Assembly (NCBI GenBank): GCA_030431475.1 | Contig: JAUIJD010000031.1 | Span: forward strand, 1-53,676 | Length of the DNA stretch: 53,676 nt | Source: Verrucomicrobiia bacterium | GTDB lineage: Bacteria > Verrucomicrobiota > Verrucomicrobiia > Verrucomicrobiales > Akkermansiaceae | Reading direction: 5' to 3' | Part shown: in pieces, positions 1-53,676 of the stretch | Layout of the letters: each line of letters begins with the position of its first letter | How positions within the stretch are numbered: position 1 is the stretch's first letter | The notes under the pieces: generated by a model | Seen by the model: only the letters and a program-made list of their open reading frames with translations | What the model was told of the DNA's origin: nothing | Database searches by the model: none | Program-made: the position numbers and the translations under genes

Positions 1-214
1 TCGCGAGGGGACGAAAAAGCCGATCAGACCGTCCATTCACCCTTAGGCAGGTAACGAAGCTCCGATCGACTCTCAGTCTCTCGCGCCGCACCCGGAAGCG
101 CGGCGGGGGGGAAACTACATGCCGCCACCCCCCGGTCAATACCTTTCGGGCGATTTTTTCGGTTTTTTTCGGGGGCCCGGAATCCGCCCTCCGGGCGCCC
201 TCCGGCGGTCGATA

Positions 215-1759
215 CTACGGGACTTCCAGTAGTTCCTTCGCGGCTGGCAGATCGACCCGGACCACGAGGCCTCCGAGCCCCGACCGACCCGCCTCGACCG
301 AGCCGGAGCAGGCCTCGATGGCGGAGCGGACGATCGCCAGGCCGAGCCCCGCCCCGCCCGCTTCCCGGGTACGGGCCCCGTCGGGACGATAGAAGGGCTC
401 GAAGAGCTTCTCGATCTCGGGCTCCGCCACGCCGGGCCCGCTGTCCTCGATGGCGAGGCTCACACGATCGCCATCCTCCCGTGAATGAATGCTCAATCGG
501 CACTCCGGTCCCCCGTGGCGATCGGCGTTTCGAAGGATGTTGGCCAGCGCCCGGCCGAGGAGGCGCCGGTCGGCACGCACCCGGAGGTCCGGTGGTACCT
601 CGATCCCGACATCATGCCCGGCACACTCCCGCTCCACCATTCCCTCAACCAGCGATCTCAAGCCGATGTCCTCCAGTTGGACGCTCTCCGGCGCGGTTTC
701 CGCACGGGTGAAGGCCAGCACCTCCGCCACCAGATCCGACAGCTCTCCCACGTCCTCTTCGATGGACTCGAGTCGCTGGAGATCGTCCGGACCGAGGCGA
801 TGCTCGAGAACCCCGAGCCCCGTTCGAATGCGGGCGAGGGGCGAGCACAGCTCATGAGCGACGTCGCCGAGAAAACGCTTCTGCCCGCGCAGCAGACGAT
901 CGAGACGGCCGGCCATGCGCTCGATCGAATGCCCCAGGGTGCCGAGCTCGTCGCTCCGACGGCCACCGACCTTCACTTCGAACCTTCCTTCGGCGATCCG
1001 TTCGGTGGCTCGCGACAGCCGCGTCACGTAGCGGGTGATGCTGAAAATGAAAGGCGCCCAGAGAGCCAGGCTCAGCCCGAGAACCGCGAGCCCCCCCAGC
1101 AGCCAGGGCTTGAGTTCGAAGAAGAGTCCCGACGCCGAGGGACTCGAGGATCTCAGCAGCAGCATGCCGTGGAGCGGGCGGTCCTGCCTCGGACGGAACA
1201 ACGGCAGGTCGATCCCCGCCCAATAGCCTCCTTCCTCCGATCGGAGGAGAAACACCGGCCGCGGTTCCGGCACGCCGCGCGGCCGGCTCCCGGGTGGTCC
1301 GGCTCCCGGCTCCCCGGCCCGCGGTCGCCGCGGCGGATCCTCGTGCCGGAGCGGTGCCGCGCCCCCCGCCCCCGGAGGCCCGGGACGCCCCGGTCGGTCG
1401 ATGCGCTTCCGCCGACCGAATTCCTTCAGGCGCAGGTCAACGTCTCCCGGAATCTCGATCTCCTTGCCGATCGCGCGCTGCCCGTCGTCGAGTACCAGCG
1501 CCGTCTCCACTCCATACGCCGCGGTGTGCACCTCCAGAATCCCCGGCCATTCCTCGCGGGGCGAGGTCCGCATCTCGGATGCGACCACCGATCCGAGCGT
1601 CTTGAGCCGCTCGCCGGACGCCCCGCTGAGCAGCGAATCGAGCCCGAGACGCAACTGCCAGCCCACGAAGACCACGAATGCGAACGCCAGAACCGCGAGG
1701 TGCAGCAGCAACCAGAGCAGCATCTTCGCGAAGAGCGGAAAACGCGGACGCCCCTTCAT
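215..1759 (-). CDS. Sensor histidine kinase, CpxA/OmpR-partner type
   Basis: Membrane histidine kinase of 514 residues that would autophosphorylate and pass phosphate to the regulator encoded just upstream. Visible parts in order: membrane segment at about 12-34, periplasmic region to about 217, second membrane segment at about 218-240, HAMP linker to about 290, H-box with His302 in 'GDVAHELCSPLAR', N-box 'ANILRNADRHG', G1 'EDSGPGV' and G2 'GGAGLGLAIV'. The start overlaps the regulator stop by 4 bases (ATGA), so the pair is translationally coupled. Odd point: residues about 119-170 of the sensor region are almost only Pro, Gly and Arg, a low-complexity insert. The signal sensed is unknown. 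The 214 bases downstream hold no gene I can support. Confidence 0.93.
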   Translation of the reverse strand: MKGRPRFPLFAKMLLWLLLHLAVLAFAFVVFVGWQLRLGLDSLLSGASGERLKTLGSVVASEMRTSPREEWPGILEVHTAAYGVETALVLDDGQRAIGKEIEIPGDVDLRLKEFGRRKRIDRPGRPGPPGAGGAAPLRHEDPPRRPRAGEPGAGPPGSRPRGVPEPRPVFLLRSEEGGYWAGIDLPLFRPRQDRPLHGMLLLRSSSPSASGLFFELKPWLLGGLAVLGLSLALWAPFIFSITRYVTRLSRATERIAEGRFEVKVGGRRSDELGTLGHSIERMAGRLDRLLRGQKRFLGDVAHELCSPLARIRTGLGVLEHRLGPDDLQRLESIEEDVGELSDLVAEVLAFTRAETAPESVQLEDIGLRSLVEGMVERECAGHDVGIEVPPDLRVRADRRLLGRALANILRNADRHGGPECRLSIHSREDGDRVSLAIEDSGPGVAEPEIEKLFEPFYRPDGARTREAGGAGLGLAIVRSAIEACSGSVEAGRSGLGGLVVRVDLPAAKELLEVP

Positions 1760-2466
1760 GATTCCTCCCCTCCACCCAACTTGTAGCCGAGGCCCCTCAC
1801 GGTGACGATATAACGCGGCTTCCGGGCATCGTCCCCGAGCTTCCTCCGGAGCTGGGAAACATGGACATCGATGGACCGGTCGAAGACATCGAAGCGCCGA
1901 TCCGAAACATCTTCCAGAAGCGCCTCCCGGGATTTCACCCGCCCCCCGGCCTTCATCAGGGCGGCGAGGATGGCGAACTCGAGTGCCGTCAGTTCCAGCG
2001 CTTCACCCTCCAGGGTCACGACATGGGTGGCCTCGTTCAACGACAGTCCCCCCGCTTCCAGCACCTCCTCGGAGGCGGCCGGCTCCGCCGACACCCGCCT
2101 CGTGACCGCCCGCAGGCGCGCGAGCAACTCCCTGCTGGAAAACGTCTTCGGCAGATAGTCATCGGCCCCCATCTCGAGGCCGACGATCCGATCCGCCTCC
2201 TCCCCCATCGCCGTGAGCATCAACACCGGCACGTTGGAGACCTTGCGCAATTCACGCAGCACCTCGAAGCCATCCATTCCCGGCATCATCACGTCGAGAA
2301 TGACGGCGTCGTAGCCACCGTCGCGCGCCGCCTCCAGCCCCTCCGGGCCGGCATGCCGCATGTCCACGTTCCATCCGAGCGGGCCGAGGTAGTCCCGGAT
2401 CAGGCCACACAACTTCCGATCGTCGTCGACGACGAGGAGCGGGCGTTCTCCCGAGCGACCATCCAT
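1756..2466 (-). CDS. OmpR-family response regulator
   Basis: DNA-binding response regulator of 236 residues. The receiver domain (about 9-120) has the acidic cluster 'VVDDD', phospho-acceptor Asp58 in 'VILDVMMPGMDGF' and the conserved lysine in 'DDYLPKTF'. A winged-helix OmpR/PhoB output domain follows (about 140-230), with 'DVHVSQLRRKLGDD' and a C-terminal 'VRGLGYKL'. It is the first gene of a two-gene operon with the kinase. It is divergent from the ATP-grasp gene across 114 bases that must hold both promoters. CpxR/RstA-like is a reasonable family label; target genes cannot be read from the sequence. Confidence 0.95.
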   Translation of the reverse strand: MDGRSGERPLLVVDDDRKLCGLIRDYLGPLGWNVDMRHAGPEGLEAARDGGYDAVILDVMMPGMDGFEVLRELRKVSNVPVLMLTAMGEEADRIVGLEMGADDYLPKTFSSRELLARLRAVTRRVSAEPAASEEVLEAGGLSLNEATHVVTLEGEALELTALEFAILAALMKAGGRVKSREALLEDVSDRRFDVFDRSIDVHVSQLRRKLGDDARKPRYIVTVRGLGYKLGGGEES

Positions 2467-2580
2467 GATCCGAGCATGCCCTCCCGAAGCCGCGGAAGGC
2501 GACCCCTTTTACCTCTTCTTAACATCTCCACCCGGTGCACTTCTCCTTTCGCCCCGGAAGATCCGGCCCTATTCTAACGC

Positions 2581-3969
2581 ATGGTCTCAAACCAGGAGGC
2601 GGAACACCTCGAAGTGTCGCGCGCCGTGGGGAGCACCCCGAACGGCTGGGAGGACCGGAGCGTGATCTTCTTCGCCAATCTGCTGTCCCTGTTCTTTGGA
2701 AACCGAGGCGGCGCCCGCCAACTGGAGCAGGAAATCCGCTGCGTGGACTCCTACGGGGGCCGCCTGCTGCCGGTCCTGAGCCTGATTTTCGGGGGAAGCA
2801 ACAACGTTCTGGTGCTCGAACGTCAGCCCGAGCCATCCCTGCGGCAGCTCTTCCTCGACATCGGACTCGACCTTCCCAAGACCGAGATCCTCACCCGCCA
2901 CGAGTTCCTCGAACTCGGAAGCAAGCTCGTTCATGGGAGACTTGCCGGTCAGCCGCTGCTCGACCGCCTCCGTGAAGAACCCGCCGGCTATCTCGACGGC
3001 TTCGTCACCGACGAAACCATCGAGCGCATCGCCACCGAGCTCGGAAAACGGACGCTGTCGACCCTCGAGGGAAGCCACCGGGGAAACAACAAGCTCCTGC
3101 TCCATCAACATCTCGAAAGTCGCGGGCTTCCGGTATTCCCCACCATTCTCGCCCCCCGGGCCGACGAGGTTCCCGGCGCGCTCCGCGCCCTTTCGAAGCA
3201 GGGCTACCGCCACGGAGTCATCAAGGCCCAGATCGGCGCCTCCGGCATCGGACTCATCAAGGCGTCCACCGACGGCGCCCCCGTCGAGGTCCCTCCCGCC
3301 TTCTTCCACGAAGGACCCTGCATGGTGCAGGCCTGGCTGGAGCCGGGCACCCACGGAGTCCGCTCGGTGCTGAGCCCCAGCGTCCAGATGTTCCTCAGCC
3401 GCGACACGGCCCTCCTGTACGATCTCACCGAGCAGATCCTCGACCCCGAGGCCAGCATCCATCAGGGCAACGAGTCGCCCCCCGGGTATCTCGACGATCA
3501 CCCGGGGCTCGACGACGAGTTGTTCCATCAGGCCTCCGAGGCGGCACGATGGCTGCACCGGCAGGGCTACCGCGGAGCGGCGAGCGCGGACTTCCTGGTC
3601 ACGCTCAAGGAAGACGGCGACGCCACCGCCTACATCTGTGAAATCAACGCCCGGGTCACCGGTGCCACCTACCCCTCGGTGCTGGCGAGGCACTTCCAGC
3701 CTCAGGGCTCTTGGCGCATGCGGAACCTCGAACTCTCCCAGCCGATGCACGGCGCCGACCTGCTGGGCCGGCTGCAGCGACGTGGCGAACTCTTCGATCC
3801 CACCAGCCGGCGGGGCATTCTTCCGGTCAACTTCAACCTCGATCCCGAGGGGCGCGTCCGAAAGGGCCAGTTCCTCGCCATCGGTGAGCGACTCGACGAC
3901 TGCCGCCACCTCCTCGACGCCGCCCGGCACGACCTGCCGGTCCGCTGGGACTACACCCACGACCGATGA
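2581..3969 (+). CDS. PGM1-like ATP-grasp ligase (pre-ATP-grasp plus ATP-grasp)
   Basis: Protein of 462 residues that I read as an ATP-grasp amide/peptide ligase of the PGM1 (pheganomycin peptide ligase) type. The N-terminal part (about 25-130), with 'RLLPVLSLIFGG', looks like the pre-ATP-grasp domain. The central part has nucleotide-binding features 'HRGNNKLLLHQHLESRGLPV', 'GVIKAQIGASGIGL' and a metal-site 'YICEINARVTGATYP'. The last ~60 residues resemble the PGM1 C-terminal cap. ATP-grasp enzymes of this kind join a carboxylate to an amine through an acyl-phosphate. The stop overlaps the start of the M20 peptidase by 4 bases, so the two are co-translated. No Shine-Dalgarno is seen; a TATTCT hexamer six bases before the ATG suggests a leaderless or short-leader message. 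The substrate is unknown, and the family call rests on motif memory. Confidence 0.75.
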   Translation: MVSNQEAEHLEVSRAVGSTPNGWEDRSVIFFANLLSLFFGNRGGARQLEQEIRCVDSYGGRLLPVLSLIFGGSNNVLVLERQPEPSLRQLFLDIGLDLPKTEILTRHEFLELGSKLVHGRLAGQPLLDRLREEPAGYLDGFVTDETIERIATELGKRTLSTLEGSHRGNNKLLLHQHLESRGLPVFPTILAPRADEVPGALRALSKQGYRHGVIKAQIGASGIGLIKASTDGAPVEVPPAFFHEGPCMVQAWLEPGTHGVRSVLSPSVQMFLSRDTALLYDLTEQILDPEASIHQGNESPPGYLDDHPGLDDELFHQASEAARWLHRQGYRGAASADFLVTLKEDGDATAYICEINARVTGATYPSVLARHFQPQGSWRMRNLELSQPMHGADLLGRLQRRGELFDPTSRRGILPVNFNLDPEGRVRKGQFLAIGERLDDCRHLLDAARHDLPVRWDYTHDR

Positions 3970-5078
3970 ACGACGCCCCACTCACCGACCGACTCGTCGC
4001 CCTCACCCGCGACCTGATCCTCATCCCGAGCACCGACAGCCGGCCCGACGAACGGGCGCGGGCCTTCTCCTTCTTTCTCAACCACCTCGAATCGCTCACC
4101 GACATCCGGATCCAGCGCCACCGATCCGGCGGCTACGAGTCCCTGGTCGCCCTTCCGGAAGGCCGTGACCGGGCCGAGGTGCTGATGATCGGCCATCTCG
4201 ACGTCATCGAGCACCCGGACCTCGACCTCTACCGCTCGCACATCCGCGATGGCCGGATCTACGGCCCCGGCGCCGGCGACATGAAGGGCGCACTCGCCAT
4301 CATGCTGAAACTGTTCTGCGACCTCCATCGCGAGCAACCCGGGATCCCCTTCGGCATCGTGGTGACTTCCGACGAGGAACGGGGCGGCGAGCACGGCGTC
4401 GGCTATCTGGTCCGGGAGGCGGGCCTTCGGGCCTCACACGCGATCGTGCCCGACGGTGGATCGATCCACGATGTCACGGTCGAGGAGAAGGGCATCGCCC
4501 ACCTCCGGGTCACCGCCCGGGGCAGCGCCTCTCACGCCGCCCGTCCCTGGCTGGGGAAAAACGCAGCCGCCCTGCTCTCCGACGGGCTGGCCCGACTGAG
4601 CCGGGGCTTTCCGGTTCCCGACCCGGACGACCACTGGGTCCCGACCTGCTCGGTGACGACCATGCACACGCCGAACCAGACACCGAACTGCATCCCCGAT
4701 CTCGCCGAAGCCACCCTCGACCTCCGCTTTCCCGCGCCCCATGTCCTCGAGCAGATGCTCGACCGGGTGCGATCGCTGCTCGGCCCGGAGATCCACCTCG
4801 ACCCCCTGGTCTGCGCGGAGCCCTCGCAACTGAATCCGGACCCGCTGTGGTTCCAGGTCACCGAAGAGATCACCGGCGCACCGATCCGCGAAGTCCGCGC
4901 CTCCGGAGGCAGCGACGCCCGCTTCCTCTGCCAGGCCGGCATCCAGACCATCGTCGCCCGACCCGAGGTTGGGAACCTGCATGCCCCCGACGAGTGGATC
5001 GGGATCGACAGCATGACGCGCTTCTATCAGATCGCCCGGGAATACGTCCGCCGGACGCTTTCCCATGATCCCACCTGA
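3966..5078 (+). CDS. M20-family zinc peptidase/deacylase (ArgE/DapE type)
   Basis: 370-residue di-zinc amidohydrolase. Expected M20 residues are visible: His77 and Asp79 in 'GHLDV', Asp105 in 'GAGDMKG', Glu137-Glu138 in 'SDEERGG', Asp163 in 'VPDGG' and a C-terminal 'NLHAPDEW' histidine. The lid/dimerisation domain with 'GSASHAARPWLGKNA' lies between the catalytic halves. Family members cleave acyl-amino acids, succinyl-diaminopimelate or short peptides. Coupling to the upstream ATP-grasp ligase suggests it trims, deprotects or degrades the ligase product or substrate (inference). Length is normal for ArgE/DapE. It need not be either enzyme, since no arginine or lysine pathway genes are adjacent. 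Confidence 0.88.
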   Translation: MNDAPLTDRLVALTRDLILIPSTDSRPDERARAFSFFLNHLESLTDIRIQRHRSGGYESLVALPEGRDRAEVLMIGHLDVIEHPDLDLYRSHIRDGRIYGPGAGDMKGALAIMLKLFCDLHREQPGIPFGIVVTSDEERGGEHGVGYLVREAGLRASHAIVPDGGSIHDVTVEEKGIAHLRVTARGSASHAARPWLGKNAAALLSDGLARLSRGFPVPDPDDHWVPTCSVTTMHTPNQTPNCIPDLAEATLDLRFPAPHVLEQMLDRVRSLLGPEIHLDPLVCAEPSQLNPDPLWFQVTEEITGAPIREVRASGGSDARFLCQAGIQTIVARPEVGNLHAPDEWIGIDSMTRFYQIAREYVRRTLSHDPT

Positions 5079-5148
5079 CGCGCGTCCTCGATCCCGGCGG
5101 CGCAGCAAACGACGGATCGCCGGGCACGCATTACGACGCCGGCCGACT

Positions 5149-6537
5149 TCACTCGAGAGCCGCCTGCGGCAAATAGGCAAAGCGATAGAACGCCCGCCCC
5201 TCACTCTCCGGTGCGGCGATCTCGACCTCAACCGCTCCCTGGTTGTCCGCCGTCACCGGAATCGAGCTCCACCCGCTCAGATCGTCGGACCACTGGAAGA
5301 GATAGCCGACGTTCGGCACGGCGGTCATGCTCACGGTGGCAAGTCGGCTCTCCCCCTCCCCCTCGAAGCTCAACTCGATCGACTCCTTCGGCAGAACGAC
5401 CAGCGACAGGACGCCTTCCCCATCGAACGGGTCGGACCACTTGGGATCCGTGTAGACCGCCGAACCCGTGAGGGTGCGGAGGAAGGCGGAAAGGTCGGAC
5501 TGCTGCGCAGCACTCAGGTTGAGCCGCTGCGGCTGCGGGCCTCCGCCGCCCGGACCCCCGGGTCGGGTCAGACGCGGGTCGAGCCCCGTCACCACCGCGG
5601 GGATCGCATTGTAGTGGGCCACAACCTCCTCGAGCGTCGCGAACTGCGCCGTGTGCATGAAGCCGCCGTTGGAGGCGCCGCCGGGCCCGACCAGGTCCCG
5701 GAGTCCCGGCGACCGGGTCACGGTGAAGTCGTCGCCCCCGTCCAGGGATCCCACCACGCCATTGTTCCCGGAGTTCGGATCGATGTCGAACTCCGGCGGG
5801 CGGTGACATCCGGCGCAGCCCGCTCCGCCGCCGGGCCCGGGGGGCGCCAGGAACAACTGCTTTCCCCGGTTCTCCGCGGCAGTGAAGTTGGGAAAGGGCG
5901 GCCCGTCCGTCCCGACCGTGCTACGTCCTTCGTCGTACTTGGTATCGAAGGACTGGATGCTGCGAACGAACTGCGCGAGGGAACGCCGCACACGGTTCTC
6001 GGTGATCCCATCATCGCCGTATACCGCCTCGAAGAGCACCTGATACTCCTCGACGGCCGAGAGCTTGGCCACGAGATCGGAAAAACCCGGGTCGCCATCC
6101 AGACCGCTGAAGCCCATTTCCACGTGGTCCTGAATCGGCTGGGTCGTCTGCACCTCGAGCGTGACCGCCCGCTCGTCCCAGAAGAAGTGCTGCTCCGCTG
6201 AGAAGCGGGCGTTCACCAATCTCATCGAGTGACGCCCGGTCGTCCCGGAGACACCATCACTCGCCACCGCCAGATCCGAGAAGCCCTGCTCCTGCCGGTG
6301 GCACGAGGAACACGATACCGTGTCGTTTCTCGACAGCCGCTTATCGTGGAAGAGAACCCGGCCGAGCGTCGCCCCGCGGTCGGTGATGGGGTTGTTCGGA
6401 GGCGTGTTGTCCCGGGTGATGTAATCGGGGATCGGTTGGTCGGCGTAGTTGTCGGGGTTCACCAGATCGATGACGACTCCCGCCGGCGTGGTGGCCTGCA
6501 GACTCCCCGAAACGATCAGTGGCAGCATGAATCTCAT
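5149..6537 (-). CDS. Secreted di-haem cytochrome c peroxidase/MauG-like protein
   Basis: 462-residue exported protein with a short N-terminal signal-like stretch. Two CxxCH haem sites are visible: 'CSSCH' at about residue 77 and 'CAGCH' at about 240. Around them are the usual landmarks of the family ('LGRVLFHDKRLSRN' before the first haem, 'FFWDERA', 'FMHTAQFATLEEVVAHYN' after the second). Such proteins reduce peroxide or carry out radical oxidations in the periplasm. The last ~90 residues are an added domain ending in 'YLFQWSDDLSGW...YRFAYL', typical of verrucomicrobial secreted proteins and not part of the enzyme. The gene is convergent with the M20 peptidase and stands alone. Confidence 0.9.
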   Translation of the reverse strand: MRFMLPLIVSGSLQATTPAGVVIDLVNPDNYADQPIPDYITRDNTPPNNPITDRGATLGRVLFHDKRLSRNDTVSCSSCHRQEQGFSDLAVASDGVSGTTGRHSMRLVNARFSAEQHFFWDERAVTLEVQTTQPIQDHVEMGFSGLDGDPGFSDLVAKLSAVEEYQVLFEAVYGDDGITENRVRRSLAQFVRSIQSFDTKYDEGRSTVGTDGPPFPNFTAAENRGKQLFLAPPGPGGGAGCAGCHRPPEFDIDPNSGNNGVVGSLDGGDDFTVTRSPGLRDLVGPGGASNGGFMHTAQFATLEEVVAHYNAIPAVVTGLDPRLTRPGGPGGGGPQPQRLNLSAAQQSDLSAFLRTLTGSAVYTDPKWSDPFDGEGVLSLVVLPKESIELSFEGEGESRLATVSMTAVPNVGYLFQWSDDLSGWSSIPVTADNQGAVEVEIAAPESEGRAFYRFAYLPQAALE

Positions 6538-6752
6538 GCAACCAGAGAACCACCGAAACGTTAGGACCGTATTGGGAATCCGCCCGTTTTCGTTAAGATT
6601 CGGTTAACCTGCCTCCACGGTGGGCCATGGGGACGGAACCCATGAATCCACCGACCTCCGCCGATCGGGTCGCTGCGAGCCGGACCGCCGTCCCAAGCGC
6701 CCGTGATTTCACCAGCGCCCGGGCGGTCCGCCCCATGCGTTTCCGCCCGCAA

Positions 6753-6902
6753 TCAATCGGTCGCGTCCTCGACGGCGTCGCCGACCTCTTCGGCTGCATC
6801 TTCAATGTCATCCGCCGCCTTTTCGGCAGGCGATTTCTCTTCACAGGCACTCAGCACGAAGAACGGGAGTGCCACCATCAACAGGTAGTGTGTCTTTTTC
6901 AT
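6753..6902 (-). CDS. Small lipoprotein, entericidin-like
   Basis: Very short gene of 49 codons. The product starts 'MKKTHYLLMVALPFFVLSAC', a charged n-region, hydrophobic core and lipobox LSAC with Cys20 as the lipidated residue. The mature part is only 29 residues and strongly acidic, with repeated 'AADDIEDAAEEVGDAVEDA' heptad-like spacing suited to an amphipathic helix. This resembles the entericidin/YqhH class of tiny envelope lipoproteins. It has its own intergenic space on both sides (about 215 bases), so it is probably monocistronic. Function unknown. Confidence 0.7.
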   Translation of the reverse strand: MKKTHYLLMVALPFFVLSACEEKSPAEKAADDIEDAAEEVGDAVEDATD

Positions 6903-7122
6903 GGGATCAACGGGTCCGGAGCGGTGGCGTGCGTGCCATTCTCCGGTCTAACGAACCTAGCCACTCCCGAGTCGTTTGCACGGAGTTTCTTCCATCGTCT
7001 TCCCGCACACCGCCGGGCGGCGCCGCTCCGGGTGCAGGGGAGAATCCCGTGGAAGGCGAACGCTCCTCCCCGGAGAGCGCGCCCAAGACAGACCGGCCAG
7101 AAGTCCGAGGGAACGCCCCCGG

Positions 7123-8349
7123 TCACCCGGCAATCCGCCGCAGCCGGAGTGCCGCCAACGCTCCGGCGAGGCACATCACCACGTAGAGTCCGAGCGAGGC
7201 GACCGGTGACCACGACTGGAGGGGGGAATGGATCGCGCCCACGATGAGAATGATGACCGCGATGAGCGTGTTCGAGGCGGACACGTAGTCGGTGCGCCGG
7301 TCCCCCTCCGCACTGTCCACGACCCAGGTCTTGCGCCCGAGCCGGACGCCGGCGTAGCCGATGTTGAAAAGGAGAAAGACGACGGGCCAGACGTAGGGCG
7401 AACGCGCCCACTCCGGGTCCTGCCAGGCGAGCCAGAGACCCCCTGTTCCGACCGCCGCCGCCAGCCCCCCCCCGGAGGCCATCGCCCATTCGCCCGACCG
7501 GTCGGCCAGACGACCCCAGAGAAAGGAACTCGTGGCGCTGGCTACCCCGGACGCGACGATGAATCCAACCAAGGAGCTCATCTGCCCGCCCGCTTTCTGA
7601 CCGAACACCACCAGCAAGGGAGAAGCCAGCGCGCTTCCAAGCAGCAGACTCCTTGCGATGATGAACATGCGAAACATCGGATCATCGCGCACCAACCGGA
7701 GTCGCGCGCCCACCCCCTTGGCTCCGTTGCCACCCTCGTCGTCCGGCGCCGGCTCCCCGACCATGGCGTAGCACGCCGCCCCCAGCACCCAGAGCAAGGA
7801 GGCCCCGAGCACCATCCACGCGAGGAAACGGGCGGCCTGATCATGCTTCATCGTCAGCAGCGCCACCGCGGCCGCGGCCGACAGCAAACCGGAGATCGTA
7901 TTGGAGAGGCCCCCGACACGACCCCGGAAGCCCTTGGGAATGGTGCGCCCTAGAACATCCTTGGAACTGATGGAGCAGAACGACCGGGCGACGGCAAACG
8001 CCGCCAACGCGACCAGGACCGCGAATCCCGCCGCGGTCGGCGGAAGCAAGAGGGCCGACGATCCCATGCATCCGATGGCCAGCGCCTGCGCCACGGCACC
8101 GGCGACGAACACCCACTTCCTCCGACGGACCCGCTTCACCCATCCCGACACGAACAGCTGGGGCAGCATGGACCCCGACTCGCGAATCGGCACCAGCATC
8201 GACAACAGCGCCCCGGACGCCCCGAGCGACGACAGCATCCAGGTCAGCACGGTCTTCGGGTTGGTCAGGACATCCCCGAGTTTCGTCGCACTCTGGGCCG
8301 TGATGATCCACGCGGCGGACCGCTTCTGTTCGGGCTCAAGCTCCGCCAT
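7123..8349 (-). CDS. MFS transporter
   Basis: Integral membrane protein of about 408 residues with around a dozen hydrophobic segments and a cytoplasmic loop near the middle ('EPAPDDEGGNGAKGVGARL'). The basic patch 'GWVKRVRRRKW' after the second segment fits the MFS loop 2-3 position. I chose the ATG at 8349 ('MAELEPEQKR'); an in-frame TTG twelve bases upstream is possible. Major facilitator proteins move small solutes with ions. The substrate is not apparent, and no metabolic neighbours help. Confidence 0.75.
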   Translation of the reverse strand: MAELEPEQKRSAAWIITAQSATKLGDVLTNPKTVLTWMLSSLGASGALLSMLVPIRESGSMLPQLFVSGWVKRVRRRKWVFVAGAVAQALAIGCMGSSALLLPPTAAGFAVLVALAAFAVARSFCSISSKDVLGRTIPKGFRGRVGGLSNTISGLLSAAAAVALLTMKHDQAARFLAWMVLGASLLWVLGAACYAMVGEPAPDDEGGNGAKGVGARLRLVRDDPMFRMFIIARSLLLGSALASPLLVVFGQKAGGQMSSLVGFIVASGVASATSSFLWGRLADRSGEWAMASGGGLAAAVGTGGLWLAWQDPEWARSPYVWPVVFLLFNIGYAGVRLGRKTWVVDSAEGDRRTDYVSASNTLIAVIILIVGAIHSPLQSWSPVASLGLYVVMCLAGALAALRLRRIAG

Positions 8350-8537
8350 CTCGGGCGCCAATCTAGGCAGCTTCCGGACCCCGCCAAGCGCCGGCTGACG
8401 CTTTCTTGCAACGCGGCAGCGCCTCCAAATGGCAGGAAGCTTCGCTCGGGGGCCGTCGCGATCCGACTCGTCACCCCACCCCCGAGGTTCACCGGCCGGC
8501 TTTCAGCCGCCCGCCACCCCCGCCGGGCGCCACCGCC

Positions 8538-8939
8538 TCACCAACCCGAGTAGAAGTCCGGTTCGTGGTCGTCGCTGCCCGCCAGCGAACACGTCATCGC
8601 CAGAGTCCCCAGATCGGGGACCACCGAGGCGAAGGTGTAGGTCCCGTCCGACGGACAGGTGGGCTCGGTGCGCAGGAAATTGTCGGCCCCCACGAGATCG
8701 GAGGTGATGTTGATCGTCGCGCCGTCGGGAACCCCGCTCAGGTTCTGGTGCGAACGCAACGCCTGCTGGACGTTGCGGATGTTCATGATGCAACCCGCCC
8801 GGTCCGAGCCACGCTTCCACGCCCGCCCGCCGATGAACAACACCGCGATCAAAGCGAGGAGAACGAGAATGACCACCGTCAGCTCCAGCAGGGTGAGACC
8901 GCTGGGCATCCGGTGACGCGGAATGGGAGAGGATGTCAT
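8538..8939 (-). CDS. Orphan type II secretion/type IV pilus pseudopilin-like protein
   Basis: 133-residue protein with a type III (prepilin) signal: a short basic leader 'MTSSPIPRHRMPSG' cut after Gly14, then 'LTLLELTVVILVLLALIAVL' with the essential Glu at +5. The small extracytoplasmic domain carries two cysteines ('TCPSDGTYTF' and 'MTCSLAG') near the C-terminus, often a disulfide in pseudopilins. I prefer the ATG at 8939; an open extension to 9071 encodes an AT-rich stretch that looks non-coding. No secretion or pilus genes are nearby, so it would have to be processed by machinery encoded elsewhere. Confidence 0.85.
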   Translation of the reverse strand: MTSSPIPRHRMPSGLTLLELTVVILVLLALIAVLFIGGRAWKRGSDRAGCIMNIRNVQQALRSHQNLSGVPDGATINITSDLVGADNFLRTEPTCPSDGTYTFASVVPDLGTLAMTCSLAGSDDHEPDFYSGW

Positions 8940-9249
8940 AGGAGAGGATTGGAAAGGGGCGACCACGGACCTTCCGCGGCGAAGCTTCCAGACGCACAAT
9001 CGACAATATTTGTAAAACTTTTCAGAATATTTGAGTTTTTGAAGGAAATTCTTCCAATCAATGTCATTCATGTCTTTTTTCAGACCTTAAAGAATCTTCT
9101 ATTCCTCCATCTACGTGCTTTCACTGCGTTGGGGTGCGAACGGTTCAGAATCGTATCGGCCTCGTTCCTCCCCGCTTCCCGCTGCCCAAGCGGCATCGAT
9201 CGTGCCACAGGATTGACAGGATGCCCCCGGGCTGGCTTCAAATCTTTCG
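8940..9249. other. AT-rich intergenic region between divergent genes
   Basis: About 310 bases between the pseudopilin (minus) and the two-TM protein (plus). Part of it (about 9000-9120) is much richer in A and T than the flanks, with several TTGAT/TATT-type hexamers and the short dyad GAAGGAAATTCTTC. It presumably contains both promoters. I see no gene, RNA or repeat family member. Confidence 0.5.
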
Positions 9250-9750
9250 ATGAGCAGCTTCGGGTTTCGGCCTCACTTTTCCCAGGAGCTCACCCTGGCA
9301 CCGGATGCCGCCAGGGAGAAGTTGGTTCGTGCCGTCCAGGCGGACGAAGAGGACTTCGAGGTCAAGAGCTTCCCGGGATTCGTCTGCCTGAGGATTCCTC
9401 CAGCCGAGCGGCACTTCTGGTCGCCGAGGCTCAATGTCTCGCTCGAAGGCCGCGACGAGGGGGGGACGCGGGTCGAGGGCATCTACGGTCCCAACGCCAA
9501 CGTCTGGTCGTTGTTTCTCTACGGCTACCTCATCATCGGCAGCATCGCTCTCTTCGGGGGCTGCATCGGCTTCGCGCAGCGTGCTCTGGACAAGTCCTGC
9601 TGGGGACTCTGGATCATGTGGGTCGCCCTTGGTCTGTGCGCCGCCCTGTGGATTCTGGCCCAGTTCGGGCAGAAGATCGGCGCCCATCAGACCTACCGCC
9701 TCCACCAGCTCTACGAGTCCGCCATGGGCCGCACCGAGGACTTGCACTGA
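9250..9750 (+). CDS. Two-TM membrane protein of unknown function
   Basis: 166-residue protein. The N-terminal ~90 residues form a soluble domain ('FRPHFSQELTLAPDAAREKL', then beta-rich text ending 'GIYGPNANVWSLF'). Two hydrophobic segments follow at about 92-110 and 120-140, and a short cytoplasmic tail 'HQTYRLHQLYES'. I do not recognise the family; the layout resembles small SRPBCC-like or GTP-related membrane proteins but no diagnostic motif is present. It precedes a short gene and a TatD-like gene on the same strand, with 40 bases to the next start. Confidence 0.65.
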   Translation: MSSFGFRPHFSQELTLAPDAAREKLVRAVQADEEDFEVKSFPGFVCLRIPPAERHFWSPRLNVSLEGRDEGGTRVEGIYGPNANVWSLFLYGYLIIGSIALFGGCIGFAQRALDKSCWGLWIMWVALGLCAALWILAQFGQKIGAHQTYRLHQLYESAMGRTEDLH

Positions 9751-9791
9751 TCGCCCTTTCGTCACGGCCGATCCGGGGCTAGCGTCGGCCC

Positions 9792-10055
9792 ATGCCGACC
9801 AAGCAGGACATCCTCGACCTCCATTTCATGGACGCCCGCTGCAAGCTGATCGACGTCGCCGCCTTCCTCGACCGCGTCGAGCGACACCCGGGCGAGCCCG
9901 ACTTCCGCTTCGATGCGCTGCGCAAGGCGATCCCGCTCCTGCTCGAGGACCGGCCCGACCGTGCCCGCGCCATCCTCGAGGCCCTCTCGGACCCTTCCAC
10001 CGAGCCCGCGGAAAAGGCCACGCTGCAGGGAGCCTTCGGTGCCCCGACCGGATGA
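9792..10055 (+). CDS. Small helical protein of unknown function
   Basis: 87-residue, predicted soluble and largely helical protein ('DARCKLIDVAAFLDRVERH', 'RKAIPLLLEDRPDRARAILEAL'). No catalytic motif is visible. It sits 60 bases upstream of a TatD-like hydrolase on the same strand, and codon use matches neighbours. The GC-rich frame with charged, evenly distributed residues supports a real gene; function is unknown. Confidence 0.6.
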   Translation: MPTKQDILDLHFMDARCKLIDVAAFLDRVERHPGEPDFRFDALRKAIPLLLEDRPDRARAILEALSDPSTEPAEKATLQGAFGAPTG

Positions 10056-10115
10056 GTCCGGCCGGCTCCGCCTTGTTCGACCCCCAGGACTGCGCTTTTC
10101 ACGTCTCCCGACTTC

Positions 10116-10919
10116 ATGAACTACATCGAGCCCCACGCCCACATGGTCAGCCGCACCACGGCGGACTACGAAGCCATGGCCCTGGCCGGCTGCCGGGCGA
10201 TCTGCGAACCGGCTTTCTGGGCCGGCTTCGACCGCTCGTCGCCCGAGGGTTTCCGCGACTACTACCGCCAGCTCACCGACTACGAACCGAAGCGGGCCGC
10301 GAAGTTCGGCATCCCGCACTTCTGCTGGCTGTGCATCAACCCGAAGGAGGCCGAGGACGCCGGATTCGCGCGCGAGGTCATGGCACTCATCCCCGAGTTC
10401 CTCGATTCTCCGACCGTTCTCGGCATCGGCGAGATCGGCCTCAACAAGAACACCCGCAGCGAGCTCGCGATCTTCGAGGAGCACGTGCAACTCGCGCTCG
10501 ACCGGGACCTCGCCATCCTCATCCACACCCCGCACCTCGAGGACAAGCTCAAGGGGACCCGCCTCATGCTGGACGCGCTGGCGAACTTCTCCTCCCTCGA
10601 CCGGGAGCGGGTGATCATCGACCACGTCGAGGAACATACGGTGGATCTCGTACTCGACAACGGCTACTGGGCCGGCATGACGCTCTACCCGGAAAGCAAG
10701 TGCACCCCGAACCGTGCGATCGACATCCTCGAAACCCACGAGGGCGCCCGTCTCTGGCTGAACTCCGCCTGCGACTGGGGCGTGTCCGACCCGCTGGCGG
10801 TGGTGAAGTGCGGCCTCGAGATGCGCAAGCGCCAGTACGCCCCCGAGGCCATCGAGCGCGTGCTGTTCGAGAACCCGAAACGCTTCCTCGGGCAATGCCC
10901 GAACTTCACGCTCGCGTGA
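10116..10919 (+). CDS. TatD-like metal-dependent hydrolase, EboB-like
   Basis: 267-residue TIM-barrel amidohydrolase. Metal-site candidates are 'EPHAHM' at the N-terminus (His7, His9), 'GEIGLN', 'ILIHTPH', 'IIDHVEE' and 'NSACDWG'. The last three fit the His/His/Asp ligands of TatD and related hydrolases. It differs from ordinary TatD nucleases (one of which is encoded at 41518-42324). The text, such as 'MVSRTTADYEAMALAGCRAI' and 'PAFWAGF', recalls the EboB protein of ebo clusters, which are implicated in export or maturation of metabolites. No other ebo gene is adjacent; an EboF-like protein lies near 48 kb. Substrate unknown. Confidence 0.8.
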   Translation: MNYIEPHAHMVSRTTADYEAMALAGCRAICEPAFWAGFDRSSPEGFRDYYRQLTDYEPKRAAKFGIPHFCWLCINPKEAEDAGFAREVMALIPEFLDSPTVLGIGEIGLNKNTRSELAIFEEHVQLALDRDLAILIHTPHLEDKLKGTRLMLDALANFSSLDRERVIIDHVEEHTVDLVLDNGYWAGMTLYPESKCTPNRAIDILETHEGARLWLNSACDWGVSDPLAVVKCGLEMRKRQYAPEAIERVLFENPKRFLGQCPNFTLA

Positions 10920-10925
10920 GCCGGT

Positions 10926-11258
10926 TCAGGCGCCGGTGAGGTCCTTCACCTCCCCGCTCACGCAGTTCGTCTTCACCGACTGGATTCCGTTCTCCATCGC
11001 CGCCTCACTGTCGTAGCGCTCGGAGGTGCCGATGATCTGCCCGTTCGCCGCCTTCAGGCTGAAGAACGGCTTGCCGCCGGTCGACACCTTGCGCTCGAAG
11101 CGGGCGTCGTCGGTGCCGTTCTTGCGAACCGACTCGATGCCGTTCTCGGCACCGCCCCGGTCGGCATAGGTCTGGCTCGTCAGGATCACCTGATGATTAC
11201 CCGCCTTGAGATTGAAGGAATACTTCTTCCCCTTCTTGAGTTCGTAGTAACCGGCCAT
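10926..11258 (-). CDS. YegP-like protein with two DUF1508 repeats
   Basis: 110-residue UPF0339 protein built of two ~50-residue DUF1508 repeats. Each has the core 'F-x-LKAxNxQ-I-TS-x-Y' followed by 'ENGIxSVK/RxN' ('FNLKAGNHQVILTS...' and 'FSLKAANGQIIGTS...'). The family is widespread, small and functionally undefined. Its stop is 7 bases from that of the EboB-like gene (convergent) and its start faces the flavoprotein. Confidence 0.9.
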   Translation of the reverse strand: MAGYYELKKGKKYSFNLKAGNHQVILTSQTYADRGGAENGIESVRKNGTDDARFERKVSTGGKPFFSLKAANGQIIGTSERYDSEAAMENGIQSVKTNCVSGEVKDLTGA

Positions 11259-11349
11259 GGAGCACCTCTAGCGGATGATGGCCCCGGAGGTCGAGACCGC
11301 ATTGGCTGCGCCATCGACACCCCTCGCGGTGGCCACCATTCTCCCACCC

Positions 11350-12540
11350 GTGGCGACCATCCCCCACATCGCGATCATCGGCGGCGGGCCGGCCGGACTC
11401 CGCGCCGCCGAAGTCTGCGCCGGCCGCGGCGCGCGCGTCTCGGTCTTCGACCGGAAGCGCTCCGTGGGCCGCAAGCTTCTCGTCGCCGGCTATGGAGGGC
11501 TGAACCTGACCCACGGCGAGGCCCTCGACCACTTCCTCACCCGCTACCGCGGCCCTGACCTGCCCGCCGGCTTCCCCGAAGCGATCCGCCGTTTTCCACC
11601 CCAGGCCCTCCGCCGCTGGGCCGCCGACCTCGGGATCGAAACCTTCGAGCAGCGCACCGGCCGGGTCTATCCGAAGGAAATGAAAGCCGCTCCGCTGCTG
11701 CGGAGGTGGATCGAAAGACTCCGCGGACAGGGCGTGACGTTCCATGTCGACCACGCCCTCACGAGTCTCTCGGCCGGGCCGCGTGCCGGGTTCAACGGTG
11801 GCGAACCCCGCGCCTTCGACACCCTCATCCTGGCCCTCGGAGGCGCCTCGTGGTCCCGGACCGGGTCCGACGGGCGCTGGACCTCGCTACTGGAGGAGCA
11901 AGGCATCCGGATCACCCCGTGGATGCCCGCCAACTGCGGCTGGGAGATCGCGTGGCCCTCCCACCTCATCCCCGCGATCGAGGGGCAACCGCTCAAGAAC
12001 CTCTCGGCACGCGCCGGCGACATGGAAGTCCGGGGAGAGGTGATGCTCACGCGCTACGGGGTCGAGGCGGGTGCGATCTACCAACTCGGCCCCGCCCTCC
12101 GGCAGATGGAACGGCCGGTGATCGAACTCGACCTGAAACCCGAGGTATCGCTCGAGAGACTCTTTCGAAAGATGGAGAGCGCACGCCGGAACGTCGCCGT
12201 CGCCGCGCGGGAACGCCTGCGTCTCACGGAAGCGGCCACCCTTCTGCTCGAGCACTTCCACGGTCCCTTCGACACCTCCGAGGCGTTCTGCCGCGCCGTC
12301 AAGGCGCTCACCCTGCCGGTCGAACGGCCGCGTCCGATCGATGAAGCCATTTCGTCCGCGGGAGGCATCGCCTGGCCGGAGCTTGACGACGGACTCATGC
12401 TCCATCGACTCCCCGGCATCCATGCCTGCGGCGAAATGATCGACTGGGAGGCCCCGACCGGCGGCTACCTGATCCAGGGCTGCTTCGCCACCGCCACCCA
12501 TGCGGCGGAGTCGGCTCTCCGGCGCCTCGGACGGGCGTGA
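11350..12540 (+). CDS. HI0933/TIGR03862-type FAD flavoprotein
   Basis: Predicted FAD-dependent oxidoreductase, about 396 residues from the chosen GTG at 11350. The Rossmann motif 'IAIIGGGPAGLRAAEVCAGRG' is at the N-terminus. The family hallmark 'GRKLLVAGYGGLNLTHGE' follows, as do 'GRVYPKEMKAAPLLRRWI', 'LILALGGASWSRTGSDG' and a C-terminal second flavin segment 'GEMIDWEAPTGGYLIQGC'. The ATG at 11275 would add 25 low-complexity residues and leave only 16 bases to the divergent YegP gene, so GTG is preferred. Members are related to BaiN-like reductases; substrate unknown. Convergent with the next gene. Confidence 0.87.
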   Translation: MATIPHIAIIGGGPAGLRAAEVCAGRGARVSVFDRKRSVGRKLLVAGYGGLNLTHGEALDHFLTRYRGPDLPAGFPEAIRRFPPQALRRWAADLGIETFEQRTGRVYPKEMKAAPLLRRWIERLRGQGVTFHVDHALTSLSAGPRAGFNGGEPRAFDTLILALGGASWSRTGSDGRWTSLLEEQGIRITPWMPANCGWEIAWPSHLIPAIEGQPLKNLSARAGDMEVRGEVMLTRYGVEAGAIYQLGPALRQMERPVIELDLKPEVSLERLFRKMESARRNVAVAARERLRLTEAATLLLEHFHGPFDTSEAFCRAVKALTLPVERPRPIDEAISSAGGIAWPELDDGLMLHRLPGIHACGEMIDWEAPTGGYLIQGCFATATHAAESALRRLGRA

Positions 12541-12548
12541 AACCGTCC

Positions 12549-13172
12549 TCAGGGTGTGACCACCTCGGCCCGGACGATCCGCATCCGGTCACCCTCGAGA
12601 TCAAGCACCCCCGCCACCGTAACCGGATCCCCCCGGCGCAGACCGATCAGGAGGTCCCGCTGACTCTCCTCGAACTCAGCGCGCACGCTGAGGGAACTCG
12701 TCCGTGTCACGTTCCCCTCGTTGAAGCTGTAGGGGACGCGGAGCATCGCCCCGATTCGCCCGTCTCCCTCGTCGCCCCAGACCTCCTCAAGCTCCATGTC
12801 CCAACGCACCGCCGCGCCGTGGGCGCGACGCGCGAAGGTCTCGCGTGCCAGCTCCGTGGACTTCGGGTCCTCCATCATCAGGATGAAATGCCGCGCCGAA
12901 ACTGCATCGCCGTCCTGCAGCGGCTCCAGCGAATCCAGATCCGACGAAGTCAGCTCCATCATCTGAATCCCCTGCTCCGCCGCACTCCGGGCCCGCTCGA
13001 ACTCCGACTGAGCCCTCGTTTCATGGGCAAAGGCCATTTCCTTCACCTCCGCGCTCCTCGCCGTCAGCATCCAATAGATCCCGAGCACCACGATCAGGAA
13101 CAACACCACGATTCCTCCGAAGATCAGCGCCACGATCCGGCACCCGGAATTGCCCTTCTTTTCCATGGCCAT
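12549..13172 (-). CDS. Single-pass membrane protein of unknown function
   Basis: About 208 residues from the ATG at 13172 ('MAMEKKGNSGCRI'). One N-terminal membrane anchor is visible ('IVALIFGGIVVLFLIVVLGI'), then a soluble domain with a helical stretch ('ARSAAEQGIQMMEL') and a C-terminal beta-rich part ending 'VAGVLDLEGDRMRIVRAEVV'. That last segment resembles the OB-like folds seen in membrane-anchored proteins. Longer in-frame starts add a tail rich in charged residues before the anchor and are less likely. No family assignment. Confidence 0.65.
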   Translation of the reverse strand: MAMEKKGNSGCRIVALIFGGIVVLFLIVVLGIYWMLTARSAEVKEMAFAHETRAQSEFERARSAAEQGIQMMELTSSDLDSLEPLQDGDAVSARHFILMMEDPKSTELARETFARRAHGAAVRWDMELEEVWGDEGDGRIGAMLRVPYSFNEGNVTRTSSLSVRAEFEESQRDLLIGLRRGDPVTVAGVLDLEGDRMRIVRAEVVTP

Positions 13173-13264
13173 CAGCCAATCACCCCGCCCGGGAGCCCGC
13201 CACTCCAAAACGGACGCGCATTTCTCATTCGTCATTCGCCGCCCTTCCATGGACATTCCCCGGC

Positions 13265-14413
13265 GTGCCCCGCGTTTCGATCAAGACCGTCTCCTTCCAC
13301 CCGTCGATCTGGCCGAAAATGATCGGCGACGCCTCGCCGGACGCCCGTCCGGGCGATCTGGTCGAAGTGCTCGACCGAAACGGCGACACGTTCGGCTGGG
13401 GCCTCTTCAACCCCCGCTCGAACATGCCTCTCCGCATCGTGCGACACGGCGCCGAGCCGGTCGACGAGGGGTTCTTTCTCCAGGCGATCCGGGATGCCGC
13501 GGCCCTGCGGCGCGACCTGCTCGACGATGGCCTCGAGGCGTTCCGCTGCGTCCACGCCGACGCCGACCGCCTCCCGGGACTGGTCGCCGACCGCTTCGGG
13601 GACATCCTCTCGGTGGAAGTGACCGCCCTCGGGGCCTGGACCCGCCTCGCTGAGTGGATCCCCGCCCTCCACGAGGCCTTCGGAACCGCGCGCACCCACC
13701 TGCGGGTCGATCCGAAGCTGGCCCGCATCGAGGGTATTCCGCAGAAGTCCCACCCGCTCGCGGACGCCGATCTCCGGAGAGTGAAGATCCGCGAGCACGG
13801 CGCCATCTTCGAGATCGACTTCGCCGAAGGACACAAGACCGGCTTTTTCTGCGATCAGCGGGACAACCGGCAACGGTTCGCCGCTCTCGCAGCCGGCCGG
13901 AGCGTGCTCGACCTCTGCAGCTACACCGGTGCCTTCTCCGTGCAGGCGGCGCTCGCGGGAGCCACCGAGGTCACCGGTGTCGACCTGGACGAAAAGGCGA
14001 TCGCCATGGCGAAGCGCAACGCCAACCTGAACCAGACAAGGGTCCGCTTCACCCACGCCGATGCGTTCACCTGGGCCCGCACCATGGTGGACAACGGCCG
14101 CCAGTGGGACCTGGTGCTCGTCGATCCCCCGAAGTTCGTGACCAGCCGCGACGACGAGCGGGGCCGCGGCAAATACAACGACCTCAACCGCCTGGCCGCA
14201 CAGCTCGTCAAACCCGGTGGCTACCTGGTCAGTTGCTCCTGTTCCGGGCAGGTCAACGAGTTCGAGTTCGAGAAGCTCGTGACCACCGCCGTGCACAAGG
14301 AGCAGAAGCGCCTGCAGATCTTCAACCGGACCGGCGCCGGAGCCGACCATCCCACACTCTCCAACTACCCCGAATCCCGCTACCTCAAGGTGATCTGGGG
14401 CCGGGTGATCTGA
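13265..14413 (+). CDS. rlmI: Class I SAM-dependent rRNA methyltransferase, RlmI-like
   Basis: 382-residue protein, GTG start. An N-terminal PUA-like domain (about 1-75: 'WPKMIGDASPDARPGDLVEV', 'NPRSNMPLRIV') precedes an EEHEE and Rossmann methyltransferase core. SAM-binding 'LDLCSYTGAFSVQAALAGA' is at about 220, 'GVDLDEKAIAMAKRNA' follows, and the catalytic-type 'LVLVDPPKF' is at about 285. This is the RlmI/RlmK COG1092 layout, which methylates cytosine-5 in 23S rRNA. Length fits. Paralogues in this family can have other rRNA targets, so the exact base is inferred. A palindromic repeat begins 12 bases after the stop. Confidence 0.88.
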   Translation: MPRVSIKTVSFHPSIWPKMIGDASPDARPGDLVEVLDRNGDTFGWGLFNPRSNMPLRIVRHGAEPVDEGFFLQAIRDAAALRRDLLDDGLEAFRCVHADADRLPGLVADRFGDILSVEVTALGAWTRLAEWIPALHEAFGTARTHLRVDPKLARIEGIPQKSHPLADADLRRVKIREHGAIFEIDFAEGHKTGFFCDQRDNRQRFAALAAGRSVLDLCSYTGAFSVQAALAGATEVTGVDLDEKAIAMAKRNANLNQTRVRFTHADAFTWARTMVDNGRQWDLVLVDPPKFVTSRDDERGRGKYNDLNRLAAQLVKPGGYLVSCSCSGQVNEFEFEKLVTTAVHKEQKRLQIFNRTGAGADHPTLSNYPESRYLKVIWGRVI

Positions 14414-14425
14414 GGAGATCCCGGA

Positions 14426-14460
14426 GGAATGGCTTTCAGGGAACCATGAGCCGGGTGGGG
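14426..14460. repeat. Partial copy of the GGAGTGG palindromic repeat
   Basis: A 35-base fragment 'GGAATGGC...CCATGAGCCGGGTGGGG' matches the left half of the full copy at 14488-14603. It begins 12 bases after the rlmI stop, the same offset as the copies at 30407 and 47795. Confidence 0.7.
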
Positions 14461-14487
14461 ACCGGGATGCGCCAGCGGTTGCGCGGG

Positions 14488-14603
14488 GGAGTGGCTCCTT
14501 TCGAGGAGCCATGAGCCGGGTGGGAGGCTTTCCAGCCTCCCGAAGCCGCCCCGAAGGCTTCTCCCGGCGACCCGGCTCATGGCGCTTTCCAAAGCACCAC
14601 TCC
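14488..14603. repeat. Palindromic intergenic repeat (copy A)
   Basis: 116-base element with inverted ends GGAGTGGC / GCACCACTCC. Inside are ATGAGCCGGGT ... ACCCGGCTCAT, the hairpins GGCTCC-TTTCGA-GGAGCC and GGGAGGC-TTTCCA-GCCTCCC, and a variable centre. Copies B (30407-30514) and C (47795-47912) share ends, internal motifs and size. It looks like a MITE/REPIN-type structured repeat that could fold in RNA as a long hairpin at gene 3' ends. Confidence 0.85.
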
Positions 14604-14629
14604 ACCCGCCATGCGCCACCTCGGGTACG

Positions 14630-14666
14630 CAAAAAGGCCCCTCGTCGGTTCCCCGACGAGGGGCCT
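14630..14666 (-). terminator. Strong intrinsic terminator of the 1.06-kb RNA
   Basis: Read on the minus strand: a perfect 14-base-pair stem (arms 14653-14666 and 14635-14648) with a GGAA loop, followed by TTTT (14634-14631). The last arm ends GAGGGGCCT and runs straight into the T tract. It closes the non-coding transcript that starts near 15696. Confidence 0.92.
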
Positions 14667-15696
14667 CATGCCGGATCTTTCGATCCATCCTTCCCTACCG
14701 ACCCCACTCGGAGCCTGAAAGAGGAAGGAGGGGTGTGGGAGCTCGCCACGCTCTCTTTCCCCGGTTGACTGACATTGGGCGCCCGATGCCACCCGTCGAG
14801 TGTCATCGGCTGCCAGTTCCCCGACGCCGCGCTCGCTTGCGAAGGACGATTCGCCTGCTTTCCGGCTCCGCGGCGGAGCCGGCCGACGGTGTCACCACCA
14901 TCGGCTTCTCGGGTGAGACTTCTTGGCCCGACTTCCGCGCGCCTGCCGGCGCTCCGGTTTCCGGACCCCTGGATATGACCGACCCCGCTGAGTACGGTGT
15001 CTGTCCTCCGTTTGGCTTTTCCGAGGTCGGCATCCCGCCTGCGCGGGATCGTTTGCCTCGAAATACGGGTCTTGTCTCTTACCCCTCACGTTGCGTTCTT
15101 CATCTCAGGCGGACGACTCCGTTCCCGGAACCTCCCGCACCTTCGGACCTTATCGACCCTGCCCGGGGTCATCGCCTCGCCAGGCGCCTTCCGTCGAGCG
15201 GTCTCAATCCGCGATGGGCGGCTCCCTTTTCATCCCTCCCGGTTGCGACACCGGGCGGACTGTGCGGCCTTCTTCGCTTATCGTCCATTGGCCGCGGGAT
15301 CCTCTCCCACCACACTGGCTCACAGTAGCAACGATCGGTCTTGGACCGACTGTGTCCGCCTCCTTTCCTCCTCAACCCGGAGGTCCGGTGCGTAACTCGG
15401 CTTCGCGACGGTTGTGCGGAACCTGCTGGTCCGGCCGGACCGGCTCCGCGTCGCTCGCCGCCTCACTTCCCGGTCGCTTGCACGCGGAGCGGTGCGACCC
15501 GCCCCGGGGAAATGGGTGACATTGGCCTCGGACCATCCGCAGTTCGAAAACCCGGCGGTATCCAAGGGGCCGGGAACGCCAGTTCATCCCGACCATTTTC
15601 CGGACTTTCGCCCGGACTTATCCTGAACACGCTTTCAACCTCGAAAGGCCTTCCACGCATCCCCATCTGTCAAAGATCAATGTTCCGTAGGGAACA
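14631..15696 (-). ncRNA. Candidate large structured non-coding RNA (~1.06 kb)
   Basis: No convincing protein-coding frame exists here, yet the strand has a promoter at one end and a strong terminator at the other. The transcript is packed with self-complementary helices. Examples: CCGGGC-GAAA-GUCCGG at about 15601-15620; an 8-bp stem GGUCGGGA/UCCCGGCC; a 7-bp GGCGGAC/GUCCGCC helix (15360 to about 15255) enclosing at least three further hairpins, including UCGGUC-CAA-GACCGA and GCGGCC/GGCCGC; AUCCCGC-GCAG-GCGGGAU nested in CGAGG/CCUCG near 15030-15060; GGCUCCG-CCG-CGGAGCC at 14880-14864; GGAUC-GAAA-GAUCC just before the terminator. GNRA loops and multibranch domains are typical of large ornate RNAs. 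I find none of the universal motifs of 16S, 23S, 5S, RNase P, tmRNA or group II intron domain V. Identity unknown. Confidence 0.72.
15668..15696 (-). promoter_or_regulatory. rrn-like boxB hairpin and boxA antitermination leader
   Basis: Read on the minus strand, the predicted transcript begins with hairpin TGTTCC-CTAC-GGAACA (15696-15681). TTGATCTTTGACAG follows (15680-15667). The latter closely matches the boxA element of rRNA leaders (E. coli TGCTCTTTAACA), and hairpin-then-boxA is the rrn order. BoxA is bound by NusB-S10, and this window encodes a NusB at 31067-31951. Confidence 0.7.
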
Positions 15697-15702
15697 CTGC
15701 GA

Positions 15703-15731
15703 AGTAAACATGAAGGCGTCGGGAGCGTCAA
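15703..15731 (-). promoter_or_regulatory. Sigma70-type promoter of the large RNA
   Basis: On the minus strand, -35 TTGACG (15731-15726), a 17-base spacer, and -10 TTTACT (15708-15703). Predicted start is near 15696, right at the leader hairpin. It is the best consensus promoter I see in the window. Confidence 0.82.
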
Positions 15732-15763
15732 CATGAAAATTGCATAAAAAGTTGATTCTCAGC

Positions 15764-15790
15764 AAGTTGTGAATAACCTGTGAACAACTT
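15764..15790. promoter_or_regulatory. AAGTTGT/ACAACTT dyad with DnaA-box-like sites
   Basis: Perfect 7-base inverted arms AAGTTGT (15764-15770) and ACAACTT (15784-15790). Inside are TGTGAATAA (15768-15776; its complement TTATTCACA fits the DnaA-box consensus TTWTNCACA) and TGTGAACAA (15779-15787). The site sits about 35-60 bases upstream of the -35 hexamer, a suitable place for a regulator. Confidence 0.4.
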
Positions 15791-15934
15791 CAGGCTGTCT
15801 CCTGAAAATGAGTTGCTTGCGTGAAAGCGGAGTTTTTCACATCGGCTCCGAAGCGGCGATTCGGCCCGAAATTCTCCCCAGAAGTTGGTGCTCGCGCTGG
15901 CCGGAAGAGCGGTCCGCCCCTTCTGCCTCAAAGA

Positions 15935-16134
15935 AGCGCCGATCATGAAATCGGCACGCCTCGCCGACGGGGTCCGTTCTCCATCGTGAGAAGGCCTGTC
16001 CGCCCACCTCCCCTTATCTAACAAAATCACTCCCGGGAGGTCCCGACATCGGCGGATGACAGCGTCGGCGAGCTGTCTATCCCGGGTTGGCCCCCAGCTT
16101 GGAGGCGAGGCGTGCCGATTTCACAATCGGCGCT
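15935..16134. repeat. 31-base inverted repeat pair upstream of the large RNA
   Basis: Arm 15935-15965 and arm 16104-16134 are near-identical inverted copies (about 29 of 31 bases) of AGCGCCGAT..TGAAATCGGCA..GCCTCGCC. Each arm also contains its own small palindrome GCCGATxxxGAAATCGGC. They enclose about 138 bases with no gene. This may be a REP pair or the ends of a decayed small element. Confidence 0.65.
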
Positions 16135-16158
16135 CCACCCATCCACCATCATCCACCA

Positions 16159-18270
16159 TCATCCACCCTGCATCTCCCGCAGGTTCCGCCATTCGTCCAG
16201 CAGACTGGAGTCCACTCCCCGAACCGTCGACTCCAGCAGCTCCGCCGCGGCATCGATCTCATCGTTTCGCAAGGCCGGAGGCACCGTCTGTTCGAGCACC
16301 TTGTAGACCTCCGATAGGTACCGTAGCAACACCCCCTCGCTCCGTTCGAGACCGTAGCGCTTCACGTAGTCCTCGAAGCTCTCGTGCCGCTCGACCATCT
16401 CCCGGGCGACCGACTTGGGACGCACTCCGGCATCCCGGGCCCAGGGATGCTTCACGACGAACTCGTTGTAGGTCGTGTAGATGAACTCCTTCCCGGGTTT
16501 CGGGTGCTCCACCTCCATCAGCCGTTCCATCCGCTCCTCGTACTCCACCCCCTCGGCCTTCAGCTCCGCCACCAACTCGCCCTTCAGCTTGTCGACCTGC
16601 TTGCGCAGGACCGCACCCGGATCCTCGACGATCGCCTCGACCAGCGACAGCACGTTGAGCGCGTAGTCGCCGTCCTCCGGATCGAGCTGCGGAAGGGTCT
16701 CCAGCAGATAGAGTCCGAGCGTGTGGTGCATCGAGAACTCGTCCGGCAAGCGGTCCTGGAGGATCAGCTTCGAGAGCCCGGTCCTCTCACCGCGGGGCAC
16801 GATCTCGAGCACCTTCCCCTCGACCAGCGCCCGGAAGAGCTCGAAACCGCGACGGCGCAGCGCCCGCTTGCCGGCATCCGTCTCATGACAGCGCCGAATC
16901 AGTTCGCGGACCGCCGCGCAGCCGTCCTCACCCTCCCGCGACAGCACCTGCAGCAACAGCCCGTGGCTCACGGAGAACGACGACCGCAAGGCCTCCGGCG
17001 GGGATTCTTGGAGCTTGAGAAAGGTCTTCTCGTCCCAGTTGACGAAACCCTTCTCCGGCGGCCGCTTCTTCGGTGCCCTGCTCTTCTTCCCCTTTGCCGC
17101 CGCCTTTTCCTCGGCCTTCAGGTTCTCGATCACGTGCTCGGGCGCCTGGGCGATGACGTAGCCGATGTCGTCGAACCCCCGCCGGCCGGCCCGGCCGCAG
17201 ATCTGCTTGAAGTCTCTTACCGCCAGGATGCTGGTACTCGTACCACCGTACTTGAAGAGCTGGGTGAAGAGCACCGTGCGGATCGGCACGTTGACTCCCA
17301 CCCCCAGCGTGTCGGTTCCGCAGATCACCTTGAGCAGCCCGGCCTGTGCCAGCCGTTCGACCAGCACCCGGTACTTCGGCAGGAGCCCGGCATGATGGAT
17401 GCCGAGACCGTGCCGCAGGAGCTTCTTCAGATCCTTGCCGTAGGGGCTCCTGAAGTCGGCTTCCTCCAGCATCTCCGCAATCCGCTCCTTCTCGGTCTTC
17501 GAGCAGAAGTTGCGACTCATCAGGTTCTGGGCCGTTCGGGCGCAACCAAGCTGGGTGAAGTGGACCAGGTAGATCGGCGCCTTCCCGGCCTCGACCAGCT
17601 CCTCCACCTTCTCCTCAAGCTGGGTGGTGCTGTATTCGAACTCCAGCGGCACCGGCCGATCCTCGCTCTTCACCAGCGCCGTCGGAGCCCCGGTCAGGCG
17701 GGTCAGCTCGCTCTCGAAGAACGAGGTCTCGCCCAGCGTCGCCGACATCAGCAGGAAGCGGGCCCGGGACAGGGTGAGCAAGGGAACCTGCCAGGCGCCC
17801 CCCCGGTCGGTGTCCGAGTAATAGTGGAACTCGTCCATCACCACATCGTCGACCGGCGCGCCTTCCCCCTCCCTCAGGGCCAGGTTTGCGAGGATCTCGG
17901 CGGTGCAGCAGATCACCGGAGCCCCGGCGTTCACCGACGCGTCGCCGGTGATCATCCCCACCTTCTCCGCGCCGAAGGTCCGGCACAGCGAGAGGAACTT
18001 CTCATTGGCCAGCGCCTTGATCGGCACCGTGTAGTAGCAGGTGCGACCCCGGCAGATCGCGCGGAACTGCAGCGCCAGCGCGACCAGGGACTTCCCCGAG
18101 CCGGTCGGCGTGTTGAGGATCACGTTCTTCCCCGCGAACAGCTCGAGGATGGCCGCCTCCTGGTGGTCGTAGGGCTCGATCCCCGACTCCACGAGCCAGT
18201 CGAGGAAGACCCCGAGGATCTCGTCGTCCGAGTCCGGGTCGGCAACCTTCGCGGGATCGAGTGCGGCCAT
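16159..18270 (-). CDS. Ski2-like superfamily 2 helicase with DUF3516
   Basis: 703-residue helicase from the ATG at 18270 (an upstream in-frame start adds 26 unlikely residues). Motifs: Walker A 'TPTGSGKS' at 54-61, '[10 protein letters not shown]', DEVH-box variant DEFH at 146-149, 'SATLG', '[12 protein letters not shown]', and motif VI '[10 protein letters not shown]'. A basic linker (about 405-425, '[17 protein letters not shown]') precedes the DUF3516 C-terminal region. The DEFH/GIHHAG features are those of Ski2/Mtr4 RNA helicases, so an RNA substrate is likely (inference). It lies downstream of smc on the same strand and immediately upstream of the large RNA locus. A short ATCCACC tandem repeat sits at its 3' end. 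Confidence 0.9.
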
Positions 18271-18394
18271 GCGGGCCGGACCCTGAGGGATGACGCCCGC
18301 GAAGCAAGGGTGGGCAGGGAGAAAGTGGAAGACGGAGCCGGTGCCCACCCGGGCCCGTGCTCCGTCTTCCGGTTTCCTCTCCTATCGGAAATCC

Positions 18395-21300
18395 TCAGGC
18401 GTCGAGCCTCAGCGCCGCCTTCTGTGCCGCGGTCTTGGCGTCGCCCTTCGCGGTCAAATCGTCGCCGCCGGTCAGGCGCATGCCGACACGCTTGGACACG
18501 CCGAACTCCTCCATCGTCACGCCATACATCACGTCCACGCGGCTCATGGTGCGCTTCGAGTGGGTCACGATGATGAACTGCGAGCGGTCGACGAAGCGAT
18601 CGAGCACCTTGACGAAGCGTCCGATGTTCGACTCGTCCAGCGGCGCATCGAGCTCGTCGAGCACGCAGAAGGGACTCGGCTTGATCATGTAGATCGAGAA
18701 CAACAGCGCGACGGCCGTCATCGACCGCTCGCCGCCCGAGAGCAGCGCGATCGACTGCAGCTTCTTGCCCGGCGGCTTGGCCACCACCTCGATGCCCGAC
18801 TCGAGAGGATCGCTCTCGTCGATGAGTTCGAGGTCGGCCTTGCCCTTCTCGCCGAAGAGCTCCTTGAACATGTCGCGGAAGTTCTTCTTCACCTGCGCGA
18901 AGGTCTCGCTGAAGCGGCGCTGCGTCTCCTCGTTGATCTTCTCGATGACCTGCAGCAGCTCCTCCTTGGAGGAAACGAGGTCCTCGTAGTTCTTCTTCAC
19001 GTCCTGGTGACGCTCCTCGAGTTCCTCGTATTCCTCGATCGCGTCGAGGTTGACCGGGCCCATCGAGTCGAGCCGGCGCTTCAGGTCGCCCACGCAGCCC
19101 TCGACGAACTCCCAGTCGGGTTCGCCCTCGATCGCCGGCGGCAGCTCGACCTCGTCGGCCGTGCCGTCGACCACCATCACCGGGGCCCCGTCCTCGTCGC
19201 CCTCTTCGGTCGCCTCGACCACCCGGGCGCGACCGCGACCGGCGCCCTTCTTCTGCGAGTCGATGCACGCCAGCAGAGCATGGGCATCGGGCTCGAAGGC
19301 GGCGAGTTCGACGTTGTGGCGCTCGAGGATGGAGTTCACCAGGTTCTCGAGCCGCAGCTCGACCTTGGTCAGCGCCACCTCCTCGCGTCCCCGCTGCTCC
19401 GACATCCGCGCGTGCTCCTTGCGGGCGGTGGAAAGCGTGGCCTCGGCGACATCGATCGCCTCAAGCAATTCGCCGCGCCTCGCACTCCGCGACTCCAGCT
19501 CGGCCTCGAGATCGTGGGCCTCGGCCTCGTGAGTCTCGACCTCGCCGACGAGCTGCTCGTTCTCCTTGGCCGCCGAGTCGATGCGCTCGACGAAGGCATG
19601 AATCTCGGTCTCGCGTCGCACCGCGATCTCCCGCAGCTCGGCGAGGCGCGCCTCCATCGGCTGCTGCCTCTCCTCCTGCGATTGCTTGGCCTTGCGCTCG
19701 ACCGCCAGCGCGGTGCGGATCTCGTTGAGGGCATCGGCCATCTCCGCCTCCTCGCGGTGCGCGTCGTCGAGCTCGCTTTGCAGGCGCCGCTGGTCGGTCT
19801 CGGCCGCCTCCAACCGCTCGCGCGCGGCCGCCAGTTCCGATTCCATGCTGCTGCGACCCTCGACCACCGACTTCTCGCGGTTGTCGAGTTCACCGCGCTC
19901 CCAGCGGACGTTCTCCAGCTTGCTCTCGACACCCTCGACCTCGCGCCGGGCCAGCGTCTGCTGCCCTTCCAGCGTGGAAAGCTCGACCTTGTGACGCTGC
20001 ACGCGGTCGCGGGCCGTCTCCAGCTCCTCCTGCCAGGTCGCGATCGACTCCTCGAGTTCGCCGACCCGGCCCCGCGCCTTCTCCTCGGCGGCGGTCAGTC
20101 CGGCCACCTCGGCCTCCAGGTCGCGCACCTCGTTCTGGCGCTCGAGCACCGACACGTCGCCCTCGCCGGCGGCACCGCCGCGGACGATGCCCTCGGACCC
20201 GACCAGCTCGCCGGCCTTGGTCGCGAACACGACACCCGGCAGATCCTTGCGCAGCCGCATCGCGGTCCCGAGGTCCTCCACCACCAGCACGCGATCGAGC
20301 AACCGCTCGACCACCCCCTGCACCTTCGAATCGACCTTCAGCTTGTCCAGTGCCCAGGCCACCGCGCCATCCGGCACCGCCTCCATCTGGGTCCCGCCGG
20401 AGGCTTCCACAAAACTCCGCGGCAGCACCGCGGCGTGACCGAGCTTCTTCTCGGCGAGGCGCTGGATCAGCGTTTCGGCCAGGGACTCGTCGGAGACCAG
20501 CACCGCCTGCAGGTGCGTACCCAGGGCCGCTTCCACGGCCCGCGCGCATTCCGGGTCGGCCTCCAGAAATCCGGCCAGCACCCCTTCCACCCCCGGCTTG
20601 AAGCGATCCGGCTCGTCGAGACCGTCGAGCACCTTGCGGGTGCCCGCCTCGAAGCCTTCGCCGCTGTCGACGAGTTGCCTCAGCACCTCGAGCCGCGACG
20701 CCCGCTGGGCGAGGGTCTTGTGCGCCTCCGATGCCGCGGTGCGCGCCGCGTCGAGGTCGCCCCGTCCGTGCTGATACTTCCGTTCGGCGCTCTGGAAGGC
20801 CTCCTCCAGCTCCGCCGACCGCGAGGCGTGCTCGTGGAGCATTCCCTCGATCTCCGCCACCCGCTCGCCGGCGCTTTCCAGCTCCTGGGCCAGGCGCTCC
20901 TCCTCCTCGCCGAGCTGGCGTGCCCGCTCGCGACTGGTCTCGAGCTGCGCCTGCGAGCTTTCGATCTTCGCCTGCATCGAGGCAATCATCGTCTGGGTCC
21001 GGTTCGACTCGTTGCGCGCCTCGCGCAGCTTGCCTTCCAGTCCCTCACGGCGGTCGCGCGCCTCGTGGGTCTTCTCGTTCTGGTCGGAAACCTGGATCTC
21101 CATTTCGGCGATCCGGCGCGCCAGCTGTTCGAGCGCCTCGTTGGCCGCGGTGAAGTCGAACTCCTGCTTCTGCAGCTTCTCGCGGGTTGCCTCGATCTCC
21201 TCCCGGTTCTGGCCGATCCGGCCCTCGAGCTCCGCCTTGCGTTCGTTGTTGAAGGCGATCCGCCCCTGCGCGCTGGCGAGCTCGTTGCGGTGCTCGTTGA

Positions 21301-22168
21301 GCTCCTGTCGCAGCTCGGCCAGCTCGCCCTCGAAATTGCGGGCCGTCTCGCGGGCCTCGGACACCGCCAGCTCCTTCGGCTCCATGTCGCGCTCGAGCTG
21401 GTCCTCATTCGCCTCCAGAGAGCGGATCGAGGTCTTGAGCTCCCCGCACTCCGCGCCCAGTTCGGCGAAGCGCTTGTGGGCCAAGTGGGTGTCGAGAATG
21501 CGCACGTCGGCCGCCAGCGTCTGGTAGCGGCGCGCCTTCGACACCTGACGCTTCAGCGAATTCATCCGCCGCTCCTGCTCGGCCAGCACGTCGCTCACCC
21601 GCAGCAGGTTCGCCTCGGTGTACTCCAACTTCCGCAACGCGTCCTTCTTCTCGCGTTTGTACTTGGTGATCCCGGCCGCTTCCTCGAACACCGCGCGGCG
21701 TTCCTCCGGCTTCGACGACAGGATCTGGTCGATCTGACCCTGCGCCATGATCGAGTACGCCGTGCGCCCGATCCCGGTGTCCATGAACAGGTTGTGGATG
21801 TCCTTCAGACGGCACAACGTGCCGTTGATCCGATACTCCGACTTGCCGTCGCGGAACACCCGGCGGGTGATCCCGACCTCGTTGTAGTCGACGCCGAGCG
21901 ACTCCTCGCAGTCGGCCATCGTCAGCGTCACCTCCGCCATCCCCAGCGGCTTGCGGCGCTCGGTGCCGTTGAAAATCACGTCCGCCATCTCGCCCCCGCG
22001 CAACGCCTTGGCCGAGGTTTCGCCGAGCACCCAGCGGATGGCATCGACGACGTTCGACTTGCCGCAGCCGTTCGGCCCGACGATGCCGGTCACGCCTTCG
22101 TGGAACTCGAACAGCGTCTTGTCGGCAAACGACTTGAAGCCGTGGATCTCTAGGGATTTCAGATACAT
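18395..22168 (-). CDS. smc: Chromosome segregation ATPase SMC
   Basis: 1257-residue SMC protein that acts in chromosome condensation and segregation as a dimer with ScpA/ScpB. N-terminal Walker A 'GPNGCGKSNVVDAIRWVLGE' begins near residue 32. Long coiled coils rich in Glu, Arg and Ala flank a hinge at about 520-660 ('GVEGVLAGFLEADPECARAV'). The C-terminal head has signature 'LLSGGERSMTAVALLF' and Walker B 'FCVLDELDAPLDE'. An acidic loop before the C-head ('ATEEGDEDGAPV') is somewhat longer than usual. Start 'MYLKSLEIHGFKSFADKT' is canonical. ScpA/ScpB are not in the window. The last gene-free gap before the helicase is 124 bases, so co-transcription is possible. Confidence 0.98.
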   Translation of the reverse strand: MYLKSLEIHGFKSFADKTLFEFHEGVTGIVGPNGCGKSNVVDAIRWVLGETSAKALRGGEMADVIFNGTERRKPLGMAEVTLTMADCEESLGVDYNEVGITRRVFRDGKSEYRINGTLCRLKDIHNLFMDTGIGRTAYSIMAQGQIDQILSSKPEERRAVFEEAAGITKYKREKKDALRKLEYTEANLLRVSDVLAEQERRMNSLKRQVSKARRYQTLAADVRILDTHLAHKRFAELGAECGELKTSIRSLEANEDQLERDMEPKELAVSEARETARNFEGELAELRQELNEHRNELASAQGRIAFNNERKAELEGRIGQNREEIEATREKLQKQEFDFTAANEALEQLARRIAEMEIQVSDQNEKTHEARDRREGLEGKLREARNESNRTQTMIASMQAKIESSQAQLETSRERARQLGEEEERLAQELESAGERVAEIEGMLHEHASRSAELEEAFQSAERKYQHGRGDLDAARTAASEAHKTLAQRASRLEVLRQLVDSGEGFEAGTRKVLDGLDEPDRFKPGVEGVLAGFLEADPECARAVEAALGTHLQAVLVSDESLAETLIQRLAEKKLGHAAVLPRSFVEASGGTQMEAVPDGAVAWALDKLKVDSKVQGVVERLLDRVLVVEDLGTAMRLRKDLPGVVFATKAGELVGSEGIVRGGAAGEGDVSVLERQNEVRDLEAEVAGLTAAEEKARGRVGELEESIATWQEELETARDRVQRHKVELSTLEGQQTLARREVEGVESKLENVRWERGELDNREKSVVEGRSSMESELAAARERLEAAETDQRRLQSELDDAHREEAEMADALNEIRTALAVERKAKQSQEERQQPMEARLAELREIAVRRETEIHAFVERIDSAAKENEQLVGEVETHEAEAHDLEAELESRSARRGELLEAIDVAEATLSTARKEHARMSEQRGREEVALTKVELRLENLVNSILERHNVELAAFEPDAHALLACIDSQKKGAGRGRARVVEATEEGDEDGAPVMVVDGTADEVELPPAIEGEPDWEFVEGCVGDLKRRLDSMGPVNLDAIEEYEELEERHQDVKKNYEDLVSSKEELLQVIEKINEETQRRFSETFAQVKKNFRDMFKELFGEKGKADLELIDESDPLESGIEVVAKPPGKKLQSIALLSGGERSMTAVALLFSIYMIKPSPFCVLDELDAPLDESNIGRFVKVLDRFVDRSQFIIVTHSKRTMSRVDVMYGVTMEEFGVSKRVGMRLTGGDDLTAKGDAKTAAQKAALRLDA

Positions 22169-22434
22169 GGAGAGGAAGGTTGAGGTTCGATAGGAGTCCG
22201 CCCGGGAGGAAATCCGAACGTTCCGCAGACTATCGGCAAGGACGCCCGGCGGAAGCCCTCATGCAACGAAACACAATTTGTAGTATTGTTGTATAATTTT
22301 CAATACCCCATGTTGTGTATCTCGGAGATTAATTTGTCTTAACCAATCTGCACACTCTCGCCCGGATTGATATTCCTTCAAGACGGTCACACTTGCCGCT
22401 TGATTTGTCATACAACTCGCCATTTGCTCGCCGC

Positions 22435-23511
22435 ATGTCCGACTTTCTGACCGTTTCCCGCGAAGCCCACGACGAGCTCGTCGCCGCTGCCTACGAAGCC
22501 CGCGGGTTCACCGCCGACGAAGCGGTCGAGGGCGCCCGGCTCGCCGCCGAGGCCGCCCGCCACGGGATCCGCACCCACCATGCGCTCAAGGCCCTCCACC
22601 TCGACCACCTCTTCGGCTCGGCGGTCGGGGGCTGCACGCCGGGGGCGGAGATCGAGGTCGTCGAGACCCGTTTCAAGGGCAGCGAGGTGTGGAACGCGAA
22701 CCGCAAGCTCGGCCAATCGGTCGCCTACCGCGCGATCGACCGCTGCATCGAGCTCGCCGACGAATTCGGCATCGGCCAGGTCGCCGTCGACAACGCCTTC
22801 CACTACCTGTGGGGAGGCGGCTACGTGATGGCCGCGGCCGAGCGGGGCTACGTCGCCTACACCAACTGCACCTCCGCGCTGGCCGAGGTCGTGCCCTTCG
22901 GCGGCAAGTTCCCCACCCTCGGCACCAATCCCCACTCGTGGGGCTTCCCCACGCAGGACGCGGTCGGCTTCCCGCTGGTCAGCGACTGGGCAACCTCGGT
23001 GGTGGCGATGGGCCGTGTCCAGGCCCTCAAACGCGAGGGCCAGCCGCTGCCGCCGAACGCGGCGGTCGACAAGGACGGCAACCCGACCACCGACCCCGCC
23101 GAGGTCGCGGCGCTGCTGCCCTTCGGCGCCCACAAGGGCTACGCGATGTGTCTGCTCAACGAACTCTACGGGGGCCTGATCGGCACCTCGCTGCCGACCC
23201 TGCGCGGCCGCGCCGACGTCGCTCCGGAGGGAGAAAAGACCAGCGCCGCCTTCTACTTCCAGGTCATCCACCCGGAGGCCCTGTCCGGAGGAGCCTTCGC
23301 CCGCGGTCGCAGCCAGATGGAGAACCTCAAGGAGGTCCTTGCCGACGTCTTCGGCCACGGCAACGAAGACTGCATCCTGCCCGGCCAGTTCGAGGCCGAG
23401 GCCCGCACGCGTTCCGACGCCGCCGGTGGACTCCACTTCACCGCCGCGGAACTCGCCGAGTTCAACGAGCTCGCCGCCGAGATCGGCCGCCCGGCCCTCG
23501 ACGCCATGTGA
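22435..23511 (+). CDS. Ldh-family (malate/L-lactate/sulfolactate) dehydrogenase
   Basis: 358-residue NAD(P)-dependent 2-hydroxyacid oxidoreductase of the type-2 MDH/LDH family (PF02615). Landmarks are 'AARHGIRTHHALKALHLDH', 'VDNAFHYLWGGGY', 'TNCTSALAEVVPFGGKFPTLGTNP' and 'LLPFGAHKGYAMCLLNELYGG', the last containing the family's conserved glycine-rich/Lys stretch. The ATG at 22435 ('MSDFLTVSREAHDEL') is chosen over one 42 bases earlier. The substrate within the family (malate, lactate, ureidoglycolate, sulfolactate) cannot be told from sequence. The 266-base divergent region with smc is AT-rich with a TATAAT at 22292. Confidence 0.88.
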   Translation: MSDFLTVSREAHDELVAAAYEARGFTADEAVEGARLAAEAARHGIRTHHALKALHLDHLFGSAVGGCTPGAEIEVVETRFKGSEVWNANRKLGQSVAYRAIDRCIELADEFGIGQVAVDNAFHYLWGGGYVMAAAERGYVAYTNCTSALAEVVPFGGKFPTLGTNPHSWGFPTQDAVGFPLVSDWATSVVAMGRVQALKREGQPLPPNAAVDKDGNPTTDPAEVAALLPFGAHKGYAMCLLNELYGGLIGTSLPTLRGRADVAPEGEKTSAAFYFQVIHPEALSGGAFARGRSQMENLKEVLADVFGHGNEDCILPGQFEAEARTRSDAAGGLHFTAAELAEFNELAAEIGRPALDAM

Positions 23512-23604
23512 TTTCGGAGAATCGACATTCCTGTCGATCTCCATCATTCGCATCGTGCCGGGCGGAACTCGATCGACCAACATGTCGATCCTCCTGCGGC
23601 CGCC

Positions 23605-23814
23605 CTACTCGTCGAGCGTGAAGCCGATCTTCACGCCCACCTGCCAGTGGGCGACCTTGCCGTCCTCGATGTGGCCGCGGATTTCATTCACCTCGAGCCA
23701 GCGCATGTTGCGGACCGACTTTGAGGCCTTCTCGACCGCATTCTCCACCGCCTTTTCCACGCCCTCGGTCGAGGAACCCACCAGCTCGATCTTCTTGTAA
23801 ATGTGATCACTCAT
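23605..23814 (-). CDS. Dodecin family flavin-binding protein
   Basis: 69-residue dodecin, which assembles into a hollow dodecamer storing flavin. Family hallmarks: 'HIYKKIELVGSSTEGVEKAV', 'ASKSVRNMRWLEVNEIRGHI' with the flavin-stacking Trp, and 'HWQVGVKIGFTLDE' at the end. Length is exact for the family. It follows the duplicated-motif lipoprotein on the same strand by 70 bases. Confidence 0.95.
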   Translation of the reverse strand: MSDHIYKKIELVGSSTEGVEKAVENAVEKASKSVRNMRWLEVNEIRGHIEDGKVAHWQVGVKIGFTLDE

Positions 23815-23884
23815 AGCGGATCACTCTAACGCCCTGATCCGGAACTCCACAAGCGAGGATGCGGGCCGAGGGGAAAACCCAGCC

Positions 23885-24445
23885 TCATGGGTCCTCCGCG
23901 CCCGCGTCGCCGGCCTCCGCCTCATCCGAGGCATCGGGAGCCCGGAAATACATCTTCTCCTCCGCCAGATACATCGGATCGGCCACCAGCGTGCCCGGGG
24001 GAATGCCGCCGACGTCGATGATCTTGTTGTTGAACGGCGAAAACACGAAGCCCGGCTTTCCCGGCACCGGCCGCGCCACGACCACCGCGTCGTCGGGCAC
24101 CCGGAGTTGCTTCCCGGAGCCATCGGCGGCACCGGGATCGTCGATGACGGTCCCCGGCATGATGCCCCGGACATCGACCGCCTCGCCGGTGTAGGGGCTG
24201 ACCACGAACCCCGGCCGTCCTTCAACCGCCTCGGCCTCGACCGGCTTGCGCTTCGCGGGTTCGCGCACACGGGCTTTCGCCGAGGCCGCGGGGGGCAAGC
24301 CGGGGCCGGCGTCGCCCGCCACCCCCGACCGGGTCGATGCCGGATCGCGCGGGGGCACCTTGGGACCAGCCTTCTCCTGGCCGGACGGTCGCTCACACGC
24401 CACCGCGACCAGAACCAGCCCGCAGACCAACACCCTTTTCTTCAC
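23885..24445 (-). CDS. Lipoprotein with duplicated SPxxxxxxDVxGIxPGT motif
   Basis: 186-residue protein, GTG start. Signal 'MKKRVLVCGLVLVAVAC' with lipobox Cys17, then a Pro/Ala/Lys-rich linker. The rest is a tandem duplication: each half has 'G(R/K)PGFVxSP', 'DVxGIxPGTxxxDP' and ends in a short acidic segment ('VVSPYTGEAVDVRGI' and 'VFSPFNNKIIDVGGI'). This unit is common in verrucomicrobial and planctomycetal envelope proteins, but I know no function. It lies 41 bases downstream of the multihaem cytochrome and may be co-transcribed with it. Confidence 0.75.
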   Translation of the reverse strand: MKKRVLVCGLVLVAVACERPSGQEKAGPKVPPRDPASTRSGVAGDAGPGLPPAASAKARVREPAKRKPVEAEAVEGRPGFVVSPYTGEAVDVRGIMPGTVIDDPGAADGSGKQLRVPDDAVVVARPVPGKPGFVFSPFNNKIIDVGGIPPGTLVADPMYLAEEKMYFRAPDASDEAEAGDAGAEDP

Positions 24446-24486
24446 CGTGCGATCCCAGCGGATGCCCTTCCTCCGGTCAAGCCCGC

Positions 24487-26706
24487 CTACCGCTCGACCC
24501 GCACCCGTACGAAGCGCGCGCCATGGAGGGCCGCCGGATCCGGGTCGCGGACGTCGAGGACGAAGTCCGTGTCGGTGAGTATCACCCCCGGCACCCAGGT
24601 CTCGAAGTCCGAGCTGAACTCGACCACCACCGCCACGTCTCCCGGGGCGGGCGCCCGCGAGATCCGGTAGGTATAGTAGGTGGTGCCGCCGACATCACGC
24701 AGCGACGGCACGAACACGCCGGGCGAAGTCGGGAACTGCTGCGAAAGCCCGAGCCCGTACTCGACCAGGTCGGGAATCCCGTCTCCGTCGCCGTCGTGCT
24801 CGTCGGCGGCGAGGGCATTACCGACCGTCACGCTCACCGTTCCCAGGTTCGATTCCTTGAAGCCGTCGAAGGCCGCGTAGGTGAACGAGTCCGCTCCAGC
24901 GAAACCCGGATCCGGGAAATAGGTCGCCTGGGTCCCGGCCAGCGCCACGGTGCCATGGTGCGGCTGGCCGACGATGCGCACCGTGCGCGACTGGCCGTTG
25001 GCATCGGTCGAGGAAAGCGTGACGCTCCCCGGCGTGTCCGCGGCCGTCGCCAGCGTCCGGTCGTTCACCACCGGTGGCGTGTTGTTGGTGAAGAGCCCGC
25101 CCAACCTTCCGTCGTCCTCGCGCTTGTGACAGATGAAGCAGCTCACGTTCTCGCCCTTGAAGAGATTCACGGTTTTCGTCTCCCCGTCGTCGCTGACGGT
25201 GAAGCTGCGGTCGTCGAAGGCCCTCGCCAGCGGACCTCCGCGACGGTCGGCACCGTGGCAGGTCAGGCAGTTGGAGCTCTTGCCGTATTCCTCGTGACGG
25301 TTGATCCACTGGCTGCCGATCGGGTGCATCCCGTGGGGCCCGCCGGTGACGGTGTTCGGCATGGAGCTGTGGCAGGAGGTGCAGTCGGCCAGCGTGCCGG
25401 CATGGCCCTGGACCTGCACGCTCTGCAGGTTGTCGTTGCGGTGGATGGAGGGATAGACCGCGTGCGTCGAGCCATGGCAGGCGCTGCACTGGAGCCCGCC
25501 GTGGCCGGTCGAGAAACGGTAGAGCGAATGTCCGGGCAAGGGCGTGTCGGGCGGGCTGGCGAAGGTCCCGCCCGGCGGCCGCACCGAGCCGTCGCCGAGG
25601 AAGACCGAGGTGAAACGCTCGCCATTCTGGTGGCACGACCCGCAGTTCGGCTCGTCGAGCCAGCCGGTGCGGTTCGGATCGCCCACCGCGCTCATGTTTC
25701 CGTGGCACGACTGGCACTGCATCGAGGCCGCACCGTCGGCCGCCACCGCCGAGCCCATCGCGCCGCGCAGGCAGCGGGTGTCCGATCCCGGATGGCACTG
25801 GTAGCACGAGCTCCTGTTGGCGATGTCGTCGAGGCTCATGCCGTTGTCGGGTGAGGTCACATTCGCATGCAGCCCGTGCATCGATTCGGTGAGCGGCTTC
25901 ACCCCCGGAAAACTCGGCGCCCCGAGCGCCTCGGAGGCATGACAGGCCGCGCACAGCACCGGTCGCTGGAAGTCGCGCACGCTCGCCTCGAGCCCGTCGG
26001 CCGGATAGCCCCTATCGGCCAGCGCGCTGGTGTAGGGTTCGGTGCCCAGATGCTTCTCGTCGTGCAGGCGCAGGATGTTCAGCCGGTAGTCGCGCGAGGG
26101 ATGAACCTCGTTCACCCAGCCGCCCGTCGGTTGCGCCGCCGGGCCGGCTCCCGACCCGTGGCACTTGCGGCAGTCCATTTCCCCGGAAACGGGAAGTACG
26201 ATATCCGTCGTCGCCAGCACCGTGCCGGCCGTCGTTTTCGCCGTGAGGCGCACCATCGGATAGGCCTGGCGATGCCCCGCGTCATCGACCGGCGTGATCG
26301 GCACTCCGGCGGCTTCGAACCAGTTCATCACCCCGTCGAAGTCCATGAACTGCGGATCGTTGTCGGGACCCGGCATGGTTTTGCCGGTGAGACCGGTATC
26401 CGGCGGCAGGGCGACACCGAAGTAGGCGGTGGTGTAGTCCCAGAAATCGGTCTTTCCGATCGAGCTCGTGTTGATCGAGCCGTCGGGATCCGCCACCGCC
26501 TCGTAGGTGACGACGATACCCGTCGTGTCGGTGACCAGATGCCCGTTCGCGTCGATCAGGTGGGCGTCGAAGGTGTTGTAGGGCGGCAGGATGGAAAAGA
26601 CCGAGTAGTCGTCGTCCATGCAATGCATGCCGAGATTGTTCCAGCCGATCAGCGTCTGGGCGCCGGCGGACGCGGCGAGGAGCAGGGATAGAGCGGTGGC
26701 TTTCAT
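24487..26706 (-). CDS. Exported multihaem cytochrome c (nine CxxCH)
   Basis: 739-residue secreted protein with signal peptide 'MKATALSLLLAASAGAQ'. I count nine CxxCH haem sites: CRKCH, CAACH, CYQCH, CQSCH, CGSCH, CSACH, CTSCH, CLTCH and CFICH, spread over about residues 175-545. The N-terminal domain ('WNNLGMHCMDDDYSVFSILPP') is haem-free. After the haems comes a cadherin/Big-like domain (about 560-640) and a tail 'DGDGDGIPDLVEYGLG'. Multihaem proteins of this sort move electrons across or outside the envelope. The start overlaps the stop of the upstream HAF-repeat gene by 4 bases (ATGA). Redox partner unknown. Confidence 0.9.
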   Translation of the reverse strand: MKATALSLLLAASAGAQTLIGWNNLGMHCMDDDYSVFSILPPYNTFDAHLIDANGHLVTDTTGIVVTYEAVADPDGSINTSSIGKTDFWDYTTAYFGVALPPDTGLTGKTMPGPDNDPQFMDFDGVMNWFEAAGVPITPVDDAGHRQAYPMVRLTAKTTAGTVLATTDIVLPVSGEMDCRKCHGSGAGPAAQPTGGWVNEVHPSRDYRLNILRLHDEKHLGTEPYTSALADRGYPADGLEASVRDFQRPVLCAACHASEALGAPSFPGVKPLTESMHGLHANVTSPDNGMSLDDIANRSSCYQCHPGSDTRCLRGAMGSAVAADGAASMQCQSCHGNMSAVGDPNRTGWLDEPNCGSCHQNGERFTSVFLGDGSVRPPGGTFASPPDTPLPGHSLYRFSTGHGGLQCSACHGSTHAVYPSIHRNDNLQSVQVQGHAGTLADCTSCHSSMPNTVTGGPHGMHPIGSQWINRHEEYGKSSNCLTCHGADRRGGPLARAFDDRSFTVSDDGETKTVNLFKGENVSCFICHKREDDGRLGGLFTNNTPPVVNDRTLATAADTPGSVTLSSTDANGQSRTVRIVGQPHHGTVALAGTQATYFPDPGFAGADSFTYAAFDGFKESNLGTVSVTVGNALAADEHDGDGDGIPDLVEYGLGLSQQFPTSPGVFVPSLRDVGGTTYYTYRISRAPAPGDVAVVVEFSSDFETWVPGVILTDTDFVLDVRDPDPAALHGARFVRVRVER

Positions 26707-28457
26707 GGCATCAGCGCCTTGAGGCGGGCGAAGGGATAGGAAGTGGTGAGCGTCACGGTCTCGCGGCCCAACTCGCCGGACACGCGCGACATCTCGGTTG
26801 CGGCGGCGTTCGATCCCGAACTACCAGAGATGCCGTAGCTGGGACCATCGATCCAGATCGAGAGGTCGTCGCTGAACTGCGGGGTCAGGGTGACACCGTC
26901 GGCCACGAGGGACCGGTCGAAGACCAACGACATGCCATCTGCCGTCGGTGTCAGCGAAACACCGGGCCGCGATCCGGTGGCATAGTCGATCAGGTCGGGA
27001 GCGCCGTTTCCATTCACGTCCGTTTCCGGATCGGTCAGTCCTTCAGCAGCCGCCCAGCTCGACCAATCCCACGCGGTGGTGAAGGTGACATCGGCACCTT
27101 CGGAAATCCCGGTCGCGTTGCTGGCGACGACCCGGAAATGATAGGTCGTAGCTGGAGCAAGCCCACTGACCGTTTCCTCCGCCAGCATGGGAAGCGTGCC
27201 GCCTGCCGCCGGCAGGGCCGCGCTCGATCCATAGCCGGCATCGGTGCCGAACTCGAAACTTCCCGTGGTCGCCAACCCCGACGCATTCACTTTCGCACGC
27301 AGCGTGGCACTGGTGGAACTCACTACCACCGCCGGAATCGTCGCCACCGCCGGCTCGGGAAACTCGACCGGGGTCAGGAGGAGTTTGTGGGTGTTCAAGG
27401 TATCGACGCCGTCCGGATGCCCCGAGCAGAGGATGTGCCCGGCATCGTTGACCGCCAGCGCCCGGTCGATGATGAAATCCATGTTGTCATCCATCAACTC
27501 GTTGAGGTCGTCGGCCTGCCATGACGCACCAGGCTTGCTCCAGCGCACCCCACTGGTTTCGGTGAAGGCATCGGCCTTGTGGGCCTCGCCGACGAGGATG
27601 CCGTGGTCGTTGGCATCGGCGATGGTTGCGACGTCCGGCGAGCCCTGATTCGGCAATGGAAGCTGCGTGACGGCCGTCCCGTTTTCACAGACCCACGGAC
27701 GCCGGTCGCGCAGCGGGGTGGTGAATACGATCGCATTGCCGGCGACGAGGCCCGCGTTGTTGATCACGGTCGGGGTCAGCGTGTACCCCGCGGGAGTCGC
27801 GAGGGTGAAATCCTCGAAGGCCCCGTCGGCATGCCGGATGAAGGGATGATAGCCGAGATCGTTGCGCCAGGTGCCGACGATCTGGCCGAGATCGTTGATG
27901 GCTCTCGGATCCGCGCGGGTGGCGTCCGGGGTGAGATCGAAGTGTTCGCCGGTCACGCTGTCGCGCAGCCACAGGTGATCGCGGTAGCCACCGGCCGAGC
28001 TCCCGCTGCCGGGCATCGTGGCGTAGCCGACCACCTGCCCGAGCAGGTTCCCGTCCGTCGCCGGACTGTGGGTGACGAAGCCGTTGGAGAAGTGGTAGTC
28101 GGTCCCGTCCCAGTAGGTATAGCTCCAGGAGTAGGAGTACCAGGCACCGTCGCGCAGCCAGGCGGAGACGTCGGTCGGCACCCCGTCCAAGACGTAAGCT
28201 CCCCGGCCCTGCACCCAGGTGGTCCCAGCCGTGCGGTTGCCGACAGTCAACCCGATCCCGTTGTGCGCGAGGGGCACGAAATCCGTCCCGGCGCCGGACG
28301 GAGCGAGGGGCACGTAGCGATCGAAGTGGGGCAGGGCCGCAAGCTGCGCCTCGGACCAGCCGGTGATGTTGGTGAGCGTGTATTCGGAAGGGACGACCGC
28401 AGCGGAAGCGGCGTTGAGGGAAAAGAGAATCGTCAGAAGTCGAAAGTTCGTCTGCAT
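26703..28457 (-). CDS. Secreted HAF-repeat protein with FN3-like domain
   Basis: 584-residue secreted protein from the ATG at 28457 (signal 'MQTNFRLLTILFSLNAASA'). The first half contains HAF-type repeats ('INDLGQIVGTW', 'INNAGLVAGNA', 'VNDAGHILCSG', 'ANDHGILVGEA'), probably a beta-propeller. Then comes an FN3-like domain ('GLAPATTYHFRVVASNATG'), an EF-like 'DVNGNGAPDLIDYATG' segment and a C-terminal beta domain. No enzyme motif is visible. Translational coupling to the nine-haem cytochrome suggests that the two act together at the cell surface (inference). Confidence 0.8.
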   Translation of the reverse strand: MQTNFRLLTILFSLNAASAAVVPSEYTLTNITGWSEAQLAALPHFDRYVPLAPSGAGTDFVPLAHNGIGLTVGNRTAGTTWVQGRGAYVLDGVPTDVSAWLRDGAWYSYSWSYTYWDGTDYHFSNGFVTHSPATDGNLLGQVVGYATMPGSGSSAGGYRDHLWLRDSVTGEHFDLTPDATRADPRAINDLGQIVGTWRNDLGYHPFIRHADGAFEDFTLATPAGYTLTPTVINNAGLVAGNAIVFTTPLRDRRPWVCENGTAVTQLPLPNQGSPDVATIADANDHGILVGEAHKADAFTETSGVRWSKPGASWQADDLNELMDDNMDFIIDRALAVNDAGHILCSGHPDGVDTLNTHKLLLTPVEFPEPAVATIPAVVVSSTSATLRAKVNASGLATTGSFEFGTDAGYGSSAALPAAGGTLPMLAEETVSGLAPATTYHFRVVASNATGISEGADVTFTTAWDWSSWAAAEGLTDPETDVNGNGAPDLIDYATGSRPGVSLTPTADGMSLVFDRSLVADGVTLTPQFSDDLSIWIDGPSYGISGSSGSNAAATEMSRVSGELGRETVTLTTSYPFARLKALMP

Positions 28458-28579
28458 GGATGGAGAGGTGGAAGATGATGAGCAAAGTCCGGACGCCATT
28501 CCGCTCCGGCACTTGAGGGACATCGGTCCCCGCACGGGGTGGCCGAACAAGAGGGCCACCCTTCAATCAACCATCGCCA

Positions 28580-29083
28580 TCAAAGGCGCATCACCACCCC
28601 GGGACGCCGCATGAACGGCGGGTCTCCACGATTCCCGCGGATGGGCGGAGCAAGAACGGCAATCTCGGTGCTCCCGAGGATCGAGCTCGCGAACGCCCCC
28701 AGGTCCCGACCCGCGATCGCCGCGTTGGGGCAGCTCACCGTCGGATCCGGCTCGGCGCCGGTTTCCGACGATCCGGCCGCAAACTGATGATCCCCGTGTC
28801 TGGTATCGGATTCTCCGAACAGCAGCTTCTCGCATCCCTGATGATGATGAGGAGCCGCACGATCGGCCGCGTGGTGAAGCGTGACATGAACCACGCCGCC
28901 ACTGAAGGACCATCGGGTCTGGTGTTCGCTGCCGCCGTGGGTGAGCAGAAGCACCCAAGCTGCAGCCATTGGCAGTTGGGATGCCATCAGCAGCACCATC
29001 CCGACCAGCGTGAGCAGCCGCGGGCATGCACCCCGCGAAGCGCCGCCACCTGCGCCTGATTCCGCTGATTCGCACTGCTTCAC
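28580..29083 (-). CDS. Small His-rich exported/membrane protein, unknown
   Basis: 167-residue open frame with one hydrophobic segment near the N-terminus ('LLTLVGMVLLMASQLPMAAAWVLLL'). A His-rich patch follows ('HVTLHHAADRAAPHHHQGC'), with further 'HGDHQ' and two cysteines. That composition suggests metal binding, but I recognise no family. It lies upstream of the HAF/cytochrome genes on the same strand with a 122-base gap. Coding quality is moderate; confidence is limited. Confidence 0.5.
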   Translation of the reverse strand: MKQCESAESGAGGGASRGACPRLLTLVGMVLLMASQLPMAAAWVLLLTHGGSEHQTRWSFSGGVVHVTLHHAADRAAPHHHQGCEKLLFGESDTRHGDHQFAAGSSETGAEPDPTVSCPNAAIAGRDLGAFASSILGSTEIAVLAPPIRGNRGDPPFMRRPGVVMRL

Positions 29084-29192
29084 TCAACAAAAGGCCATAT
29101 GGCACCGCCAATCCGACGTCAAGCTTGCGGCGGAACTCCCGCGACCTCCCCCTTGACCCCACCGCGCCGAAAGCCGAGCCTGCGGCGTCCGC

Positions 29193-30395
29193 ATGGCCAC
29201 CGCCCTCGAGTTTCATCCGATCGACGAGATCATCGCCGAAATCGCCGCCGGCCGCATGGTCCTCGTCGCCGACGACCCCGAGCGCGAGAACGAAGCCGAC
29301 CTGATCGCCGCCGCCTCGCTCTGCACCCGGGAAATCGTCTCCTTCATGGCCGTCCACGGCCGCGGCCTGATCTGCGCACCCATCACCGCCGAGCGCGCCG
29401 AGGAGCTCGAGCTGCCGCAGATGAGCCGCCGCAACCGCGAGGGCCACAAGACCGCCTTCACCATCTCGGTCGATGCCGCCAAGGGCATCACCACCGGCAT
29501 CTCCGCCGCCGACCGGGCGCTGTGCATCCGCCAGCTCGCCGAGGCCGATTGCGGGGCCGACGACTTCGTGCAGCCCGGCCACGTCTTCCCCCTCCAGGCC
29601 ATGCCCGGCGGCACCCTGCGCCGCGCCGGCCACACCGAGGCCGCCATCGACCTCGCCCGCCTCGCCGGACTGACCCCCGCCGGCGTGATCTGCGAGGTGA
29701 TGAATGACGATGGCACCATGGCCCGCGTCGGCGAGCTGGGCGAGTTTCAGAAAACGCACGGACTCAAGGCCTGCACCATCGCCCAGCTCATCGAGTACCG
29801 CCGGCACTCCGAGAAGCTCGTCACCCGCGAGGAGACCATCAAGCTGCCCACCGACCACGGCGAGTTCGACTGCCACCTCTACCACGTCGATCTCGACGGC
29901 TCGCACCACCTCGCGCTTTCCCGCGGGGAAATCGATCCCGACAAGCCGACGCTGGTCCGCGTCCACAGCGAGTGCCTCACCGGCGACGTCTTCATGTCGC
30001 AGCGCTGCGATTGCGGCGGCCAGCTCCACACCGCCATGGCCCGCATCGCCGAGGAAGGCGGCGTGCTCCTCTACCTCCGGCAGGAGGGCCGCGGCATCGG
30101 TCTGCCTGCCAAAATCCACGCCTACAAGCTGCAGGAGCAGGGCCTCGACACCATCGAGGCCAACGAGAAGCTCGGCTTCTCCGCGGACCTCCGGGACTAC
30201 GGCATGGGCGCCCAGATGCTTCAGGACCTCGGCGTCGGCAAGATCCGCCTGCTGACCAACAACCCGAAGAAGGTCGTCGGCCTCGACGGCTACGGCCTCG
30301 AGATCGTCGAGCAGCTCCCGATTTCCCTGCCGCCCAACGAACACAACCAGCGCTACCTCGACACCAAGCGCGAGCGCATGGGACACCGGATCTAG
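29193..30395 (+). CDS. ribBA: RibBA: DHBP synthase / GTP cyclohydrolase II
   Basis: 400-residue bifunctional riboflavin enzyme. The N-terminal RibB half (about 5-205) converts ribulose-5-P to dihydroxybutanone phosphate and shows 'ADDPERENEADLIAAASL' and 'GHVFPLQAMPGG...RAGHTEAAIDL'. The C-terminal RibA half opens the GTP ring and shows the zinc site Cys-x10-Cys-x-Cys ('ECLTGDVFMSQRCDCGGQ') and 'RQEGRGIGLPAKIHAYKLQ'. Both halves look intact. First gene of a ribBA-ribH-nusB set; no FMN riboswitch is recognisable upstream. A palindromic repeat (copy B) separates it from ribH. Confidence 0.97.
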   Translation: MATALEFHPIDEIIAEIAAGRMVLVADDPERENEADLIAAASLCTREIVSFMAVHGRGLICAPITAERAEELELPQMSRRNREGHKTAFTISVDAAKGITTGISAADRALCIRQLAEADCGADDFVQPGHVFPLQAMPGGTLRRAGHTEAAIDLARLAGLTPAGVICEVMNDDGTMARVGELGEFQKTHGLKACTIAQLIEYRRHSEKLVTREETIKLPTDHGEFDCHLYHVDLDGSHHLALSRGEIDPDKPTLVRVHSECLTGDVFMSQRCDCGGQLHTAMARIAEEGGVLLYLRQEGRGIGLPAKIHAYKLQEQGLDTIEANEKLGFSADLRDYGMGAQMLQDLGVGKIRLLTNNPKKVVGLDGYGLEIVEQLPISLPPNEHNQRYLDTKRERMGHRI

Positions 30396-30406
30396 GAGTG
30401 GCGTCC

Positions 30407-30514
30407 GGAGTGGCGCTTTCCCAAGCGCCATGAGCCGGGCTGGCGATCTCCGGATCGCCCACGGAGACCGGAAGCCGCCGCTCCTTGATCAGGACGCCAG
30501 GAAAGCGCCCCTCC
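30407..30514. repeat. Palindromic intergenic repeat (copy B)
   Basis: 108-base copy of the element at 14488-14603. It has GGAGTGGCGC-TTTCCCAA-GCGCC, ATGAGCCGGG, the hairpin GGCGATCTCCGGATCGCC, and a degraded right end GCGCCCCTCC. It starts 12 bases after the ribBA stop and fills the gap to ribH. Confidence 0.8.
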
Positions 30515-30543
30515 GGTTGACATTTCCACGACCCGCCGCCATA
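30515..30543 (+). promoter_or_regulatory. Possible ribH promoter
   Basis: TTGACA (30515-30520), 17-base spacer, CATAGC (30538-30543), nine bases before the ribH ATG. The -35 is perfect but the -10 is weak. It lies directly at the right edge of repeat copy B, so ribH may be transcribed independently of ribBA with a short leader. Confidence 0.4.
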
Positions 30544-30551
30544 GCAACCGC

Positions 30552-31064
30552 ATGTCTCAGGCGCTCCCGCCAAAGCCCCGCTCGATCGGCCCCCGCGTCC
30601 GCATCGGCATCGTCGCCGCGAAATACAACGAGCAGTTCGCCGACGCGCTCGTCGACAACGCCGTCGAGGAGATCGGCGAGCTCATGCCGTCGACCCGCAT
30701 CGACCTGATTCGCGTGCCCGGAGCCTTCGAGATCCCGGTCGCCGTGTCCGCCGTACTCCAACGCGACCCTCCGGGGGCGGTCATCGCCCTCGGCTGCGTG
30801 ATCCGCGGCGCCACCGACCACGCCGACCTGATCACCCGCTCGGTGACCGACGCCCTCCAGCAGCTGGCGGTGAAGCACCACGTCCCGGTGATCAACGAGG
30901 TCCTGCTGGTCGACGACGAGAAGCAGGCCTACGCCCGCAGCATCGGCTCGAAGCTCAACCGCGGACGCGAGGCCGCCCGCGCCGCCGCCGCGATGATCGA
31001 CGTCTTCCAGGAGCTGAACCGCACCATGCCGATCGGCGCCGAACCCCCGAACCGCGTCCGCTGA
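30552..31064 (+). CDS. ribH: Lumazine synthase (6,7-dimethyl-8-ribityllumazine synthase)
   Basis: 170-residue RibH, which condenses the RibA-derived pyrimidine with the RibB-derived butanone phosphate. Landmarks: 'IVAAKYNEQFADALVDNAVE', 'RVPGAFEIPVAV', 'VIALGCVIRGATDHADLITR' with the catalytic His, and 'VPVINEVLLVDDEKQAYAR'. Length is normal with a short basic N-terminal addition. It is 2 bases from the nusB start. Confidence 0.97.
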   Translation: MSQALPPKPRSIGPRVRIGIVAAKYNEQFADALVDNAVEEIGELMPSTRIDLIRVPGAFEIPVAVSAVLQRDPPGAVIALGCVIRGATDHADLITRSVTDALQQLAVKHHVPVINEVLLVDDEKQAYARSIGSKLNRGREAARAAAAMIDVFQELNRTMPIGAEPPNRVR

Positions 31065-31066
31065 CC

Positions 31067-31951
31067 ATGCCCAGCCGCCGCCAGATCCGCGAGGCGGTGG
31101 TGCAGTTCCTCTACTGCGCCGACCTCGAGGGAGGGGCCGACCCCTCCGAACTCCGTGAGCCGTTCTGGCAGTTCGTCACCGAGTCGGACCGCAAGGCCCT
31201 CGTCCTTGCGACATGGAAAAGCCTGCGGCACTTCGCCACCGGTCGCGAGGAACGCTACGACGAGTTGCTCGGCCGCCTGCCGGCCGCCCGCGAGGCGCTC
31301 GCCGGTGACGCCGATCTCGAGCGCCCCGCCTCCCTGCTCGAGCGCATCGCCACCCTCGAGCACGAGTGGTCGTCCCGGCTCCATTCGCTTTCCAACCTGC
31401 GGCGCGACGACGACCCCGACCTCGTCACCGAGCGCTTCACCGAAGGAATCGAGAAGCTCTTTTCGATCGACCGGGACCTCAGCGCCGCCCGCACCGAGTT
31501 CCTGCGCACCCTGGACGACCACCCCGGCCTCCGCCCGAAACTCGAACCGGTCGCCGGTTCGCTCAACCGCCTCGGCCGCATCTCGGAGCGCCTCAAACAA
31601 CTGGAACATCCGGAGGAGTTCCCCGAACAGGGCGACCTCAAGAAGATCCTCTCGTCGAAGACCTCGATCGCGAAACTGCGCTCCGAGACCGACCGCATCG
31701 TCGACGCGGTCCTCGCGGTGAAGCCGCAGCTCGACGAACAGCTCGACGGCGTCATCGAAAACTTCGCCCCCGAGCGCATCGATCCGATCGATCGCGCCAT
31801 CCTGCGCCTCGGCGCCTGGGAAATCCTGCACAATCCCGACGTCCCGAACCCGGTCGCCATCAACGAGGCCGTCGAACTGGCCAAGAAGTTCGGTACCACC
31901 GACTCCGGCCGCTTCGTCAACGGCATCCTCGACCGCATCGCCAAGGGCTGA
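31067..31951 (+). CDS. nusB: Transcription antitermination factor NusB, enlarged
   Basis: 294 residues, about twice the usual NusB. The N-terminal 'RRQIREAVVQFLYCADL' and C-terminal 'PIDRAILRLGAWEILHNPDV...AINEAVELAKKFGTTDSGRFVNGILDRI' are standard NusB text. Between them (about 50-190) is an extra, helical, Arg/Glu/Leu-rich segment. NusB with S10 binds boxA RNA and prevents premature Rho termination in rRNA operons. It follows ribH with 2 bases between, the common ribH-nusB order. The insertion may be a lineage feature; its function is unknown. Confidence 0.93.
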   Translation: MPSRRQIREAVVQFLYCADLEGGADPSELREPFWQFVTESDRKALVLATWKSLRHFATGREERYDELLGRLPAAREALAGDADLERPASLLERIATLEHEWSSRLHSLSNLRRDDDPDLVTERFTEGIEKLFSIDRDLSAARTEFLRTLDDHPGLRPKLEPVAGSLNRLGRISERLKQLEHPEEFPEQGDLKKILSSKTSIAKLRSETDRIVDAVLAVKPQLDEQLDGVIENFAPERIDPIDRAILRLGAWEILHNPDVPNPVAINEAVELAKKFGTTDSGRFVNGILDRIAKG

Positions 31952-31956
31952 GGGCC

Positions 31957-31984
31957 GGGGTTTCGGGGTTTCGGGGTTTCGGGG
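31957..31984. repeat. Tandem GGGGTTTC repeat
   Basis: Three exact GGGGTTTC units plus a final GGGG, starting 5 bases after the nusB stop. Confidence 0.85.
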
Positions 31985-32168
31985 TGACCGGATGCGGACC
32001 GCGTGCCTCCCGCCGCGCCCCGCGCAGCCCGGGCCGCTCCACTCGGGGCCGGCGCTCCAACTCCGCGCCGATTTTCCCATCCCCATCCCGCACGGGAACT
32101 GCTAGAAACACGGCCGTTCCCGGTTCCAGACATCTTTGGAACATGGAACTTCTCACTTGGAACTTCCG

Positions 32169-33542
32169 ATGCAGCGCCACCCCACCCCCTTCCAGACCCG
32201 CACCCTCTGGCGCGCCGCCACCGCCGTCGCCATCGGCGTGATCGGCGTCCTCCTCGTCGCCTTCATCTGGCTCCTCGGCAAGGTGCTCGGCTTCCTCCAG
32301 CCGGTGGTCGTGCCGCTCGCCGTCGCCGGCATCATCGCCTACCTGCTCGACCCGGTCGTCCGCTGGTTCCAGAAGCGCGGGCTCTCCCGCCTCAAGGCCG
32401 TGATCGCCACCTTCGGCGCCTTCCTCCTCGCCGGCGGCCTGCTCATCGGGATCACCATCCCCATGGTCGGCAACCAGATCAACGAGATCCAGCTCAAGCG
32501 AAGCCTCAAGGTCGAGTCGGCGAAAACCGACGACGGCCAGGCGGCTCCCGCCAGCCGGACACTCGACCAGAAGGTCGTCCTCGCGCTCGCCAACACCCGC
32601 ACCGACCACCCGTGGACGCAGCCCATCATCGACAGCCTGCTCGCGCCGCCCATTGCCGACGACGCCACGGTGGATTCCCGTTCCGAGAAGCGCGACCAGA
32701 CCTCGGACAAGCTCCGCGCCTGGGCCGCCAGCGAGGCGGACCCGAAGCCCGCGCTCGGCATCGAGTTCGCCGACACCACCCTGTGGCAGCAGCTCAAGAA
32801 GCTGAGCGACGACCTTCTCGAGTGGATCAAGGGCGGCACCGGCAAGGTCCTCGGGTTCCTCGGGCTGGTGCTCGGATTCCTGATGGTCCCCATCTACCTC
32901 TACTTCTTCCTCAAGGACGCCTCGTCGATCCGCGAAAGCTGGCACAACTACGTCCCGCTCAAGGCCTCGCGCTTCAAGGACGAGGTGATCGAGACGCTGA
33001 CCGAGATCAACGGCTACATGATCTCCTTCTTCCGCGGCCAGGTGCTGGTCGCCTTCATCGACGGCCTCCTCATCGGCATCGCCCTGACCATCTTCGGCCT
33101 GCCGCTCGGCGCGCTGATCGGCATCATGATGGCCATCGTCGGCATCATTCCCTTCGTCGGCAACATCATCACCCTCATCCCCGCCTGCCTGATCGCCTGG
33201 TTCCACTACTCGGATCCCGCCCACGCCTCCATCGTCGGCGAAAACCCGTGGGCCAACGTGGCGGCGGTCTGCGCGATCTTCTTCATCGCCCAGCAGATCA
33301 ACTCGATGGTCACCGCGCCGAAGATCGTCGGCGACTCGGTCGGACTGCATCCGATGACCGTCATTTTCTCGATGATCTTCTGGTCGCTCATCCTCGGCGG
33401 CTTCGTCGGTGCCCTGCTTGCCGTGCCGCTGACCGCCTCCATCAAGGTCCTGTTCCGCCGCTACATCTGGGAAAAGCAGATCAACCAGCCCCCGCCGGAC
33501 AGCTCGACCGTCGGCGACGGCGAAGGGCTAGAAGCGACCTGA
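32169..33542 (+). CDS. AI-2E family transporter/permease
   Basis: 457-residue membrane protein of the AI-2E/YdiK family. Hydrophobic segments occur at about 18-60 ('AIGVIGVLLVAFIWLLGKVL'), about 78-95, about 230-255 and in a run from about 295 to 425, including 'GALIGIMMAIVGIIPFVGNI' (the family signature region) and 'FSMIFWSLILGGFVGALLAVPL'. Between the N-terminal pair and the rest is a soluble insert (about 100-215) with many charged residues. Members export peptides, ions or signals. The ATG at 32169 is preferred to the one at 32136, which lies in a TTGGAA-repeat leader. Confidence 0.88.
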   Translation: MQRHPTPFQTRTLWRAATAVAIGVIGVLLVAFIWLLGKVLGFLQPVVVPLAVAGIIAYLLDPVVRWFQKRGLSRLKAVIATFGAFLLAGGLLIGITIPMVGNQINEIQLKRSLKVESAKTDDGQAAPASRTLDQKVVLALANTRTDHPWTQPIIDSLLAPPIADDATVDSRSEKRDQTSDKLRAWAASEADPKPALGIEFADTTLWQQLKKLSDDLLEWIKGGTGKVLGFLGLVLGFLMVPIYLYFFLKDASSIRESWHNYVPLKASRFKDEVIETLTEINGYMISFFRGQVLVAFIDGLLIGIALTIFGLPLGALIGIMMAIVGIIPFVGNIITLIPACLIAWFHYSDPAHASIVGENPWANVAAVCAIFFIAQQINSMVTAPKIVGDSVGLHPMTVIFSMIFWSLILGGFVGALLAVPLTASIKVLFRRYIWEKQINQPPPDSSTVGDGEGLEAT

Positions 33543-33572
33543 ACGGCACACCCCGCCAACGGCACGCCGTCG

Positions 33573-34121
33573 GGAAAGGAGCGCCGGGCTCACCCCAATG
33601 CCGTTAAGGATTCGATCCCAGCGGAGCGCTTCTTGATCCCGGCAGGGATCGGGGAAATTAGCCGGTGGCGCGAGCCACCGGAATCCCGGGAATGAATGAT
33701 TCCGCCCGGGAAGGGCGGCGGAAGGGGGGCGTCACCACAAATCGCGTTCGTCGAAATCGACGCTTTGAGAAAACCGCCTTCATGTCGCGAACCCCATCGG
33801 CGAGGCGTGCGGTCGCGGTGAGCCCGAGGAGAACGTGGACGTGATCGGCCACGCCACCGAGATCGGGGTGGAGGCGGTCGCGCCATTCCGTGGTGATGCG
33901 GGCTTCGCGGTGCTTCCTTGAGAAAACGATGCGGAAATGGAGAGAAAGGTGCGTCGAGGGCATGGCGGGCGGCTTCGAGTGCCCCTGCCGGGGCACGGAT
34001 TCATTGCATGCGGGATTCCGGTGGCTCGCGCCACCGGCTAATCTCACATGCCCCTGCCGGGGCGAAGAAGCGAGATCCTCTCAATCCTTAATGGCATTGG
34101 GGTGAACCCGGCGCTCCTCCC
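33573..34121. mobile_element. REP-flanked RAYT element (REPtron-like)
   Basis: About 549 bases. The ends are imperfect inverted copies of about 135 bases: left 33573-33710, right about 33985-34121. Both carry GGAGCGCCGGG, CACCCCAATGCC, TTAAGGATT and an identical REP core ATTAGCCGGTGGCGCGAGCCACCGGAATCCCG (left about 33657-33689, right 34011-34042, inverted). Between them is a decayed REP-associated tyrosine transposase. Extra CCCCTGCCGGGG hairpins sit in the right arm. Confidence 0.85.
33658..33963 (-). pseudogene. Decayed REP-associated tyrosine transposase (IS200-like)
   Basis: 101-residue remnant. It starts 'MPSTHLSLHFRIVFSRKHRE' and has the HuH site 'VADHVHVLLGL', the signature of RAYT/TnpA-Y1 proteins. 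Two parts are missing compared with the usual ~140-150 residues: a short stretch between 'LHPDLGG' and 'VADHVH', and the C-terminal region with the catalytic Tyr ('W-x-x-GY-x-AF' is gone after 'RDMKAVFSKRR'). The end of the frame runs into the left REP. It is therefore inactive by itself; its REPs could be moved by a full-length copy elsewhere. Confidence 0.85.
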
Positions 34122-34167
34122 GAGCTCCCGACTTGCCAGCGGCGCCTTCGACCGCTTGTTTCCCGGC

Positions 34168-35361
34168 GTGAAGACCCTCGTCATCGGGATCATCGGCGCC
34201 GCCCTTGCCGCGCCCGCTTCCCTCGCCGCACTCTTGGCCCACGTCGACACCACCGAGGGTCGGGTGACCACCGAGTTGCAGTTCGATTCCGCCCCCAAGA
34301 ACGTCGCCGACTTCATCCGGCTCTCTCAAGGGGGGCGGAAGCGAATCGATCCCGCAACCGGAGCGGTGACGACGGAACGCCTCTACGTCGGCGAGACCTT
34401 TTTCCGGACCGCCGACAACAGCTTCACGAAGTTCGCCCAGACCGGCTCCGGCACGGGCACCAACAGCGGAAATACCGGCTACGTGATCCGGGACGAGTTT
34501 ACTCCCGCCGTTCGGCACACCGGCTACACACTTTCGATGGCGAACTCCGGGCCAAACTCCAACGCAGGGCAGATCTTCTTCACCGGCAACATCTCCATCC
34601 CCTCTTATGACGACGTCCACACCATTATCGGCCTCGTCATCGACCCTGCCAGCCGGGCGGTGGTCGATGCCTTGATCGCGGCCGGTGACGACGGCAGCTC
34701 GATCACCGGGGTGACGATCCAACGCACCGACGCGGCCGCGCAAGCCTTCGACGAATCGGCAGAGCAGCTTCCGGAAGTGCGATCCCTCCGTCCGGAACTC
34801 GATGTGACCCCTGGAGGTCCTCTCCACTTCAACCTGCCGTCGCCAATCACGGCGACCGACCAGCTCAAGGTCTACTCCTCCACCAATCTCACCGACTGGA
34901 GCTACCGCGGCTTTCTCTACCTCGCGCCGGACTCTTCACCTGAAGCTGTCATCTCCAACATCGAAGCCACCTCACCCTCGCGTGGATTCTACCGCGTTCC
35001 GGTCGTTCGCTACCCGGACGACCCCGTATTCTCCGACTCGGCCGGCGCACAATACGAGGTCGTCTTCGCGGACGAAACACGACTCTATGCCTTCGATGCC
35101 GGAGGCACCGGCGGCACGGTCACCATCACGCCTCAGGGCGGCAGCGCCACGCAGATGCCATTTACCCTGTTCGAGGCAAACCACTCCCCCTACCAGGTGC
35201 GATTGATCGTCGACCACGGGACGGGAACTCCGCGCTATTTCCGCTACACCCTCCATGGCGACTCGGGTGCTCCGGACTCCTACCAGGGGCGCATGAGCAG
35301 CGAGGAGTGGTTTGGCTTCTGGCAAGCCGGAAACTCAGGAAGCTGCTCGGTCACACGCTGA
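34168..35361 (+). CDS. Secreted cyclophilin-type peptidyl-prolyl isomerase
   Basis: 397 residues from the GTG at 34168, which gives a proper signal peptide ('VKTLVIGIIGAALAAPASLA'). Earlier ATGs fall inside the REP arm. Residues about 22-190 are a cyclophilin domain ('TTEGRVTTELQFDSAPKNVA', 'GETFFRTADNSFTKFAQTG', 'GYTLSMANSGPNSNAGQIFF', 'VHTIIGLVID'), which isomerises X-Pro bonds. The C-terminal ~200 residues are secreted-protein beta domains ('LKVYSSTNLTDWSYRGF') of verrucomicrobial type, unrelated to isomerase activity. Acts in periplasm or outside. Convergent with the Na+/Ca2+ exchanger with an 11-base overlap. Confidence 0.85.
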   Translation: MKTLVIGIIGAALAAPASLAALLAHVDTTEGRVTTELQFDSAPKNVADFIRLSQGGRKRIDPATGAVTTERLYVGETFFRTADNSFTKFAQTGSGTGTNSGNTGYVIRDEFTPAVRHTGYTLSMANSGPNSNAGQIFFTGNISIPSYDDVHTIIGLVIDPASRAVVDALIAAGDDGSSITGVTIQRTDAAAQAFDESAEQLPEVRSLRPELDVTPGGPLHFNLPSPITATDQLKVYSSTNLTDWSYRGFLYLAPDSSPEAVISNIEATSPSRGFYRVPVVRYPDDPVFSDSAGAQYEVVFADETRLYAFDAGGTGGTVTITPQGGSATQMPFTLFEANHSPYQVRLIVDHGTGTPRYFRYTLHGDSGAPDSYQGRMSSEEWFGFWQAGNSGSCSVTR

Positions 35362-36346
35362 CCCCGAACCACGCCGGCTTCACCAGCCAGACGCAGTAGA
35401 CGAGGTAGCCGCCGAGGAGGATGCCGCCCTCGATGCGGTTGAGCCGGGCCCCTCGGGCGAGGAAGGGGATCAGCAGCACGGTGAATCCGCACATCACGAT
35501 GACGTCGATGGAATTCAGGCTTCCCACCTGGATCGACTTCACGGCCGAGGCCAGCCCCATCACCGCCAGGATGTTGAAAAGGTTCGAACCGATCAGGTTG
35601 CCGGCGATCAGGTCGGTCTGACCTTTCCTCGTCGCCGCGATGGTCGTCGCCAATTCGGGCAGCGAGGTGCCGATCGCCACCATCGTCAGGCCGATCACCA
35701 CCTCCGGCACCCCCATCAGGCGCGCCAGCGTCACACCGCTTTCGACGAGCCGGTCGGCGCCGTAGATGAGGCCCGCCAACCCCAGCAGCACCCACCCGAC
35801 GCTCGCCAGCACCGCCTTGGCGCCGCTTCGCCGGGCGTGCTCCAACGCCTCCTCGGGCACATCCACCGCCGCCGGGTCATCCGGCACCGACCGGGCCACG
35901 CGGATGCTGTGCACCACGTAGTAGATGATCCCGGCGAACAGGAGGGCGCCTTCCCAGCGGTCGAGGGTGCGGTCGTAGATCATCGCGACGAAGACGGCGG
36001 TCACCAGCAGCAGCACCGGCAACTCTCGCTTCACAATCTGGCTGTTCACCACGAAGGGCCGGATCAGTGCCGCCAGCCCGAGCAGCATCGCGATGTTGCA
36101 GATGTTCGAGCCGACCACGTTGCCCACCGCGATGTCCGCCTGGGTGTTGGGATCGAGGTTGGCCTTGAGGCTGACGATCAGCTCCGGCGCACTGGTGCCG
36201 AAGGCGACCACCGTCAGACCGACCACCAGCGGCGAGACCCGCGCCCGCAGCGCAAGGTCCGACGCCCCGCGCACGAGCCAGTCGGCACCGAACGAGAGCA
36301 GCCCCAATCCGAGAACCAGCCATCCGATCTGCGGCAACACATCCAT
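35351..36346 (-). CDS. Na+/Ca2+ exchanger family antiporter (YrbG-like)
   Basis: 331-residue CaCA antiporter with ten or so membrane segments. The two inverted alpha-repeats are clear: 'TVVAFGTSAPELIVSLKANL' followed by 'AVGNVVGSNICNIAMLLG', and 'TMVAIGTSLPELATTIAATR' followed by 'IAGNLIGSNLFNILAVMG'. These carry the ion-binding Glu residues of the family. It would exchange calcium for sodium or protons across the inner membrane. Length is normal for YrbG-like proteins. Confidence 0.95.
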   Translation of the reverse strand: MDVLPQIGWLVLGLGLLSFGADWLVRGASDLALRARVSPLVVGLTVVAFGTSAPELIVSLKANLDPNTQADIAVGNVVGSNICNIAMLLGLAALIRPFVVNSQIVKRELPVLLLVTAVFVAMIYDRTLDRWEGALLFAGIIYYVVHSIRVARSVPDDPAAVDVPEEALEHARRSGAKAVLASVGWVLLGLAGLIYGADRLVESGVTLARLMGVPEVVIGLTMVAIGTSLPELATTIAATRKGQTDLIAGNLIGSNLFNILAVMGLASAVKSIQVGSLNSIDVIVMCGFTVLLIPFLARGARLNRIEGGILLGGYLVYCVWLVKPAWFGVSV

Positions 36347-36458
36347 CCGCGCCAGCCTGCCCCGGATTCACCTGATGCCAACTGGAAACCATCTTCCCCG
36401 TTTCCATCCAGCCCGGTCGGCACTCCGACGGCCCGGCCCGTCGGAAGAGGACACGGAA

Positions 36459-36489
36459 ATTGGAATTTGGAATTTGGAATTTGGAAATT
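36459..36489. repeat. Tandem TTGGAAT heptamers before leuB
   Basis: Four TTTGGAA/TTGGAAT units directly upstream of leuB (ATG at 36510). Similar heptamers occur before the TatD DNase gene (41463) and in the AI-2E leader (about 32138-32165). Confidence 0.8.
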
Positions 36490-36509
36490 CGGGGCCGTAG
36501 GCTCCGCGC

Positions 36510-37613
36510 ATGCACCGCATCGCAGTTCTCGCCGGCGACGGCATCGGCCCGGAAGTCATGACCGAATCGCTCCGCGTCCTCGACGCCGTCGAAGCGAAGT
36601 TCGATTTCACCACCGAGCGCACCGAGGCGCTGGTCGGCGGCGCGGCCCTCGACGCCACGGACAACGAAACGCCGCTGCCGAAGGCCACCATCCAGGCCTG
36701 CGAGGCGAGCGACGGCATCCTCTTCGGCTCCGTCGGCGGCCCGAAGTGGGAGAACCTGCCGCCGGACATCCAGCCCGAGCGCGGTGCCCTGCTCCCCCTG
36801 CGCAAGCACTTCGGTCTCTTCGCCAACCTCCGTCCCGGCGTCTGCCTGCCCTCGCTCACCCACGCCTCGCCGATCAAGAACGAGCTGGTGCCCGACGGCT
36901 TCGACGTCCTCTGCGTGCGCGAGCTCACCGGTGGCGTCTATTTCGGCACCCCGAAAGGCCGCGAGGAGCGTGACGGCGAACCCGTCGCCTTCGACACGAT
37001 GGTCTACAAGAAGAGCGAGATCGAACGCATCCTCCACGTCGCCTTCACCGCCGCCATGCAGCGCGACAAGCGCGTGACCTCGGTCGACAAGGCCAACGTG
37101 CTCGCCACCTCCGTCCTCTGGCGCGAGACCGCCATCGAGGTCGCCGGACACTACCCGGACGTCACCCTCGACCACCTCTACGTCGATAACGCCGCGATGC
37201 AGCTCTGCCGCCGCCCGGGAAGTTTCGACGTGCTCGTCACCGAGAATCTCTTCGGCGACATCCTGTCGGATGAGATGGCGATGATCTCCGGCTCGCTCGG
37301 CATGCTGCCGTCGGCCTCGCTCGGCTCGAAAAAGGAGGGCACCGACCTCTACTTCGGCATGTACGAGCCGAGCGGCGGTTCCGCCCCCGACATCGCCGGC
37401 CAGGGCATCGCCAACCCCATCGCCCAGATCCTTTCCGCCTCGATGCTGCTCCGCTACTCGCTCGGCGAGGGCGAGGCCGCCGACGCCCTCGACGCCGCCG
37501 TCGCCCGGACCATCGACGACGGCCTGCGCACCGGCGACATCGCCACCGGCGCCGAAGGCGAGACCCGGGTCGGCACCCGGGAAATGGCCGACGCCGTCAT
37601 CGAGCGGCTGTAG
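36510..37613 (+). CDS. leuB: 3-isopropylmalate dehydrogenase
   Basis: 367-residue LeuB, the NAD-dependent oxidative decarboxylase of leucine biosynthesis. Expected text: '[20 protein letters not shown]', '[20 protein letters not shown]', '[13 protein letters not shown]', '[11 protein letters not shown]', '[16 protein letters not shown]', '[19 protein letters not shown]' with catalytic Asp, and '[20 protein letters not shown]' in the nucleotide site. Length is exact. No leuA/C/D neighbours. Start has no Shine-Dalgarno. Confidence 0.97.
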
Positions 37614-37689
37614 CTTCCGGAGCATCGACGTTCCCTTGGGGCGCCGAAGCCTTGGCGAAGGCGGCCGTCGATCTTCAAGCGCCCCCACA

Positions 37690-38385
37690 ATGATCACCCT
37701 CGGCATCGATCTCGCCTCGCAGCCGAAGGACACCGCCGCCTGCCGCATCGACTGGTCCGCCCCCCACCCTCGCGTCCACGAACTCGAGGCCAACGGCCAC
37801 GACGCTCGGCTCGACGAGCTCATCGCCGCGTCGGACGCAATCGGCATCGACGCCCCCTTCGGCTGGCCCCGGCCCTTCGTCGAGCAGATCGGCGATTGGC
37901 GGCTCGACCAGTGGGACAACTCCCTCCGCGACCGCCTCACGCTCCGCCGCACCGACCTGCACGTCCGTGACACCTGCGGGCTCACCCCCCTCCGCGTCGC
38001 CGCCGACCGCATCGCCCTGCCCGCCCTTCGCGCCATGGCCCTGCTCCACCGCCACGGCGTCACCGATCGCTCCGGCCCTCCCGGCGCCCGTTTCCACGAA
38101 GTCTATCCTGCCGGCAGCCTGCGCCAGTGGGGCCTGCTCCATCCTCCCAGCTACCGCGGCCGCGGAAACGAAGCGGCTCTCCGGCGTCGGGAGATCCTCC
38201 GGGAGATCTCGCAGCGCTTCGATTTCCCGGCCCCGGACCACGCCGCCGTCACCGATCATCTCGTCGACGCCCTCGTCGCCTCCATCACCGCCGCCCTCGC
38301 CGCCACCGGCCGCACCATCCCGCCCCCACCCGCCGAGCGCGAGCCCGCCCGCCACGAAGGCTGGATCCACCTTCCCCTGCCCTGA
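37690..38385 (+). CDS. DUF429 domain protein
   Basis: 231-residue protein of the DUF429 family. 'ITLGIDLASQPKDTAACRI' opens an RNase H-like fold with Asp near residue 7. 'IDAPFGWPRP' holds a second acidic position and 'FHEVYPAGSL' a third conserved motif. The fold suggests a nuclease or nucleotide-linked activity, but no function is established. The ATG at 37690 is preferred over the one 54 bases earlier because the family starts with the ITLGIDLA strand. It is between leuB and fabH on the same strand. Confidence 0.8.
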   Translation: MITLGIDLASQPKDTAACRIDWSAPHPRVHELEANGHDARLDELIAASDAIGIDAPFGWPRPFVEQIGDWRLDQWDNSLRDRLTLRRTDLHVRDTCGLTPLRVAADRIALPALRAMALLHRHGVTDRSGPPGARFHEVYPAGSLRQWGLLHPPSYRGRGNEAALRRREILREISQRFDFPAPDHAAVTDHLVDALVASITAALAATGRTIPPPPAEREPARHEGWIHLPLP

Positions 38386-38442
38386 CAGCAACCACCCCCT
38401 TCCCCCTTGCCGAACGGGCCCGTGCCCTCCAGATTCCCGCCC

Positions 38443-39450
38443 ATGAGCGACGCCTCCTTCTCCGCGCGGCCCGTCTGTATCGCGGGCACCGGCAGCTACC
38501 TTCCCGAACAGGTCCTCAGCAACGCCGACCTCGAGAAGCGGGTCGACACGACCGACGAGTGGATCGTCACCCGCACCGGGATCCGCGAGCGCCGCATCGC
38601 CGCGGACGACGAGTTCACGTCCCACCTCGCCACCAACGCCGCCCGCAAGGCACTGGAACAGGCCGAGGTCGATCCCAAGGACCTCCAGCTCATCATCGTC
38701 GCCACGATCACGCCCGACACCCTTACTCCCTCCACGGCCTGCTACGTCCAGCAGAACCTCGGCGCCTTCGGATCGGTGGCCTTCGACATCTCCGCCGCCT
38801 GTTCCGGCTTCCTCTACGCGATGAAGATCGCCAAGCGCCTGATCTCCGACGGCGCCTTCGAGAACGCCCTCATCATCGGCGCCGAGAAGCTCTCCTCCTT
38901 CGTCAACTGGGAGGACCGCTCGACCTGCGTCCTCTTCGGCGACGGGGCCGGCGCCGCCGTGCTGAAGCTCCGGGAGGACGACGACGACGGTGAAATCCTC
39001 GCCACCGAGATGGGCACCGACGGCCGCCAGACCCGCCTGCTCAACATCCCCGGCGGCGGCTCGGCCTGCCCGATCACGATCGAGAACGCCGACAAGCACC
39101 TCGCCACCCTCGCCATGCTCGGCAAGGAGGTCTTCAAGCATGCGGTGCTGCGCATGAAGCAATCGGCCGAGCTCGTCATCGAGCGCTCCGAGCTCAAGGC
39201 CTCGGACATCGACCTGGTCGTGCCGCACCAGGCCAACCTGCGCATCATCGACGCCATCGCCGAGCGCCTCGACGTCCCCTACGACCGGGTTTTCACGAAC
39301 CTCCAGAAGTACGGCAACACCTCCGCCGCCGCGGTCGCCATCGCCCTCGACGAGGCCCACCGCTCCGGCCGCATCCCGAAAGGCGGCCACGTCGTCCTCG
39401 TCGCCTTCGGCGCCGGCCTCACCTGGGCCGCCGCCGCGATTCGCTGGTGA
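38443..39450 (+). CDS. fabH: Beta-ketoacyl-ACP synthase III
   Basis: 335-residue FabH that starts fatty-acid chains by condensing acetyl-CoA with malonyl-ACP. Catalytic triad visible: Cys120 in 'DISAACSGFLYAM', His in 'VPHQANLRI' and Asn in 'KYGNTSAAAV'. 'GTGSYLPEQVLSNADLEKRV' and 'TTDEWIVTRTGIRERRI' mark the N-terminus, and 'FGAGLTWAAAAIRW' the C-terminus. The ATG at 38443 is chosen from family alignment. No other fab genes nearby; 58 bases separate it from the DUF429 gene. Confidence 0.96.
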   Translation: MSDASFSARPVCIAGTGSYLPEQVLSNADLEKRVDTTDEWIVTRTGIRERRIAADDEFTSHLATNAARKALEQAEVDPKDLQLIIVATITPDTLTPSTACYVQQNLGAFGSVAFDISAACSGFLYAMKIAKRLISDGAFENALIIGAEKLSSFVNWEDRSTCVLFGDGAGAAVLKLREDDDDGEILATEMGTDGRQTRLLNIPGGGSACPITIENADKHLATLAMLGKEVFKHAVLRMKQSAELVIERSELKASDIDLVVPHQANLRIIDAIAERLDVPYDRVFTNLQKYGNTSAAAVAIALDEAHRSGRIPKGGHVVLVAFGAGLTWAAAAIRW

Positions 39451-39452
39451 AA

Positions 39453-39560
39453 AGACGGAAGACTCGAAGACAGAAGACGGAAGATCTCCGCCGCCAGCCC
39501 CCCCCTCTCTACTCTTCGGTCTTCTCGTCTTCTGTCTTCCGTCTTGAAGTCTTCCGTCTC
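39453..39560. repeat. Inverted cluster of GAAGACGGAA repeats
   Basis: Left part 39453-39486 has AAGACGGAAGACTCGAAGAC-type units. Right part 39513-39560 has TCTTCCGTCTT-type inverted units. The pair could fold as a hairpin ending at the POT transporter start (39562). Starts 3 bases after the fabH stop. Confidence 0.75.
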
Positions 39561-39561
39561 A

Positions 39562-41433
39562 ATGAAATACCGCACTTCCCCCGCTGATCTGGAGGGCATG
39601 CCGCCCGGTGTGCCGCACATCATCGGCAACGAAGCCGCCGAGCGTTTCTCGTTCTACGGGATGAAGGCCGTGCTGGCCGTCTACATGGCTCAGTATCTCC
39701 ATCTCATGGATGCCACCCCGGGCACTCCCATGAACGAGGCGGCCGCCACCGAGAACGTCCACTACTTCAACTTCGCCGTCTACATCACCCCCTTCCTCGG
39801 GGCCCTGCTCAGCGACCTGTTCGTCGGGAAGTACCGCACCATCGTCTGGCTCTCCATCGTCTACTGCATGGGCCACGGGGCGCTGGCCCTGATGGGCACC
39901 TCCGGCTCGGCCTCGGTCTGGCTGATCCTCGGGCTCGCCCTCATCTCGCTCGGCTCCGGCGGCATCAAACCCTGCGTCTCGGCCCACGTCGGCGACCAGT
40001 TCGGCGCGAAGAACAGCCACCTGCTGCCGAAGATCTTCAACGGCTTCTACTTCTCGATCAACGTCGGTGCCTTCCTCTCGATGCTGCTCACCCCGTGGCT
40101 GCTCGAGTGGCACGGACCCCACTGGGCCTTCGGGGTGCCGGGTGTGCTGATGGCCCTCGCCACGCTCGTCTTCTGGATGGGCCGCCACCGCTTCATCCAC
40201 GTGCCGGCCGGCGGACGCGACTTCTTCCGCGAGCTCACCCACGGCGGCGGCTTGAAGACGATGCTCAAGATCCTGCCGCTCTACGCCTTGATCGCCGTCT
40301 TCTGGGCCCTGTTCGACCAGACCGGCTCGACGTGGATCTTCCAGGCCATGGACATGGACCGCCAGTTTCTCGGCTTCGAGTGGCTGCCGTCCCAGATCCA
40401 GTCGCTGAACTCGGTCTTCGTCCTCACCTTCATCCCGCTCTTCACTTTCGTCGTCTACCCGCTCATCAGCCGCGTCTGGAAACTCACCGCCCTGCGCAAG
40501 ATCGGCCTCGGCCTCTTCGTCATGGCCGCCGCCTTCGGACTGGTGGCCCTGATCCAGCAGTGGATCGACGCCGGCCAGCGCCCCTCCATCTCGTGGCAGA
40601 TCCTCGCCTTCGCCCTGCTGACCATCGCCGAGGTGATGGTCTCCATCGTCGCCCTCGAGTTCGCCTACACCCAGGCGCCGAAGACGATGAAGTCGCTGGT
40701 GATGTGCTTCTACCTCGCGGCCGTCGCCGTCGGAAACCTGCTGGTCGCCGGCATCAACCACTTCATCCAGATCCCCGACGCCGCCACCGCGCAGGCGCAG
40801 ACCGCGCTCGCGCAGCTCGACGAGGACTGGCGCAACTCCGCCGGCGACGTGGTGCTCCCGGGTTTTGACGGCATGACCGGCACCGCCGACGACTTCATCG
40901 CCCGCTACGACGAGGGTCACCTCAAGCGCATCGACATCCCCTTCCTCGAGCCGCTCGCCGGCACCGCCACCCGCCTCCGGGCCGACGCCATCGAGAAGGG
41001 CGCCCCGCCCACCGTCGAGGAAGCCGGCAAGCTCGGCACCGACCCCTGGGGCAATCCGGTGCGCTACGAGATCCTCAACTCGACCCGGCTCCGGCTGATC
41101 AGCGACGGCCCCGACGAAACGCCCGGCACCCCGTGGGACACCGGCATCCTCATCGACCTCCCCGCTCCCACGAAGCCGGACAAGGACGAATCCTGGACCG
41201 ACCGTTTCCATCCGGACCAACCGTGGCTCGAACGCCGCAAGGAGGAACTCGGCTTCACCGACGAGCCCACAGAAGAGGAACGCTTCCCCCATCTCACTTT
41301 CTTCTCCGGGGGCATGACCAAGATGGAGGGCGCCGCCTACTTCCGTTTCTTCGCATGGCTCATGCTCGGCACCGCCGTCGCCTTCATCCCCTTCGCCCTC
41401 ATCTACAAGCCCAAGACCCAGCTCCAGGACTGA
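39562..41433 (+). CDS. POT/PTR2 proton-coupled peptide transporter with GspG-like insert
   Basis: 623-residue proton-dependent oligopeptide transporter. POT marks: 'GNEAAERFSFYGMKAVLAVY' (ExxER-type motif in TM1), 'LISLGSGGIKPCVSAHVGDQ' and 'FYFSINVGAFLSMLLTPW' (PTR2 signatures). It should import di- and tripeptides with protons. Unusual: between the penultimate and last membrane segments is a soluble insert (about 405-585). Its middle, 'GTDPWGNPVRYEI' then 'ISDGPDETPGTPWDTG', resembles the C-terminal domain of type II secretion pseudopilin GspG ('DPWGxPYxY ... SxGxDG'). The last TM ('FFAWLMLGTAVAFIPFALIY') follows. The insert would face one side of the membrane next to the transport core. 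Confidence 0.92.
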   Translation: MKYRTSPADLEGMPPGVPHIIGNEAAERFSFYGMKAVLAVYMAQYLHLMDATPGTPMNEAAATENVHYFNFAVYITPFLGALLSDLFVGKYRTIVWLSIVYCMGHGALALMGTSGSASVWLILGLALISLGSGGIKPCVSAHVGDQFGAKNSHLLPKIFNGFYFSINVGAFLSMLLTPWLLEWHGPHWAFGVPGVLMALATLVFWMGRHRFIHVPAGGRDFFRELTHGGGLKTMLKILPLYALIAVFWALFDQTGSTWIFQAMDMDRQFLGFEWLPSQIQSLNSVFVLTFIPLFTFVVYPLISRVWKLTALRKIGLGLFVMAAAFGLVALIQQWIDAGQRPSISWQILAFALLTIAEVMVSIVALEFAYTQAPKTMKSLVMCFYLAAVAVGNLLVAGINHFIQIPDAATAQAQTALAQLDEDWRNSAGDVVLPGFDGMTGTADDFIARYDEGHLKRIDIPFLEPLAGTATRLRADAIEKGAPPTVEEAGKLGTDPWGNPVRYEILNSTRLRLISDGPDETPGTPWDTGILIDLPAPTKPDKDESWTDRFHPDQPWLERRKEELGFTDEPTEEERFPHLTFFSGGMTKMEGAAYFRFFAWLMLGTAVAFIPFALIYKPKTQLQD

Positions 41434-41462
41434 TCAAGCTCGGAGCCAAGAGCTAGGAGCTA

Positions 41463-41511
41463 GGCATTTGGCATTTGGCATTTGGCATTTGGCATTTGGA
41501 ACTTGGAACCT
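41463..41511. repeat. Tandem GGCATTT/GGAACTT heptamers before the TatD gene
   Basis: Five exact GGCATTT units (41463-41497) followed by GGAACTT and GGAACCT, ending 6 bases before the TatD ATG. Variation in copy number would change spacing to the start. Confidence 0.88.
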
Positions 41512-41517
41512 GGCCCC

Positions 41518-42324
41518 ATGCTCATCGACTCCCACTGCCACCTCGCCTCCCACAAGTTCCCTCGCGAAGAGATCCCGGAGATCATCGAGCGCTCCCGCGA
41601 GGCCGGCGTCACCCGCCTGATCACCCTCGCGACCTGCCTCGACGACCTGCAGGCCAACCTCGACCTCGCCGCCGAGCATCCCGAGGTCCGCGCCTGTCTC
41701 GGCATCCACCCCTGCGACGTCCACGCGGAAGCCGACGACGCACCCGACCGCGTCGCCCGCCACCTTGCCGACCCCCGCGTCGCCGCCGTCGGCGAAACCG
41801 GTCTCGACTACTACCACCCGGCTCCCGAGGGCTGGGATGACGGGACCCTGCGCGAGCGCCAGCGGCATTTCCTCGACCGGCACTTCGAGCTCGCCGCCGA
41901 GGCCGGCCTGAACCTCGTGATCCACACCCGTGACCGCACGGGCGACGCCTCGTTCCAGGACGCACTCGCCATCTACCGTCGTCACGCCGACCGGGTCCGC
42001 GCCGTCTTTCACTGCTTCATCGGGCCGATCGGGAACGCCCGCGCCGTCGTCGATCTCGGCGGACTGGTGTCCTTCGGCGGCGTGGCCACTTTCAAGAACG
42101 CCCGCGACGTGCTGTCGGTTGCCGCCGAACTCGCGCCGGAGCACTTCATGCTCGAAACCGACTCCCCCTACCTCGCTCCCCACCCCCACCGGGGCCAGCG
42201 CAACGAGCCCGCCCACGTGCGCCTCGTCGCCGACAAGATCGCCGGAGAGAAGGGCATGACGATGGACGAGCTCGCCCGTCGCACGAGCGCCACGGCCGAC
42301 GGCTTCTTTCGCTCGGCTGAATAA
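41518..42324 (+). CDS. tatD: TatD family metal-dependent DNase
   Basis: 268-residue TatD-type TIM-barrel hydrolase. Metal residues: 'DSHCHL' at positions 4-9, 'GETGLDYY' (Glu), 'VIHTRD', 'FHCFIG' and the C-terminal 'LETDSPYLAP' (Asp). TatD enzymes act as 3'-5' DNases in repair and apoptosis-like pathways. ATG at 41518 begins with the 'MLIDSHCHL' strand; the earlier in-frame ATG lies in the tandem repeats. It is distinct from the EboB-like paralogue at 10116. Confidence 0.94.
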   Translation: MLIDSHCHLASHKFPREEIPEIIERSREAGVTRLITLATCLDDLQANLDLAAEHPEVRACLGIHPCDVHAEADDAPDRVARHLADPRVAAVGETGLDYYHPAPEGWDDGTLRERQRHFLDRHFELAAEAGLNLVIHTRDRTGDASFQDALAIYRRHADRVRAVFHCFIGPIGNARAVVDLGGLVSFGGVATFKNARDVLSVAAELAPEHFMLETDSPYLAPHPHRGQRNEPAHVRLVADKIAGEKGMTMDELARRTSATADGFFRSAE

Positions 42325-42419
42325 ATCCCCCGGCGGGTGTCGTTAGCATCGTAACAGGCACGCTCGCCCCTTTCCATCGCCGGGCACGCCTGCTAATGCA
42401 CACCCAACCTTCGCCAACC

Positions 42420-42830
42420 ATGAAAGTCATCCGGACCCTCGCCACCCTTTCCTCCTTCGTCGCGCTCGCTTCCTGCACCCCCGGAGGCGACGCCGAAAAC
42501 TACGACACCGGCTACGACACCTCCGACCCCTACGGCGTCCCCCAGCAGGGCGGCTACGAGTCGAGCCCCTACCAGGAAGTGAACCCGCCGGCGGATCCGA
42601 GCTACGGAAGCGCGGCCTACGAGGAAACCACCCCGGCACCCGCCGCCCCGTCGGCACCCGCCGCTCCGGTCGCCTCGGCCGGCTCCCACACCGTCGCCTC
42701 CGGCGACACCCTGTGGGGCCTCAGCCGCAAGTACGGCGTGAGCGTCGATGCCATCCGCGCCGCCAACGGCATGGCCGCCGACGACAACAACATCCGCCTT
42801 GGGCAGAGCATCAACATCCCGGCGCAATGA
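42420..42830 (+). CDS. LysM-domain lipoprotein
   Basis: 136-residue lipoprotein. Signal 'MKVIRTLATLSSFVALASC' with lipobox ALASC, then a Tyr/Pro/Ser-rich linker ('PYGVPQQGGYESSPYQE', 'APAAPSAPAAPVASAG'), and one C-terminal LysM domain ('HTVASGDTLWGLSRKYGVSV' ... 'NIRLGQSINIP') that binds peptidoglycan. It probably tethers the outer envelope to the cell wall. Its stop overlaps the next start by 4 bases (ATGA), so the thioredoxin-like gene is coupled. Confidence 0.9.
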   Translation: MKVIRTLATLSSFVALASCTPGGDAENYDTGYDTSDPYGVPQQGGYESSPYQEVNPPADPSYGSAAYEETTPAPAAPSAPAAPVASAGSHTVASGDTLWGLSRKYGVSVDAIRAANGMAADDNNIRLGQSINIPAQ

Positions 42831-43780
42831 TCGCGCTCAGGTCGGCCGCCCTGGTGGTCTGCGCCTGCCTGCTCAGCGCATCCCCGCTGGTCGCGGATCC
42901 ATCCGCCACTGCCCTCGACGAGGCCGTGGACGCAATGCTTTCGGTGCGCGAGTCGCCCGAGAAGCTTGACCAGGCGATCGAGGCGGCACGCAAGCTCGGC
43001 GCCGGGGACCAGGCGGTCCTCGAGGCCCGCTTCCTCTTCCATGTCGACCGGCATGAGGACGGCAAGCTCGCGGACCTCCTGCCCGAGATGATCGAGCAGT
43101 CGGAGAGGTTCGAGCTCGCCGATTCCCGGATCTTCGCCGTCGAGGAGGACTGGCAGGCCGTCGTCGAGTACGTGAAGTCCATCGCGGCCCTCGAGAAGGG
43201 GGACCGCGCGGCCTTCAAGAAGCACATCACCGAAGCCTTCTGGCTCAGTCCGCGGCAGGGCGCCGCCTTCGCCCCCCACATCGAGCGGCTGCGGCTCGCC
43301 GATGCGATGAAGAAGGTCCGGATCGACGGAACCCTCGAGCTCCGCGACCTCGGCGACCGGACCACCACCCTCGATGCCCTGCGCGGCAAGGCCCCGGCAC
43401 TTCTCCTCCACTTCTTCTCGCCCTGGAGCCGCGAGTGCGAGGAAAGCATCGGCGACCTTCGTGCCGTGACCGCCGAGCTCGCCGAACACGGTCTGCCGGT
43501 CGTCGGCATCGTCGGGGAGGGCGACGAGGAAACCGTGGCCGAAACCCGCGGCATGCTCGGCGCCCTCGACAAGCCGGCCCCGGGCACGTGGGTCGTCGAC
43601 CACCCCGAGGAACCCCTCGCCCGCTCCCTCCGCATCCAGTCCGCACCTACCATGATCCTCGTAGACGAGGAGGGACGGGTCCTCTTCAACGGGCATCCCT
43701 CGGAGGAAGGCCTCTGGGACGAACTCTCGAAGATCGCCCCCGGTTGCAGCCGGCCCGCGATCGGCGGCGACGGCCACTGA
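42827..43780 (+). CDS. Exported thioredoxin-fold protein lacking the CxxC pair
   Basis: 317-residue secreted protein (signal 'MIALRSAALVVCACLLSASPLVA'). The first ~165 mature residues are helical, possibly TPR-like. The C-terminal domain is TlpA/ResA-like: 'LRDLGDRTTTLDALRGKAPA', 'LLLHFFSPWSRECEES', 'AEHGLPVVGIVGEG' and 'LRIQSAPTMILVDEEGRVLF' with the cis-Pro loop. In place of CxxC it has Ser201-Arg-Glu-Cys204: the nucleophilic Cys is lost and only the second Cys remains, so ordinary dithiol redox chemistry is unlikely. Coupled to the LysM lipoprotein, it may be a cell-wall-associated protein. Confidence 0.8.
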   Translation: MIALRSAALVVCACLLSASPLVADPSATALDEAVDAMLSVRESPEKLDQAIEAARKLGAGDQAVLEARFLFHVDRHEDGKLADLLPEMIEQSERFELADSRIFAVEEDWQAVVEYVKSIAALEKGDRAAFKKHITEAFWLSPRQGAAFAPHIERLRLADAMKKVRIDGTLELRDLGDRTTTLDALRGKAPALLLHFFSPWSRECEESIGDLRAVTAELAEHGLPVVGIVGEGDEETVAETRGMLGALDKPAPGTWVVDHPEEPLARSLRIQSAPTMILVDEEGRVLFNGHPSEEGLWDELSKIAPGCSRPAIGGDGH

Positions 43781-43793
43781 TCGCCGGCCCCGG

Positions 43794-43903
43794 AGTACTA
43801 CCACGCGCGTCGTACGACCCGCGCCGGACGGGGTCCGGCCGCGGGCATTGGATGTATTTAGGAAAAATTAACCTTGACCAACGCGCCTAGTACTACCTTT
43901 ATG
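43794..43903 (+). promoter_or_regulatory. Candidate BlaI-type operator and promoter
   Basis: The string AGTACTACC occurs twice in the 149-base gap before the BlaI-like gene (43794-43802 and 43889-43897). TACTAC/GTAGTA is the core recognised by BlaI/MecI repressors. The second copy lies between a TTGACC (43874-43879) and a weak CTTTAT (43897-43902) 17 bases on, where bound repressor would block polymerase. Suggests autoregulation. Confidence 0.5.
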
Positions 43904-43929
43904 GTGGCCATTCCACGCAGACGCTTGTC

Positions 43930-44670
43930 ATGCCGGCCACCGCACAACCCTCCAACCTCGAACTCCAGGCGCTCTCCGTCCTCTGGCACGACGGCCCATC
44001 TACGGTAGGTGACGTACTTGACTCCCTGCCCGATGGAAAGGACCGCGCCTACACCACCGTGCTCTCGGTGATGCAGAGCCTCGAGCGGAAGAAGCTCGTC
44101 AAACGCTCCCGCTCCGGCCGCGCCCACGTCTACGAGGCCGCCCACCCCCAGTCCCGGATCGTCGGCGAGGCGACGTCCGACTTCCTGACCAATGCTTTCG
44201 GAGGACGTCTCGGTGAGGCGATCCTCGCACTACTCTCCGCCGGCAATCTCACGCCGGAAGAGAAAACCAACATCGAACGCGAACTCAAACGACACAAAGC
44301 CATGGCTGCGAAAAAGAGAACCCGCAAGAAGGTCGCCAAAAAGGCGGTGAAGCGCAAAGTCGCCAAAAAGGCGGCGGCCAAGAAGAAGGTGACCCGCAAA
44401 AAGGTCGCCAAGAAGGCCGCCAAGAAGAAGGTGACCCGCAAGAAGGCGGCGAAGAAGAAGGTCGCCAAGAAGGCCACCAAGAAAAAGGCTGCCAAGAAGA
44501 AGGTGACCAAGAAGAAAGCCGCCAAGAAAAAGGCGGCGAAGAAGAAGGTCGCCAAGAAAAAGGTCGCCAAAAAGGCCACCAAGAAAAGGGCTGCCAAGAA
44601 GAAGGTGACCAAGAAAAAGGCCACCAAAAAGAAGGCTGCCAAGAAGAAGGCGGCCCGTCGCAGGAAGTAA
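43930..44670 (+). CDS. BlaI/MecI-type repressor fused to a histone-H1-like tail
   Basis: 246 residues. Residues about 8-122 are a BlaI/MecI/CopY winged-helix repressor ('[20 protein letters not shown]', '[17 protein letters not shown]', 'GRAHVYEA', then the dimer helices '[18 protein letters not shown]'). From about 124 to the end it is nearly all Lys, Ala, Arg, Val and Thr in repeats such as 'KKVAKKA' and 'KKKVTRKK', like eukaryotic/bacterial H1-type tails (Hc1/Hc2, AlgP). The tail would bind DNA non-specifically or condense it. There is no BlaR1-like sensor beside it. A run of A and G on the plus strand encodes the tail and is slippage-prone. Terminator follows at 44743. Confidence 0.88.
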
Positions 44671-44742
44671 TTTTTCCTCCCCCAACCGAAACAGCTGCGT
44701 CACGCAAAGTGATCGGTCTGTTCGCGTTGAAGTGATGTTTCC

Positions 44743-44781
44743 GGAGGCGGAGGGCGCGAGCCCTCCGCCTCCCTGCTTTTT
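44743..44781 (+). terminator. Intrinsic terminator after the BlaI-H1 gene
   Basis: Perfect 13-base-pair stem GGAGGCGGAGGGC / GCCCTCCGCCTCC (44743-44755 and 44760-44772) with a GCGA tetraloop, then TTTTT at 44777-44781. Ends transcription before the tRNA. Confidence 0.85.
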
Positions 44782-44878
44782 GGGGAGAAAAAGCGGTTGC
44801 ATCCACGGCCTCCGCTTCCGTAGTCTCCCGCGCCAGCGCGGCCGGGGCCTCAACTCCCCGCCGCCTGCCCGGACCCAA

Positions 44879-44953
44879 GCGCGGTTAGCTCAGCGGTAGA
44901 GCACCTCCCTGACACGGAGGGGGTCACTGGTTCGATCCCAGTATCGCGCACCA
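44879..44953 (+). tRNA. tRNA-Val (GAC)
   Basis: Cloverleaf closes fully: acceptor GCGCGGT/ATCGCGC, D-stem GCTC/GAGC, anticodon stem CCTCC/GGAGG with loop CTGACAC (anticodon GAC, valine), variable GGGTC, T-arm ACTGG-TTCGATC-CCAGT, discriminator A and encoded CCA. Confidence 0.97.
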
Positions 44954-44978
44954 TTCCGTTCCGGGCCCGCCGCCTGCC

Positions 44979-45836
44979 ATGCCCGGACCGCTCCCAACCG
45001 TCGACTTTCCGACCCTCCTGCGGCTTCTCGATGACGACACCCCCGAGGTGCGTCGATCCGTGGCCGGCGCCCTTTCCGGTTTCGATGGCGACGTCAGCGA
45101 GCACCTCGGCAATTCCGGCAGGGCGCTCGCCCCGGAGGAACTCCGGCTTCTTTCGGAACTCCTGCAGCCGTCCCGGCGCGCGAGACTTCGACGCGAGTGG
45201 CTCGTGCCGGGCACGGGCCTCACGGCCCTCCACGAGGACTGGGACCACTGCGAGTCGCTGATGCGGGCGATCTCCGACTTTCTCCACGATGGCGTCAGCC
45301 TCCGCCAACCGCTCGGCGACGCCCTCGATCTCCTGGCCGAGGAGTCCGAGTCCGCTTGCCGGGAAGGCGGAGGCCCCGCCCTGCTGAGCCGACTGCTCTC
45401 CGGCGGCATGCTCGCCTCCGACCCGGGGGACGACTTCGATCCGCTCCACTTCGACCTCGCCGCGGTCGCCACCGGGCGCCCCTCGAACGCGGTCGGCTGC
45501 GGCATCGTCACCCTGCTCGTGGCCCGTCGCCTCGAGGCACCCGTTTCGGGGATCAACCTCCCCGGGAGCTTCCTGCTCGTGTGCGACGACGAGCAGGGCG
45601 GAACCATCCACGATCCCGCCGCCGGAGGCCGCGAGGTCGACCGAGAGCACTTCCTCGACCGCATGAGACGCTTTCCCCACGAGGTGAGGATGCGCTGCGG
45701 CCGTCCCGCCACGCCGGGCGAACTCCTGCTCCGCCTGGTCGAGGAGCTCGCGACCAGCTTCGCGGTGCTCGAGAAGGTCGAGGACGCCGCGCTCGCCGAA
45801 GAGCTGGTCCAGAGCCTTGAGCCGCCGCCGGCCTGA
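44979..45836 (+). CDS. SirB1-like transglutaminase-fold protein, degenerate active site
   Basis: 285 residues. The N-terminal part (about 10-40: 'TLLRLLDDDTPEVRRSVAGA') looks like a HEAT repeat. The rest is a SirB1/YchA-type transglutaminase-like domain. Key line: 'GRPSNAVGCGIVTLLVARRL' and 'VSGINLPGSFLLVCDDEQGG'. In active relatives the text is '...GNC-x-S...' and '...LPGHFLV...'; here the usual Cys position is not preserved and His is replaced by Ser. A later Asp remains ('TIHDPAAGG'). Catalysis is therefore doubtful; a binding role is more likely (inference). Starts 25 bases after the tRNA and ends 2 bases before the convergent pta-like gene. Confidence 0.8.
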   Translation: MPGPLPTVDFPTLLRLLDDDTPEVRRSVAGALSGFDGDVSEHLGNSGRALAPEELRLLSELLQPSRRARLRREWLVPGTGLTALHEDWDHCESLMRAISDFLHDGVSLRQPLGDALDLLAEESESACREGGGPALLSRLLSGGMLASDPGDDFDPLHFDLAAVATGRPSNAVGCGIVTLLVARRLEAPVSGINLPGSFLLVCDDEQGGTIHDPAAGGREVDREHFLDRMRRFPHEVRMRCGRPATPGELLLRLVEELATSFAVLEKVEDAALAEELVQSLEPPPA

Positions 45837-45838
45837 GA

Positions 45839-46906
45839 TTATCCGACGTCGCCGTCGGGATAGAGCTCGTGGAACTTGATCGCCTCGACCGCCACGGCGG
45901 CCGCCGTCCCGTAGATCGTCTCCTCCGAGGCCGTGCGTGGCACCTGGGCGATCGGCCGCGCCATGCCGACGAGGATCTGGCCGAAATTCCGGGCGCCGGC
46001 GCAATGCTGGAGCAGCTTCATCGCGATGTGGGCGGCATCCAGATTCGGAAACACCAGCACATCGGCGACGCCGAACCCGGTCCCGGAGAGCTTCACCTCC
46101 GCCGCGGCCGGGTCGAGGGCCACATCGGCCTGAAGCTCGCCGTCGATCCGCATCTCAAGGCCGTCGGCCGATGCCTTTTCACGAGCCAGCACCGCGGCCG
46201 CCGCGACCTTGCGGGCCGGCTCGGTGACCGATGACCCCTTGGTCGAGTGACTGAGCATGGCCACCCTGGGGGCACGCCCCAGGAAATGGCGCGCCAGCTT
46301 GCCGGTCTCCACCGCCGTGGTTGCCAACTGCTCGATGTCGGGCTGTGGATTGAGGCCGGTGTCGGCCAGCAGCAGCAAGCCGTCGCCCCCGAAGTGGTCG
46401 AGATGGGGAGCCGCCAGCACCGTCACCCCGAAGAGCTTCGGAATGTGCGGCATCGGCTTCACCGAGTGCAGTACGGCCCGGAAAAGCGCGGCCGGCATGG
46501 CGACATTGCCACCGACCACGGCGTCCGCCTGGCCATACTGGGCCATCAGCGCGCCGAAATAGTGGGGACGGGCCACCACCTCGCCGACCTCCGAAAGGGT
46601 CCGCGAGCGGTAGCGCTCGATCTTCTCGAGTCGACGGCAGAAAAGGTCGAAGTCCGAGGCGGTCGCCGGATCGATCACCCGCACGAAGTCCATCGCGACC
46701 CCGTGCTCGGCGGCCAGAGCCGCGATCTTCTCCTTGTTCCCGAGGAGGATCGGCACCACCGCCTCCTCCTTCACCAGGCGCTCCGCCACCCGCAGGACCC
46801 GGAGATCCTCGCCCTCGGTGAACACCACGCGTTTCGGATGTCGTTTGAGCTTCGCGATCAGCGGATCAATGAAGCGGGATGCGGCTTGGCTCGTGGCGTC
46901 GTTCAT
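45839..46906 (-). CDS. Stand-alone phosphate acetyltransferase (PTA_PTB domain)
   Basis: 355-residue PTA_PTB-family enzyme (acetyl-CoA + Pi to acetyl-phosphate + CoA). Expected text: 'VVFTEGEDLRVLRVAERLV', 'ADAVVGGNVAMPAALFRAV', 'RVAMLSHSTKGSS', 'GELQADVALDPAAAEVKLSG', 'VLVFPNLDAAHIAMKLLQ'. Length matches the short, single-domain Pta. A full-length Pta with N-terminal regulatory domains is encoded at 50634-52745, so the genome has two. Its start is 81 bases upstream of, and divergent from, the HisJ gene. A phosphate butyryl- or other acyltransferase role is possible. Confidence 0.9.
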   Translation of the reverse strand: MNDATSQAASRFIDPLIAKLKRHPKRVVFTEGEDLRVLRVAERLVKEEAVVPILLGNKEKIAALAAEHGVAMDFVRVIDPATASDFDLFCRRLEKIERYRSRTLSEVGEVVARPHYFGALMAQYGQADAVVGGNVAMPAALFRAVLHSVKPMPHIPKLFGVTVLAAPHLDHFGGDGLLLLADTGLNPQPDIEQLATTAVETGKLARHFLGRAPRVAMLSHSTKGSSVTEPARKVAAAAVLAREKASADGLEMRIDGELQADVALDPAAAEVKLSGTGFGVADVLVFPNLDAAHIAMKLLQHCAGARNFGQILVGMARPIAQVPRTASEETIYGTAAAVAVEAIKFHELYPDGDVG

Positions 46907-46987
46907 CGGAAACTCGGCGCGTCCGTTCCGACGCGCCGTGACGGAGCTTAGCGACTCCCTTCAAACACCCGCAACCCGAAACCCTCC

Positions 46988-47782
46988 GTGCCCGCCGACT
47001 ACCACACCCACACCCCGCTCTGCCGCCATGCCGAAGGCGAGCCCGAGGCCTTCGTCGACGCCGCCCTCGCCGCCGGCGTCACCGAATACGGCATCTCCGA
47101 CCACGCCCCGGTGCTCCCCGAGCCTTTCGACGACTGGCGGATGGATGACGCCGAATTTCCCGACTACCTGGCGTGGATCGAGCGCGCCCGCCGTCACGCC
47201 GGCGACCGGCTCCCGATCCGCACCGGCCTCGAGTGCGACTGGCTGCCCGGCTGCGAGGGCTGGATCGAGGCACTCGCCGCGCGCTCGGACTGGGACTACC
47301 TGATCGGATCGGTCCACTACCTGGGCGATTGGGATTTCGACAACCCGAAGTGGCTCGGACGCTGGCAACACGAGGACCTCGACACGCTTTGGGGCCGCTA
47401 CTGGAAAACCTACGCCGAAATGGCCGAAAGCGGGCTCTTCGACATCCTTGGTCACCCGGATCTGATCAAGAAATTCGCCCACCGGCCCGACGGCGATCTC
47501 GACCGCTTCTACGAGCCGGCGATCGAGCGTATCGCCGCCTCCGGCTGCGCCATCGAGCTCAACACCGCGGGCCGGCACAAGCCCTGCGCCGAAGCCTACC
47601 CCGCGCCACGGTTTCTCGAGCTCGCCCGCCAGGCCGGCATTCCGTTGGTGATCTCGTCGGACGCCCACGCCCCGGCCGAGGTCGCCCGTGACTTCCCCGA
47701 GGCCATCGGGATCGCCAAGGCGGCGGGCTATACCGAAACGCTCCTCTTCGAGAAGCGGCTGCGGACGACCGAGGCGCTCTGA
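46988..47782 (+). CDS. hisJ: Histidinol-phosphatase, PHP type
   Basis: 264-residue PHP-domain phosphatase that removes phosphate from histidinol-P in histidine biosynthesis. GTG start. Metal sites visible: 'DYHTHTPLCRHAEG', 'ISDHAPV', 'GLECDWLPG', 'GSVHYLGDWDFDNPKW', 'ILGHPDLIKKF' and 'VISSDAHAP'. Length and motif order fit HisJ/HisK. Other his genes are not nearby. A palindromic repeat (copy C) starts 12 bases after the stop. Confidence 0.92.
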   Translation: MPADYHTHTPLCRHAEGEPEAFVDAALAAGVTEYGISDHAPVLPEPFDDWRMDDAEFPDYLAWIERARRHAGDRLPIRTGLECDWLPGCEGWIEALAARSDWDYLIGSVHYLGDWDFDNPKWLGRWQHEDLDTLWGRYWKTYAEMAESGLFDILGHPDLIKKFAHRPDGDLDRFYEPAIERIAASGCAIELNTAGRHKPCAEAYPAPRFLELARQAGIPLVISSDAHAPAEVARDFPEAIGIAKAAGYTETLLFEKRLRTTEAL

Positions 47783-47794
47783 GAAGCCCGCGCG

Positions 47795-47912
47795 GGAGTG
47801 GCTTCTTTCGAGGGGCCATGCGCCGGGCAGAAGGCTTTCCAGCCTTCCCGACGGAGGCCGGGCGACCGGAGCTCGCCTCCCCGGCGCATGGCGCTCCGGC
47901 GAGCGCCACTCC
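47795..47912. repeat. Palindromic intergenic repeat (copy C)
   Basis: 118-base copy of the repeat at 14488 and 30407: left end GGAGTGGC, right end GCGCCACTCC, inner CCATGCGCCGGG / CCCCGGCGCATGG and the hairpin GAAGGC-TTTCCA-GCCTTC. Located between hisJ and the convergent phosphodiesterase gene. Confidence 0.85.
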
Positions 47913-47959
47913 TCCCCGAATTACCACAAGCGGAGGCAAGCCTCCGCACTCCAAAACCA

Positions 47960-49309
47960 TCACCCCGTCACGGCGCGCAGGATCTCGCCGTAGACATCCT
48001 CCGCGCCCGCCACCTCGCCGCTCCCCCCGAGAAGCACCGGCCGTTCGCCCTCGGGAACGACATCGCGTCCGTGCGAGCCCTTCACCAGACCGGCGTCCAG
48101 GGGCACGACCTCCAGCAGCCCGCGCATCCCGAGCTTCTTCTTCGCCAGAAACTTCATCACCTCCCACTTCGGGAAGTGCAGCGCCGGATCGATGAACAGT
48201 TCGGCCGGATCGTAGCCCGGCTTGCGATGGATATCGACGGTTCGCGCGAAGTCCGGAGCCTTCGCGTCGTCGTCCCAGTAGTAGTAGGTGAACCAAGCGT
48301 CGGACTCCGTCACCGCGACCAGATCCCCCGCCCGCGCTTCGCCACCCCACATCTCGCCCGCGCTCCTCACCTCGTCGACGCCCGGCACCTCGTCGAGAAA
48401 TCCCCGCACCTCGCGAAGCATCCCCGGGTCCTGGAGATACACATGCGCCACCTGGTGGTCCGCCACCGCAAACACCCGGGAGCCCCCGGCATCGAGCGTT
48501 TCACGCCCCAACTCGTCCTTCACCTGGATCCAGCCCTGGTCGCGGAACAAGCGGTTCAGATGCACCGGGCGTTCGACGGGCGAGATTCCGTATTCCGAAA
48601 CCACCAGCGGCCGGATACCACGGGACTCGTAGTAGTCGATCAAGTCCCCGGCCACCCGGTCGATCGCCGCCAGATCGGCCTCCATTTCCGGCGCTCCGGG
48701 CCCGTATTTCTGCAGCCCGTAGTCGAGGTGGGGAAGGTAGACGAGGCTCAGGGTCGGCGACACCCGCTCTTCGGTCCAGCGGGCCGACGCGGCGATCCAC
48801 TCGGAGCACGGGATGCCCGCCATCGGACCCCAGAACGAGGGAAAGGGAAACTCGCCCAGCGCCGCCTTCACCTCGTCCCGCCAGTCCATCGGCTGGGTGT
48901 GGATGTCGAACACCTTGCGTCCATCGGCCGGATAGAGCGGCCGCGGCGTCATCGCGAAGTCCGCCGAGGAGTACATGTTGTACCACCAGAACAGCTTCGC
49001 GCAGGTGAACCCCGGAAGCTTCTCGCGCAGCTCCTCCCAGACTTTTCGGCCCCGCACCAGGTGATTGCTCTGCTTCCAGAAGCGCACTTCGGCCGATTCC
49101 CGGTCATACCAGCCGTTGCCGACGATCCCGTGCTCGCGGGGGCAGGTTCCGGTGAGCATCGACGACTGCGCCGTGCAGGTCACCGCCGGAAATGCGGGAC
49201 GGAACGACCGGCGCCCCGCCTTCGCCGCGAAGGCCGTCAGCCGCGGCATCCGCGGCCCCAGGAGGGATTCGGACAAACCGACCACGTTGATCACCGCCAC
49301 CCGCTGCAT
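47960..49309 (-). CDS. Alkaline phosphatase-superfamily phosphodiesterase, EboF-like
   Basis: 449-residue nucleotide pyrophosphatase/phosphodiesterase-type enzyme. 'VAVINVVGLSESLLGPRMPR' opens the alpha/beta core. The nucleophile region is 'AVTCTAQSSMLTGTCPREHG' (Thr in 'TCTAQ'), 'YLPHLDYGLQKYG' has a metal Asp/His pair, 'VVSEYGISPV' and 'VADHQVAHVYL' give further ligands. The text recalls EboF of ebo clusters. It has no signal peptide. Substrate unknown; with the EboB-like TatD protein at 10116 it hints at an incomplete or dispersed ebo set. Divergent from ackA (122 bases). Confidence 0.82.
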   Translation of the reverse strand: MQRVAVINVVGLSESLLGPRMPRLTAFAAKAGRRSFRPAFPAVTCTAQSSMLTGTCPREHGIVGNGWYDRESAEVRFWKQSNHLVRGRKVWEELREKLPGFTCAKLFWWYNMYSSADFAMTPRPLYPADGRKVFDIHTQPMDWRDEVKAALGEFPFPSFWGPMAGIPCSEWIAASARWTEERVSPTLSLVYLPHLDYGLQKYGPGAPEMEADLAAIDRVAGDLIDYYESRGIRPLVVSEYGISPVERPVHLNRLFRDQGWIQVKDELGRETLDAGGSRVFAVADHQVAHVYLQDPGMLREVRGFLDEVPGVDEVRSAGEMWGGEARAGDLVAVTESDAWFTYYYWDDDAKAPDFARTVDIHRKPGYDPAELFIDPALHFPKWEVMKFLAKKKLGMRGLLEVVPLDAGLVKGSHGRDVVPEGERPVLLGGSGEVAGAEDVYGEILRAVTG

Positions 49310-49389
49310 GCCCGCCCACTCTCCGCTCTCCGACGACCGGCGCGAGGAAAAACCGACACCGCCAAACCCTGCCGAGCCTCCCGCTTGAT

Positions 49390-49417
49390 TTGCGGAGCTT
49401 TCGGTCCCTGTTATGCT
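49390..49417 (+). promoter_or_regulatory. Possible ackA promoter
   Basis: TTGCGG (49390-49395), 16-base spacer, TATGCT (49412-49417), 14 bases before the ackA ATG. Overlaps an alternative TTGATT at 49385. Confidence 0.4.
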
Positions 49418-49431
49418 TCGCTCTCCGACGC

Positions 49432-50637
49432 ATGGCCGCCACCGAAAAGATCCTCGTCGTCAACGCCGGCAGCTCCTCCCTGAAGCTCGCCGTTCGCGAG
49501 AAGGCCGAAGCCGCACCGGTGGCCACCGTCCTCCTCGAGTCGCTCGGCACCCCGGAAGCCGGCGCCGCGATCCGCTGCGGAGGAGAAACGCGTACGCTGT
49601 CGCTGCCCGGCGCCGACCACGAATCCGGCCTGCAGGCGGTGCTCGACGTGCTGCCGGAGTTCCTCGGCAACCCCCTTCCGATCCGGGCCTGCGGCCACCG
49701 TGTGGTCCATGGGGCCGAACGATTCTCCGAGGCCACCCTCATCACCCCGGACGTGCTCGACGGGATCCGCGCCTGCGCCGAGCTCGCCCCGCTCCACAAC
49801 CCGCCGGCGATCCGGGCGATCGAGGCGGTCGGCCGCCTGATGCCGGATCTCCCGCAGATCGCCGTCTTCGACACCGCCTTCCACCAGAGCATGCCCCCGC
49901 ACGCCTGGCACTATGCCATTCCGCGCGACTGGTACGAGACCCACCGCGTGCGGCGCTACGGCTTCCACGGCATCAGCTACCAATACCTCGTCGCCGAAAG
50001 CGCCGACCTGCTCGACCGCCCGGCCGACTCGCTGCACCTCCTCGCCGCCCACCTCGGCAATGGCTGTAGCGCGGCTGCGGTTCGCGACGGCCACGGTGTC
50101 GACACCAGCATGGGCCTGACCCCGCTCGAGGGCATGGTCATGGGGACCCGCAGCGGCGACATCGACCCCAACCTGATCGGCTATCTCGCCTCCCGCACCG
50201 ACATGAGCCCCTCGGAGATCCTCGCCCAACTCCAGCGGAAGAGCGGCCTGCTCGGGCTTTCCGGACACTCCCACGACATGCGTGCCATCCTGAAGGCGGC
50301 GGACTCGGGCGACGCGTCCTGCCGACTCGCCTTCGAGGTCTTCTGCTACCGCGTCGCCCGCTCCCTGCTCGGGCTGGCCGCCGGCTTGGACCGCATCGAC
50401 GCCCTCGTCTTCTCCGGCGGCATTGGCGAGCACGCGGCCCCGGTCCGTGCTCGGGTCCTCGACCACCTCGGCATCCTCTCACCCCGGCTCGTCGCCGATC
50501 GCAATGCCCGCCACGGCAAGGACAGCCGGCGACGCATCACTTCCGATGACTCGCCACTGACCGTGCTGGTCGTCCCGACCGACGAGGAGCGCCTCATCGC
50601 CCGCGAAGCCCGACGCCTGCTCGACACCACCGCATGA
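49432..50637 (+). CDS. ackA: Acetate kinase
   Basis: 401-residue AckA interconverting acetyl-phosphate and acetate with ADP/ATP. Landmarks: 'LVVNAGSSSLKLAV', 'CGHRVVHGAERFSE', 'VFDTAFHQSMPPHAWHYAIP', 'YGFHGISYQYL', 'AAHLGNGCSAAAV', 'DTSMGLTPLEGMVMGTRSGD' and 'FSGGIGEHAAPVRARVLDHL'. The N-terminal ATG at 49432 ('MAATEKIL') fits the family. Its stop overlaps the pta start by 4 bases (ATGA), giving a coupled ackA-pta operon. Confidence 0.98.
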   Translation: MAATEKILVVNAGSSSLKLAVREKAEAAPVATVLLESLGTPEAGAAIRCGGETRTLSLPGADHESGLQAVLDVLPEFLGNPLPIRACGHRVVHGAERFSEATLITPDVLDGIRACAELAPLHNPPAIRAIEAVGRLMPDLPQIAVFDTAFHQSMPPHAWHYAIPRDWYETHRVRRYGFHGISYQYLVAESADLLDRPADSLHLLAAHLGNGCSAAAVRDGHGVDTSMGLTPLEGMVMGTRSGDIDPNLIGYLASRTDMSPSEILAQLQRKSGLLGLSGHSHDMRAILKAADSGDASCRLAFEVFCYRVARSLLGLAAGLDRIDALVFSGGIGEHAAPVRARVLDHLGILSPRLVADRNARHGKDSRRRITSDDSPLTVLVVPTDEERLIAREARRLLDTTA

Positions 50638-52745
50638 AGCCCGCCTTCTTCCTCTCGCCCTCGTCCGTCGATGTCGGGCTGACCACCGTCTCGCTCGGCC
50701 TCGGTCGCGCGCTGCAGCGCCGCGGCGTCTCCGTCGCCTTCGTCAAGCCGATCGCCCAGCAGCGGGCCGACGCTTCGGAGGGCGAGCTCTCGGCCGCCTA
50801 CGCGGAAAGCGCCCTCGGCATCCGGCCCGCCGAGCCGATCCCCTACGCCGAGGCCGCCCGCCAACTCCACGACGGCAAGGTGCAGGACCTGATGGAACGC
50901 ATCATCGAGGTCTTCGAAACCTCCACCCGCGAAGCGGACGTCGCCGTGGTCGAGGGACTCATCGTCAAACAGGCCGACCTGGCCTCGGCCCGCCTCAATC
51001 AGGCCATCGCCCGCGCCCTCGATGCGCGCGTGCTGCTGGTGGACGCCTTCACCGACCCCGACCTCAAGGCCCTGGTGAACCGCCTCCACGCCGCCAGCTC
51101 CAGCTACGGCGGCGTGGAGAGTCAGCGCGTCGTCGGCTGCATCCTCAACAAAGCCCCCGCCGACTGCTGCGGCCCGACGCGGGAGGAATGGCAGGAGACC
51201 CTCGCACGACTGCGCCGCGACATGCCCGACTTCCGTCGGGGCGTGCTCCAGCTTGTCGGCTGCATTCCCACCAACCCGGCCCTGCTCCACTGCCGCACCC
51301 TCGACGTCGCCCGCCACCTCGGGGCCGGGATCGCGACCGAAGGTGAGATTTCGAAACGCCGCGTCACCTCGGTGAAGATGGTCGCCCGCACCGTCCCGAA
51401 CCTCCACGACACCTTCACGCCCGGAGCCCTGCTCCTCACCCCCGCCGACCGTGACGACGTGCTGATGGCGACCTCGCTCGCCGCCATCAAGGGCATCCCC
51501 CTGGCGGGTCTGGTGCTCACCGGCACCGACACCATCACCCCCGATCCCACCGTGCGCGAGCTGTGCTCCCCGGCGGCCGACTCGGGACTCCCCATCCTGC
51601 TGGCCGAGGGCAGCAGCTACCGGGTCGTGACCGCGGTCGGTCAGCTCAACACCGAGATCCCGGCCGACGACCACGAACGACTCGAGGCCACCCTCGACTT
51701 CATCGCCCGCCACCTCGACTGCGAATGGCTGATCAACGAAGGCATCGACCAGCAACTCGAGGTCCGCCTTTCGCCGCCGGCCTTCCGCTTCCGGCTGGCC
51801 GAGCGAGCCCGGGCGGCAAACCGACGCATCCTGCTCCCCGAGGGCGACGAGCCCCGGACCATCGCCGCCGCCGTGAGCTGCCACCAGCGCGGCATCGCCC
51901 GATGCGTCCTGATGGGAGATCCCGAGGAAGTCCGGTCCAAGGCCGCCGGCCTCGAGATCCCTCCGGAAATCGAGATTCTCGACCCCGCCCGGTTCCGCGA
52001 CCGCTACGTCGGCCCCCTCGCCGAAATGCGCCGGCACAAGGGACTCACCGAGTCGATGGCGGCCGAGCTCCTCGAGGACAATGTCTACCTCGCAACCGTC
52101 ATGCTCGCGCTCGACGAGGCCGACGGCATGGTGTCGGGCGCCGTCCACTCCACCGCGTCGACCATCCGCCCCGCTCTCCAGCTCATCGGCACCTCGCCGG
52201 AGGCCAGGGTGGTCTCCTCCGTCTTCTTCATGTGCCTGCCCGATCAGGTGCTCGTCTACGGTGACTGCGCGGTGAATCCGAACCCCGATGCCGAGACCCT
52301 GGCCGATATCGCGCTCCGCAGCGCGGAAAGCGCCGAGACCTTCGGGATCACACCCCGTGTGGCGATGATCAGCTACAGCACCGGCGAATCGGCCGGAGGC
52401 AGCGAAGTCGAGAAGGTTCGCACCGCCACCCGCCTCGCCCGCGAGGCCCGGCCCGACCTGCTCATCGACGGGCCGCTCCAGTACGACGCCGCCGCCATCC
52501 CCGAGATCGCCAGGAGCAAGGCCCCGGACAGCCCGGTCGCCGGCAACGCCACCGTCTTCATCTTCCCCGACCTCAACACCGGCAACACCACCTACAAGGC
52601 CGTCCAGCGCTCGGCCAAGGTGGTCTCCGTCGGCCCCATGCTGCAGGGCCTCCGCAAGCCGGTGAACGACCTGTCCCGCGGCGCGCTGGTGGATGACATC
52701 ATCTACACCATCGCCCTCACCGCCGCCCAAGCCGTCGAGCGATAG
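50634..52745 (+). CDS. pta: Phosphate acetyltransferase, full-length
   Basis: 703-residue three-domain Pta: N-terminal P-loop-like regulatory domain ('KPAFFLSPSSVDVGLTTVSL'), middle DRTGG domain (about 230-340), and C-terminal catalytic PTA domain (about 390-700) with 'RILLPEGDEPRTIAAAVSC', 'DEADGMVSGAVHSTASTIRP', 'VAMISYSTGESAGGSEVEKV', 'DGPLQYDAAAIPEIA' and 'FPDLNTGNTTYKAVQR'. It makes acetyl-CoA + Pi from acetyl-P and vice versa with AckA. Domain layout and length are those of E. coli Pta. A triple hairpin cluster begins right after the stop. Confidence 0.98.
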   Translation: MKPAFFLSPSSVDVGLTTVSLGLGRALQRRGVSVAFVKPIAQQRADASEGELSAAYAESALGIRPAEPIPYAEAARQLHDGKVQDLMERIIEVFETSTREADVAVVEGLIVKQADLASARLNQAIARALDARVLLVDAFTDPDLKALVNRLHAASSSYGGVESQRVVGCILNKAPADCCGPTREEWQETLARLRRDMPDFRRGVLQLVGCIPTNPALLHCRTLDVARHLGAGIATEGEISKRRVTSVKMVARTVPNLHDTFTPGALLLTPADRDDVLMATSLAAIKGIPLAGLVLTGTDTITPDPTVRELCSPAADSGLPILLAEGSSYRVVTAVGQLNTEIPADDHERLEATLDFIARHLDCEWLINEGIDQQLEVRLSPPAFRFRLAERARAANRRILLPEGDEPRTIAAAVSCHQRGIARCVLMGDPEEVRSKAAGLEIPPEIEILDPARFRDRYVGPLAEMRRHKGLTESMAAELLEDNVYLATVMLALDEADGMVSGAVHSTASTIRPALQLIGTSPEARVVSSVFFMCLPDQVLVYGDCAVNPNPDAETLADIALRSAESAETFGITPRVAMISYSTGESAGGSEVEKVRTATRLAREARPDLLIDGPLQYDAAAIPEIARSKAPDSPVAGNATVFIFPDLNTGNTTYKAVQRSAKVVSVGPMLQGLRKPVNDLSRGALVDDIIYTIALTAAQAVER

Positions 52746-52750
52746 GTGGC

Positions 52751-52826
52751 GCAAAGCTCCAGCTTTGCGAGAGATTCGCAAACCTCCAGGTTTGCCTGAA
52801 GGGAGGTCAGACACTCCTGTCTGACC
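52751..52826. repeat. Cluster of three palindromic hairpins after pta
   Basis: GCAAAGCTCCAGCTTTGC (52751-52768), GCAAACCTCCAGGTTTGC (52778-52795) and GGTCAGACACTCCTGTCTGACC (52805-52826) follow the pta stop at once. All have CTCC-type apical loops, so they look like related copies of a small palindrome; they may act as terminator or mRNA stabiliser. Confidence 0.8.
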
Positions 52827-53299
52827 GCGGAGCCCAAGCACCGGGGTGCGATCCGCCTTCGTCCCCGTCGGCGCGACAGGGTAGGCGCGCGCGGTCCCTT
52901 TCCGATGTCCGTTCCTGGAGCTAGACTCCAGACTTGGCGGGCGACTCGGTTTACAGTCTGCTTCATGCCATGCAGTTCCTTCCCGCCTTCGGAGGTCCGC
53001 AGCAGTGCCTGCGCCTGTTCGTCGAGACCTTTACCTGCCGCTCCCGCGACGAGGTCATCCGCACCATGGCGCCGCGCCGCTTATGCGTCTGGCGCATCAC
53101 CGGTGGCCCGGGTCGCTGGAGGCCCGCGTTTCGCCTACCCGGCAGGAAAGACACTCTGCGCTGCCACGAACCCTCCACCTCCGTCTGGCTCGGCGTCGAG
53201 CGCCCGCCCCGGACCCCGCACCCCACGATCACTGCCAAACGCGCCCTTGATATCAAACCCGGGAACCCTTGGCTTGATAAAGCGGCAAACAAATTAGTG
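52827..53299. other. Intergenic region with a GC shift
   Basis: About 470 bases with no convincing gene. An open frame runs from 52934 through it, but the product is unlike any family and rich in Arg/Pro/Cys as shadow frames are. GC falls sharply from about 53250 on. Confidence 0.5.
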
Positions 53300-53575
53300 A
53301 TGGGCCTTGCAGCAACAGGCGCATTAGCGGCAATGACGGGAGAAAGCACGGGTGCGGTCATGTTAACGCCAACAACTACCGAACTTATTTTCAACGGATT
53401 GCAGGGTGCTGTTATCGATCCTTCTTCAGGTTACAACTCCATTAGCGATGGTGGAGATCGATATGTTAAAGCGACTTCAAGCGGCACTTCAACTCCTCAA
53501 GTTTTTACAAGCGGTGCGAATGACGCAGGCTTCCATTCATCGTCTGCCTCACTAGTGTCCAAAACAGGGAATTGA
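53300..53575 (+). pseudogene. Truncated secreted-protein gene, foreign-looking
   Basis: About 91 codons in sequence of markedly lower GC than the rest of the window. The product begins with a signal-like 'MGLAATGALAAMTGESTGA' and continues with a Thr/Ser/Gly-rich text ('TPTTTELIFNGLQGAV', 'SSGYNSISDGGDRYVKATSS') typical of the start of a large secreted beta-rich protein. It stops at 53575, four bases before the left hairpin of an insertion sequence, so I read it as cut by that insertion (inference). The start could be an adjacent GTG at 53297. Confidence 0.5.
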
Positions 53576-53578
53576 AGG

Positions 53579-53642
53579 GGCCTCCTTGAAGGAGTGGAAT
53601 CGGGGTGAAATGAATACCAAAACACACCCCGACAAGGAGGCC
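53579..53642 (+). promoter_or_regulatory. Hairpin sequestering the transposase ribosome-binding site
   Basis: Outer arms GGCCTCCTTG (53579-53588) and CAAGGAGGCC (53633-53642) plus inner arms CGGGGTG (53601-53607) and CACCCCG (53625-53631). The outer right arm contains AAGGAGG, the ribosome-binding site for the ATG at 53647. Confidence 0.75.
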
Positions 53643-53646
53643 TGAG

Positions 53647-53676
53647 ATGAATCTATCGACCTCCAGCCTCTTCAGC
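53647..53676 (+). CDS. Transposase start, cut by the window end
   Basis: Ten codons are visible (MNLSTSSLFS) after a near-perfect Shine-Dalgarno AAGGAGG at 53634-53640, unlike most genes here. The upstream protective hairpin and the abrupt break in the preceding gene point to an insertion sequence. The family cannot be assigned from ten residues. Confidence 0.5.
   Translation, partial: MNLSTSSLFS

Follow-up and report, generated by a model that had tools for sequence, protein, structure and literature searches.

The structured RNA gene at 15696-14631 (minus strand; about 1.07 kb, with a presumed start near 15696) of the window, by which we mean the whole stretch of 53,676 nucleotides analysed, is almost certainly a diverged member of the MISL family lying just beneath the curation threshold of Rfam. 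A permissive Rfam cmscan search matched 15623-14738 on the minus strand to MISL (RF03079) over model positions 1-751 of 751, with 273.5 bits and an E-value of 7.3e-82. The gathering cut-off of this family, which is a curation rule and not a structural feature, stands at 274.6 bits, so that the window copy, 1.1 bits below it, is missed by a default Rfam scan; at gathering scores a tRNA was the sole match in the window, and MISL was absent. What appears to be new is that MISL genes carry a conserved control region whose sequence resembles DnaA sites together with an rRNA-style anti-termination signal. Upstream elements stretch the locus to 15787, and its features and neighbouring genes are as follows.

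15768..15787, minus strand: tandem DnaA-box-like pair TTGTTCACA-GG-TTATTCACA, 2 bp between boxes (family pattern)
15703..15731, minus strand: presumed promoter, TTGACG (15731-15726), 17-nt spacer, TTTACT (15708-15703) (TTGAC conservation)
15664..15678, minus strand: boxA-like element GATCTTTGACAGATG, about +19 from the presumed start (conservation; likeness to rRNA leaders)
15625..15662, minus strand: stem P0, GGATGCG (15662-15656) with CGTGTTC (15631-15625), partly G-U (covariation in alignment A4)
14738..15623, minus strand: RF03079-covered part of the MISL RNA (cmscan, full model 1-751)
14667..14737, minus strand: 3' extension from the RF03079 end to the terminator, variable among six aligned sequences (alignment)
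14631..14666, minus strand: Rho-independent terminator and presumed RNA 3' end (fold; kept in the six-sequence alignment)
16159..18348, minus strand: DEAD-box helicase with DUF3516, co-directional upstream neighbour (PF12029 at 403.6 bits; PF00270)
13265..14413, plus strand: class I methyltransferase resembling the RlmI family (23S rRNA C5-methyltransferases), convergent downstream neighbour (NCBIfam matches all below cut-offs)

Membership of the MISL family

The earlier note, made from the letters of the DNA, had assigned this RNA to an unknown class and had named a strong Rfam hit as evidence that would speak against that assignment; such a hit was found, and the class is no longer an unknown one. 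The same note's description of a large, ornate and free-standing RNA is upheld, and no Rfam match to rRNA, RNase P, tmRNA, SRP, OLE, GOLLD or ROOL was obtained; the last-mentioned three were absent even among the 15 Rfam matches up to E 10 in 14400-16160. The window RNA shares with Rfam MISL the entire model and its consensus structure, in a family that is spread over the phylum, but differs in having 886 bases over the 751 model positions, with insertions and a 3' extension, while stem P0, the boxA-like element and the DnaA-like sites all lie outside the model. The 3' part of the window MISL reaches 171.5 bits against RF03079 by itself.

A DNA search of 97 genomes returned relatives of the window MISL at 85% (G017), 77% (G002), 70% (G014), 68% (G001) and 68% (G042) identity, the first four belonging to the window's genus and G042 being a family member. 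Four of them exceed the RF03079 cut-off (G042 with 313.3, G017 with 295.6, G014 with 291.3 and G001 with 280.4 bits), and G002, with 267.6 bits, falls below it. A 56-bp DNA match in G051 (L007) was set aside, the surrounding stretch being free of MISL by Rfam search.

A survey of 387 genomes of the phylum found MISL in 31, the genome of the window among them, with 27 above the cut-off, and 14 control genomes gave none; within the window's genus it occurs in 5 of 18 genomes, the window's genome again being counted. A 23-base core pattern found at least 118 stretches in public genomes, and all 80 titles among the matches listed were, on our reading, verrucomicrobial. The literature searched held no mention of RF03079, and in the literature examined we found no function assigned to MISL, while a chemical-mapping study includes a MISL window by way of example (PMC10925082). 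No report of DnaA or boxA at MISL was found in the literature on MISL, in a search in which the terms were not paired directly and which reached a minority of the subscription papers.

Three motif scans of viral contigs (viral_contigs) saw one MISL-bearing stretch, L263 (IMGVR_UViG_3300034676_001488, 2,347 bases), in which MISL occupies positions 1 to about 478 (254.5 bits) and is joined end to end to an ssRNA phage encoding a maturation protein (830-2026; PF03863) and, from 2060, a coat-like frame with no Pfam match. We rejected L263 as a viral MISL: a related phage, L265, which carries no MISL by Rfam search, begins within about ten bases of the end of the L263 MISL. It is probably an assembly or library chimera made from RNA, in what we take to be a metatranscriptome; since an RNA phage enters such a data set only through RNA, this suggests that MISL was present as RNA. 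The other two of the three scans yielded 0 and 13 stretches, the latter with L263 among them; of the remaining twelve, five were searched with Rfam, as were six phage relatives of L263, and none of these carried MISL.

Transcription unit and stem P0

A structured RNA of more than 1 kb with a likely promoter and terminator on the minus strand had been proposed earlier, and the fold, the terminator and the conservation bear this out. The MISL body (15623-14738) folds at -416.4 kcal/mol, whereas 20 shuffled versions give -385.6 (sd 7), which corresponds to a z of -4.4. The terminator at 14666-14635 (minus) likewise folds as proposed, into a perfectly paired stem of 14 bp capped by GGAA (-32.3 kcal/mol; z of -6.5) and followed by four further T (14634-14631); its GGGNCTTTTNG is shared by all six sequences of an alignment of the window with five relatives. 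An automatic terminator scan passed over 14666-14635, probably because the first T of the run is already part of the stem. Immediately beyond the terminator, at 14440-14585, lie repeated CATGAGCCGGGTGG blocks and an inverted copy, REP-like by eye.

Other details of the earlier description stand in part. The presumed promoter had been called the best in the window, and its TTGAC (15731-15727) is indeed invariant in the same six sequences and, by eye, found at a similar place in most MISL loci outside family f9 (Opitutaceae); together with TTTACT it suits a start near 15696. A mechanical promoter scan of 12500-18500, however, picked a single site at 15784-15755 (one found, 0.5 expected) and left the TTGACG/TTTACT site unlisted, so that the ranking as best promoter is owed to conservation and not to the scan. 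As to the two example helices, CGAGG/CCUCG (15001-15060) is present both in the Rfam consensus and in the fold, whereas the 7-bp helix 15360/15255, although it forms in the fold of the window, lies outside the consensus, its partner strand being lost by eye in G014, G001 and G042. The region had also been said to hold no credible protein gene; mechanical ORFs of up to 249 aa do overlap it, and we take these as incidental because the covariance model matches.

Stem P0 lies directly 5' of the Rfam start and is absent from the RF03079 model. In alignment A4, which retains 70 of 117 loci after near-duplicates and loci without a leader element 40-66 nt from the start were dropped, all five pairs of P0 change on both sides and 86.6% of the helix cells are paired. 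Taken with the small hairpin that precedes it, 89.2% of cells are paired, against 72.9% when shuffled and 18.9-43.3% when slid; one of the five measures in this test is weak, 40 of 500 shuffles reaching the count of pairs that change on both sides. A single-sequence fold of 15624-15696 forms P0, but with a z of -1.3 and with 22 of 200 shuffles equally good. Since loci without the leader element were dropped from A4, conservation of that element in A4 is by selection, which does not apply to the covariation of P0.

Control region of MISL genes

DnaA-box-like sites are strongly concentrated upstream of MISL. At least two such sites were found at 22 of 36 MISL loci against 1 of 1,945 flank windows, and at 60 of 83 held-out loci against 0 of 758; as the loci compared are related, these and the other element counts overstate independence. 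The held-out set comprises those 83 of 101 distinct loci with 900 nt upstream. De novo, the top upstream 9-mer was GTTATTCAC/GTGAATAAC, present in 80 of 115 windows and 4 of 3,892 flanks, while the canonical TTWTNCACA occurs in only 40 of the 115 upstream windows and 13 of the 3,892 flank windows; the 115 windows are those of the 117 loci (36 plus 81 of the 101 held-out loci) with a placeable start. Spacings between sites of the same orientation cluster at 11 bp (26 pairs) and 12 bp (8 pairs), with zero at 9-10 or 13-19. Tandem pairs with 2-3 bp between the boxes, that of the window included, are found at 28 of 115 MISL promoters and in 2 of 3,749 flank windows, and a ChIP-seq study in E. coli reports DnaA binding to box pairs 2 or 3 bp apart (PMC11317965). 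The DnaA-bound E. coli promoters nrdA, mioC and purH resemble MISL in having such tandem boxes near the promoter (PMC11317965), but they drive protein genes, whereas the boxes of MISL are putative and precede a large RNA. In G404 (L055, C44) and G247 (L065, C33), one of two MISL copies lacks DnaA-like sites and keeps the boxA-like element.

The dnaA genes offer a comparison. TTATTCACA, TTGTTCACA or TTATCCACA occurs within 100 nt before the first dnaA start in 12 of 24 genomes (three of these 24 loci, in G191, G353 and G445, end before the gene start), and in 11 of these 12 genomes it lies 27-48 nt before that start; in the window's genus, none of the five genomes with MISL has such a box ahead of dnaA. 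In addition, G002:C1:4419591-4419940 (L371), about 330 kb from MISL, carries three TTATTCACA sites (two forward, one reverse) in 350 bp and may, judging from these letters, be another DnaA-binding locus.

The boxA-like element, searched as TC[TC]TTGANA within 260 nt of the RF03079 model start, is present at 34 of 36 MISL loci against 10 of 1,945 flank windows, and at 60 of 83 held-out loci against 12 of 758. By eye, 22 of the 23 held-out misses carry close variants such as GTTCATTGAAAGAAC, and L148 has none. The rRNA leaders of the same genomes contain the boxA-like core, exact or near, in 8 of 9 genomes with 16S leaders (by eye; that of G014 is too short). The MISL element and the rRNA leader agree over 12 nt in G250 and G211, and in G002 the two (GATCTTTGACAG in MISL, GATCTTTCACAG in the rRNA leader) are identical at 11 of 12 positions, with the common form GATCTTT-ACAG. 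Over its first 12 nt the window element is identical to the MISL element of G002; the genome to which the window belongs, in which no 16S gene was found, has a single TCTTTGACAGA, at the MISL locus. When MISL elements were paired with the rRNA leader of their own genome, 9.29 of 11 positions agreed, against 9.06 for shuffled pairing (P 0.011; 28 genomes, kinship ignored); this set unites eight of the nine earlier 16S-leader genomes with 20 of 21 later ones, G014 being omitted for its short leader and G464 for want of a clear boxA. In family f9, the MISL element is mostly CCTTGATA, and the rRNA leaders seen there have TCTTTGAAA.

An apparent coupling between lineages, in which rRNA leaders have A at position 5 only where MISL does (4 of 9 genomes, against 0 of 19; P 0.006 by Fisher's test), is not relied on, because it depends on which of three leaders is taken for G472 and on a G476 hit just 40 nt away from 16S; once both are set aside, the figures are 2 of 8 and 0 of 19 (P about 0.08).

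Gene context, alternative readings and proposed role

The distribution of MISL is patchy and its neighbours change. The DEAD-box helicase upstream of the window copy also adjoins MISL in G002 and G017; in G016 the interval between helicase and methyltransferase lacks MISL and is home to a protein gene, and G014 and G001 have their MISL outside this interval. Beside the 3' end of the helicase gene, 16138-16167 is by eye a tandem repeat of CATCCACCAT, and two nearby copies of a hairpin, GGCGTGCCGATTT...ATCGGCGC, REP-like by eye, lie at 15937-15965 and 16095-16130. In family f9, MISL is mostly found between hrpB-like and typA/bipA-like genes: clustering of the neighbours of 36 loci placed HrpB-like genes at 19 and TypA/BipA-like genes at 20, all in f9 (NCBIfam named one member of each cluster), and the TypA/BipA-cluster member within 9 kb lies downstream of MISL at 19 of these 20 loci. 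Because neighbours differ between families and the locus moves within the genus, we regard MISL as most likely a trans-acting RNA.

We consider it probable that MISL is a free-standing gene of rRNA style, encoding a scaffold-like RNA under DnaA and Nus control. We regard as shown the family membership, the cis elements with their conservation, stem P0, the terminator and the change of neighbours; beyond these, we infer the binding of DnaA and Nus factors, the direction of the DnaA effect and the role of the RNA, which could be put together as follows: (i) a sigma-70-type promoter, preceded by the DnaA-box-like sites, would start an untranslated RNA of about 1.07 kb; (ii) the boxA-like leader would recruit a NusB-S10 anti-termination complex; (iii) the anti-terminated RNA polymerase would thus cross a long, untranslated, GC-rich transcript without Rho termination while the RNA folds; (iv) transcription would end at the strong intrinsic terminator; (v) if the boxes are real DnaA sites, the amount of MISL RNA would follow replication initiation; and (vi) the RNA would act in trans as a scaffold, either in an RNA-protein particle or in an RNA-only assembly like those of OLE, ROOL and GOLLD. 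On this analysis, a scaffold role in trans is, by analogy, the most likely one, and control by DnaA is probable from the upstream motifs. As in an rRNA operon, the leader has a boxA-like core, the transcript is untranslated and highly structured, and in both the window and G002 the G-rich strand carries the gene, as would be expected for transcription along with replication. MISL differs in containing no ribosomal RNA and, in most members, in an extra GAAC arm after the boxA core; ten rRNA leaders, moreover, showed no tandem DnaA-like pair by eye, a loose pattern flagging single sites in three. OLE, ROOL and GOLLD, to which the window has no match, are likewise described as large, ornate, free-standing bacterial RNAs of poorly understood function (PMC12286853), and they are reported to form RNA-only assemblies (PMC12286853), as MISL, by analogy, may do. 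A point of difference is that the three scans of viral_contigs yielded a single stretch with MISL, the probable chimera L263.

The most substantial alternative, to which we give appreciable though minority weight, is that the upstream repeats are sites of another regulator, such as a dimeric transcription factor, and that the 15-nt leader element is a small hairpin, leaving MISL an ordinary regulated RNA gene. With all loci taken together, no arrangement is more frequent than inverted pairs at 33 bp (26 pairs) and 35 bp (16 pairs), and in f9 the prevailing site is TTATTCACC (17 of 22 loci), which departs from the DnaA consensus at its last base, TTATTCACA being present at only 3, whereas the dnaA genes of that family do carry TTATTCACA. 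The tandem pairs exactly 2-3 bp apart and the perfect DnaA boxes at some loci, however, fit DnaA. In the leader, the GAAC arm that follows the boxA core in most MISL members could pair with GTTC, and these arms are paired in 92.5% of cells of A4; position 5 of the element also varies, being C or A in several lineages. Against a mere hairpin, members of the window's genus retain TCTTTGA with partly disrupted arms, and rRNA leaders share the core, with A at position 5 in four genomes as well, two of the four being doubtful. The boxA and small-hairpin readings of the element can, moreover, coexist.

Other explanations carry far less weight. That MISL acts in cis, as the leader or attenuator of an adjacent gene, is very unlikely: it lies mostly upstream of, and co-directional with, the TypA/BipA-cluster gene in f9, but the distance to that gene ranges from near 0 to more than 2 kb, in the loci read by eye MISL is followed by a hairpin that resembles a terminator and has a T run, and other families have other neighbours, the downstream gene in the window being convergent. 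A present or former role of the locus as an origin or a control site of replication, with MISL as a replication RNA, is highly improbable, though the DnaA-like boxes in an AT-rich patch would favour it. A GC-skew switch at the MISL site was looked for in the window and in G002 and not found: skew is negative on both sides of the window site (in 20 of 21 sliding windows, the exception being some 10 kb distant), and in the complete G002 it changes sign near 2.5 and 5.15 Mb, with MISL at 4.09 Mb (20 sampled places); the mobility of the locus within the genus speaks against an origin as well. Scarcely credible, finally, is a class unrelated to MISL with a chance likeness, or a decayed copy, which the 1.1-bit shortfall and the non-standard pairs marked in several helices of the RF03079 match could suggest. 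An E-value of 7e-82 across all 751 positions leads us to count the chance version as already refuted; the orthologues in G017 and G014 (85% and 70% DNA identity) exceed the cut-off, and the promoter region, P0 and the terminator are all kept.

Returning to MISL as a free-standing gene of rRNA style, its implications extend from annotation to the cell cycle. The Rfam cut-off loses two of five MISL copies in the window's genus, and the RF03079 model can be extended 5' by stem P0. A survey of boxA targets in gammaproteobacteria states that non-coding RNAs lay outside its scope (PMC5725501); if the boxA of MISL is real, the range of boxA would widen to include a large non-coding RNA that is not rRNA. 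We know of no other gene wired with both double DnaA boxes and an rRNA-type boxA. Our boldest proposal, which we put forward tentatively and at somewhat less than even confidence, is that the double DnaA boxes tie MISL transcription to replication initiation and the rRNA-type boxA carries the polymerase through, which would make MISL a replication-coupled structural RNA kept phylum-wide. The conserved DnaA-like double boxes and boxA-like leader offer handles for testing the switch, the mode of transcription and the cell-cycle timing of MISL.
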